A DNA stretch of 39,653 bases from contig RECN01000104.1 of the NCBI GenBank assembly GCA_007694005.1, positions 108,029 to 147,681 of the forward strand, read 5' to 3'. Positions 1 to 39,653 of this stretch are shown here, piece after piece (the stretch's first letter is position 1; each line of letters starts with the position of its first letter). This DNA comes from Spirochaetaceae bacterium (lineage in GTDB: Bacteria > Spirochaetota > Spirochaetia > DSM-27196 > SKKC01). The notes under the pieces are model-generated. The model did no database searches, was not told the DNA's origin, and was given only the letters and a program-made list of their open reading frames with translations. The position numbers and the translations under genes were made by a program.

Positions 1-759
1 CTCGATGATCCTGACGGTGAACTGTTCTTTTCCTTCGAAATAGTTGTAGAAGGTTCCGACACCGAGTCCGATTGCGCTGGTAAGCCGGTAGATATTCATA
101 CCGTGAAAGCCGGTCTTGCCGAGAATATCCTTCCCGCTGTTGACGAGTTTTTCGGGGGTGCTTTCCTGAAGTTTAAGCGGAAGCGGACGGACATCGATAC
201 CGAACACGCGGTCCCAGTCGAGCTCATCCGGTTGGAAGACACCCCGGAGAATAACGTCGAGTACCTGCTCGGGCTCGATTGCAACATCGTGGTAGGTACG
301 TCTGAACGCGGAAAAGCGTATACCCGCCATTACGTATATCAACTCACCCGCGGTCGGAGCCCGTCCGAGCGTGCGGGTCAGATGCTGCTCGTAGAGCTGA
401 TTGATCTTGACCTCGTAGTCGTAATACCGGTACTGGCCCTGCCGGAATATCTGCGTAATCTCCCGCTGTTCCTCCGAAAGCCGGAACACCACGCGACACA
501 GATCCGCGAGACGCTGCTCGGTGGTTGCCCCTGTTACCGAATCGAGCGCCTCGACTAACATATAGTGGTACCGGTTCAGAATTTCGAGGAATATCTCTTC
601 ACGCGAAGAAAAATACCGGTAGTACACGCCATTCGACATACCTGCGGTCCGGCAGATGTCAGCTACCGACACCTGACTGATCCAGTTCCGGCTGAAAAGC
701 TCGATCGCGGCTGAGAGTAGCCGTTCTCGCGTGACCTGTCGTTGCTGTTCACGTCCCAC
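1..759 (-). CDS. Tandem-domain TetR-family transcriptional regulator (3' part missing at window edge)
   Basis: Reading leftward from a GTG at 759, the frame stays open for 253 codons and runs off the left edge. A GAGGG ribosome-binding site lies six bases before the GTG and an in-frame stop lies at 790-792. Residues about 9-60 form a complete TetR N-terminal helix-turn-helix domain, ending in the typical GMSNGVYYRYFSSREEIF pattern. A helical region resembling a ligand or dimer domain follows. Residues about 202-253 form a second TetR DNA-binding domain (AIGLGVGTFYNYFEGKEQF). It is therefore a double-headed TetR protein rather than the usual one-domain form of about 200 residues. It faces the condensing-enzyme/Liv operon and probably represses that operon and itself. 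The fold assignment is strong; the ligand is unknown. Confidence 0.85.
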   Translation of the reverse strand, partial: MGREQQRQVTRERLLSAAIELFSRNWISQVSVADICRTAGMSNGVYYRYFSSREEIFLEILNRYHYMLVEALDSVTGATTEQRLADLCRVVFRLSEEQREITQIFRQGQYRYYDYEVKINQLYEQHLTRTLGRAPTAGELIYVMAGIRFSAFRRTYHDVAIEPEQVLDVILRGVFQPDELDWDRVFGIDVRPLPLKLQESTPEKLVNSGKDILGKTGFHGMNIYRLTSAIGLGVGTFYNYFEGKEQFTVRIIE

Positions 760-773
760 CGTATACCCTCGCG

Positions 774-800
774 ATGAGTGAGAAATGATTCACTCATTCA
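774..800. promoter_or_regulatory. Candidate regulator operator A (tetR-proximal palindrome)
   Basis: ATGAGTGA at 774-781 is the exact reverse complement of TCACTCAT at 790-797. Nested inside is AATGA-N5-TCATT at 784-798. The site lies just downstream of the predicted leftward tetR promoter, where a bound repressor would block transcription. On the minus strand it shares the GTGAATCA core with the site at 912-936. The symmetry is seen; the function is inferred. Confidence 0.55.
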
Positions 801-808
801 ATCGCTGA

Positions 809-837
809 AGTATATCCGCGTCTTTCAGAGGCGTAAA
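809..837 (-). promoter_or_regulatory. Predicted sigma70-type promoter for the tandem TetR gene
   Basis: On the minus strand there is TTTACG (832-837), a 17-base spacer, then TATACT (809-814). The -10 matches five of six consensus bases and the -35 four of six. The start point would fall near 802, at the edge of candidate operator A, which fits autoregulation. Confidence 0.45.
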
Positions 838-872
838 GTCAAAATAATATCCTTCAACACGGAATATTTTGC

Positions 873-901
873 TTGACGGCAGCGATTTTCGGCGTGAGAA
901 T
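873..901 (+). promoter_or_regulatory. Predicted sigma70-type promoter for the condensing-enzyme/Liv operon
   Basis: TTGACG (873-878) is followed after 17 bases by GAGAAT (896-901), which matches four of six -10 bases. Transcription would begin near 908, immediately before candidate operator B. The -10 element is weak, so this is tentative. Confidence 0.4.
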
Positions 902-911
902 GCGTAATAAA

Positions 912-936
912 TGAGAGTTGATTCACCATTCACTCT
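912..936. promoter_or_regulatory. Candidate regulator operator B (operon-proximal)
   Basis: AGAGT (914-918) and ACTCT (932-936) form the outer arms of an inverted repeat. On the minus strand the site contains TGAATG followed by GTGAATCA, nearly the same string as in operator A, which has one extra base, and both continue into CTCA. It lies between the predicted start of transcription and the condensing-enzyme gene, a classical repressor position. Confidence 0.45.
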
Positions 937-963
937 ACACAGTATCGTTGGAGCATAGCACGA

Positions 964-1974
964 ATGAACGTTGGAATAATGGGGATGGGCACCTACATAC
1001 CGGAGCACATCATGACCGCGGCGGAAATCGCAGCGAAAACCGACATCCCCGAACACATCATTCAGGAAAAATTCGGTGTTTACCAGAAACCGATACCCGG
1101 TCCTGAAGACACGACCAGTGCAATGGGGAAAAAGGCCGCCTTAAAGGCAATCGAAAACGCCGGGATTAACCCGGGTGAAATCGATCTGGTGATCTGGAAC
1201 GGCGCACAGCACAAGGACTTCCCGTGCTGGCTGGCAGGGCTCGCTATTGCGGAAGAAATCGGCGCGGTAAACGCCTGGAGCTTCGACATGGAGGCCATGT
1301 GCGGCTCAATGATGGCCGCCCTCGACACAGCCAAGTCCATAATGATCGCCAAACCACGAGTGAACACTGTACTTCTCGTCAGCGGGTATCGAAACGGTGA
1401 TCTTATTGACCTGTCGGTGCCGGACACCCGCTTCATGCTCGACCTTGGAGCCGGTGGTGCCGCAGTCGTCCTCCGTAAAAACCTGAATCGCAACCTTGTT
1501 CTGGAAAGCAGCTTCAAGGGTGACGGGTCCTTCGCGCGGGACTGCATCGTTCCGGTACTCGGCACCGAGGCCTGGCCACCAAAGGCGGAAGACATCGGGC
1601 ACGCACACTTTGAGGTGAAAGACTCTGAGGGTTTTAAAAAGAAACTCGGTGAACGCACCCTGCCGAATTTCTACGCGGTTGTCCGTGAAAGCCTCGCCGA
1701 CAGCGGCTATACACAGGAAGACATTGACTATCTCGCGATTCTGCATTTCAAGAAGTCCGCACACGACGCAATTCTTGCTGAACTGGGTCTTTCGGACGAT
1801 CAGACGACCTATCTGAACCAGTACGGTCATCTCGGACAGAACGATCAGGTTCTGTCTCTGGAATTAGGGCTTGAGAGCGGTCGCCTCAAGGACGGAGATA
1901 TAGCCGTCCTTGTCGGAGCCGGTCTTGGATTTGTCTGGGCTTCCACAGTCGTACGCTGGGGAGCAGCACAATAA
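964..1974 (+). CDS. FabH/KAS III-like condensing enzyme (thiolase superfamily)
   Basis: The 336-residue protein has the length and layout of 3-oxoacyl-ACP synthase III. The nucleophile is Cys113 in EAMCGSMM, where E. coli FabH has Cys112. His261 in ILHFKKSAH fits the FabH active-site His. The third triad position, Asn in FabH (YGNTS), is His289 here (YGHLG), giving a Cys-His-His set as in KAS I/II. The C-terminus (GAGLGFVWASTVVRWG) is also FabH-like. It opens an operon with a Liv importer, a FabG-like reductase and a hydrolase, and a TetR regulator faces it, so a specialised acyl condensation or cleavage is more likely than housekeeping fatty-acid initiation. A GGAG at 950-953 is spaced ten bases from the ATG, and the N-terminus MNVGIMGMGTYIP is that expected for the family. 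Confidence 0.85.
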   Translation: MNVGIMGMGTYIPEHIMTAAEIAAKTDIPEHIIQEKFGVYQKPIPGPEDTTSAMGKKAALKAIENAGINPGEIDLVIWNGAQHKDFPCWLAGLAIAEEIGAVNAWSFDMEAMCGSMMAALDTAKSIMIAKPRVNTVLLVSGYRNGDLIDLSVPDTRFMLDLGAGGAAVVLRKNLNRNLVLESSFKGDGSFARDCIVPVLGTEAWPPKAEDIGHAHFEVKDSEGFKKKLGERTLPNFYAVVRESLADSGYTQEDIDYLAILHFKKSAHDAILAELGLSDDQTTYLNQYGHLGQNDQVLSLELGLESGRLKDGDIAVLVGAGLGFVWASTVVRWGAAQ

Positions 1975-1985
1975 ACAGGAATCAA

Positions 1986-2002
1986 TCGGGGCTCAAACCC
2001 GA
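1986..2002 (+). other. Small intergenic stem-loop
   Basis: TCGGG (1986-1990) and CCCGA (1998-2002) can pair around a seven-base loop in the 48-base gap between the condensing enzyme and the binding protein. There is no T-run, so it is not a convincing terminator. It may mark an mRNA processing or stability point. Confidence 0.35.
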
Positions 2003-2022
2003 CTGAAATTCAGGAGGTATAT

Positions 2023-3234
2023 ATGAAGAAGTCAATGCTTATTGCAGGCTTTCTTACCATTATGATGCTTCTGCCGTTCACCGCCTTCGCTGGTGGAGGT
2101 ACAGAAGCTGCGGTTGAGGACGAGATCCTCATTGGCGGGCTCACATCGCTCAGCGGTGTGTTGATGGATTACGGTCAGCAGATGCAGCGTGGATTCGAGC
2201 TCGGTCTCGAGTATGCCACCGACGGTACCATGCAGGTTGCAGGGCGTTCGATCAGAGTCATCTGGGAAGACACCACCACCGTACCCGAAGTTGCACGCGA
2301 GCGTGCGATCAAGCTGCTCGACGAAGACGGCGTAGATATTGTCGTCGGACCGACTTCATCTGCAGACGCATTCGCAATCCTGCCCCTCTTCGAGGAGTAC
2401 GAGCGGATTCTCGTGATGGAACCGGCGGCAGCAGACTTTCTGACCGGTGAAAACTCCAACCGCTTTGTGTTCCGAACCGGCCGCAACACCGCTCAGGACT
2501 CAAACGCAATGGCAGCGATCATTGTGAACGAGGTTCCCGGAGCCCGCGTCGCCGTATTTGCACCCGAAGGTGCCTTTGGCCGGGGTTATGCCGAGCCCTT
2601 CCGCGCCGCTCTTGAAGCAGACGGTGGCGAAGTCATACTTGAAGAGTTTGCGCCAGCCGACGCGACCGACTTCACTCCGTTTATCACCCGCATTCGCAAC
2701 GCGAACCCCGACTACGTCTTCGTGATCTGGGCCGGTGCGAATAACCCCTGGCGGCAGATGTCCGAGCAGGGCCTGTTCGAAGACTTCCGTGTCTCCACCG
2801 GAGCCCCTGAAATTGCAGCGCTCCGCACCATGCTCGAAATGGAAGGAAACACAGGCTTTACGGTGTATTACCACACCGTCGCACAGAATCCTGTGAATGA
2901 GTGGCTCGTCGAGCAGCACCAGGCGCGGCACAACGCACCACCCGATATCTTCGTCTCCGGCGGTATGGCAGCAGCCATGGCAGTCGTCACCGCTCTTGAA
3001 CAGACAAACGGAAGCGCCGATGCGGAAGCCCTGATTCAGGCGATGCGTGGAATGGAGTTTGACTCCCCGACCGGCATGCGCTACTTCCGCAGCGAAGACC
3101 ATCAGGCACAGCAGTCTCTGTTCGAGATCATGTTCACCCGTGTCGCTGGCGTAGACCACATTGTTCCCGAGCTGATTCGTGTTATTCCTCGCGACGACGT
3201 GTCTGATCCGATTCAGACGACCCATCCCCGCTGA
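2023..3234 (+). CDS. Liv-type ABC transporter substrate-binding protein
   Basis: The 403-residue protein starts with a clear signal peptide (MKKSMLIAGFL...AFA, cleavage near residue 23). There is no lipobox cysteine, so it should be a soluble periplasmic protein. The mature chain starts IGGLTSLSGVLMDYGQQMQRGFEL, split here as IGGLTSLSG and MQRGFELGLEYA, the usual opening of periplasmic-binding fold type I proteins of the LivJ/Peripla_BP_6 group. VDIVVGPTSSADA and DATDFTPFITRIRNANPDY are further family hallmarks. AGGAGG sits six bases before the ATG. It delivers ligand to the LivFGHM proteins encoded next. Liv-type receptors bind branched amino acids, amides, urea or aromatic acids, and the ligand here cannot be read from sequence alone. 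Confidence 0.9.
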   Translation: MKKSMLIAGFLTIMMLLPFTAFAGGGTEAAVEDEILIGGLTSLSGVLMDYGQQMQRGFELGLEYATDGTMQVAGRSIRVIWEDTTTVPEVARERAIKLLDEDGVDIVVGPTSSADAFAILPLFEEYERILVMEPAAADFLTGENSNRFVFRTGRNTAQDSNAMAAIIVNEVPGARVAVFAPEGAFGRGYAEPFRAALEADGGEVILEEFAPADATDFTPFITRIRNANPDYVFVIWAGANNPWRQMSEQGLFEDFRVSTGAPEIAALRTMLEMEGNTGFTVYYHTVAQNPVNEWLVEQHQARHNAPPDIFVSGGMAAAMAVVTALEQTNGSADAEALIQAMRGMEFDSPTGMRYFRSEDHQAQQSLFEIMFTRVAGVDHIVPELIRVIPRDDVSDPIQTTHPR

Positions 3235-3266
3235 TTCTCCGGTACGGAAATCAACGCGGACTGACC

Positions 3267-3298
3267 CTGATGCACACCCGACCTCGGGTGTGCATCAG
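3267..3298 (+). other. Strong 15-bp intergenic stem-loop after the binding-protein gene
   Basis: CTGATGCACACCCGA (3267-3281) and TCGGGTGTGCATCAG (3284-3298) are perfect reverse complements separated by only CC. No T-run follows, so it is probably not a complete intrinsic terminator. Hairpins here commonly protect the upstream binding-protein mRNA or reduce read-through, making more receptor than membrane parts. Confidence 0.7.
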
Positions 3299-3342
3299 CC
3301 TTCACAATATACAGAAACGGACCAGGAAGGATCATTAACGCC

Positions 3343-4113
3343 ATGTCGGACATGATTTTACGAACCGAACACCTGGGGGTGAGCTTTGGTGCTCTCAAGG
3401 CCGTCAATGACGTGAGTCTTGAGATCGAAAAAGGCAAGTTTACCACCATATTAGGACCGAACGGAGCGGGTAAAACCACCTATTTTAATCTCATCAGCGG
3501 TCTCCTGAAGCCGACAACCGGGAAGATCTTCTTCAAGGACGCAGATATCACATCCTACAAGGCTATTGATCGTATCGCGGCCGGCATGGGTCGATCGTTT
3601 CAGCTGACAAACGTATTTCCCATGCTTACCGTGCACGAGAATATTCGCCTCTCTGCGCAATCATACAGCAAGGTCGGTGCACGCCTGTTTCGCAGTCACA
3701 GGCGGTACGATGCGGTAAACAGTAAGACCGATGAGATTCTCGAGCGGGTACTTCTTCCGCACCGTCGAAACGCACTCGCAGCCAGCCTTACCCACGGCGA
3801 ACAGAGAAAACTTGAGCTCGGGATGGTACTCGCACTCGAACCGGAGGTACTGCTGCTCGACGAACCGACGGCAGGCATGGCAATCGAGCAGGTCCCGGTC
3901 ATGATTGACATAATGCGGGACACCCACCAGCGCGGAACCACCGTACTGCTGATCGAACACAAAATGGATCTCGTGAAACAGCTTTCCGACCGGCTCGTAA
4001 TCCTCGTAAACGGAAAAGTCCTGGCAGACGGAAACCCAACCGAGGTTTCACAGAACCCGGAAGTCCTCAAAGCCTATCTCGGGGGAGGAGTATTAGATGC
4101 AACCACTGCTTAA
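3343..4113 (+). CDS. livG: Liv-type ABC transporter ATP-binding protein, LivG-like
   Basis: This 256-residue ABC ATPase has a Walker A at residues 38-45 (GPNGAGKT), a Q-loop around RSFQLTN, an ABC signature variant LTHGEQ at 149-154 and a Walker B ending in Asp173-Glu174 (LLLDEPTAG). The H-loop is in LLIEHKMD. The longer insert before the signature and the C-terminal LKAYLGGG tail are typical of LivG. It pairs with the LivF-like ATPase to drive import at the cytoplasmic membrane. Its 3' end overlaps the next gene by 17 bases, implying translational coupling. Confidence 0.92.
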   Translation: MSDMILRTEHLGVSFGALKAVNDVSLEIEKGKFTTILGPNGAGKTTYFNLISGLLKPTTGKIFFKDADITSYKAIDRIAAGMGRSFQLTNVFPMLTVHENIRLSAQSYSKVGARLFRSHRRYDAVNSKTDEILERVLLPHRRNALAASLTHGEQRKLELGMVLALEPEVLLLDEPTAGMAIEQVPVMIDIMRDTHQRGTTVLLIEHKMDLVKQLSDRLVILVNGKVLADGNPTEVSQNPEVLKAYLGGGVLDATTA

Positions 4114-4801
4114 AGCCGAGAACATAGTCTCGTACATAGGCCCCTACACCATCCTTCACGACGTGAGTCTGGAGGTAACACGGGGCGAGGCAGTCGTCAT
4201 CCTCGGACGCAACGGCGCAGGAAAGACCACCTTCCTCAAGACGATCATGGGCCTCGTTCATACCCGCTCGGGAGTTCTCGAGTTCGACGGTGAGACGCTC
4301 GTGGACAAGGAAACGCATGTCATACAACGGAAAGGAATCGGCTACGTCCCGGAAGATTACGGTATTTTCGATCTTCTGACCGTAGAGGAAAACATGCGTA
4401 TTGCCATGTGGAAGGAAGACCCCGAAACAAAAGAGCGCTGTGACTGGGTACTCGACCTCTTTCCCGACCTCAAACTCGCGTACAAGCGATTTGCAAAAAC
4501 GTTAAGCGGCGGTCAGCGACAGATGCTTTCGGTCGGCAGAGCGCTCGTAAACAATAATCGCATTCTGCTCGTTGACGAACCGAGTAAGGGGCTTGCGCCG
4601 GTCATTATCGAAACGCTCGCAGGAGCTCTCAAGGAGATAAGCAAAACAACAACGGTACTGCTTGTGGAACAGAACTTCGCGATGGCCTGTGCCGTCGGTC
4701 AGCGTTTCTACATTATCAACGAGGGCAAGACGGTTGAATCCGGCACTATGGCGGATCTCATTCAAAACAAAGAACTCCAGGCCGTTCACCTGGGCATCTG
4801 A
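4097..4801 (+). CDS. livF: Liv-type ABC transporter ATP-binding protein, LivF-like
   Basis: The 234-residue ATPase has a Walker A at 37-44 (GRNGAGKT), a canonical signature LSGGQ at 136-140 and a Walker B with Asp160-Glu161 (ILLVDEPSKGL). GYVPEDYGIF matches the LivF region GYVPEGR in type. The length and C-terminus (LQAVHLGI) fit LivF. The start lies inside the livG reading frame, with GGGGGAGG at 4081-4088 serving as ribosome-binding site. It should form a heterodimer with LivG. Confidence 0.92.
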   Translation: MQPLLKAENIVSYIGPYTILHDVSLEVTRGEAVVILGRNGAGKTTFLKTIMGLVHTRSGVLEFDGETLVDKETHVIQRKGIGYVPEDYGIFDLLTVEENMRIAMWKEDPETKERCDWVLDLFPDLKLAYKRFAKTLSGGQRQMLSVGRALVNNNRILLVDEPSKGLAPVIIETLAGALKEISKTTTVLLVEQNFAMACAVGQRFYIINEGKTVESGTMADLIQNKELQAVHLGI

Positions 4802-4820
4802 CCTGCAACGGAGGCACAGT

Positions 4821-5816
4821 GTGGGTACAATCGTAACGTTAGTCGTCAACGGCCTGGCGCAGGGAGCCTTGATCTTCCTCATGGCGTCCGGTCTTTCAAT
4901 CATTCTTGGCATGATGGGAGTCATAAACTTCGCACATGGAACACTGTTTCTGTGGGGCGGTTACATGTACGTCTGGTCGTACTATGCGATACGGCTCAGG
5001 GTCGTCATGGCGTGGTTTGAAGCAGCAGTTCCCGTAACCAGATTCGGAAACATCCTGACCATTCAGGGCGTGCAGCTGCCACCGGGTGAAACCCTGCCCT
5101 TTCTGGCAGAACTTGCAATCTTTGTTGCGGCCCTTGTTATCGCCGTGGGCTTTGTGTTTGTCATGGGCCTCGTATTCGAGAAGCTCTTTATAAACCGTGT
5201 CTACGGACGGGTACCGGCACAGATTCTGATTACCCTGGGTATTCAGGTCGTGTTTACCGACATTGTCCGTGTGATCTGGGGACCGAACCCCTTCCCCATC
5301 GACCGACCACCCTTTCTCAACGGTGTTTCGACGATCGGTACGGCCCGTATCGTCCACTACAACGTGTTTCTTATTCTGGTTGGTCTGGTGATCGCAGTGA
5401 TCATACATCGCATTCTGACGAAGTCCCGCATCGGCATGGTCATCCGCGCCGGCCTGCAGAGCCCCGATCACGTGAGGGCGATCGGAATCAATATCAAACG
5501 CTACTTCACGATCGTATTCGCCGCCGGAGCGGCCCTCGCAGGACTCGGAGGAGCTCTCTACATGCCGCTCGTAGGTAACGTTGTCTCGACTGCCGGTATG
5601 AGTAACCAGATTCTCGCGTTCATCGTCGTTGTTGTCGGCGGACTCGGAAGCTTCATGGGTTCGTTTCTGGGAAGCATTTTCCTTGGCCTCATGGGCGTCG
5701 GGATCGCCATGACCGTTCCGGGACTTTCGGTCGTCGCAAACGTCCTGATCATGGCACTCGTACTCATGTTCCGACCGAACGGACTGTTTGGTCTGGCCGT
5801 CTCACGGGCCGACTGA
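4821..5816 (+). CDS. livH: Liv-type ABC transporter permease, LivH-like
   Basis: The frame is open farther upstream, but that part overlaps livF and is not membrane-like. The GTG at 4821 is chosen because GGAGG (4810-4814) lies six bases before it and the protein then begins VGTIVTLVVNGLAQGALIFL, split here as TIVTLVVNG and LAQGALIFL, the normal LivH start. The 331-residue protein is mostly transmembrane helix. MGVINFAHGTLF near the N-terminus is the LivH signature and AGAALAGLGGALY is the cytoplasmic coupling region that contacts the ATPases. A 44-residue hydrophilic insert between the first helices contains the segment RFGNILTIQGVQLPPGE. Confidence 0.9.
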   Translation: MGTIVTLVVNGLAQGALIFLMASGLSIILGMMGVINFAHGTLFLWGGYMYVWSYYAIRLRVVMAWFEAAVPVTRFGNILTIQGVQLPPGETLPFLAELAIFVAALVIAVGFVFVMGLVFEKLFINRVYGRVPAQILITLGIQVVFTDIVRVIWGPNPFPIDRPPFLNGVSTIGTARIVHYNVFLILVGLVIAVIIHRILTKSRIGMVIRAGLQSPDHVRAIGINIKRYFTIVFAAGAALAGLGGALYMPLVGNVVSTAGMSNQILAFIVVVVGGLGSFMGSFLGSIFLGLMGVGIAMTVPGLSVVANVLIMALVLMFRPNGLFGLAVSRAD

Positions 5817-5829
5817 GGAGAATCGCTCT

Positions 5830-6873
5830 ATGGGATCAAACGTACGTCTTTCTTTCGACAAAAAACCCGAGTTGCCGAAACTCATCGCGCTCGCAGCTCT
5901 CATTACCGTTTTTCTCGTGATTCCACAGTTCATGAGAAACACACAGCTCATCATGATGAGCCGAATATTTATTCTCGCGGTCTATGGAATGAGCTATGAC
6001 ATCCTTCGCGGGTACACAGGCTTCATTAACCTCGGCCAGGCGATCTTCTTCGGCAGTGGCGTCTATATGGGAGTAATCTTCCTCAACATGCAGAACGATC
6101 TCTGGTTTTTCATGATGGCGGCCGGATCGATCTTCGTTGCCTCGGTCATCGGTGGCTACGTAATGAGTAAGATCGTACTCCGTACCGGTGGCGTCGTCGC
6201 CGCCGCAATGGTCACGCTCGCCCTTGGGGAAATCGTGCGAAATATCGCCGAGCGCTGGCGAACCGTTACCGGTGGCCAGGATGGTCTGCCTCTGCGATTC
6301 TCCCGGGTTGCGCTTGAACCTCTGTTCACGACCCGGCTCGGGGCATACTACTTCGCGTTCGTCTTTCTCATCGTCATGACCTTCGCCCTGCGCGCGTTCG
6401 TCCTCAGCCCGACAGGGCGGGTCCTTCAGGCGATACGCGAGAACGAACAGCGAGCGCGATTTCTCGGCTACGATACGCAGAAGTACAAGACGATTGCACT
6501 TATTGTGTCCTCGGTCGCCGCGGGCTTTTCCGGCCTGGTCTTCGCTGTCATCGTACGCTTTGCCAACACCGACTACCTGAGCATTACCTACACGCTGAAT
6601 GCGCTGCTTATTACGCTGGTCGGAGGCACAGGGACTCTGTACGGGTCCATCCTCGGAAGCGCATTCGTGACGTGGATACAGAACTTCCTGCTCGATCTTA
6701 ATCGCAGCCTGGGCTGGGATATCCTCCGATATCCGATGCTCTTTGTCGGATCACTTTATATTCTGCTCGTTATTTTCATGCCGGCAGGGCTGCTCGGAGG
6801 ATTCTTTCAACTGAAGAACTGGTGGGACAGAAAACGGCTGTCCCGTGCGACAGACAATACACCCGAAGCCTGA
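5830..6873 (+). CDS. livM: Liv-type ABC transporter permease, LivM-like
   Basis: The ATG at 5830 is preceded by GAGGAG at 5816-5821, and the upstream in-frame extension would only overlap livH. The 347-residue integral membrane protein has the LivM signature GYTGFINLGQAIFFGSG. Further along are the coupling-region pattern IRENEQRARFLGYDTQKYK and the segment LVGGTGTLYGSILGSAF. It forms the translocation pore with LivH. A basic cytoplasmic tail (NWWDRKRLSR) ends the protein. The gene sits 27 bases before the reductase gene, with no terminator between, so importer and enzymes are probably co-transcribed. Confidence 0.9.
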   Translation: MGSNVRLSFDKKPELPKLIALAALITVFLVIPQFMRNTQLIMMSRIFILAVYGMSYDILRGYTGFINLGQAIFFGSGVYMGVIFLNMQNDLWFFMMAAGSIFVASVIGGYVMSKIVLRTGGVVAAAMVTLALGEIVRNIAERWRTVTGGQDGLPLRFSRVALEPLFTTRLGAYYFAFVFLIVMTFALRAFVLSPTGRVLQAIRENEQRARFLGYDTQKYKTIALIVSSVAAGFSGLVFAVIVRFANTDYLSITYTLNALLITLVGGTGTLYGSILGSAFVTWIQNFLLDLNRSLGWDILRYPMLFVGSLYILLVIFMPAGLLGGFFQLKNWWDRKRLSRATDNTPEA

Positions 6874-6900
6874 ACAGGCGAACAAAAAGGAGTTATGGAC

Positions 6901-7629
6901 ATGGTAAACGGAAAAGTATGTGTGGTAACCGGCGGTGGCCGCGGAATCGGTAAAACGATAGTCGAAACCCTGGCTGCAAACGGCGCTGAGGCTGTCTACG
7001 CACTCGATATCAACAACGATGCCCTCTCGGCGCTCTCCGGAGATGCTGTTCACGGTGAAGTTGTGAACGTACTCGACAGCGAGAGCATTAAAACTGTGGT
7101 AGAGAAAATCATAGACGCACACGGCCGCATCGACATCCTCGTGAACAATGCCGGCATAACGAGGGACGCCGTCATCAACAAGATGGATGATGAGGCCTGG
7201 CAGGCGGTCATAGACGTGAACCTCAAAGGCGTATTTCTCATGACCCGTGAAATCGGCCCCCGCATGATGGAACACGGCTCGGGCTCAATCGTAAACATAT
7301 CATCCGTTGTCGGACTCGACGGAAACATGGGCCAGACCAACTACGCTGCAACCAAAGCCGGTGTCATTGCCATGGCGAAGACCTGGGCGAAGGAGTTTGC
7401 CCGTAAGGGAGCCGCGGTTCGTGCGAACGCGGTCGCACCCGGGTTCATCAATACACCTATGCTGGAAACGGTTCCCGAGAAGGTCATAGAGGGCATCAAG
7501 GCCAAAACTCCTCTGAAACGACTCGGCGAACCACAGGAGATCGCAAACCTCGTGCTCTTCCTCTCGAGTGATCTCGCTTCTTATATTACCGGTCAGGTAA
7601 TCCGCTGTGACGGCGGACTCGTCGTTTAG
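6901..7629 (+). CDS. FabG-like short-chain dehydrogenase/reductase
   Basis: This classical SDR of 242 residues has the cofactor loop TGGGRGIG at 10-17, NNAG at 82-85 and the catalytic set Asn107, Ser135, Tyr148 and Lys152 (YAATK). The C-terminus ITGQVIRCDGGLVV is typical of FabG and acetoacetyl-CoA reductases, which reduce or oxidise a 3-oxo/3-hydroxy acyl thioester. An ATG at 6895 also exists, but AGGAG at 6888-6892 is only two bases from it and eight from the ATG at 6901, so the latter is preferred. Asp37 after the second strand (YALDINN) suggests NAD rather than NADP. It could act on the product of the condensing enzyme in the same operon. Confidence 0.88.
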   Translation: MVNGKVCVVTGGGRGIGKTIVETLAANGAEAVYALDINNDALSALSGDAVHGEVVNVLDSESIKTVVEKIIDAHGRIDILVNNAGITRDAVINKMDDEAWQAVIDVNLKGVFLMTREIGPRMMEHGSGSIVNISSVVGLDGNMGQTNYAATKAGVIAMAKTWAKEFARKGAAVRANAVAPGFINTPMLETVPEKVIEGIKAKTPLKRLGEPQEIANLVLFLSSDLASYITGQVIRCDGGLVV

Positions 7630-7661
7630 CACGCGGAACACATTTCTAGGGGAGGCCTTTT

Positions 7662-8435
7662 ATGGAAACAAAGTCAGTATCAGTCCGAGGAATAAGGATC
7701 TCGTATCGTGAGGAAGGTTCTGGAGCACAGGACGTACTCTACGTACACGGAAACACCGGGTGTAATCTGTGGTTCGAGAAGGTCATGTCTCAGGAAGGTT
7801 GCAGGGTGATCGCAGCAGACATGCCAAACTTCGGTGAGTCCGACCACATAGATACAGCCGACATCGATCTGTATGCGGACTACATGGCCGAATTCTGTGC
7901 GGCCCTCGAGCTCGAGAACCCGGTCGTGGTCGGTCACTCCCTCGGTGGAGGTGTCGCTATGAGCCTGGCTGTGAACCACCCCGCACACGTCGGTTCGCTC
8001 ATGCTCGTCGACAGTTGTGCTCCGGGTGGTTTACACACGCCCGAGGAACACTACCCTGTCATAGAAATGTTTCGCACAAACCGGGACCTGCTTCTGCAGG
8101 GGCTTGCAGCAACGACGCCTACTCTGAATGAGCCCGAATTTCTCGACCGCCTCGTCGACGCGGGTATGAAAATGAACGGCATCGCGTTTGCCGGAAACGC
8201 CCGTGCGCTTGATGCGTTTACGGTCGAGGGCAAGACCGCCTCGTTTACCGGACCAGTGCTCGTCGTCCATGGTGCGCGTGATATCATTATCACAAGAGAG
8301 ATGGCGCAGGAGACCGCAGACGCATTTCCGAACGGAACTGCCGCGTTCCTCGAAGACGTCGGTCACAGCGTCATGGTCGAAGATCCGGACACGTTTACGC
8401 GCCTGTTGCAGGAGTTCAGAACGAAAAACACCTGA
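7662..8435 (+). CDS. Alpha/beta-fold hydrolase
   Basis: The 257-residue protein shows the complete alpha/beta hydrolase triad: Ser93 in the nucleophile elbow GHSLGG (91-96), Asp207 in VHGARD and His235 in DVGHSV. The oxyanion HGN motif is at 29-31 and a cap region of about 60 residues follows strand 6. A strong AGGGGAGG (7648-7655) lies six bases before the ATG. There is no signal peptide, so it is cytoplasmic. In this operon it could release or cleave an ester, thioester or 1,3-diketone, but the family is too broad to name a substrate. It is the last gene of the operon and stops nine bases before the convergent RCC1 gene. Confidence 0.88.
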   Translation: METKSVSVRGIRISYREEGSGAQDVLYVHGNTGCNLWFEKVMSQEGCRVIAADMPNFGESDHIDTADIDLYADYMAEFCAALELENPVVVGHSLGGGVAMSLAVNHPAHVGSLMLVDSCAPGGLHTPEEHYPVIEMFRTNRDLLLQGLAATTPTLNEPEFLDRLVDAGMKMNGIAFAGNARALDAFTVEGKTASFTGPVLVVHGARDIIITREMAQETADAFPNGTAAFLEDVGHSVMVEDPDTFTRLLQEFRTKNT

Positions 8436-8444
8436 CGGACAGAA

Positions 8445-9698
8445 TCAGGGGAAGGCATGGTAATCGGAGGGCACAGGCTCTCCGTGCTGCCAGGTATACA
8501 CCGCGCCGTTTGATCTGAGACCGATGATCTGTGTTTCGGTCACAAGCACTCGCACCCAGCCGCCGGGGTCCTCTGCGACCCTTGCCGGCTCGCCCGTCGC
8601 ATCGTCCCAGAAGTAGAGATATCCCGCCCGTGATACACCGTAGCTGACGGGCCTCACAACGGCCGATGCTCCTCGATGACGCCCTGATGCAACCGTGAGC
8701 CAGCGATACTGAGGAAACAGGAGCATCGGCACGTCCTGGACCTCGTTGGCCGACCCCGCTCCGCTGCGAATGCTGCCCCATCCGTACAGAAGACCGGATT
8801 CAGTGATTGCAAACGCGGTGTCCTCACCTGCGGCGATCTCGGTCACGGACTCAGGTAAGGGAATGCGATCTGGTTCATACCGGTTTATGCGATCCCCGAG
8901 GCCAAGCGATCCGGAACTGTTACGCCCCCAGCCGTACAGACGCCCGTTTCCGTCCCGGGCGATCACGAAATCCCTACCCGGTGCAAGACTCTCAATGTCG
9001 GTAAGGCTCGCTATCCTTTCAGGTACCGCGACTGCGAGCTCCTCCACCCGATCGGTCGGGCCCCAGAACTCAAACAGTGTCAGTGCAGGGTTGTCGGCTG
9101 TAAGGTCTCCGATCCCAAGGGCTCCATACGCGGGGTTACCCCAGGCAAAGACATGTCCATCACTCGTAATTGCATAAGAGCGATCGCCGAAAGCGTACGC
9201 GTCGACCCAGTCGTGACTGCCGGCAATTCGATTCGCGTCAACAGAAAACCTGACGTGTGAAAACCCTTCTCCGAGCCCAAGGGCATTTGCAGCATTGTTT
9301 CCCCAGGTAAAGAGTTCACCCTGCCCGGACACAAGCACCAGGTGTGCAGCCCCTGCCACCGCCACACTCCACGTTCGGTTCGTGAACATTGCGACCGGGT
9401 CGCGATGCAGAACCGCCCCGGCCCACGGAGGACTTCCGAGTTCGGCGTCCTGTGCACCCCAACGCCAGACCTCACCGGTAGAACCTGTAGCGACGACGAG
9501 CGACGCGTGCCCCGAGACCATATGCACCACTGGTGCGCCGTCCGGCAGCGGCCGCACTTCGACGAGCTGATCAGGTTCTGCCTCGACATCGGCCACGACT
9601 TCCGACGACAAGTGTCTGTCGAAATCCGGCAGGACGGCACATGAGGCGATACTCGCCGCCAGAAGAGTGCCTGTGATCCACGTGGGTAATCTCTTCAT
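8445..9698 (-). CDS. RCC1-repeat (seven-bladed propeller) lipoprotein
   Basis: The 417-residue protein starts with a lipoprotein signal (TGTLLAASIASC, acylated Cys20). About seven RCC1-type units then follow, each with an aromatic-W/F-x-W-G-like strand: WRWGAQ, FTWGNN, FAWGNP, YGWGRN, YGWGSI, YFWDDA and YTWQHG. Several continue into the LGLGD turn of RCC1 blades. Seven units would close one beta-propeller. Bacterial RCC1 proteins are usually binding scaffolds, so an envelope-anchored recognition or inspection role is plausible. It is the last gene in a leftward set after the NagZ-like lipoprotein and the glyoxalase-fold protein. No good ribosome-binding site is visible before the ATG. Confidence 0.85.
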   Translation of the reverse strand: MKRLPTWITGTLLAASIASCAVLPDFDRHLSSEVVADVEAEPDQLVEVRPLPDGAPVVHMVSGHASLVVATGSTGEVWRWGAQDAELGSPPWAGAVLHRDPVAMFTNRTWSVAVAGAAHLVLVSGQGELFTWGNNAANALGLGEGFSHVRFSVDANRIAGSHDWVDAYAFGDRSYAITSDGHVFAWGNPAYGALGIGDLTADNPALTLFEFWGPTDRVEELAVAVPERIASLTDIESLAPGRDFVIARDGNGRLYGWGRNSSGSLGLGDRINRYEPDRIPLPESVTEIAAGEDTAFAITESGLLYGWGSIRSGAGSANEVQDVPMLLFPQYRWLTVASGRHRGASAVVRPVSYGVSRAGYLYFWDDATGEPARVAEDPGGWVRVLVTETQIIGLRSNGAVYTWQHGEPVPSDYHAFP

Positions 9699-9770
9699 TT
9701 CGCTTGGAACTCTATCACAGTCCCGTGCAAACGACTCACTCCCTTCGGGGTGGGCGTCCCCCTGGATGCG

Positions 9771-10142
9771 CTATACCTGCTCGTTCCATGAGGGAAGGTC
9801 GTGCAGGAATGTCTGCACCTCGAAACGCCGTCCTTCAGGGTCACGGGCGTAGAAGTTATAGATCTGATAACGGGGGTTGTCCTGTGGAGGAGCCTCAGCT
9901 CGTTCCTTGAGCTCGCGGTACAGACGATCGACGTCGGCACGCTCGTTCAGGAATACGGTGATCAGACACCCATCGTCCTGATGCACATAGGTGTCCACCT
10001 GCACAAAGCCGACGAGCAGGTTCCCGTGTCTCAGGATGCTGATGTCCGGCTGTTCGAGCCACCGATTCATCCCAAGGGCATTCTCGTAAAACGCTACAGC
10101 CCCCGCGCGATCTGAGGTTTTGAGGAAGACTATACCTGCCAC
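9771..10142 (-). CDS. Glyoxalase/VOC-superfamily protein
   Basis: The 123-residue protein matches the vicinal-oxygen-chelate fold. It has a beta-alpha-beta start with VAFYENALGM, then DDGCLITVFLNERADVD opening the second half, then NFYARDPEGRRFEVQTFL, in which the DPEG turn and the metal-type Glu of FEVQ are typical. The start is a GTG at 10142 with AAGGAG six bases upstream. It lies 19 bases after the GH3 gene in the same direction. It could be a small-molecule isomerase, a dioxygenase-like enzyme or a binding/resistance protein; sequence alone does not decide. Confidence 0.8.
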   Translation of the reverse strand: MAGIVFLKTSDRAGAVAFYENALGMNRWLEQPDISILRHGNLLVGFVQVDTYVHQDDGCLITVFLNERADVDRLYRELKERAEAPPQDNPRYQIYNFYARDPEGRRFEVQTFLHDLPSWNEQV

Positions 10143-10161
10143 ACAATTCTCCTTTTCATCC

Positions 10162-11412
10162 TCAGTCGAGGAGTCCGTGTCGTGCCTTGAGCGTCAGCAC
10201 CCGCTCCAGGCCGCGGTCAATCTCGCCCATGCTGATACTCCCGTCGTCTAAAAACGATTCGACCCTGTTAACCATATCTGTCAGGCTGTAGCGGTCATAC
10301 AGCAGAATAAGATCCACCCCCGCGCGCAGGGCCTGCAGCAGCGTCGTATCGATATCATACACTCCCCGGAGAGCTCCCATTTCCAGGCCGTCGCTTATCA
10401 CGACACCATCAAATGCAAGTTCTTCCCGGAGAAGCTCGTGAACAAAGCGGGGAGAAAGCGTGACCGGATAATCCGCGTCAATGAGAGGAAACAGAATATG
10501 GGCAGTCATGATCACCGGGACCCCGGCGTCTACCGCCGCCTGAAACGGTATCAGGTCGCGGGCAAGGAGGTCTTCCATGCGAAACTCAACGACAGGCAGT
10601 CTTCCGTGACTGTCGACACGGGTGACTCCGTGACCCGGGAAATGTTTCGCCGTCGAAATGACCCCGGCCTCCTGCATTCCGCGCACGTAAGCGGCCGCAA
10701 ACTCCGCTGCCTCAGTCGGGTCATTCCCCCAGGCGCGATCACCGATGATTGACCGATCGGGTATCGGGGTCAGATCGAGGACGGGCGCCAGATTCATGTT
10801 TACACCCATCGCATTGAGTTCCACGCCAAGTACGTACGCGAGTCGCTCAACGAAGACCGCATCCCCATGCCGTGCGACGTCTGCCGCGGAAGGAACACGG
10901 ACAATATCCGGGAATCGGAAGGCGGCTACCCGCCCTCCTTCCTGATCGGCGGAGATCAAAAAGGAGTTACCGGGAGAAAGAAGGCTCGCGACCGTTTGCA
11001 GATGGCCGGTCAGTGCAATGAGGTCGTCGCGCGAGTCATAATTCCACGGATATACGATGAATCCGGCCGGCGTGTCTGAGGAAATGCGCCGTATGAATGT
11101 CGGTGTGACGTCGTCGTGACGGGGTTGAAGCGCTACCGAAGGATCGAACCCGCGGGGAACAAAGGTCATGAATCGCTGGGCGATCCGCTGTCGTTGTGTC
11201 ATGCGGGCCATGTGCGAATGTACGAGATCAGCAGTCTCATCCACCGCAACGTCAATCTCAGCGGACAGGTCGGTCGTATCGATGTCCACAACCGGCTGCG
11301 GCGCCGGGTCGCTCTCCTGAAAGTCCCCGGGGGGAACAGAACGACAGGCGGTCGCGGACGCCACCACGAGAAGGACAAGAGCTGCATCCAACATCACACG
11401 CAAGGTTTTCAA
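10162..11412 (-). CDS. Glycoside hydrolase family 3 lipoprotein, NagZ-like beta-N-acetylhexosaminidase
   Basis: Numbered from a TTG at 11412, the protein is 416 residues with a basic N-terminus, a hydrophobic segment and a lipoprotein-like Cys23 (VVASATAC). The GH3 barrel shows SADQEGGRVAAF, KHFPGHG (256-262) followed by DSH (267-269), and the nucleophile Asp341 in VISDGLEMG. KHFPGHG...DSH is the NagZ mark that carries the His acid/base loop, pointing to removal of N-acetylglucosamine from muropeptides or chitin-like sugars. The start is uncertain: TTG 11403, GTG 11397 and ATG 11394 are alternatives and none has a clear ribosome-binding site. The longer open frame upstream overlaps the divergent aldolase gene and looks non-coding. 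Confidence 0.88.
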   Translation of the reverse strand: MKTLRVMLDAALVLLVVASATACRSVPPGDFQESDPAPQPVVDIDTTDLSAEIDVAVDETADLVHSHMARMTQRQRIAQRFMTFVPRGFDPSVALQPRHDDVTPTFIRRISSDTPAGFIVYPWNYDSRDDLIALTGHLQTVASLLSPGNSFLISADQEGGRVAAFRFPDIVRVPSAADVARHGDAVFVERLAYVLGVELNAMGVNMNLAPVLDLTPIPDRSIIGDRAWGNDPTEAAEFAAAYVRGMQEAGVISTAKHFPGHGVTRVDSHGRLPVVEFRMEDLLARDLIPFQAAVDAGVPVIMTAHILFPLIDADYPVTLSPRFVHELLREELAFDGVVISDGLEMGALRGVYDIDTTLLQALRAGVDLILLYDRYSLTDMVNRVESFLDDGSISMGEIDRGLERVLTLKARHGLLD

Positions 11413-11432
11413 CGTGCAGAGTATACCACGAA

Positions 11433-11447
11433 CCTGTAGAATACAGG
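11433..11447. promoter_or_regulatory. Palindrome between divergent GH3 and aldolase genes
   Basis: CCTGTA (11433-11438), GAA, TACAGG (11442-11447) is a perfect 6-bp inverted repeat in the 39-base gap between the two divergent starts. A TATACT on the minus strand (11420-11425) may be the GH3 -10 box. The palindrome could be a shared operator; no cognate regulator is obvious. Confidence 0.35.
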
Positions 11448-11451
11448 GATC

Positions 11452-12759
11452 ATGAATACACAGTACAACGATACAAAATTCCGACTTCTCCATCCTCGGG
11501 ATCAGATTGTCATGATTATGGAACGGATTTACAGCTACCGCATGACAACAACCTCCGGAGGCAATATATCCGTTCTCGACGAAGATGGTGTGCTCTGGAT
11601 CACCCCTGGCGGGATCGACAAAGGTCGGCTGAGGCCTGAAGATATCATCGCGGTTCACCCGGACGGCACGATACACGGACCTCACAAACCTTCCTCCGAG
11701 TACCCCTTCCATCGCGCGCTTTTTCGTGCACGACCCGATCTGCGGGCAGTACTTCACGCACACCCACCGGCGCTCGTCGCCTTCTCCGTAGCAGGAATGG
11801 TACCCGACACGGATATGTTGCCGAATGCTGCGACTGTGGTTGGTCCGGTCGATTTTGTTCCATACGAACTTCCTGGCAGTCAGGACCTTGGAGACAGAAT
11901 AGCCGAGTCATTCGTGAAGGGCTTTAACACCGTTGTGCTGGAGAATCACGGAACGGTCACGGCAGCAGACGACCTGTATCGGGCATTCATGCAGTTCGAA
12001 ACGCTGGACTATGCGGCACGAATACAGATCAAGGGTTCGCGACTCGGAACCTGCCGTAAAATCACTTCGCACGAGCACGAGCAACTGAAACATAAACAGA
12101 ACGAGCTGCCCGAGTTTACGCCCGAACGTCATTCGTCGCGGGAGAGAGAGCTTCGCTCCCAGTTGTGCGAAATAATACGTCGAACCTGCCGGCAGCACCT
12201 CTTTACCAGTACCGAAGGTACCTTCTCGGCACGGGTCGATGAGACCACGTTTCTGATTACCCCCTATGGCTACGACCGCATGTATCTGGAACCGCGGGAT
12301 CTGGTCCTCGTGTCCACCGGCCGTCGGGAGGCGGGAAAACTGCCCTCACGGTCGGCGCTTCTGCACGAACACGTGTACGCATCGAATGACTCGATAGAGG
12401 CGATCATTATTGCACACCCACCGACTCTCATGGCCTTCAACGTATCGGAGACGCATTTTGACTCACGAATCATACCCGAGGCGTACATACTCCTGCGAGA
12501 CCTCAAGACCGTAGCATTTGACGCGCCCATACACGAGCACGAGCATATAGCGCAGCTGTTATCAGCGAGCAATCCCATACTTCTGATACAGAACAACGGT
12601 GTCATCGTGACCGGAGACTCACTGCTTCAGGCCTTTGACCGTCTTGAGGTTGCCGAGTTCAGTGCGGAAGCGATATTCGACGCAATGACCCTCGGAAAGG
12701 TGAACGCAATACCCGACCACCACATCGAAGCGCTGATCGACGCGTTCGGGCTTACATAG
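11452..12759 (+). CDS. Tandem class II aldolase/adducin-domain protein with an inactive second domain
   Basis: Two class II aldolase domains lie in one 435-residue chain. Domain 1 (about 14-215) has the phosphate-binding TTSGGNIS and ITPGG loops, the catalytic Glu83 (PSSEYPFH) and the zinc ligands His102/His104 (HAHPP) and His166 (ENHGT), as in fuculose-1-phosphate aldolase. Domain 2 (about 233-430) aligns throughout, but the Glu is Ser301 (PSRSALLH), the first His is Ile320 (IAHPP) and the third His is Asn382 (QNNGV), so it cannot bind zinc normally. It probably serves structure or regulation. The cytoplasmic substrate is likely a phosphorylated sugar or a related aldol, unproven. Domain 1 should be active. 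The gene converges on the thioredoxin-like gene with one base between the stops. Confidence 0.87.
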   Translation: MNTQYNDTKFRLLHPRDQIVMIMERIYSYRMTTTSGGNISVLDEDGVLWITPGGIDKGRLRPEDIIAVHPDGTIHGPHKPSSEYPFHRALFRARPDLRAVLHAHPPALVAFSVAGMVPDTDMLPNAATVVGPVDFVPYELPGSQDLGDRIAESFVKGFNTVVLENHGTVTAADDLYRAFMQFETLDYAARIQIKGSRLGTCRKITSHEHEQLKHKQNELPEFTPERHSSRERELRSQLCEIIRRTCRQHLFTSTEGTFSARVDETTFLITPYGYDRMYLEPRDLVLVSTGRREAGKLPSRSALLHEHVYASNDSIEAIIIAHPPTLMAFNVSETHFDSRIIPEAYILLRDLKTVAFDAPIHEHEHIAQLLSASNPILLIQNNGVIVTGDSLLQAFDRLEVAEFSAEAIFDAMTLGKVNAIPDHHIEALIDAFGLT

Positions 12760-12760
12760 G

Positions 12761-13075
12761 TCAGAACATGAGGTCGTATGGCCGTTGTATAGCCTCTCTC
12801 AACTCTTCAATGCCAAACACCCGCACCTTGCGCAGGTGTTCTTTCCCCTCAAAGAAACAGAGGACCGTCGGAACCGCGGTGATCATGAGATCTGAGGAAA
12901 CGTCCGGACTCTGATCGAGATGGATGGGAAGCAGCAGCAGCTGCGGGAACACGTCCCGCTGCAGCGCCTCAATTTTCGGGCGAAGCACCGTGCACACGCC
13001 ACAATCGGTCGTTGTGGCGTACACGAGCACTGCAGGGTTCGTTCCAAGAATTTCTGACAGTTCATCTGTACTCAT
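12761..13075 (-). CDS. Thioredoxin-fold protein
   Basis: The 104-residue protein has the redox motif Cys25-Gly-Val-Cys28 and the cis-proline loop TAVPT (Pro69), the two essential marks of thioredoxins. The motif is CGVC rather than CGPC, so the redox potential or partner may differ. There is no signal peptide, so it is cytoplasmic. It lies 51 bases downstream of an ArsR-type regulator in the same direction, which suggests metal- or oxidant-responsive expression. The ribosome-binding site is weak. Confidence 0.85.
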   Translation of the reverse strand: MSTDELSEILGTNPAVLVYATTTDCGVCTVLRPKIEALQRDVFPQLLLLPIHLDQSPDVSSDLMITAVPTVLCFFEGKEHLRKVRVFGIEELREAIQRPYDLMF

Positions 13076-13126
13076 TTTATGTTATCTCTCGCACCAGCCT
13101 ATTCGCGGCCGGCAAGCTTCAGGATC

Positions 13127-13561
13127 TTATTGATGTCTTCGTGTCGATGATACCGGGGATCGCTGCAGCTCCGATGATTCGACGAATCCAACCACACAAA
13201 GCCCGTCGGCGCGCAGTGAGAGTCTGCTGTCAAGTCGCTGCAGATCCCCCGGGTAATCTGATGTCAGCGGCTCGAATGATCTCGTCAGTCCGTCGATCAG
13301 CGGATCGATCTGTTCAGCGTATGCCATTCGATAATATGACCAGGTCCCTTTGCGCTCCACGCGGACGAGCCCCGCGGTTTTCAGGACTCCGAGATGACGG
13401 GAAACCTGATACTGAGGGAGCTCAAGGGCCGATACCAGCTCACACACGCAGAGACCGGCATCGGCATGCAGCAGCAGTCGGACGATACGAAGACGGGTTT
13501 CGTCCGAGAGTGCCCTGAAGACATGTGCAAATAACTCAATACTGTGTTCGTGTGACTCCAT
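13127..13561 (-). CDS. ArsR/SmtB-family metalloregulator
   Basis: The protein is 144 residues from the ATG at 13561; an ATG at 13582 would add seven residues. FRALSDETRLRIVRLL opens the winged helix, QYQVSRHLGVLKTAG is the recognition helix and GTWSYYRM the wing. The pair Cys38-Val-Cys40 (GLCVCEL) matches the ELCVCDL-type thiol site of arsenic/antimony-sensing ArsR, so As(III), Sb(III) or a thiol-reactive signal is plausible. The C-terminal tail of about 60 residues is longer than usual. It is followed by a thioredoxin-like gene, but no arsenite pump or arsenate reductase is seen in the window. Confidence 0.85.
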   Translation of the reverse strand: MESHEHSIELFAHVFRALSDETRLRIVRLLLHADAGLCVCELVSALELPQYQVSRHLGVLKTAGLVRVERKGTWSYYRMAYAEQIDPLIDGLTRSFEPLTSDYPGDLQRLDSRLSLRADGLCVVGFVESSELQRSPVSSTRRHQ

Positions 13562-13591
13562 GAGAACCACAGGATAGCGCATATGTCGAAA

Positions 13592-13601
13592 ATTGTATAC
13601 A
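13592..13601. promoter_or_regulatory. Palindrome and possible -10 element before the ArsR gene
   Basis: TGTATACA (13594-13601) is a perfect palindrome upstream of the ArsR start. Read leftward it overlaps TACAAT (13592-13597), a good -10 hexamer. ArsR proteins often bind over their own promoter, so this could be part of an autoregulatory operator. The -35 is not clear. Confidence 0.3.
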
Positions 13602-13623
13602 CGAAACCTGTGTGCAGGCAGCT

Positions 13624-15273
13624 TTACGCTGCGCGACCAGGGAGGGACGTTGCTGCCACGGTGCGTACCTTGTCGACACCAGGGAGCCGCCGAATGTGAA
13701 GATACCGTCCTACGAAGAACACGAGACTCAGGAAAGCAAGTCCGGCTGCAGGCAGGATTGGCAGCTCAAGGGATCTTGTCACGAAGCCCCCGGGCTGAAC
13801 CGGACGCTGATCGACGATCATGGGGCCAGGCTCCGACAGGAAGAGCCGCACGGCAAGGCTCGAGGAATGATCAAGGGTGGCATCGAACCAATGATCGTCA
13901 AAGACAAAGGCGTCTTCGGTCCAGCCCCGGAACCCGCCGTTGGGAACCCGCTCAAAACGCGGTCGTGCGATACTGCTTCCTGGTTCCGGAACAACAAACT
14001 CCAGCTGACTCAGGTCTCTTACGTGCGACACCGAGGTCTGGAAGTGCCGGTGGGCAACGTAGGACCCGAGGGAAGGATAATGCGCGCCTTCGGGACGAAC
14101 CGTGAACTCCGCGATGCTTCTGAGAACCGGGTCGTTTTCGACCGCACTTTCAGACATGAACCGGACCGGAACCGGGACACGAAATACCGGAGTATCCGCT
14201 GAGCCGGCGAGAAGACCCGCTGAAACACCGAGCACGAGCAGAAACGATGCCGAAAGCAGAGGCCTGACTGACGGTCGTTCCCGCACCATCGGTACGGCGA
14301 TGAAGAGTCTATGGTCGGTCGTCTGAGGACGCACCATGCGATTCCATATCACGTATGCGCTGAACACCGAACCCGAGACCGTCAGGAGAAACGCAATGCT
14401 GTGCCCGTAATGAAATGCGGTGAACGCGCTGCCGATGGCACTGATTAGCCAGAATACCGCGACTGCAGCCGGAAGCATCCGAAACAGTACAGGCCGGGCA
14501 TGCAGGTGCTGTGTCCGAAACGTCCTGAGCACGTGAACGAACAGCATGACCGCGAACAGCTCTACGACCCGATAGAACAGAATAAACGGCAGGAGCGCGA
14601 TAAACGGGATAACCGTAGCGATACCTAAAACCGTTATGCGCAGGAACATCCATCGGTCCCGACGTTGAAGAAACAGCATTGCCGGCAGGATCAGCACGGG
14701 TCCAAAGCGAAACAGATCACCGGTAGAGGCGTCCTTCGCGTATAGAAGGTAGAAGTCGTCGTAAGTGGCTCCCTGCGTCTCGCGTGCGGCATATTCGAGA
14801 GCCTCCCCGATCTCAGCGGACGTGGGTTCCTCGCCATTCAGCAAAACATACACGAGATGAGCTTCCTGATTATTCCACTGCGCCTCGAACAACTGCCGGG
14901 CAGCATCCATGAAGGGATCTCGTCGTGGATCGTCCGCGAGAAGTCTGTCTCCGATTTCGCTCAAAGGCACCTGGTGCAGCTCGCCGTTGAAGCCGGAGAC
15001 ATACACGGGAAAGGAGAATCGTGAGACCACCGGTCGTCCGGTAAACGCCTCAAGCTGCGCGGCAAACTGCTCGGAGTCCGCTGCATTGCGAACCACAACT
15101 GGCCGGGATGCACGCCATCGGGAGGCAGCGTACGGCGTGGAAAGCGTGTTATGCTGCTCGGAGGCATCAACCCCGTTGGAATACAGGCCGGTCGGAACGA
15201 CAAGCTGCAGCGCAGCTATCATTACACAAAAAGCAAATACTGAAACACCGGTCGAACCGCAGGATGAACTCAC
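13624..15273 (-). CDS. Unrecognised multi-pass membrane protein
   Basis: A GTG at 15273 is chosen because it lies 13 bases after the stop of the DUF212 gene; the longer open frame would overlap that gene and is not signal-like. The 549-residue product has a hydrophobic segment near 10-32 (signal or anchor), then a soluble region to about 205. A cluster of five or six helices follows between about 205 and 370 (for example GPVLILPAMLFL and FIALLPFILFYRVVELF). A second soluble region ends in a C-terminal helix (AAGLAFLSLVFFVG) and a basic tail. I do not recognise the family and see no enzymatic motif. The two soluble regions probably face the periplasm. It is likely co-transcribed with the DUF212 gene. 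Confidence 0.7.
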   Translation of the reverse strand: MSSSCGSTGVSVFAFCVMIAALQLVVPTGLYSNGVDASEQHNTLSTPYAASRWRASRPVVVRNAADSEQFAAQLEAFTGRPVVSRFSFPVYVSGFNGELHQVPLSEIGDRLLADDPRRDPFMDAARQLFEAQWNNQEAHLVYVLLNGEEPTSAEIGEALEYAARETQGATYDDFYLLYAKDASTGDLFRFGPVLILPAMLFLQRRDRWMFLRITVLGIATVIPFIALLPFILFYRVVELFAVMLFVHVLRTFRTQHLHARPVLFRMLPAAVAVFWLISAIGSAFTAFHYGHSIAFLLTVSGSVFSAYVIWNRMVRPQTTDHRLFIAVPMVRERPSVRPLLSASFLLVLGVSAGLLAGSADTPVFRVPVPVRFMSESAVENDPVLRSIAEFTVRPEGAHYPSLGSYVAHRHFQTSVSHVRDLSQLEFVVPEPGSSIARPRFERVPNGGFRGWTEDAFVFDDHWFDATLDHSSSLAVRLFLSEPGPMIVDQRPVQPGGFVTRSLELPILPAAGLAFLSLVFFVGRYLHIRRLPGVDKVRTVAATSLPGRAA

Positions 15274-15286
15274 TATTCCATGCTTC

Positions 15287-15751
15287 TTAAAGGATACTGA
15301 AGGCGACAGCAATAAAGAAACCCAGGAGTATTCCGACGCTGACTTCGGCCGAGGTGTGACCATTGATTTCGCGGACTGGTGAGAATGTGATTTCGCCGCT
15401 TTGCGCTACCTGTTGTCCAAGCCGATTTAGAGCCTGAGCCTGCAGACCAGCCGCTCTACGGACTCCGAGTGCATCCCGAATGACCACAGCACCGTAGCAC
15501 AACGACAGGATGAAAATCGAACTTCCTATACCCTCCATAAAACCGATCGATGTCGCCAGTGCCGTCACCATGGAACTGTGGCTGGAAGGCATTCCACCGG
15601 TGCGCCAGAAAATCGTAACGATTGCCTCACCGGGACTCCGCGAAGGATTACGAACCGCACTGATCACCGACTTGATCAGTTGTGCGATAAGCCAGCTGAA
15701 AAACGCGCTGAGGAAAACGGGGTGAGCTATAAGTACATACACCGAACGCAA
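15287..15751 (-). CDS. DUF212 (divergent PAP2) membrane protein
   Basis: The 154-residue protein starts at a TTG at 15751 with AGGAG six bases upstream. It carries the hallmarks of the DUF212/YuiD group, which is distantly related to PAP2 acid phosphatases: TGGMPSSHS, RDALGVRRAAG and GHTSAEV. Helices lie near 10-28, 70-90 and 135-153. PAP2 relatives remove phosphate from lipids or lipid-linked carriers. This group keeps PSSH and GHTS-like histidines, but its activity is not established. The gene precedes the unrecognised membrane protein by 13 bases. Confidence 0.9.
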   Translation of the reverse strand: MRSVYVLIAHPVFLSAFFSWLIAQLIKSVISAVRNPSRSPGEAIVTIFWRTGGMPSSHSSMVTALATSIGFMEGIGSSIFILSLCYGAVVIRDALGVRRAAGLQAQALNRLGQQVAQSGEITFSPVREINGHTSAEVSVGILLGFFIAVAFSIL

Positions 15752-15815
15752 TAATGTCTCCTGAACCTCCGACAGTTTGTGGCAGGGCCGCTACTGTGTC
15801 AAGGTTCGCACGCAT

Positions 15816-16763
15816 TCACAGAAGCATCGCCAGCACGCGCACTGCGACAATATAGTTCACAAAAACACTTGCAGATAGAACAGCCACGGCCGCAAGCTCG
15901 TATATAACTGCACGCCGTTGATTACGCCGAATACCTTCGTTGTGCTCTGTTGATGCGAGATACACACGAGACAGGCGAAGTCCGTCTCGTGCTGCACGGT
16001 ATGATCTGCCGTTCCTCCAGAGTCGACGGTACAGGAAGTAGCCGGGGACAGCAGGCGGTAACAAGGGCAATACGGGAATACCGGCAAGCCCAAGCGTCAA
16101 CAGCGCGTCAACATAGGACACGGCCATCACCTGCATCGAGAGGATGGACAGTGCAAACATACCGGACAGCAATGCGACTGGGGTCACCAGACTCCAGTAC
16201 TCGTTTCGTTGTCTGCCGGTCCAGACCGCGCGCTCAAGAACGTGTTCTTCCGGGCCGTCAAAGAGGAGCACGAGCGGAACCGAGTCGTGTACTCGCGAGT
16301 ACACGGCATTTCCATCCTGCCAGGTCAGCTGTCCCGCAACAAACACATCGCTGCCTTCAGTCAGGCTTGTGACGCGTCGCCACGGGATCATGTGTGGGGT
16401 CTCATTCGGGAAATCGACTCTGTTGGTGGGCGGCAATGACCGATACGGGTCCTGATACGGCGGGAGAACAACCAGTTGGGCGTCGGCCATATCAACTTCC
16501 ACGCTCGACGAACCGTCACGAAGCCATATCCGGTTGTCACCGTGTAGCGCTTCAAGCTTTCCGAAGAAACACCGCTCGCGTGCGGCGGGGTCACCTTCAC
16601 GAATTGCCCTGATGTCACCGTAGGACGCTCGTGGCAGTGATGCCGCATGGTACAGGGCCCGCCTGAAGCGCCGCCACTTGGCCCGCACGAAGACCGCACC
16701 CGCTCCGGGTATGATCACGTAAAAAACGAATGCTATAAGAAGAGCGAGATAAAAACTGGACAT
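15816..16763 (-). CDS. Unrecognised membrane protein
   Basis: Numbered from the ATG at 16763, the product is 315 residues. The upstream open frame is rejected because it crosses the divergent promoter region and is not membrane-like. There is an N-terminal helix (MSSFYLALLIAFVFYVIIPG), then a soluble domain (about 30-190) rich in short strands such as GKLEALHGDNRIWLRDG and VFVAGQLTWQDGNAVY. Two central helices (MFALSILSMQVMAVSY; LGLAGIPVLPLLPP) and a C-terminal helix (ELAAVAVLSASVFVNYIV) follow. The repeated small-barrel-like strands recall OB-type or GIDE-like membrane proteins, but I cannot name the family. No catalytic motif is seen. Confidence 0.65.
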   Translation of the reverse strand: MSSFYLALLIAFVFYVIIPGAGAVFVRAKWRRFRRALYHAASLPRASYGDIRAIREGDPAARERCFFGKLEALHGDNRIWLRDGSSSVEVDMADAQLVVLPPYQDPYRSLPPTNRVDFPNETPHMIPWRRVTSLTEGSDVFVAGQLTWQDGNAVYSRVHDSVPLVLLFDGPEEHVLERAVWTGRQRNEYWSLVTPVALLSGMFALSILSMQVMAVSYVDALLTLGLAGIPVLPLLPPAVPGYFLYRRLWRNGRSYRAARDGLRLSRVYLASTEHNEGIRRNQRRAVIYELAAVAVLSASVFVNYIVAVRVLAMLL

Positions 16764-16817
16764 GATTTCGACTTGCGGTTGCCTGCGTACTCGAGTATTG
16801 TGAAAAATGAGCATAGC

Positions 16818-17501
16818 ATGATTGAGCGAATCATAGTAGGACCTTTTCATACCAACACATACATCGTGACCACCGGGAAAAAGGAATGTCTCATAATTGA
16901 CCCCGGAGCGGAGCCCGAAACCATCCTCTCGAGACTGGAAGTGCTGAACGTTCGTCCGGTTGCCGTCGTGCTGACCCATGGTCACATTGACCACCTTTCA
17001 GCCTGCAACGGGATACGTGCAAAATACGAGAACGATGCGCTGCAGATCCCTGTATATCTGCACGAGAAGGATATGCACTTTCTGGAAAACGACAGTGCCG
17101 ATCGTGCACGCAGCATCTTTGAACCCTTCGGCGATGAGGGTCTTTCCGCTTTCGACCGCCTCTTTGACCTGCGGCCGGACAATGTTACCGCGATGAGTGA
17201 CGGGTTTATCATCCCGGATACTGATCTGACCGTGATTCACACTCCCGGCCATACAGAGGGCAGCGTTACGATCTACAGTGAGACGCTTGCAATGGCGTGG
17301 ACCGGCGACACGGTGTTCTTCAAAGCAATCGGGCGTACCGACTTCGCCGATGGCAACGATATGACGATAGAACAGAGTGTTCATGAGAAAATTTTCGTGC
17401 TGCCGGAAGAGACCCGGCTGTTTCCCGGACACGGGCCCGACACCACAGTCGAGCGGGAGAAATCAAATAATGATTTCTCCGTTGATCACTTAATGATCTG
17501 A
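16818..17501 (+). CDS. Metallo-beta-lactamase-fold hydrolase (glyoxalase II-like)
   Basis: The 227-residue protein begins MIERIIVGPFHTNTYIV and has the dinuclear metal motif THGHIDH (His54, His56, Asp58, His59). HTPGHTEGSV supplies the next ligand, TGDTVF the bridging Asp and FPGHGPDTT the final His. This set is typical of small glyoxalase II-like thioester hydrolases, and the pattern FKAIGRTDFADG is also common in that group. The likely substrate is a thioester, unproven. The ATG at 16818 is used because upstream in-frame codons run into the divergent gene. The stop is 13 bases from the convergent small gene. Confidence 0.9.
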   Translation: MIERIIVGPFHTNTYIVTTGKKECLIIDPGAEPETILSRLEVLNVRPVAVVLTHGHIDHLSACNGIRAKYENDALQIPVYLHEKDMHFLENDSADRARSIFEPFGDEGLSAFDRLFDLRPDNVTAMSDGFIIPDTDLTVIHTPGHTEGSVTIYSETLAMAWTGDTVFFKAIGRTDFADGNDMTIEQSVHEKIFVLPEETRLFPGHGPDTTVEREKSNNDFSVDHLMI

Positions 17502-17514
17502 CCGCAGGCCTCGT

Positions 17515-17868
17515 TTACGCGCTGAGGCTCAGAGACTCTCCGGCGATGTAGTTTCCATACGATGATCCGTAGACCGACTGCTGCAGGCTCGAAGCAAGTC
17601 GCTCCGACGCCTCGTCGACCGATGCGGGTTCGGGCAGACTTCCGGAGGCGGTCATGCGTTCGAGTATGCTGTTTATGATCTGAAGGCGACTAACCGAGTA
17701 GCCCCCGCCTTCTTCCGGTGAGGGGACGCCACGCACATGATCGAAACTTGCATAGGTATGCATGTTCGATACCGGGAGGCTCACCTTACCTAAATGAAAT
17801 CGGGCACCGATGACGGTAGCAGGGCTGACCTGTATTGATGTCCACGCTCCATTGACAGACATACGCAT
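17515..17868 (-). CDS. Small conserved-looking protein of unknown function
   Basis: The 117-residue protein (111 if the second ATG at 17862 is used) has no signal peptide or membrane helix. It has a beta-rich start (VNGAWTSIQVSPATVIGARF), a middle segment HTYASFDHVRGVPSPEEGGG and an amphipathic helix VSRLQIINSILERM, with a Ser/Gly-rich end. I do not recognise the family. A GGAG lies about four to ten bases before the two candidate starts. It is likely real because it fills the gap between two convergent real genes and has its own ribosome-binding site. Confidence 0.6.
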   Translation of the reverse strand: MRMSVNGAWTSIQVSPATVIGARFHLGKVSLPVSNMHTYASFDHVRGVPSPEEGGGYSVSRLQIINSILERMTASGSLPEPASVDEASERLASSLQQSVYGSSYGNYIAGESLSLSA

Positions 17869-17873
17869 ACCAC

Positions 17874-17894
17874 TCCGATACTCTTAATATCGGA
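17874..17894 (-). promoter_or_regulatory. Hairpin overlapping the ribosome-binding site of the small unknown gene
   Basis: TCCGATA (17874-17880) and TATCGGA (17888-17894) pair perfectly around a seven-base loop. In the leftward mRNA the 3' arm runs directly into the GGAG ribosome-binding site, which would be partly hidden. This could set or regulate translation; only the symmetry is directly seen. Confidence 0.35.
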
Positions 17895-17941
17895 TACACG
17901 TACGTTCAAGTTTAGTTTCGTGTCCGTTTCAGCCCTGGCTC

Positions 17942-18298
17942 CTATCGGTTACGGCGTTCGAGTTCGTTCTGGTAGTCAATCGTGTACAACGCGTACGGTA
18001 TGGCTTCCAGCCGCTCTTTCGGGATGGGCTTACCGGTCTTCAGGCAGGTTCCATAGACGCCGTTTTCGATGCGCGACAAAGCGCTCTCGATCAGGCGCAG
18101 GCTTTTCATCTCCTGATTTCCGAGTGTACTGAGCACGTTCTTGTCTATGTCGGTACTGGCTATATCGACGATATCTTTCTGTTCGCCGGTTGCCACGATT
18201 TCCTTGAACTCTGCACTTTCCTGGGCAAGATTCTCAAGAATCTCCGTCTTCATCTGGAGCAGTCGTTCTTTCATTCGCTGTGCAAATTCCTGATCCAT
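17942..18298 (-). CDS. DksA/TraR-family protein with a degenerate zinc finger
   Basis: The ATG at 18298 is chosen: GGGAGAGG lies five bases upstream and the extended frame is not family-like. The 118-residue protein has an N-terminal coiled coil with the acidic-tip pattern DIVDIA (Asp42, Asp45), which in DksA reaches into the RNA polymerase secondary channel. The C-terminal region VYGTCLKTGKPIPKERLEAIPYA is split here as VYGTCLKTGKPIP and KERLEAIPYA, and clearly derives from the DksA zinc finger. Of the four cysteines only Cys85 remains; the others are Thr88, Thr106 and Tyr109. It could be a zinc-independent DksA paralogue that modulates transcription, as known for Cys-poor DksA proteins in other bacteria. 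Confidence 0.85.
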   Translation of the reverse strand: MDQEFAQRMKERLLQMKTEILENLAQESAEFKEIVATGEQKDIVDIASTDIDKNVLSTLGNQEMKSLRLIESALSRIENGVYGTCLKTGKPIPKERLEAIPYALYTIDYQNELERRNR

Positions 18299-18494
18299 TG
18301 CAACCTCTCCCTCATCGACTATGCAGATATGGTGTAAGGTCGGGTCTGCATAAAGTAAAGTGGGGTTATGACACATTTTGTAATAACTGTCCACCACTCT
18401 GGTGATGGCGCGAGCCTAAGCCGATGCATATCATGGACTTAGCCTGGGGTTTCTGCGATTCTCCGGGTCCGGCGTCGGCGGTCGAGGACAGTCA
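18299..18494. other. Intergenic region between dksA-like and infA
   Basis: No open frame with family features is visible on either strand. It contains short inverted repeats: CACCA/TGGTG around 18392-18404 and CTAAG (18416-18420)/CTTAG (18438-18442). It carries divergent control signals for the dksA-like gene and infA. I tested it by eye for tRNA, tmRNA and SRP RNA motifs and found none. Confidence 0.4.
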
Positions 18495-18540
18495 GGTAGG
18501 TTGACACGATGACGAAAGCTCCATAGCTTAATCACCTACC
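18495..18540 (+). promoter_or_regulatory. infA promoter embedded in an inverted repeat
   Basis: A perfect -35 TTGACA (18501-18506) is followed after 17 bases by TAGCTT (18524-18529), a moderate -10. The element is enclosed by GGTAGGT (18495-18501) and ACCTACC (18534-18540), perfect reverse complements. Inside them AAGCT (18516-18520) and AGCTT (18525-18529) can also pair around CCAT. The whole 46-base unit could be an operator over the infA promoter or a structured RNA if transcription starts farther upstream. Confidence 0.5.
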
Positions 18541-18568
18541 AACACACAAACGTTGAAAAGGAGATGCT

Positions 18569-18787
18569 GTGGCGAAAGAAGAGGCGATAGAAGTCGAAGG
18601 AATTGTGAAGGAATCACTTCCGAATACGATGTTTCGGGTAGAACTGCCGAATGGCCATGTGATTCTGACACATCTTTCCGGCAAGATGCGAAAACACTAC
18701 ATACGCATCGTACCTGGCGACAAAGTTAAGGTCGCTCTGTCTCCCTATGACCTCACGCGGGGGCGAATCATCTACCGCGAGAGATAG
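18569..18787 (+). CDS. infA: Translation initiation factor IF-1
   Basis: The 72-residue single OB-fold protein matches IF-1 along its length: [19 protein letters not shown], then [33 protein letters not shown] and [14 protein letters not shown], with the fragments given in order. IF-1 binds the A site of the 30S subunit and helps IF-2 and IF-3 in start-codon selection. The start is a GTG at 18569 with AAGGAG five bases upstream. The 3' end overlaps the convergent Smr gene by 16 bases. Confidence 0.97.
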
Positions 18788-19239
18788 TCGCGAATCAGTA
18801 CCCAGACAGCACCTGATCCACCGAATTTCCTCGGTGGGCACATTGTCTTTCCTGCAAAGGGACTCTTCTCGAGTTCCCGGTATACCACAGAACGCAATCG
18901 GGACACTCCCTCTTTGCTGTGATTTCCCTTGCCGTGAACGATTGTGACTTTTTTCAGACCCTGCTGAGCCGAGGTCTGTAAAAAGTCACGCACAAGCTTC
19001 TCGGCTTCCACAGAGGTCATACCATGCAGGTCGATCTTCGCTTCAGATGGCATCGAAGCGAAATCAGTCTCGAACTGCGTGGGGGCAGGATCTTCCGATC
19101 TGGCATCAGTGGGTTCGGGCAGATATTGGTCTAAGGCTCTCTCAAACGCGTCCCGCGTATTACGATCACCTGTTCGAGGTCGCTTATTCTGATTCCGCTC
19201 CCATTCATCCAGAATGCGTCCGAAGTCGTTACCAGTCAT
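18772..19239 (-). CDS. Smr-domain protein
   Basis: The 155-residue protein has an N-terminal charged, probably flexible region (1-65) and a C-terminal Smr domain. The marks are [13 protein letters not shown] (the LDLHG strand), [11 protein letters not shown] (the HGKG loop) and [11 protein letters not shown]. Stand-alone Smr proteins are nucleases that act on DNA or on mRNA at collided ribosomes. This one has no MutS part. It is the last gene of the Bat run, with its start overlapping the TPR lipoprotein gene by 11 bases and its end overlapping infA on the other strand. Confidence 0.92.
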
Positions 19240-19813
19240 TCACGTCGCTCCGGGGCTGGACTTCATCGCGAACCCGGAAGCGCTCGGCATTGCGTCGCTG
19301 TATTTCTTCGAGCAGCGATTCCGCGGTGGAAGGAATATCATCGCGGCGTTCGGTCCTGCTTTCCGCCTGTGAAGGTCCGGACGCCTGCCACCGACTGAAC
19401 GAAAGCTCGAGATTATGTTTTGCTTCCATGTCTCCGGGTTGAACACGGAGGGCGGAACGGAAGTTCTCATACGCCTGCCGATAGCTGCCCTGCTGAAAGA
19501 GCAGGACACCCAGGTTGTACACGCTGCGAAAACGCACGTCCGCATCGTCCGTATCTCCTGCAGCCGTCCAGTATTCGACGGCCAACTCGATATCGCCAAT
19601 GGCGTACCGGACACTGCCGAGATTGAAGTCAAGGAGACTCTCGAAGTCGGAGTCAAGCGAAAACTCGCGTGCTGACTCGTAGCGCTCAAGCGCAGAGGAG
19701 AAGCGGCCCTGCGAAAACTCGAAGTTTCCGTACGCAACCGCGAAGTGGCGGCCTGCAAAGCTGCATCCGCTGAACAGCACGAGAATGATCGATATCAGAA
19801 CAGATTTCGCCAT
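19229..19813 (-). CDS. TPR lipoprotein, BatC-like
   Basis: The 194-residue protein has a short lipoprotein signal (ISIILVLFSGC, Cys17). Three or more TPR-like helix pairs follow: FEFSQGRFSSALERYESA, FNLGSVRYAIGDIELAVEYW and YNLGVLLFQQGSYRQAYENF, each with the G/A/Y spacing of the motif. A charged tail (about 150-194) ends it. In spirochaete Bat clusters the TPR member (BatC or BatE) follows the von Willebrand proteins and is thought to scaffold a periplasmic complex. The gene overlaps the BatB gene upstream by 19 bases and Smr downstream. Confidence 0.85.
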   Translation of the reverse strand: MAKSVLISIILVLFSGCSFAGRHFAVAYGNFEFSQGRFSSALERYESAREFSLDSDFESLLDFNLGSVRYAIGDIELAVEYWTAAGDTDDADVRFRSVYNLGVLLFQQGSYRQAYENFRSALRVQPGDMEAKHNLELSFSRWQASGPSQAESRTERRDDIPSTAESLLEEIQRRNAERFRVRDEVQPRSDVNDW

Positions 19814-20781
19814 CGAATCACCCGTACACTGAGATACATGAATAAGAACACTACCGATAGACCGGCAAAGCTTGATGACCTTCTCACTGCTTCTTCGACA
19901 AATGCAACATCCCCTTCACTGTGAGCCGAAAGATAGCGACGGATGGTATCGTAGGCGTCCGGCTCATCGATCCTCACGTAAACGCCCTGTGTGAGCTCGG
20001 CCATCCGACGCAGATTGTTCTCGTCGAGTACGCTTTCGACTATATTGCCCGACGCATCCCGAATGAGCTCACCGTCCGGCAATCGAATCGTACTTCCTTC
20101 CATCGACCCGACACCTACGGCGAGTATGGGTATGCGCGCGTCCGCGAGCATGCGGGCAGCTACACGATCATCACCTGTTAAAGACTCACCGTCACTGAGT
20201 AGAAGGATCGCGGCGAAACGATTACTCCCGGAAGGTATGGCTGCACGTCCCTCGCGCAATCCGTCTGCGATGCTGGTTCCCGGGGTAGTGATCATGTCAG
20301 GACTCAAGGCCTGCAGTGCGTACTGCATTGCCACATCATCCCGGGTCAGCGGCAGGAGTCGGCTCGCCGCTCCGCGAAAGACTGTCAGACTGAAACGGGA
20401 GTCCGGCAGATCCGTCAGGAGTCTCGCCACAAAGTCACGACCCGCGATCAGCCTGCTCGGTTCGATGTCCGATGCATACATGCTTCGACTGACGTCCATT
20501 ACGACACTGATGTCGAGTCCGCTTCGGTTCCGTTCGATCGCCCTTTGTCCGAACTCCGGTCCGGCAAGTGCCAGTCCAACCGAGACGGTTGAGAGCAGCA
20601 GAAACACGGTTGCGAGTATCCACTTCCAGACCAGAACGCGTTCTACCGCGCGTGTATTCTGCTCGTGAAGCAGCATCCGCAGATCGAATCGTGCTTTGAT
20701 AAGCACAAAGACCTGTAAAAGGAATACCAGACTAAAGGCAATCACCGTGAAGCCTATGACAGCGGGATAGTTAAACGTCAC
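19795..20781 (-). CDS. batB: BatB-like von Willebrand factor A membrane protein
   Basis: The 328-residue protein starts at a GTG at 20781 with GGGAGG four bases upstream; the GTG overlaps the preceding stop as GTGA. Two N-terminal helices (about 8-28 and 52-73) and one C-terminal helix (about 298-318) bracket a VWA domain. Its metal site is intact: Asp96-Val-Ser98-Arg-Ser100, with Thr in TTPGTSIADGL and Asp in LLLSDGES. The domain should sit on the periplasmic face and bind a partner through Mg2+. Bat proteins have been linked to oxygen tolerance in Bacteroides and to stress responses in Leptospira, though the molecular role is unsettled. Confidence 0.9.
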   Translation of the reverse strand: MTFNYPAVIGFTVIAFSLVFLLQVFVLIKARFDLRMLLHEQNTRAVERVLVWKWILATVFLLLSTVSVGLALAGPEFGQRAIERNRSGLDISVVMDVSRSMYASDIEPSRLIAGRDFVARLLTDLPDSRFSLTVFRGAASRLLPLTRDDVAMQYALQALSPDMITTPGTSIADGLREGRAAIPSGSNRFAAILLLSDGESLTGDDRVAARMLADARIPILAVGVGSMEGSTIRLPDGELIRDASGNIVESVLDENNLRRMAELTQGVYVRIDEPDAYDTIRRYLSAHSEGDVAFVEEAVRRSSSFAGLSVVFLFMYLSVRVIRWRNLF

Positions 20782-21779
20782 AGGACCTCCCGCAATATCA
20801 GACTCCGTACGAGATACGACATAAAAAGGACAAATGCCGCAAGAATCAGAATCTGGCGGTCGAGCGGTCGAATACGTACCGACAATCTAGTCCTGCGATC
20901 TGTGGTCTCGAGACTGTTGATCGTTTCAAGGATCTGGCCAAGCCCGCGTTCACTTCTCGCGTGGTAGTACACGCCCCCGGTTCTCCGTGCCATATCGCGC
21001 AACAATGCCTCATCGAAACCCTGATCAATAACAGCCTGGTACCGGCTCCCTGTAGCCGGATCGACAAAATCGAGGGTCGTTTCAGCCTGCGTACCTACAC
21101 CTATCGTGTAGATTCTGATCCCGAGCGTCTGCGCAATATCAGCTGCCTCTTCCGGTTCGATCAATCCGGCGTTGTTGACTCCGTCGCTCAAAAGGACAAC
21201 GACACGGGAAGGTGCGTCCGAGTTACGCAGATGTAACGCAGCGACCCCCAGTGCATCCCCGATCGCCGTACCGTCGCCAAGATCCATGATCTGCAGCTCC
21301 TCAAGGCGCTCAATGAGCATGGAATGATCGGTCGTCAGTGGCATTCTCAGAGCTGCGTCCAGTGCAAAACTCACCAGTCCGATGGCGTCTCCCGGGCGGG
21401 CCTGCACAAACGACACAATCGTTCGCTTAGCTCCCTCGAATCGACTCTGACCACCAAAATCCTGTGCGGCCATGGTCGGCGACTCGTCGAGCACGATCAT
21501 GATATCAATGCCGCGTCCGAGAAAAACCCGCTCGTTTTGAACCTCTATCGGGCCACTTGCGGCCAGGATAAGAAGGACAAGTCCAAACCAGAACAGGATT
21601 GCTCCGATCGACCTCACAATGTGCAATGCTCCAAGTGCCGGTCGAAATCCTCTGCTTCCGTAGACGTGGAAGGGGAAGCGGATCTTCCCTCCCCGCCCGC
21701 TCCAGAAATGCCAGGCGTACACGGCAAAAGGAACGACAAGCAACACCAGTAGTACAGCAGGACGTTCAACGCTCCACAT
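20778..21779 (-). CDS. batA: BatA-like von Willebrand factor A membrane protein
   Basis: The 333-residue protein has helices near 7-25 and 56-75, then a VWA domain and a C-terminal helix (ILILAAFVLFMSYLV). The metal site reads Asp98-Glu-Ser100-Pro-Thr102, so the third oxygen ligand is Thr instead of the usual Ser. The other parts, DGTAIGDALG and VVLLSDGVNNAG, are normal. The segment GGKIRFPFHVY before the second helix is typical of BatA. GGAGG lies six bases before the ATG. The gene overlaps both neighbours (14 and 4 bases), implying coupled translation and complex formation with BatB. Confidence 0.9.
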   Translation of the reverse strand: MWSVERPAVLLVLLVVPFAVYAWHFWSGRGGKIRFPFHVYGSRGFRPALGALHIVRSIGAILFWFGLVLLILAASGPIEVQNERVFLGRGIDIMIVLDESPTMAAQDFGGQSRFEGAKRTIVSFVQARPGDAIGLVSFALDAALRMPLTTDHSMLIERLEELQIMDLGDGTAIGDALGVAALHLRNSDAPSRVVVLLSDGVNNAGLIEPEEAADIAQTLGIRIYTIGVGTQAETTLDFVDPATGSRYQAVIDQGFDEALLRDMARRTGGVYYHARSERGLGQILETINSLETTDRRTRLSVRIRPLDRQILILAAFVLFMSYLVRSLILREVL

Positions 21780-22785
21780 CGGGCGCCTCCCCTGCTCTTG
21801 CGGGCACGATCAGTGGCCCCGATGAGTCCTCCGGTCCTGCGTTCGGTTCCTCACCTGCAAGTCTGACAAGGTTTCTGCGTAGCGGCCGCTGCGAGCGATG
21901 AGCCACCTTATGCGGCGGTTTCTTTTCTATTGAAGCAACGATCTCGGCGAATACGATCAAGTGTCGAAACCGTTTGTCCTTGTCACTGCTCGCACCGGCA
22001 AACTTCACAAGGTCCGCCTGTCGGAACATCGACTCAAGCTGCCTGGCCCGCTCGACATCCTCTATTTGCCCCCGGATGACAAGAGGAATCTCTGAAGCCG
22101 TCGCCGACACGACATCCACGCCAAGCCGGCCGCTCAGATACAGTCGCGCCTCATCGATCAGGGAAATGTAGAAACTTTTCGGTTCGAGCGCGTCGAATCT
22201 GGTATGAATGGTCCGAAGCACGCGTATTATGCGTCGATACGGCTGATTTTCCTTCCAGGAAGTGATGGTCAGATGTACGTGCCGGGCTGTATGGACAAGC
22301 CCCCGGTACAGGGCAAACGGAGCTACGGTCACCAGAACCAGAATTACCAGAAGCAGCACCTGACTACCCGGAGCAAACAGCGGGCCACGTACAGGCATGA
22401 CGGTCGCAACCCCGTCGTCGGGCAGGACGCTTTCGACGCGGGCCTGCCCGGTCTGCAGGCGTACCGCATCAAGATCAATTTCCGGAAGATTGACGATCCC
22501 GGTACGATACGCACTGAATCCGATTACAACCTCGGTTTCGTTATCGCGATCGATGATGCGAACAGACGAGACTTCCACCCATTGCGTTTCCGGTAGCGTT
22601 GCCGGTATCTGGAATTCAGCATCCGCCGGCGTGATGAGTCGTATGCGCAACTCCGCCGGGTCCCCGACCCTGAGTGAGGCGGGCACGATGCGGCGATCCA
22701 GCACGACGACGTCTCGAGCAGTCAGCGATGCAACGGACAGCAAGCACAAGATGAGCATGCTGCATAGCCGGACAATAGGCTTCAT
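21766..22785 (-). CDS. Short BatD-like membrane protein
   Basis: The 339-residue protein has a signal peptide (1-23), a periplasmic beta-rich region (24-138), one helix (142-161) and a basic cytoplasmic domain ending in a disordered, proline-rich tail. VVLDRRIVPASLRVGDPAEL resembles the start of BatD/oxygen-tolerance repeats; I split it as VVLDRRIVPAS and LRVGDPAELRI. It stands between DUF58 and BatA, the usual BatD-type position. Typical BatD proteins have several tandem beta domains and are much longer, so this is a reduced version or an analogue. GGGAG lies close to the ATG, and the gene overlaps BatA by 14 bases. Confidence 0.72.
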   Translation of the reverse strand: MKPIVRLCSMLILCLLSVASLTARDVVVLDRRIVPASLRVGDPAELRIRLITPADAEFQIPATLPETQWVEVSSVRIIDRDNETEVVIGFSAYRTGIVNLPEIDLDAVRLQTGQARVESVLPDDGVATVMPVRGPLFAPGSQVLLLVILVLVTVAPFALYRGLVHTARHVHLTITSWKENQPYRRIIRVLRTIHTRFDALEPKSFYISLIDEARLYLSGRLGVDVVSATASEIPLVIRGQIEDVERARQLESMFRQADLVKFAGASSDKDKRFRHLIVFAEIVASIEKKPPHKVAHRSQRPLRRNLVRLAGEEPNAGPEDSSGPLIVPARAGEAPDVER

Positions 22786-22798
22786 AGTCTCCCTGTAC

Positions 22799-23677
22799 TC
22801 ACCGACGTCGCCTGAAAAAATGTATCAGACGCCGCGCGGGATCTTCATCAGTCCGGACCTCGAGCGCAGACACACCGCGTCGGCTGCATTCACGAAGCCA
22901 CTGCTTACGATGTATCTGCCAGAAGTAGCGATAATCGTTGCGATAGGCCTTCGAGCCGGAAGCAAGAATTTCGCGGCCGCTCTCCGGATCCTCCAGCTGC
23001 AGGATACCCGATTTCGGAAACTCTACGTCAAGGGAATCCACAATCCGAATAGCTACCGTATCGTGCCTGCGTGCAAGGAGCCTGAGTTCCTGATAGTAGT
23101 TTGAGGTCTTGAAATCGCTGAGGACGACACAGATTCCACGTCGCGGAAGCGATTCACCAACGGTCCTCAGGGCGAGTGAGAGATCGCTTCCCCGTCCCTG
23201 CGGCTGTACTGACAGCAGATCCTGTATGATCCTGAGCCCGTGCTTTTTCCCCTTCAGCGGTGGGACCCAGTGCTCGATACGGTCGGAAAAAAACGCTGCC
23301 CCAACCCGGTCATTGTTTCGAACCGCGGCGAATGTCAGCAACGCAAGCAGCGTCGCCTCGGTATCGAAGCGGCTTTCCATGCCTTCAAAGGGCCGCAGAC
23401 TGCCCGAGACGTCGACCAGGAGAAACAGGAGCATCTCGCGCTCTTCCCGGTAGGTTTTTGAGAACGCACGATCCATGCGCGACGTCACGTTCCAGTCAAT
23501 CAGACGCGCATCATCTCCGTCGGAGTACTCACGCACCTCGTCGAACTCTATCCCCGGACCACGAAACACCGACCGATACTGTCCACTAAAAAGATTGTCG
23601 ATAAGTCGGTTCGAGGTCAGTTCGAGACGTCGGACTCGTTGAATAAGCCGTGCGTAGTCGGAGTCGGTGCGCGCCAT
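22799..23677 (-). CDS. DUF58-domain protein (VWA-like)
   Basis: The 292-residue soluble protein has the DUF58 signature YSDGDDARLIDWN at 51-63 and a VWA-like strand-loop VDVSGSL (88-94) with a DxSxS-like metal site. FAAVRNNDRVGAAFFSD and ICVVLSDF are further common marks. DUF58 proteins accompany MoxR ATPases and are probable cytoplasmic partners. The start lies two bases after the MoxR stop, so translation is coupled. The role is inferred from context. Confidence 0.92.
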   Translation of the reverse strand: MARTDSDYARLIQRVRRLELTSNRLIDNLFSGQYRSVFRGPGIEFDEVREYSDGDDARLIDWNVTSRMDRAFSKTYREEREMLLFLLVDVSGSLRPFEGMESRFDTEATLLALLTFAAVRNNDRVGAAFFSDRIEHWVPPLKGKKHGLRIIQDLLSVQPQGRGSDLSLALRTVGESLPRRGICVVLSDFKTSNYYQELRLLARRHDTVAIRIVDSLDVEFPKSGILQLEDPESGREILASGSKAYRNDYRYFWQIHRKQWLRECSRRGVSALEVRTDEDPARRLIHFFRRRR

Positions 23678-23679
23678 TA

Positions 23680-24741
23680 TCAGGGAACCGGAACTGCCTG
23701 CAGAAGCTGCGAAATGACATCATCCGTCGACAGCTCTTCTGATTCAGCCTCGTAACTCAGCACAATTCGATGCCTCAAAACCATGTGTGCCACAGCCTTC
23801 ACGTCTTCAGGCACAACATAGCTGCGACCCGAAAACAGGGCCTGCACTTTCGCACAACGATACAGAAAGATCGTGGCTCGCGGACTGGCCCCAAAATCGA
23901 TGTGTCGACTGAAACGTGCCACTGACTGACCTGTCTGGCGACTCGCGATAACGAGACGGACAATGTACTGTTCGATGCGTTGATCCATCGCAACGCGTGC
24001 AGCGACATCACGAAGGCTCTTCAGATCGGGCTTGTACAGGACGTGTTTCAGAGAAATACGCTGTTCGTTCCCGATTCTACGAAGAATCGCGAGTTCTTCT
24101 TCGGCTGTGGGATACTCAACCCTGAGTTTCAGCACAAAACGGTCGAGCTGGGCCTCTGGAAGCGGATACGTGCCTTCCTGCTCGATGGGATTCTGTGTTG
24201 CAAGTACGAAAAACGGGTCAGGCAAGGGGTATGTTGTATCGCCAATGGTGACCTGTCGTTCCTGCATCGCTTCCAGAAGTGCCGACTGCACTTTCGCCGG
24301 GGCGCGGTTGATCTCGTCTGCCAGCACGATGTTCGAGAACACCGGTCCTTTCCGAGGCACAAAGTCACCCGTCTGCTGCCGAAAAACAAGACTTCCCGTC
24401 AGGTCGGCCGGGAGCAGATCCGGCGTAAACTGCACCCGCTTGAAAGAGAGGTCGAGAACATCTGAAAGGCTCGTCACCGCGCGCGTCTTGGCAAGTCCGG
24501 GTACACCTTCGAGCATGACGTGCCCGCCGACGAAGAGTCCCATGAGCAGGCCGTCGATCATACTCTGTTGTCCAATTATGGAGCGGGCAAGCTCTGTTCG
24601 TACCGCTGCAATCTGTTCCCCGGCTCGTTTGACCTGAGCCTTGAACTCCTGCCCCGCCCTGTCCTGTCGATCAGCTTCGGCTGGATGAGTCCTTCGGATA
24701 TCCGACTGCTCGACTGTTCCATCTGTATCGTGTTGTTCCAC
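23680..24741 (-). CDS. MoxR-family AAA+ ATPase
   Basis: The 353-residue protein has a Walker A GVPGLAKT (79-86), a Walker B NIVLADEINRAP (Asp142, Glu143), sensor 1 in FVLATQNPIEQEGTYPL and the MoxR lid region with SPRATIFLYR and RSYVVPEDVKAVA. MoxR ATPases act as chaperones that load cofactors or remodel VWA-domain partners; here the partners would be the DUF58, BatA and BatB proteins. The start is a GTG at 24741, nine bases after the argJ stop. The first 40 residues are highly charged and may be dispensable or reflect an upstream start choice. Confidence 0.94.
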   Translation of the reverse strand: MEQHDTDGTVEQSDIRRTHPAEADRQDRAGQEFKAQVKRAGEQIAAVRTELARSIIGQQSMIDGLLMGLFVGGHVMLEGVPGLAKTRAVTSLSDVLDLSFKRVQFTPDLLPADLTGSLVFRQQTGDFVPRKGPVFSNIVLADEINRAPAKVQSALLEAMQERQVTIGDTTYPLPDPFFVLATQNPIEQEGTYPLPEAQLDRFVLKLRVEYPTAEEELAILRRIGNEQRISLKHVLYKPDLKSLRDVAARVAMDQRIEQYIVRLVIASRQTGQSVARFSRHIDFGASPRATIFLYRCAKVQALFSGRSYVVPEDVKAVAHMVLRHRIVLSYEAESEELSTDDVISQLLQAVPVP

Positions 24742-24750
24742 TTGACCGTC

Positions 24751-26031
24751 CTATGTTCGGTAATCGGCGTTCTCATGCACGTATTCGTCAGACAAATCGC
24801 TGCCCCAGACGGTTGATTCGGCCGGGCCCAGCCCGAAGTCTACAGATATCTGCACACAAAGATCATGCTGGGGATATCCCCGTACGCGTGGATTCATGGC
24901 CGCTTTTGACAGGTAGGAGGATAGAGTAATCTCCTTTTCGCGGTCAAGGCGAAAGCTGCCACGAGCGAACACAAGCTCTCCACCGATGCGAATTTCGAGC
25001 CGGTCTGTCTGCACGGGTATTCCTTCGCGTGACGCATGATCTCCAAGCGCGCCGACGATACGGCCAACATTCGGATCGTTCCCGTATATCGCCGTCTTGA
25101 TCAGCGGGCTGTTGACGATCGCTTTACCCGCCGCTCTGCAGGCACCTTCGGTTGACAGTCCGGATACCGTAACCTCGATGACGTGAGCCGTACCTTCACC
25201 ATTTCGTACGACCTGCAGGGACAGCGTCCGGCAGATCTCACGAAGGGCGCTCGCAAACGAGTCTTCATCGGCCGTGCCAGCCGCGCCGGAGCTGAGCAGA
25301 AGGGCCATGTCACTCGTACTCTGGTCGGAATCGATAGAGATATGGTTGAAGCTCTGATCTACGGCATCGGCGAACATCGCCCGAAGCTTCGCTCGCTCCA
25401 CGCGTATATCCGTCATTATGAACACAAGCATCGTGGCAAGATCCGGTTCCACCATGCCCGCACCTTTGGCTATGCCGAGGATACGTCCGTTCCCGACTTC
25501 TGCATGAGCCACCTTGGGATACCGGTCAGTTGTCATGATTCCCTGTGCGAATCCGCGCGCTCCGTGTCGCTGAAGACCGTCACAGACGGCAGGGAGCGCT
25601 CCGAGCATATCATCGACCGGCAGTTTCCAACCGATGATTCCGGTACTGACAGGAAAGATCAGTGCCGGATCACAGCCGATCCTGGCCGCAGTTGCTTCCT
25701 GTATGCGGTGGGCATCTTCGATGCCTTCCGGTGCACATACGTTTGAGATCCGGTTGTTCACGATGACACCCTGTGTCTGCCTGCCCTGGAGAAGCTCGCG
25801 CGCGATGACAACAGGTGCTCCGACGATGGCGTTGCGGGTGCACATACCCGCGAACATGTCCGTCGGTTCATCGAGCAGAATCATGCTCATGTTCATGCGA
25901 TAGGGCTCGAGGGTCGGCCGCTCGCGTGGAACGAACGTCAGAGAGCTGCTTGAAACCCGAAAGCCGTCCGGGAGCCGACAATGTTTGTCCATCCAGGCTT
26001 CATATGATTCCTGATCGGGGAAGTGTTCCAT
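24751..26031 (-). CDS. argJ: ArgJ, glutamate N-acetyltransferase / ornithine acetyltransferase
   Basis: The 426-residue precursor matches ArgJ: FPVSTGIIGWKLP, KGAGMVEPDLATMLVF and the C-terminal DLSDEYVHENADYRT. ArgJ cuts itself before the Thr of the ATML motif, here Thr200, giving alpha and beta chains with Thr as the acyl-accepting nucleophile. The enzyme moves the acetyl group from N-acetylornithine to glutamate in arginine synthesis. The usual N-terminal NSGNANAC-type loop is VNNRISNVCAPEG here, a divergent form that still ends in Cys. The gene sits between a sugar kinase and moxR, an arrangement without obvious metabolic logic. The ribosome-binding site is weak. Confidence 0.92.
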   Translation of the reverse strand: MEHFPDQESYEAWMDKHCRLPDGFRVSSSSLTFVPRERPTLEPYRMNMSMILLDEPTDMFAGMCTRNAIVGAPVVIARELLQGRQTQGVIVNNRISNVCAPEGIEDAHRIQEATAARIGCDPALIFPVSTGIIGWKLPVDDMLGALPAVCDGLQRHGARGFAQGIMTTDRYPKVAHAEVGNGRILGIAKGAGMVEPDLATMLVFIMTDIRVERAKLRAMFADAVDQSFNHISIDSDQSTSDMALLLSSGAAGTADEDSFASALREICRTLSLQVVRNGEGTAHVIEVTVSGLSTEGACRAAGKAIVNSPLIKTAIYGNDPNVGRIVGALGDHASREGIPVQTDRLEIRIGGELVFARGSFRLDREKEITLSSYLSKAAMNPRVRGYPQHDLCVQISVDFGLGPAESTVWGSDLSDEYVHENADYRT

Positions 26032-26044
26032 GAGTGACTGTTGT

Positions 26045-26076
26045 ACCCTTTTTAGGGTTCTTGAGCAAAGCGCTCA
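26045..26076 (-). other. Two adjacent small hairpins between kdgK-like and argJ genes
   Basis: TGAGC/GCTCA (26062-26066 and 26072-26076) overlaps the kinase stop codon, and ACCCT/AGGGT (26045-26049 and 26054-26058) with a four-T/A loop follows it. Each stem is only five base pairs and no T-run follows, so termination should be partial at best. They may tune read-through into argJ. Confidence 0.35.
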
Positions 26077-27165
26077 GCGGATCACGCGCGCTCCGGCACC
26101 TTCCACCATGCGTTTTACCTCGGCGAGACTCGCCATCGACGTATCGCCCGGTGTCGTCATCGCGAGCGCCCCGTGAGCGGCCCCGTACTCAAGCGCTTCG
26201 GACGGCTCAAGTCCGGTCAGGAAACCATAAATCAGACCACTCGCAAAACTGTCGCCACCACCGACCCGGTCGTATATTTCAAGCCGCTCGCGCTGACTGG
26301 AGACATGAAAAGCCCCTTCACTCCACAGGATGGCAGCCCAGTCGTTGACGGTGGCGGTATGTACGCCTCTGAGCGTAGTTGCGACCGCGCTGAGGTTCGG
26401 ATAATCAGCCGTCACGCGCTCAATCATGCGTTTGAAGCCCGCGTGTTCAAGGGCTGTCAGATTATCATCAACACCTTCGACCTCGTATCCGAGACAGGCG
26501 GTAAAGTCTTCTTCGTTGCCGATCATGACATCTACGTAGGTAGCAATGTGTCGATTGATCTTTTGCGCCGCTTCCTGCCCACCGAGCCGGTTCCACAGAC
26601 TCGGTCGATAGTTCAGGTCATAACTGATGATAGTACCCGCGTCGCGTGCCGCTTCCATCGCCGCGAGAATTACCTCCGGTGCCGATGCGCTGAGCGCTGC
26701 AAAAATCCCCCCACAGTGGAACCATCGAACACCCTGATCGGCGAACAGACCCTTCCAGTCTATGTCTTCCGGCTTCATGGCGGCCGCGGCACTACGGGCC
26801 CGATCCGACGTGCCGACCGCGCCCCGCACTCCGAAACCCCGTTCCGTGAAGTTCAGACCGACACGCACGTTCTCGCCTATCCCGTCGTAGGGAACCCACT
26901 GTATAAAATCTGTTGCGACGCCACCCTGCATGATCAGATCCTCAAGAAGTCTGCCGACCTCGTTTTCGGGGATGGCGGTAACCACGGCTGTCCGAAGCCC
27001 GAAACATTTTCTGAGCCCTCGTGCCACGTTGTACTCGCCACCTCCTTCCCAGACCCTGAACGAGCGCGCGGTACGCACGCGTGAATCACCAGGATCCAGA
27101 CGAAGCATTATCTCTCCGAGCGAGACCTCATCCCAACGGCACTGTTCAACGGACCTAATGTTCAT
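26074..27165 (-). CDS. PfkB-family sugar kinase, 2-keto-3-deoxygluconate kinase-like
   Basis: The 363-residue protein has the PfkB start GEIMLRLDPGDSRVRTA, the substrate-loop motif GGGEYNVARGL and the C-terminal catalytic motif DRVGGGDSFASGLIYGFL, where Asp in GGGDSF is the catalytic base. GEIMLRL and the NxA in GEYNVARGL fit KdgK-type kinases, which phosphorylate 2-keto-3-deoxygluconate for Entner-Doudoroff or uronate breakdown. The precise sugar is inferred. AAGGAGG lies ten bases before the ATG. It follows the cyclase gene by 48 bases and precedes argJ. No other uronate gene is seen in the window. Confidence 0.85.
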   Translation of the reverse strand: MNIRSVEQCRWDEVSLGEIMLRLDPGDSRVRTARSFRVWEGGGEYNVARGLRKCFGLRTAVVTAIPENEVGRLLEDLIMQGGVATDFIQWVPYDGIGENVRVGLNFTERGFGVRGAVGTSDRARSAAAAMKPEDIDWKGLFADQGVRWFHCGGIFAALSASAPEVILAAMEAARDAGTIISYDLNYRPSLWNRLGGQEAAQKINRHIATYVDVMIGNEEDFTACLGYEVEGVDDNLTALEHAGFKRMIERVTADYPNLSAVATTLRGVHTATVNDWAAILWSEGAFHVSSQRERLEIYDRVGGGDSFASGLIYGFLTGLEPSEALEYGAAHGALAMTTPGDTSMASLAEVKRMVEGAGARVIR

Positions 27166-27213
27166 AGCGGCACAGCCTCCTTACCTTTTTCCAGGACCTG
27201 AAACGAATACGGA

Positions 27214-29328
27214 CTACTTGCTGTCCATGACCCAGACACCGTTCCAGGGTTCCGGAGGATCATTCATGAGTGCTTCGCAGCGCCCTGTATATGATACCGC
27301 CGGTGGGTCATCGGGCAGGGATGCAAACAGTTTTGCCGCATCCCTGAAGTCTCCAGCGTAATAGGCTTGTAGCGCTCGAGCAAACGTTTCGTATCCGGTC
27401 CGTCCATTTTCGTAGACTTCATGTCTCATTGGCTGGAAAATGCGCACCGCTTCGGCACGCCCGACGACACCGACCTTCCCGAGTTCTCTCAGCGCGAACT
27501 CGTCGCGCAGCTGTCGCGCGGTCATTTCCGAAATCATCGTGTACGTTCCGAACTGCTTGTTCACGCCCTCGAGGCGCGCACCAAGATTGACCGCGTCGCC
27601 GAGCATGGTGTAGTCGAAGCGCGTGCGGCTGCCGAGATTGCCGACGATCGCAGCACCGGTGTTCATCCCGATGCGCATAAGCAGATCGGTTCCTGAACGC
27701 TCCCGGAAAACGGGTCTCAACTCTGCGAGGCGTTCCTGGCAACGCAGTGCAGCGCGTACTCCGCACACAGGGTGATCGGGGATGTCCATGGGCGCATTCC
27801 AGAAGGCAATGATCGCATCACCCTCGTACTTGTCCACGGTTCCACCTTCCTCCTGAATGATATCGGTCATCTCACTGAGATAATCGTTCAGAAGCGCCGT
27901 CAAGGCATCCGGCGTGAGCCCCTCGCTGAGGCTGGTAAACCCCTGCAGGTCCGAGAAGAAAATCGTAATCTCACGTCGTTCACCACCGAGTTTCAGTCGA
28001 TCAGGATCGGCGACCAGACGTTCGATAACAGCAGGGCTCAGATACTGGCTGAATGCGTTTCGGATGAAACGCCGCTCCTTACCCTCCGTCGCGTAGTTTG
28101 CTCCACCGGCTGCCAGGGCACCGACAAACGATACGGTCACCGGAATCACGACCGGTATCCAGATACCCGAAAGGAAGGCTACAAGCGATACAACAACCGG
28201 TACGACGGTCCAGAGAACAAGCGAGATCACCGACCAGAGCGCCGTCGCTCCGAATGTTGTGAGGACCGATGCAGCCCCTCCGAGCAGGACCGCGTAGACG
28301 GCAGTCAGGGCTGCAGGCGGGACACGAACGAAGCTCCGGTTCAGGATGTTTTCAAGCATCGCGGCGTGGAACTCGACTCCACTCGTCTGGCCTCCGATAG
28401 GAAGGGGGCGCTGATCAAAAAGACCGGGAGCGGTAAGACCGACAATGACGTGCGCTCCGGCGAGCTCTTCCGGGGCAATTACCGGTTCATCATCCTCACG
28501 AAGCAGAAGCTCGCTCTGTATGACCGCAGCGGCACTCAGACGGGTGCGATCCTGAGTACGCCGGTCAAATCGAACGACCATGTTTCCATCCGCGTCCAGC
28601 GGGATATCTGTCCCCGAGATCGACAGGGATCGGCGCGAAAACACCGGTAACTCAAGAGCCCCTGCCTCGAGCGACCACGCGGCGATTGCCGGTGCCGGGA
28701 GCATTCTGTCGTCGAAACGGTAGTACGGCTGCGCCCGGCGATACACTCCGTCGCGATCGGACGCAATTACGACATTCGAGAGGATCCCCGAGGCTTCGGC
28801 GATCTCTTCCTGTGGAAAACTCGCGCGCGCGAAGGATCTGATCTCTGAGCGCAGTTCTTCGGTCACCGGAGTCCCCCGGGCACGCAGGAAATCCGGCCAC
28901 TGATCGGTACGCCCGGACTCGGTGCCCAGTGCGACGGCCATGACGTTCCGTTCCTGGGACCGCAGCGCATCGGCAAAGTCTTCATCGTCCCATACACCTG
29001 CCCGGGAGGGATCAATAAACAGCACATCGAACGTAAGCGAGCTCACACCCGCTCGCGCCATAAAATCGGTTATTGCCCCGTAGAACACCCTGGGCCAGGG
29101 CCAGCTCTGTGCAAACTCCTCTTCCACGAACTCAAGATCAGATTCGCTCACCTCTATGATAATGACCTCTTGACCTCCGACAGAACCGGCGAACAGCTGT
29201 GTGCGCCAGTCCCAGGAGGCGAGCTCCGCACCCTCAAATGCACCGCTTAGTACGATTACGAGCGCAAACACCATGACCGAGAGGCCGATAACGATCGCCC
29301 GCGTGTATCGCTGCTTCCGCGTAGCCAT
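27214..29328 (-). CDS. CHASE2-domain adenylate cyclase (class III)
   Basis: The 704-residue protein has an N-terminal helix (about 11-30), a large extracytoplasmic CHASE2 sensor (about 35-335), three helices (about 338-410) and a class III cyclase domain (about 450-600). Metal ligands Asp460 (FFSDLQGFT) and Asp504 (KYEGD) are present, as are Lys500 and Asp572 (FDYTMLGD), a pair typical of ATP use, and Asn581 and Arg585 (NLGARLE) for the transition state. It should make cAMP in response to a periplasmic signal. A C-terminal extension of about 100 residues, with a TPR-like stretch (FARALQAYYAGDFRDAAKLF), follows. The ATG overlaps the peptidase stop as TAATG. Confidence 0.94.
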   Translation of the reverse strand: MATRKQRYTRAIVIGLSVMVFALVIVLSGAFEGAELASWDWRTQLFAGSVGGQEVIIIEVSESDLEFVEEEFAQSWPWPRVFYGAITDFMARAGVSSLTFDVLFIDPSRAGVWDDEDFADALRSQERNVMAVALGTESGRTDQWPDFLRARGTPVTEELRSEIRSFARASFPQEEIAEASGILSNVVIASDRDGVYRRAQPYYRFDDRMLPAPAIAAWSLEAGALELPVFSRRSLSISGTDIPLDADGNMVVRFDRRTQDRTRLSAAAVIQSELLLREDDEPVIAPEELAGAHVIVGLTAPGLFDQRPLPIGGQTSGVEFHAAMLENILNRSFVRVPPAALTAVYAVLLGGAASVLTTFGATALWSVISLVLWTVVPVVVSLVAFLSGIWIPVVIPVTVSFVGALAAGGANYATEGKERRFIRNAFSQYLSPAVIERLVADPDRLKLGGERREITIFFSDLQGFTSLSEGLTPDALTALLNDYLSEMTDIIQEEGGTVDKYEGDAIIAFWNAPMDIPDHPVCGVRAALRCQERLAELRPVFRERSGTDLLMRIGMNTGAAIVGNLGSRTRFDYTMLGDAVNLGARLEGVNKQFGTYTMISEMTARQLRDEFALRELGKVGVVGRAEAVRIFQPMRHEVYENGRTGYETFARALQAYYAGDFRDAAKLFASLPDDPPAVSYTGRCEALMNDPPEPWNGVWVMDSK

Positions 29329-30242
29329 TATATGCCTCCGAGATACCGGTGGTACCGTTCGGTGCGCTCCCGTGTTTCCCGAGGATCATCGGGTCGGATC
29401 TCCGACCTGATGTCGTCAATTCGACTTTCAGGTGAGGGGTGAGTCTGTGCAAAACCGGGCCCGTCGGGATTCCACTGGTCCTGCATGCGTTCAAGAAAAC
29501 GCACCAGGGCTCGCGGATCATAGCCCACGCGGCGCATGATCTCGACGGCAGACACATCGGCCTCGGTTTCGCTTCGGCGCGAATACCCCGCCGTAAACAG
29601 GGTCTGCGTGACGTCGTCGATGGAGTCCTCGAACACGGCCGTCAGCTCACGAATCTCGGAGCTCGTAGCGAACTGGGCACCCGTCAGGGCGGCGCTGGTC
29701 AGAGCAGCGGTCACCCGCGAGGTACGGATGCTCTGCAGTCCGTGCCGGTGCTGTATGTGTGCAATCTCGTGCGCGAGAATGGAGGCAACTTCGTCCTCAC
29801 TTCCAGCAAGGCGGAGCATGCCGCGGGTCACAAAAACCAGTCCACTCGGTGCGGCAAAGGCGTTGAGCTCATCGCTTTCGAGGATCTGGAAGCGATAATC
29901 GGCGAAAAGCTGCGGGCGATCGGAAGCGTACGCAAGTATCATTCCTATGTTGTTGATATAGGCATTCGCCTCTTCGTCTTCATACAGGTCGTACTCGGCT
30001 ACGATCCGGGCCGAAACCGCCCGTCCAAGATAGTACTCCTGCTCCGGCGTAAACTCCTCGAAGGAGCGCTCGGCAAGTTCACCCGTCCGCCTGATCCCTT
30101 CAGCCTGGCGTTCGTCAATAACACCGGTCGCGACACCGATGGTCGCTCCGACCGATGAAATCGCACCGAGAGATGAACACGTGATTGCGAGGACGCCGAC
30201 GAGGACCGAAGCAAAAACAGTCTGCATTATGCGCGAAATCAT
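29328..30242 (-). CDS. M48-family metalloprotease, probable lipoprotein
   Basis: The 304-residue protein has an N-terminal export signal with a loose lipobox (VLAITC, Cys22). The zinc motif is HEIAH at 158-162, with the third ligand Glu in RRSETEADVSAVEIM. NAFAAPSGLVFVTRGML is a typical M48 strand before the active site. Related BepA/YfgC-type proteases act in the periplasm on outer-membrane protein assembly. The ATG overlaps the SH3-like gene stop, and the stop overlaps the cyclase start, so all three are translationally coupled. Confidence 0.92.
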   Translation of the reverse strand: MISRIMQTVFASVLVGVLAITCSSLGAISSVGATIGVATGVIDERQAEGIRRTGELAERSFEEFTPEQEYYLGRAVSARIVAEYDLYEDEEANAYINNIGMILAYASDRPQLFADYRFQILESDELNAFAAPSGLVFVTRGMLRLAGSEDEVASILAHEIAHIQHRHGLQSIRTSRVTAALTSAALTGAQFATSSEIRELTAVFEDSIDDVTQTLFTAGYSRRSETEADVSAVEIMRRVGYDPRALVRFLERMQDQWNPDGPGFAQTHPSPESRIDDIRSEIRPDDPRETRERTERYHRYLGGI

Positions 30243-30715
30243 GATTCATCCCCTTCCGGCATACGCAGATTACCTTCTTCGAGAAAACGCTGCAGTTCAT
30301 CATGGTCTACCGCACGCGCCTCGAGGCGGTCTACGACGGAAAAATCAAGCCCGCTCTGCGACTGGAATTCTTCTTCTACCTGCTGATTGAAACCACGACC
30401 GGCGAGCGCGACCTCCCGTGAACCGGCATCGCGATCGACATCCCGATCACCTGCCCCGAGAACGATGCGTTCCTCACTCACCGCGTCCTGATGCAGCCAC
30501 CCTTCGGTACCGCCGGTGCGAACACGGAGCCAGTCGCGCTGCGAGTCTATCAGCTCCACCTCATCCGCATAGTTCAACCGCAAGACCACCCGCGAAAGGT
30601 GATTCGGTCTATCCCTGAGTGCAGCCTCCCTGACGGCAACGCTGAGCATGTCTGAACTCTGCCCGTAGATGAATCCTGAACAGAACAGTAAAAGAGCGAC
30701 GATCACTTTGCCCAT
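30239..30715 (-). CDS. Exported SH3-like domain protein
   Basis: The ATG at 30715 is chosen from GGAGGT six bases upstream and from the signal peptide that follows (MGKVIVALLLFCSGFIYGQ). The longer open frame overlaps the divergent RmuC gene and is not coding-like. The 158-residue protein has a bacterial SH3 domain at about 25-80: AALRDRPNHLSRVVLRLNYADEV, here in parts, then DWLRVRTGGTEGWLH. Such domains bind peptides or cell wall. A charged tail with EEEFQSQSGLDFSVVDRLE ends it. The first gene of the coupled SH3-protease-cyclase set, it may support the sensor or protease in the envelope. Confidence 0.82.
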   Translation of the reverse strand: MGKVIVALLLFCSGFIYGQSSDMLSVAVREAALRDRPNHLSRVVLRLNYADEVELIDSQRDWLRVRTGGTEGWLHQDAVSEERIVLGAGDRDVDRDAGSREVALAGRGFNQQVEEEFQSQSGLDFSVVDRLEARAVDHDELQRFLEEGNLRMPEGDES

Positions 30716-30835
30716 TTCACACCTCCCTACCCTTTTCTTATGTGTCAGTGCAGGCCGAACGCCCCGCTTGCAATGCCAGGTTTCATTGTCCATAGCGTTT
30801 CCAATTGTTGTCAACCCGGCGCTGAAACCGATAGC

Positions 30836-31705
30836 ATGCTGCCCATGCAGCTGCCATTCGGACTCGTCGCGGGAAGCCTCGCCCTGACCCTCGTTCTTGT
30901 GATCCTTGTCATCGTTCTGACCGTACGGGTATTTCGGCTCCGAGCGTACACCTCGGATCGCGATGCAACGACAACCCTCGCGCTTGTAGAGGAGCGTCTG
31001 AAGGCCCTTACGACCATGTCGGAGCAGCTTCAGGACCTGAACCGTGTGTTTGCCGTTCCCCGGACCCGGGGCGAGGTCGGCGAAACCATGCTGGCAGAGC
31101 TGCTCGGGCAGTATCTTCCGCGCGATGCCTTCGATCTTCAGTACGGGTACCCTGATGGAAGCCGCGTGGACGCCATCATCCATCTGGCTGACGTACACAT
31201 ACCCATTGACTCGAAGTTCCCGCTGGAGGCGATACGAACGTTTATCGCAGATAATCCGTCGGCCACAGAAATACCAAAGGCCATCCGTAAAGGCTTTACC
31301 GATCACGCAAAAGCCATACAGTCACGCTACATACAGCCTGAGTCCGGGACAACACCCTATGCGCTTATGTACGTACCGAGCGAAGGCCTCTACCACAGAC
31401 TGTTCGTGACCGATGCGTCCGACACGATGCGGGAAATGCTGACGATGCGGGTCATACCGGTGAGTCCTGGAACGCTGTTTCTGTATCTGTTGACCATTGC
31501 CCACGCGATGCGGGGCATATCCTTCCAGTCGCGTGTGTCGGAACTCGCAGATCTCGTAGCCGCTGTGAGACGCACGCTCGAAGAGACCGAACAGGCCCAG
31601 GCTGTCCTCCGGACCCATCTGAAAAACGCCCTGAAAGCCGCCTCCGAGACCGACAGGAAATTTGACCGTCTCGGTACCGCGCTCGACCGCCTCGAAGGCC
31701 GATAG
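30836..31705 (+). CDS. rmuC: RmuC-family protein, short form
   Basis: The 289-residue protein starts with a membrane helix (about 8-30, LVAGSLALTLVLVILVIVL) and has the RmuC core: RTRGEVGETMLAELLGQYL, RVDAIIHL with IPIDSKFPLE, and YALMYVPSEG. The DSKFPLE strand resembles nuclease-type folds and marks the family. E. coli RmuC is about 475 residues, so the long coiled coil is mostly missing here. RmuC limits DNA inversion or recombination; the mechanism is uncertain. The start could also be the ATG at 30845, and neither has a clear ribosome-binding site. It converges on the next gene with an 11-base gap. Confidence 0.85.
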   Translation: MLPMQLPFGLVAGSLALTLVLVILVIVLTVRVFRLRAYTSDRDATTTLALVEERLKALTTMSEQLQDLNRVFAVPRTRGEVGETMLAELLGQYLPRDAFDLQYGYPDGSRVDAIIHLADVHIPIDSKFPLEAIRTFIADNPSATEIPKAIRKGFTDHAKAIQSRYIQPESGTTPYALMYVPSEGLYHRLFVTDASDTMREMLTMRVIPVSPGTLFLYLLTIAHAMRGISFQSRVSELADLVAAVRRTLEETEQAQAVLRTHLKNALKAASETDRKFDRLGTALDRLEGR

Positions 31706-31716
31706 AACTCTTCAGT

Positions 31717-32805
31717 TCAGTCGCCTCTCAGGCGTATCCGTGCTACAAGCGGCAGGTGATCCGAGTAACCCGAAGCCCTGTCGCTTCGCCATCGCCGCGG
31801 GGCTCCACTGGCGGTCAGCATGAACGCTTCGGCAAGCACCCGGAACTCTTCAAGCTCGAGCATTCCGTCTGCCCCGAAACCGGCCCCGAAGAGCATATGG
31901 TCGATCGTGTTCCATTCCTCCCGAAACACATAGCTTCCCGGTCCGGCACCGTTCTTCCACGGAGAATACAGCACGACGCCGTCGGGATGGTGAACCTCGG
32001 CAGGATCACCGCTGAGGAACAGTGCACTGCGTCCGTCATAGGCGTGGATTCGCGAAACCGGCATGAGTGCGGTCTGATAGCTTCCGGAGGCCCGTGCGTA
32101 GTCGTCGTGGTTCGCGTTGAGGTCACCGACAACAAGAATACCGGTCCCGACTTCCCCGCTACGTGCGGTAACCCGGCGCGCGACGAGAGCGGCGGCAAGA
32201 CGCCGCGACGGCTCGGTCTCCACCGCGCCTGCTCTGCGGGAATGCCAGTGGTTCACGAACAGCACAAGCGTCAGTTCACGGTTCAGAACGATGTCCAGCT
32301 CAAGAATGAGCCGCCCAGGGGCCGCCCAGGGCATCGACAGCGCGTGCACCCGTGCATCGGCTATTTCGTAGCGGCTGAGGACCGCATTGTGGAAGGGTCC
32401 GCCGGTTTCATCGATCATAAACCCGTAGCGGAAGCGGTGACCGACGAGCTGATCCCAGAGATCAGAGAGGACACGTCTGTTTTCTATCTCCTGCAGCGCA
32501 AGAACAGCGGGGCCTTCGGATGAGAGCTCATCGATGACCCGTACCGTATTCGTGAGCTTCGCGTGATACAGCCGCTCGTTCCAGCCTCCTCGCGCGGGGT
32601 CGAACCCTTCGAACTCGGTTCCATCGGACACCGCGTCAAAGAGGTTTTCCACGTTCCAGCTTGCAACGACAAACGAGTCGCCTGGTGACAACCCGTCTGT
32701 CCGACACGATACCGACATCAGAAACAGACTGAGGACAGAAACTACGACAGAACGCGTGTATCGCTGCCGAAACGACAGGATTCTTTGGATACCGGGATTT
32801 TCCAT
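31717..32805 (-). CDS. Endonuclease/exonuclease/phosphatase-fold lipoprotein
   Basis: The 362-residue protein has a lipoprotein signal (VLSLFLMSVSC, Cys34). The full EEP motif set follows: ASWNVENLFD (Asn51), LALQEIEN (the metal Glu), VNHWHS, VVGDLNANHDD (Asp-Asn pair), NTIDHMLF and GYSDHLPL (catalytic Asp-His). It is thus probably active as a phosphodiesterase or nuclease, but anchored in the envelope. Substrates could be extracellular nucleic acid or phosphate esters. GGAGG lies six bases before the ATG. Confidence 0.9.
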   Translation of the reverse strand: MENPGIQRILSFRQRYTRSVVVSVLSLFLMSVSCRTDGLSPGDSFVVASWNVENLFDAVSDGTEFEGFDPARGGWNERLYHAKLTNTVRVIDELSSEGPAVLALQEIENRRVLSDLWDQLVGHRFRYGFMIDETGGPFHNAVLSRYEIADARVHALSMPWAAPGRLILELDIVLNRELTLVLFVNHWHSRRAGAVETEPSRRLAAALVARRVTARSGEVGTGILVVGDLNANHDDYARASGSYQTALMPVSRIHAYDGRSALFLSGDPAEVHHPDGVVLYSPWKNGAGPGSYVFREEWNTIDHMLFGAGFGADGMLELEEFRVLAEAFMLTASGAPRRWRSDRASGYSDHLPLVARIRLRGD

Positions 32806-32898
32806 CTGAGGCCTCCACCGGTATATACGCCTCGGAAGTGCAGTCTGATTGGGAAGCTTGTCAGAATTCGGCTGTCCGCGACTCTGGTGATAAACCCG

Positions 32899-33858
32899 TC
32901 AGCGTTCGGTCGCAACCGAGAGAATGCGGTCAAACTCCCGGTCCGGGTCGGCGGTCATGGGCTCGAACTCGGCTCCGGTCAGTCGTTCGATCGCCTCCAC
33001 ATATCGCCCGGCGAGCTCGAGGATCACGTCTTCCGGAATATCGGGTATGACCCCGTCACCACGGAAGCCCTGCTCCATGAGATACGAGCGGAGGTATTCC
33101 TTGTCGAGATGTAATGGTGCAGTCTCGCGACCGACGAATCCTTCCCCGTCAGGAATGACCTGGAAACGCGAGCTGTCCGGGGTGTGAAGCTCATCCACCA
33201 GGACCAGGCTTCCATCGGGTTTCAGGCCGAACTCGTACTTGGTATCGACCATACGAAGTCCTGCCTTCCTGGAGGTACTCTGACCAAAACGGAAGAGCGC
33301 CAGAGCAGCTTCGCGCACCTGTTCCCAGACCACCTTGTCTACGAGGCCTCCTGCAACCAGGTCGTGTTCTGATATCGGCTGATCGTGCCCCACAGATGCC
33401 TTGGTGGAAGGCGTCACGATGGGTTCAGGCAGTTCATCTCCCTTCTGCATGCCTGGCGGCAGCCTGACACCGGATACCGGGAGCCCCGCTTCATAATCCC
33501 GCCAGGCCGATCCGGCAAGATACCCCCTGACGACGACCTCCACGGGAAGCACGCGTGCTTTTTCGACCCGCATGCATCGCGGAGTCACCATCTCGCGAAC
33601 GTGGTTGGGGACAATATGTGCCGTTGTGGAGAACCAGTACAGGCTCGTACGCGTCAGCACTTCGCCTTTACAGGGAACAAGCGCAAGCACCCGGTCAAAC
33701 GCACTGACCCTGTCGGTGGCGACAATAAGCAGATCGTCACCGAGATCAACGACATCCCGAACCTTCCCGTGGGTGACCTTCACGCCATCGGGAAGACTCT
33801 GATCTTCGAAGCCTGCAAAACAGTTTGGCAGAAAACGCCGGAGCCAGTGCGGATACAT
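32899..33858 (-). CDS. purC: Phosphoribosylaminoimidazole-succinocarboxamide synthase
   Basis: Starting at the ATG at 33858, the 319-residue enzyme has KVTHGKVRDVVDLGDDLL (nucleotide loop), ATDRVSAFD, VEVVVRGYLAGSAW, KYEFGLKPDG and LVDELHTPDSSRF, all PurC marks. It joins aspartate to CAIR to form SAICAR in purine synthesis. The length is nearer the yeast-type form than the short 240-residue E. coli form. The upstream open frame overlaps clpP and is rejected. The start lies seven bases after the clpP stop; no clear ribosome-binding site is seen, so translational coupling is likely. Confidence 0.94.
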   Translation of the reverse strand: MYPHWLRRFLPNCFAGFEDQSLPDGVKVTHGKVRDVVDLGDDLLIVATDRVSAFDRVLALVPCKGEVLTRTSLYWFSTTAHIVPNHVREMVTPRCMRVEKARVLPVEVVVRGYLAGSAWRDYEAGLPVSGVRLPPGMQKGDELPEPIVTPSTKASVGHDQPISEHDLVAGGLVDKVVWEQVREAALALFRFGQSTSRKAGLRMVDTKYEFGLKPDGSLVLVDELHTPDSSRFQVIPDGEGFVGRETAPLHLDKEYLRSYLMEQGFRGDGVIPDIPEDVILELAGRYVEAIERLTGAEFEPMTADPDREFDRILSVATER

Positions 33859-33865
33859 GTGGATA

Positions 33866-34486
33866 TCAGCCGGAAAGCTCAGCGCGGCCTTTGACGATGC
33901 GCGACACGAGACCGTACTCAACCGCCTCGCCAGCACTCATCCAGAAGTCACGGTCGGTATCTTTTTCTACCTTGGATAGCTCCTGTCCGGTCTCGTCGCT
34001 GATCAGTGCGTTGATGCGGACCCTCATTTTTTCGATCTCTGCGGCGTGAATCTCGATGTCGGTGGCGACGCCCCGCATTCCCGAAAGGGGCTGATGAATC
34101 AGGTAATGGCTGTTCGGCAGCGCCACACGGTCCTCTTTAGCCGCGCCCAGCAGGATCAAGGCACCCGCACTGGCGACAAGCCCCATGCCGACGGTAATGA
34201 CCCGCGGGGTTATGAAGCGCATCATGTCAAAAATAGCGAAACCGGCGTCTGCATCGCCTCCCGGGCTGTCGATGAACATGCGAACCGGTTCATCACTTTC
34301 TGATTCGAGCAGTAGAAGCTGTCGCACCACCCGCTCCGCGAGGCTCTTGTCTACCTCGCCTGAGAGCAGAATCGTGCGGGTTTTCATCATTTTCTGCATG
34401 AGTCCGGCAGAGGCTTCTTCGTTTGCGTCCTTCCTGTCGTCCGCGTCATCCTGCGATTCAAACCTGCGATATGTATTCAGTTTCAT
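33866..34486 (-). CDS. clpP: ClpP-family serine protease subunit
   Basis: From the ATG at 34486 (GGAGA upstream) the protein is 206 residues. The triad is Ser106 in GLVASAGALIL, His131 in YLIHQPLSG and Asp180 in TDRDFWMSAGEAVEYGLV. The oxyanion region SPGGDADAG is normal. The common ASMGA around the Ser is ASAGA here, and the acidic N-terminal part (residues 9-25) is longer than the usual axial loop, so this may be a ClpP2-like paralogue. It forms chambered proteases with Clp ATPases. The longer upstream frame overlaps era and is rejected. Confidence 0.9.
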   Translation of the reverse strand: MKLNTYRRFESQDDADDRKDANEEASAGLMQKMMKTRTILLSGEVDKSLAERVVRQLLLLESESDEPVRMFIDSPGGDADAGFAIFDMMRFITPRVITVGMGLVASAGALILLGAAKEDRVALPNSHYLIHQPLSGMRGVATDIEIHAAEIEKMRVRINALISDETGQELSKVEKDTDRDFWMSAGEAVEYGLVSRIVKGRAELSG

Positions 34487-34537
34487 AGAGTCTCCATTTG
34501 TTGTTTCGGGTATTGTAGCGTGAGCTATTGTGCAGAG

Positions 34538-34543
34538 TATACT
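34538..34543 (+). promoter_or_regulatory. Probable -10 element for era
   Basis: TATACT at 34538-34543 matches five of six consensus bases and lies 10 bases before the era ATG at 34554. The predicted leader would be very short, with AAGGA still available as a ribosome-binding site. The best -35 is TTGTAG (34513-34518), with a longish 19-base spacer. Confidence 0.35.
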
Positions 34544-34553
34544 GTAAGGAATT

Positions 34554-35426
34554 ATGCATGAGCAAATCGGGCAGCAGGCAAGTGCCTTTGTGGCAGTCGT
34601 AGGGCGACCGTCGGTCGGCAAATCAACGCTATTGAACACCATATGCGGACACAAAATCTCCATTGTAAGCCCCGTTCCGCAGACAACGCGGAACAGGGTT
34701 CGCGGAATTTATACTGATGAGCGGGGACAACTCGTATTTGTCGACACTCCGGGCTTTCACGACAGCGAGCGGAAGTTCAACAACCACATGACGAGTCTCA
34801 TCCGGCAGACAGTGGAGGATTCGGACCTTATTCTTCGGGTCGTCGACCTGACGCGCGCCTCGGGAGCCGAAGAAGAAACGCTGTCATCGCTTCTCGAGTC
34901 AGCGGCCGATCGCACCGTGGTCGCCCTGAACAAGGCAGATCTGGTCACTGAGAGCAGCCTCGCTGAGACACCTGAGAACACCATCCGCGTCAGCGCAACA
35001 AAAGGCGACGGCATCGATGCGCTCCTTGCCGCTCTCTTCGCGATGGCCCCCGAGGGTCCGCACATGTATCCGGATGAGTTTTACACCGATCAGGAACCGA
35101 CGTTCAGAGTCTCCGAGATTATCCGGGAACAGGCGATGCTTCGAACCCGGGAAGAACTTCCACACGCCCTCTACGTCGAGACCACCGACCTTGAAGAACA
35201 GAACAAGGGCAGTGTGCTCGTGGCCAACGCCACGATTTATGTCGAACGCGAGTCACAGAAAGGTATACTCGTCGGCAAGGGTGGCGGCATGATACGACTC
35301 ATCCGCGAGCACGCCGAGCACGAACTCGGCGACATCTTTGAACGAAAGGTCCGTGTACATCTGAAGGTAAAGGTTCACCCGAAGTGGCGGACACGCAGCG
35401 AAGTAATCAAGAAGGTCGTCACATAG
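34554..35426 (+). CDS. era: GTPase Era
   Basis: The 290-residue protein has a G1 loop GRPSVGKS (17-24), the switch with TTRNRVRGI, G3 DTPGFH (64-69), G4 NKAD and G5-like VSATKGDGIDAL. A C-terminal KH domain follows, with GILVGKGGGMIRLIRE and FERKVRVHLKVKVHPKWR. Era binds 16S rRNA near its 3' end and aids 30S assembly. AAGGA lies close to the ATG. It converges on rpiA with a 13-base gap. Confidence 0.96.
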   Translation: MHEQIGQQASAFVAVVGRPSVGKSTLLNTICGHKISIVSPVPQTTRNRVRGIYTDERGQLVFVDTPGFHDSERKFNNHMTSLIRQTVEDSDLILRVVDLTRASGAEEETLSSLLESAADRTVVALNKADLVTESSLAETPENTIRVSATKGDGIDALLAALFAMAPEGPHMYPDEFYTDQEPTFRVSEIIREQAMLRTREELPHALYVETTDLEEQNKGSVLVANATIYVERESQKGILVGKGGGMIRLIREHAEHELGDIFERKVRVHLKVKVHPKWRTRSEVIKKVVT

Positions 35427-35439
35427 GATAGCGCGGGGA

Positions 35440-36147
35440 TCAGGGAAGCGTTACGCTGCCGTCCGGCTCGACGGTAAAGAAGTCAAAGGTTCGTCTCGTA
35501 AACAGTCCAACCTCGACGACCCCGGGTATTTCAACCAGTTCCGACTCAAGCAGGGCAACATCCTGCGGCTCCCCAAACACGACATCCAGGATCACGTTCG
35601 CGTTATCGGTAATGAGCGGACCCATCTTGCCGCTACCGGTCCGGGTTGTTACCGAAAACCCGTAGCGCTCCAGCGCAACACGCACGGTGTACGCGGCGAA
35701 CGGAACAACCTCCACGGGAACCGGAAAGGTCAGACCGAGGTCCGGTACGTGCTTGTCACGCGTTACTACGATAGCGACCCGGGAAGCAGCGTAGGCCATG
35801 ACCTTCTCCCGCAGGAGCGCTGCCCCGCCGCCCTTGGTTACACGCCCCGCGGTGTCGACCTCGTCTGCACCGTCGATCACAAGATCGAGTTCCCCACCGA
35901 TGCGGGGGTCTTCAAGGGTGAGAACCGAAAGGCCTACGGCATAGCACTCTTCGGCAGCCTGCGTGGATGACGCGACAACAGCAATGCCGGTCAGCTCTCC
36001 GGCCGCGATGCGTTCGGCGATACGGTGGATCGCAAAGCGCGCGGTACTACCGGTACCCATGCCGATGCGCATACCGCTTTCCACAGTGGCGTCTGCTGCC
36101 GCAAAGCCCGCAATACGCTTCAGGTCCTGTGCCTTTACCTGTTCCAT
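35440..36147 (-). CDS. rpiA: Ribose-5-phosphate isomerase A
   Basis: The 235-residue enzyme has the phosphate loop GMGTGSTARFAI (29-40), the catalytic DGADEVD and TKGGGAALLREK, all conserved in RpiA. It interconverts ribose 5-phosphate and ribulose 5-phosphate in the pentose phosphate pathway. The full length and all key residues are present. It starts six bases after the lysS stop and is in the same operon. Confidence 0.95.
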   Translation of the reverse strand: MEQVKAQDLKRIAGFAAADATVESGMRIGMGTGSTARFAIHRIAERIAAGELTGIAVVASSTQAAEECYAVGLSVLTLEDPRIGGELDLVIDGADEVDTAGRVTKGGGAALLREKVMAYAASRVAIVVTRDKHVPDLGLTFPVPVEVVPFAAYTVRVALERYGFSVTTRTGSGKMGPLITDNANVILDVVFGEPQDVALLESELVEIPGVVEVGLFTRRTFDFFTVEPDGSVTLP

Positions 36148-36153
36148 ACGCCT

Positions 36154-37758
36154 CTACCCTTTTCGATACGGCTTCAGTATATCGAGTACAGTATCGCGTC
36201 CGAGTGTGATGAGAAAGCCTGAAAGACGGGGTCCCTTCTCTTTTTCAACGAGAACCTGGTACATGGCAGTGAAAAAATCGGCCGGCTCCAGGCCGTTTTC
36301 GCGCGCCGAAGCATAAATGAACTCCTGCAGACTCTTCTCATCGTGATCATCGAAGTTTGCTTCAAGTTCCTCGGCGAGACGCCGCACGCACACGAGCGCT
36401 GCGTCGTCGATATCGACGGGATCATCTGAACTACTCCTGAGGCTGAAGCGAAAATCCTCGGGAGCGTGATTCTGAGTCCAGTTCCACGCGCACGCTGCCC
36501 GCACGCGATGCCGCTTGAGGTCTTCCTCCGTGAAATCTCCGAAACGCGCGAGCGCTGCGTCAATGTCGCCGGCGGTAATCAGTAGCACATTGCACAGATG
36601 GCGGAAGGGAATCTGAACCGGGGCTTCTTTCGCCACGTCTCCGGTCTGCGACAGCTCGTAGATTCGCGACTCTTTTGCGCGCTTCTTCTCGCCAACCTCG
36701 TCGAGGCCGTAGTAGACCCGCTCGCAGCGGTCATAATCCTCGTAGATCTTTATGACGTCCAGATCAAAACTGATGGCAAACTCCGCATTCGGCCGGGTTC
36801 CGGCAAACAGATAGCGCACAATCTCAGGCTGATATACCGCAAGGACATCGTTCAGATCGATGACGTTTCCGAGGGATGAACTGATCTTCCCGCCCATTCC
36901 CTTGATGCTGATGAAGTCGTACTTGAAGGTAACCGGGGCACTGCCGCCGTATACTGATTCTACGATGCGACGCGCGGTGTCAAAACTCCCCCCGGCTGAA
37001 TGGTGCTCCTTACCGGCAGGCTCGAAGTCCACACCTTCTTCCTTCCAGCGCATGGGCCAGTCGACTCGCCACGGCAGCTTTACACAGTCCGCTGAACGGA
37101 GGTCGACAGTCTCCTCACGACCCGAGTCATCGCAGCGGTAGGTGAGTCCCCACTCACCGTCCCAGGACAGTACCGTCGTGCTGTCCCTGCCGGTAAACCG
37201 GCTGAACACACTCACCGGCCACCATTCGGCGGGCAGCGGTTCGCTGCGGAACTCGTTGAGAATACCCCGTATCGTATCACGGTGCTCCAGAGCAACACGT
37301 ATTCCTTTCGCGTAATGCGAAGCGGTGTACCGCTCCGTCTGGTAGATGTACTCCGGCGCGATTCCGAGGGTCGGAAGCACTTCCTCGAGACGCTTCTCGT
37401 GAGCCCGTGCGTAGCTGTCGTACTCGTCCCACGGATCAGGAACACGGGTGATCGGAAGCCTCAGATACTGCCTGAATGTATCCGGGTCGGGAAGGTTTTT
37501 CGGCACCTTGCGAAATACGTCATAATCGTCCCAGGAGTAAATAAAACGGACGGGAACACCCTTGTCTTTCAGGGCCCGGACCACCAGATCTACCGAGATG
37601 ATCTCCCGGAAGTTGCCAATATGCACCGTTCCTGATGGAGTGATACCCGAAGCGCAGGTAAAGTGTGACTTGGTCGGTGTGAGCGGACCTCGGTCGCGAA
37701 CGATCTTGTCTGCGTGTATATCTGCCCAGTGTGTGGATTGTGATCCGGTGTTTCCCAT
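36154..37758 (-). CDS. lysS: Class I lysyl-tRNA synthetase
   Basis: The 534-residue enzyme is the class I type. It has the HIGH-like TPSGTVHIGN (40-49) and a KMSKS-like GGKISSSLGN, in a Rossmann-fold domain with DDYDVFRKVPKNLPDP, HSAGGSFDTARRIV and the C-terminal alpha-helical anticodon region. The usual bacterial class II lysyl-tRNA synthetase motifs are absent. Class I LysRS is found in archaea, spirochaetes and a few other bacteria, and it is strong lineage evidence here. It charges tRNA-Lys in the cytoplasm. It is followed at six bases by rpiA. Confidence 0.96.
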   Translation of the reverse strand: MGNTGSQSTHWADIHADKIVRDRGPLTPTKSHFTCASGITPSGTVHIGNFREIISVDLVVRALKDKGVPVRFIYSWDDYDVFRKVPKNLPDPDTFRQYLRLPITRVPDPWDEYDSYARAHEKRLEEVLPTLGIAPEYIYQTERYTASHYAKGIRVALEHRDTIRGILNEFRSEPLPAEWWPVSVFSRFTGRDSTTVLSWDGEWGLTYRCDDSGREETVDLRSADCVKLPWRVDWPMRWKEEGVDFEPAGKEHHSAGGSFDTARRIVESVYGGSAPVTFKYDFISIKGMGGKISSSLGNVIDLNDVLAVYQPEIVRYLFAGTRPNAEFAISFDLDVIKIYEDYDRCERVYYGLDEVGEKKRAKESRIYELSQTGDVAKEAPVQIPFRHLCNVLLITAGDIDAALARFGDFTEEDLKRHRVRAACAWNWTQNHAPEDFRFSLRSSSDDPVDIDDAALVCVRRLAEELEANFDDHDEKSLQEFIYASARENGLEPADFFTAMYQVLVEKEKGPRLSGFLITLGRDTVLDILKPYRKG

Positions 37759-37841
37759 AGAACCGGAAGTATAGGAGAGAATAGGAGCATCGGCAATTGT
37801 TGTAGCTGTAATTTGTGGCCGCGGCTGCCGATACAGAACAT

Positions 37842-38483
37842 GTGAGCGTCAGGTGTATCGTTCTGAACATATTGATGATGATGATGATCGCTGCCGGGTC
37901 CGTCGCTGCCTTTGAGACCGTCGGACAGGCGAGCTGGTACGGCCCCGGGTTTCACGGCAGAACAACCGCGAACGGTGAACGCTTTGACATGGACGCTATG
38001 ACAGCCGCCCATCGTTCGATCCCCTTCGGAACCATCGTCGAAGTGCACAATCTGGAGACCGACCGCCGCGTGGAGGTCCGTATCAACGACCGGGGACCAT
38101 TCGTCGACGGGCGAATTATTGACGTCTCGCGCGCTGCGGCAGCGGAACTCGGCATGATCGCTTCGGGTGTGGCGCGGGTCAGAATCAGCGTCGTCGGTGA
38201 CGAGCCTTCCGCCGTCGACACCGGCGGGCTTTCGGTTACCCCGGACCCGCAGACTGTCGCTAATGTTCTGACCCTGCAGGTGGCGTCATTCGGGAGCCGA
38301 CAGAATGCTCTTCTGACGCAGGAAAGCCTCAGGCGCGCCGGACTCAGGGCCATAACCGAGGACGCCGGGAGCTTTACGCGTGTCGTCGTCCGTGCGGTCC
38401 TGCCGTATGAGCTCGAAGAGACCCTCGATCTCCTTGCGCGTCTTGGCTTTCCCGACGCCTTTGTGAGACGCTCAACACCATGA
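37842..38483 (+). CDS. rlpA: RlpA-like lytic transglycosylase with SPOR domain
   Basis: The start is probably the GTG at 37842, giving 213 residues with a signal peptide ([15 protein letters not shown]...SVAA); GTG 37815 is an alternative. The double-psi beta-barrel domain (about 27-118) has [30 protein letters not shown] (His57) and [16 protein letters not shown] (Asp83), the residues needed for RlpA transglycosylase activity. A SPOR domain (about 143-210) should bind denuded septal glycan. There is no lipobox cysteine, unlike E. coli RlpA. The run of five ATG codons or triplets near 37873 encodes the MMMM stretch. It overlaps the next gene by four bases. Confidence 0.9.
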
Positions 38484-39256
38484 GCGACTATTCGACGTAT
38501 TCCGTTGTACTGACCGGAGCATCCCGAGGCCTCGGAGAAGCAGCTGCACGACTGCTGATTGAGGGAGGCGTGGGGCATCTTTTCTGCATAAGCCGCAGTG
38601 TGAACGATGATATTGTGACCCTTGCGCAGAAGCGTGGCGTCGACCTTCGATGGACACAGTGCGATCTGTCCGATGCACCCGCTGCGACCGACGTAGCCCG
38701 TGCGGTGTGCGAAGCCTGCGTAACCGAAGCTGCCGGAACTGCCGTCCTTGTGAACAACGCCGCCCTGCTCGAGCCGGTTGCCCGGGTTGGTCACCTCAAC
38801 CCTCACGACCTGATATCGCTTCATACCGTGAACACCATAGCCCCGTCACTATTCGCCGACGCATTTCTCGCAGCCGTGGCTTCCCGTACCGGGGAAATTG
38901 CTGCGCGCGTTATTAATGTGTCCTCCGGACTCGGCGCCCGGGCCATGGCAGGCGTCGGCATGTACTGCATGTCCAAGGCAGCCGTAGACATGCTCACAAA
39001 GGTCATTCATACCGAGCAGGAAGACCGGACGAACCCGACCTGGGTCTGTTCGGTTTCTCCGGGTACGGTGGAAAGTCATATGCAGGAGACCCTGCGTGCA
39101 GCGGACGAAGCACATCTGCGGGATAGAGAAACCTTCCGCGAGCTCAAACGCAGCGGCACCCTCAACACACCCGAGTTCTCCGCGTCGAAGATCCTTTCGC
39201 TGTTGACCCGAACCGATATTGATTCGGGCAGCATACTCAGGGTTGATTCGCTGTAA
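38480..39256 (+). CDS. Short-chain dehydrogenase/reductase, sepiapterin-reductase-like
   Basis: The 258-residue SDR has the cofactor loop TGASRGLG (12-19), NNAA (92-95), Ser149 in INVSSGLG and Tyr162/Lys166 (YCMSK). SRSVNDD after strand 2 has an Arg typical of NADPH use. The C-terminus [13 protein letters not shown] resembles sepiapterin- and benzil-reductase-type enzymes more than FabG. The substrate is not known. The ATG overlaps the RlpA stop as ATGA, so the genes are coupled. The 3' end overlaps the convergent methyltransferase by 20 bases. Confidence 0.9.
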
Positions 39257-39653
39257 CCGCGTGTTCGGTCGTGTCGGCCTCGAAACGCAGCATCAGACCA
39301 TCAACCGATACTGGAAAACTCATTTCTACCTGGCTCAGCCCTGCATACGTGGCAGCGCGCACATAGTCGCGTCTGTTCCAGAGGCGCATGACAAGCGAAA
39401 ATGTGTAGTCGGTGTCGGGCGTCTGCACATACCAGCTCAGTCGTTCCAGCCCCTCAGACACCGTCCGTGATTCGAACCAGTCGCACTGCCCGGTGTCTGT
39501 CAGTTCAAACGAAGCGCGGTGTACAAGACCCCTTCCTTCGGCGACCCCTGAACCCTCGGGAAAACCATGCAGGACGACCTGACCCCCGGGAGCGAGCACG
39601 CGCCTCACCGCCGCAAACAGCCGCCTGAGCGCTTTCGTGGTATGTAGATGGGC
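39237..39653 (-). CDS. Class I SAM-dependent methyltransferase, C-terminal part (5' end missing)
   Basis: The frame is open to the right window edge, giving 138 residues without their N-terminus. KALRRLFAAVRRVLAPGGQVVLHG is the usual strand 5 region of class I methyltransferases; I split it as KALRRLFAAV and RRVLAPGGQVVLHG. The glycine-rich SAM-binding loop would lie outside the window. The later part (SWYVQTPDTDYTFSLVMRLWNR) fits the C-terminal strands of methyltransferase 11/25-type proteins. The substrate is unknown. Confidence 0.75.
   Translation of the reverse strand, partial: AHLHTTKALRRLFAAVRRVLAPGGQVVLHGFPEGSGVAEGRGLVHRASFELTDTGQCDWFESRTVSEGLERLSWYVQTPDTDYTFSLVMRLWNRRDYVRAATYAGLSQVEMSFPVSVDGLMLRFEADTTEHAVTANQP

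Follow-up and report, generated by a model that had tools for sequence, protein, structure and literature searches.

One leftward reading frame at the left edge of the window, a stretch of 39,653 nucleotides from a Spirochaetaceae bacterium (G000:C114:108029-147681), appears to carry a TetR helix-turn-helix (HTH) twice, the second one cut by the edge. The locus raises the questions of whether a single polypeptide contains two TetR units, what DNA such a chain would read, and which genes it would control.

Two TetR units in one polypeptide

The sequence to the left of the window completes the gene and upholds the proposal, made from the window sequence alone, of one chain with a second TetR HTH. 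The gene begins with GTG at position 759 and stops 378 bases to the left of base 1, forming an uninterrupted ORF of 378 residues with no internal stop or frameshift beyond the edge (locus L003:7652-8788). In a Pfam search of the bacterium's own genome, TetR_N (PF00440) matched this ORF twice rather than once, and both matches exceed the cut-off of 24 bits, placing the protein in the TetR/AcrR family. The parts of the gene within the window are:

1-759, minus strand: tandem TetR gene, first 253 of 378 codons, with 378 further bases to the left of the window
580-720, minus strand: first TetR_N HTH, residues 14-60, in the N-type domain (45.7 bits)
19-132, minus strand: second TetR_N HTH, about residues 210-247, in the C-type (SaFadR-like) domain (27.0 bits)

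The second TetR is not a stray HTH. It is a whole domain (residues ~198 to 378) with its own ligand-binding part, which is encoded to the left of the window, and the structural model described below contains two full helical units. The protein has the two complete TetR units that characterize double TFR repressors, and this architecture is certain. Chance or an assembly artefact was considered as a source of the tandem layout and ruled out, because the layout recurs in a congener (G001, 97% identical), in a paralogue that the genome also encodes (L002/L049, 418 residues, 45% identity over 370 residues, full length), in about 70 further full-length homologues, and in isolates.

Named genomes yielded 79 loci when scanned, and separate searches with N-half and C-half profiles found both halves, in that order, in the ~70 proteins. 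Full-length tandem homologues are present in Spirochaetota, Acidobacteriota (Holophagaceae and others), Thermotogota bins, and Fusobacteriota; the isolates that carry one are Geothrix fermentans, Rectinema subterraneum, and Cetobacterium somerae, a member of the Fusobacteriota in which the gene lies on a plasmid (N half 155 bits, C half 110 bits). Eight matches, from Marinobacter and Trueperaceae, are single TetRs similar to the C half (discussed later). The genome under study also encodes a third double TetR of 427 residues (L163:6408-7691, at about 53407-54690 of G000:C162; TetR_N at 37.9 and 50.0 bits), which is unrelated to the acyl-CoA-type tandem family and heads a TolC/membrane-fusion/RND efflux operon. 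This lineage may hold more double TFRs than has been supposed.

Relationship to Mce3R

Double TetR repressors were already known, and the idea of a double-headed chain has a precedent. The precedent is Mce3R of M. tuberculosis (Rv1963c, PDB 9b7y), a characterised double TFR and the only characterised double or tandem TetR protein found in literature searches. Cryo-EM showed that its two halves pack as one asymmetric TetR-like body, which reads a non-palindromic 25-bp operator that occurs twice in a divergent gap (PMC11667970). A homodimer of chains is also formed, and the bridging of operators by two chains has been proposed, not demonstrated; 204 putative doubles were predicted in actinomycetes (PMC11667970).

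An AlphaFold2 model of the tandem TetR, built with 14 homologues, has a mean pLDDT of 91.1 and a pTM of 0.86. Among solved structures, the top match by far is Mce3R (9b7y) over residues 1 to 376, with a VIA Z of 22.8, 343 aligned residues, and an rmsd of 5.9 Å over the whole chain; the next entry reaches a Z of 15.1 and covers one half. Foldseek agrees on Mce3R. Given the rmsd of 5.9 Å, the relative placement of the halves in the model may differ from that in Mce3R or be uncertain.

Like Mce3R and the actinobacterial double TFRs, the protein combines two TetR units and two unlike HTHs in one chain, and shares with them an asymmetric operator with two copies in a divergent gap, a lipid-type regulon, and, as predicted here, autoregulation. 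The operator sequence and the regulon are different, however, and sequence kinship is seen only at the general level of the TetR HTH. The doubles of the Mce3R type are from actinomycetes, whereas this family is found in the four phyla named above, and the gene is associated with KAS III, LIV transporter, SDR, and hydrolase genes rather than adjoining or controlling an mce operon. In a tree of halves (~190 columns, with deep branches that are not secure) that included the Rhodococcus double TFRs found via Mce3R, the Mce3R-like halves M1 and M2 form their own clade (0.963), apart from both halves of the tandem family, neither of which groups with them. The N halves are a clade at 0.996 and the C halves at 1.0; the C halves, the single TetRs, and SaFadR together form a clade at 0.95. 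An earlier tree had placed M2 inside the C clade using only a 61-residue fragment of M2, a placement that was gone once full Rhodococcus halves were used. Judged by sequence, the tandem family is separate from Mce3R and not its orthologue, and the straightforward reading would be that the fusion arose independently.

A predicted directional 21-bp operator

The gap between the tandem TetR gene and the divergent KAS gene (759-964) contains these predicted sites:

779-799, plus strand: operator 1, TGAGAAATGATTCACTCATTC, 22.4 bits, just downstream of the regulator's promoter-like site
912-932, plus strand: operator 2, TGAGAGTTGATTCACCATTCA, 29.2 bits, 10 bp downstream of the KAS operon's promoter-like site and in the same orientation as operator 1
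809-837, minus strand: promoter-like site of the regulator, TTTACG-17-TATACT, a consensus match only
873-901, plus strand: promoter-like site of the KAS operon, TTGACG-17-GAGAAT, a consensus match only

The operators were defined by a motif search (EM, own script) of 67 non-redundant upstream regions. One motif is dominant, with a log-likelihood of 671 versus 100 in shuffled regions at a width of 23. It is a strongly asymmetric 21-bp unit, TGAGAgnTGATTCa-N4-Tya, whose strong left half, TGAGAgnTGA, is near-invariant; the weak right half, TrAnnnnTGA when read from its own side, is looser, with its outer TyA and inner TCA conserved. Of 49 divergent KAS-regulator gaps, 48 contain the motif, most of them in two copies 108 to 305 bp apart (539 bp in one pair). 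All 85 sites in divergent gaps have the same orientation when both strands are scored with the matrix, which was learned from the same regions with each site's strand chosen freely. Asymmetry amounts to 14.7 bits per site, versus 3.9 under a symmetric model with free strand choice (maximum 4.8 in 60 simulations). Simple palindromic operators were rejected for the tandem family by this simulation. In 1.08 Mb of sequence from the loci, scores of 15 bits or more are reached by 157 sites, and by none once the sequence is reversed, a descriptive figure because the matrix was partly trained there. A loose pattern for the left core gives 87 versus 16 sites by orientation, with all sites pointing one way in 23 of 36 regions; the difference from the matrix result is attributed to sites whose centre also matches the other strand, because matrix scoring of both strands gave 85 to 0. 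The 21-bp operator is very likely real, and, as far as sequence can indicate, it is asymmetric, like those of double TFR repressors.

These results bear on what had been supposed of the gap. Two operator-like sites had been placed between 770 and 940, and both are recovered, as asymmetric direct repeats and not as palindromes. The suggestion that a monomer could read two half-sites, most likely as an internal pseudo-dimer, agrees with a 21-bp unit made of two related but unequal half-sites and with the Mce3R-like fold. The suggestion that a single chain bridges both operators finds no support: bridging would need two chains, because each operator already holds both half-sites.

The operator is not uniform across all relatives. 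On the Cetobacterium somerae plasmid, its left half (TGAGAACTGATTC) is found at L181:4175-4195, in the gap before the CoA-transferase/tandem TetR operon, and a similar TGAGAACCAATTC lies further on, with a degenerate right half. In the flanking DNA examined for the divergent homologues L042-L045 and L051, no such operator was detected. One locus has two tandem-TetR genes flanking a KAS2 gene (L105:9965-13446 and L106:276-3714); the present matrix found no operator directly upstream of these genes. Covariation analysis did not assign the strong half to either HTH, given too much shared ancestry.

Unfused relatives and a symmetric operator

The single TetRs are uncharacterised proteins of the C type with the same kind of neighbors as the tandem genes. 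Those of Trueperaceae (L130, L142-L160) precede KAS, AMP-ligase, hydrolase, and LIV genes, and that of Marinobacter (L122) adjoins LIV and acyl-CoA genes. Unlike the tandem proteins, they have one TetR unit, and the Trueperaceae operator is a palindrome, TGACnnCTGAWTCAGnnGTCA, found in 14 of 17 single-TetR loci at 58 to 100 bp upstream of the matched coding part. The centre, TGA-W-TCA, is common to this palindrome and the tandem operator. Among the free outer and inner bases, paired positions are complementary in about 0.8 to 1.0 of cases in the singles (0.22 for two unspecific pairs), versus 0.4 to 0.6 for most free pairs in the tandem family. The symmetric operator accompanies a single kind of HTH and the asymmetric one a pair of unlike HTHs, a correspondence that, as the Trueperaceae are closely related, represents few independent events.

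The C half and its probable ligand

SaFadR of Sulfolobus acidocaldarius (PDB 6el2, 6en8) is a repressor of a lipid and β-oxidation cluster that is released by acyl-CoA, and the mutants R73A and R86A confirmed that these two residues matter for the response to ligand (PMC6449355). In a profile search with the C half, SaFadR (6el2) is the leading match by a wide margin (E value 7.5e-35), and the C half of the model superimposes on it with an rmsd of 2.0 Å over 176 residues. In the alignment, Arg73 corresponds to R260 (invariant), Arg86 to R273 (conserved), and Phe97 to F284 (invariant), whereas Arg132 and Lys77 are replaced by Gly320 and Ser264; half of the basic residues that contact CoA are retained. 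The two proteins are also alike in their acyl-CoA or β-oxidation-type gene clusters. SaFadR, however, is a 196-residue homodimer that reads semi-palindromes, whereas the C half is joined to another TetR unit of a different kind. Because of the relationship to SaFadR and the retention of R260 and R273, an acyl-CoA is a plausible inducer, with support that is partial given the loss of Arg132 and Lys77.

Neighboring genes and the predicted regulon

The genes divergent from the regulator are:

964-1974, plus strand: KAS III-like 3-oxoacyl-ACP synthase (PRK06840/NF005308)
2023-3234, plus strand: periplasmic binding protein of a LIV-type transporter (Peripla_BP_6)
3343-4801, plus strand: LivG- and LivF-type ATPases (3343-4113 and 4097-4801), assigned by sequence, conserved neighbourhood
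4821-6873, plus strand: LivH- and LivM-type permeases, assigned by sequence
6895-7629, plus strand: FabG/PhaB-type short-chain dehydrogenase (SDR)
7662-8435, plus strand: alpha/beta hydrolase

The set of KAS, KAS2, SDR, hydrolase, and LIV genes recurs in dozens of loci, often with a KAS2-like gene directly after the regulator. LIV-type genes are near in most loci, and a CoA-transferase is present in many. The Cetobacterium regulator lies in an operon for a CoA-transferase, thiolase, reductase, MaoC, acyl-CoA dehydrogenase, and ETF. Of the canonical FabH residues, the KAS III-like protein keeps Cys and His and has His in place of Asn, and KAS2 (L002:80-1081) keeps only Cys; it is possible that the two form a hetero-oligomer of unusual thiolase-fold enzymes. 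In one locus, a LivM-type permease and an alpha/beta hydrolase are fused in a single ORF (L055:2360-4411; Pfam BPD_transp_2 and Abhydrolase_1), and similar long ORFs are present in the same operon of L054, L074, L097, L099, L100, L104, and L108.

Within the genome under study, five sites have high scores across the full 21 bases: two in the regulator-KAS gap, two at the paralogue's promoter, where the pair is inverted rather than direct, and one before a FabI-MaoC operon. With a 13-base core, 11 sites were found where about 7 would be expected by chance, and only the five strong 21-base sites were retained. The FabI-MaoC operon (L164:5924-8111, G000:C42) encodes a FabI-like enoyl reductase and three tandem MaoC-like hydratases behind its strong operator, and this site is conserved in the congener. 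It is probably a remote part of the regulon. In Geothrix, a PhaB-like reductase gene and a thiolase-like gene follow a remote site.

A model for repression and its alternatives

The reading favored here, at a probability of roughly 0.75, is that the protein is an asymmetric, single-chain repressor of the TetR type whose two unlike HTHs bind one 21-bp operator, which represses itself and acyl-CoA-pathway genes, and which is probably released by acyl-CoA. Joined head to tail, its two different TetR units would pack together within one chain as the subunits of a TetR homodimer do. DNA binding is predicted, and repression is likely. About 10 bp separate each operator from the promoter-like site that, read on its own strand, precedes it; this is where a repressor of the operon and of its own gene would be expected to bind. 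Although these promoter-like sites are weak (two found versus 0.5 expected), their position is the reason for proposing that the protein would repress both its own gene and the KAS III/LIV transporter/SDR/hydrolase operon. The paralogue, with its second KAS, and the FabI-MaoC operon would make up the rest of the regulon through the same operator. An acyl-CoA made or used by the pathway would then probably bind the SaFadR-like C half and release the DNA.

Tandem domain order alone would also allow two chains to dimerise by pairing like halves, N with N and C with C, yielding two symmetric TetR dimers for two different palindromes. Such an arrangement was once considered for Mce3R, which does form a homodimer of chains as well (PMC11667970). 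Here, though, the motif is a single asymmetric one rather than two palindromes, and the model matches the intrachain arrangement of Mce3R over the whole chain, making this arrangement quite improbable.

Alternatively, only one head may bind DNA, with the other half a degenerate bundle partner and the weak half-site tolerated rather than read. The contrast between a near-invariant left half-site and a loose right one would fit this, as would the lower TetR_N score of the C-half HTH (27.0 versus 45.7 bits), but both HTHs contain residues that are invariant across the family, and conservation of the right half-site at its outer TyA and inner TCA also argues against it; a single working head is considered unlikely. 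Somewhat less easily set aside, but still doubtful, is the idea that the protein is an activator or senses some other ligand, such as an acid imported by the LIV-type transporter. The ligand class comes from homology only, the pocket motif of the tandem family, YxIVREAEF, is absent from SaFadR, and the transporter genes are near in most loci. Nevertheless, operators downstream of promoter-like -10 boxes are repressor-like, the C half falls in the SaFadR clade (0.95), and the predicted regulon is one of acyl-CoA chemistry.

Origin and significance of the fusion

Because the unfused relatives use a palindromic version of the operator, the fusion appears to have converted a symmetric homodimer to a pseudo-heterodimer made of one chain, whose operator has a direction. 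A fuller account is offered tentatively, at somewhat under even odds: a SaFadR-like homodimer that read palindromes was fused with a second TetR, independently of Mce3R, and gave one-chain repressors whose operator polarity is used, in that the same-way direct repeats in divergent gaps would let binding or chain-chain contacts tell the two promoters apart.

Beside Mce3R, the family would be another natural example of single-chain TetR repressors, one that apparently arose independently. The operator matrix is ready for use, and with it comes a predicted regulon of an acyl-CoA pathway in several phyla that have been little studied. Unlike Mce3R, this family has living unfused relatives in the same kind of operon with a symmetric version of the same operator, and thus, what is gained by fusing a dimer, asymmetric and directional operators, becomes directly testable.
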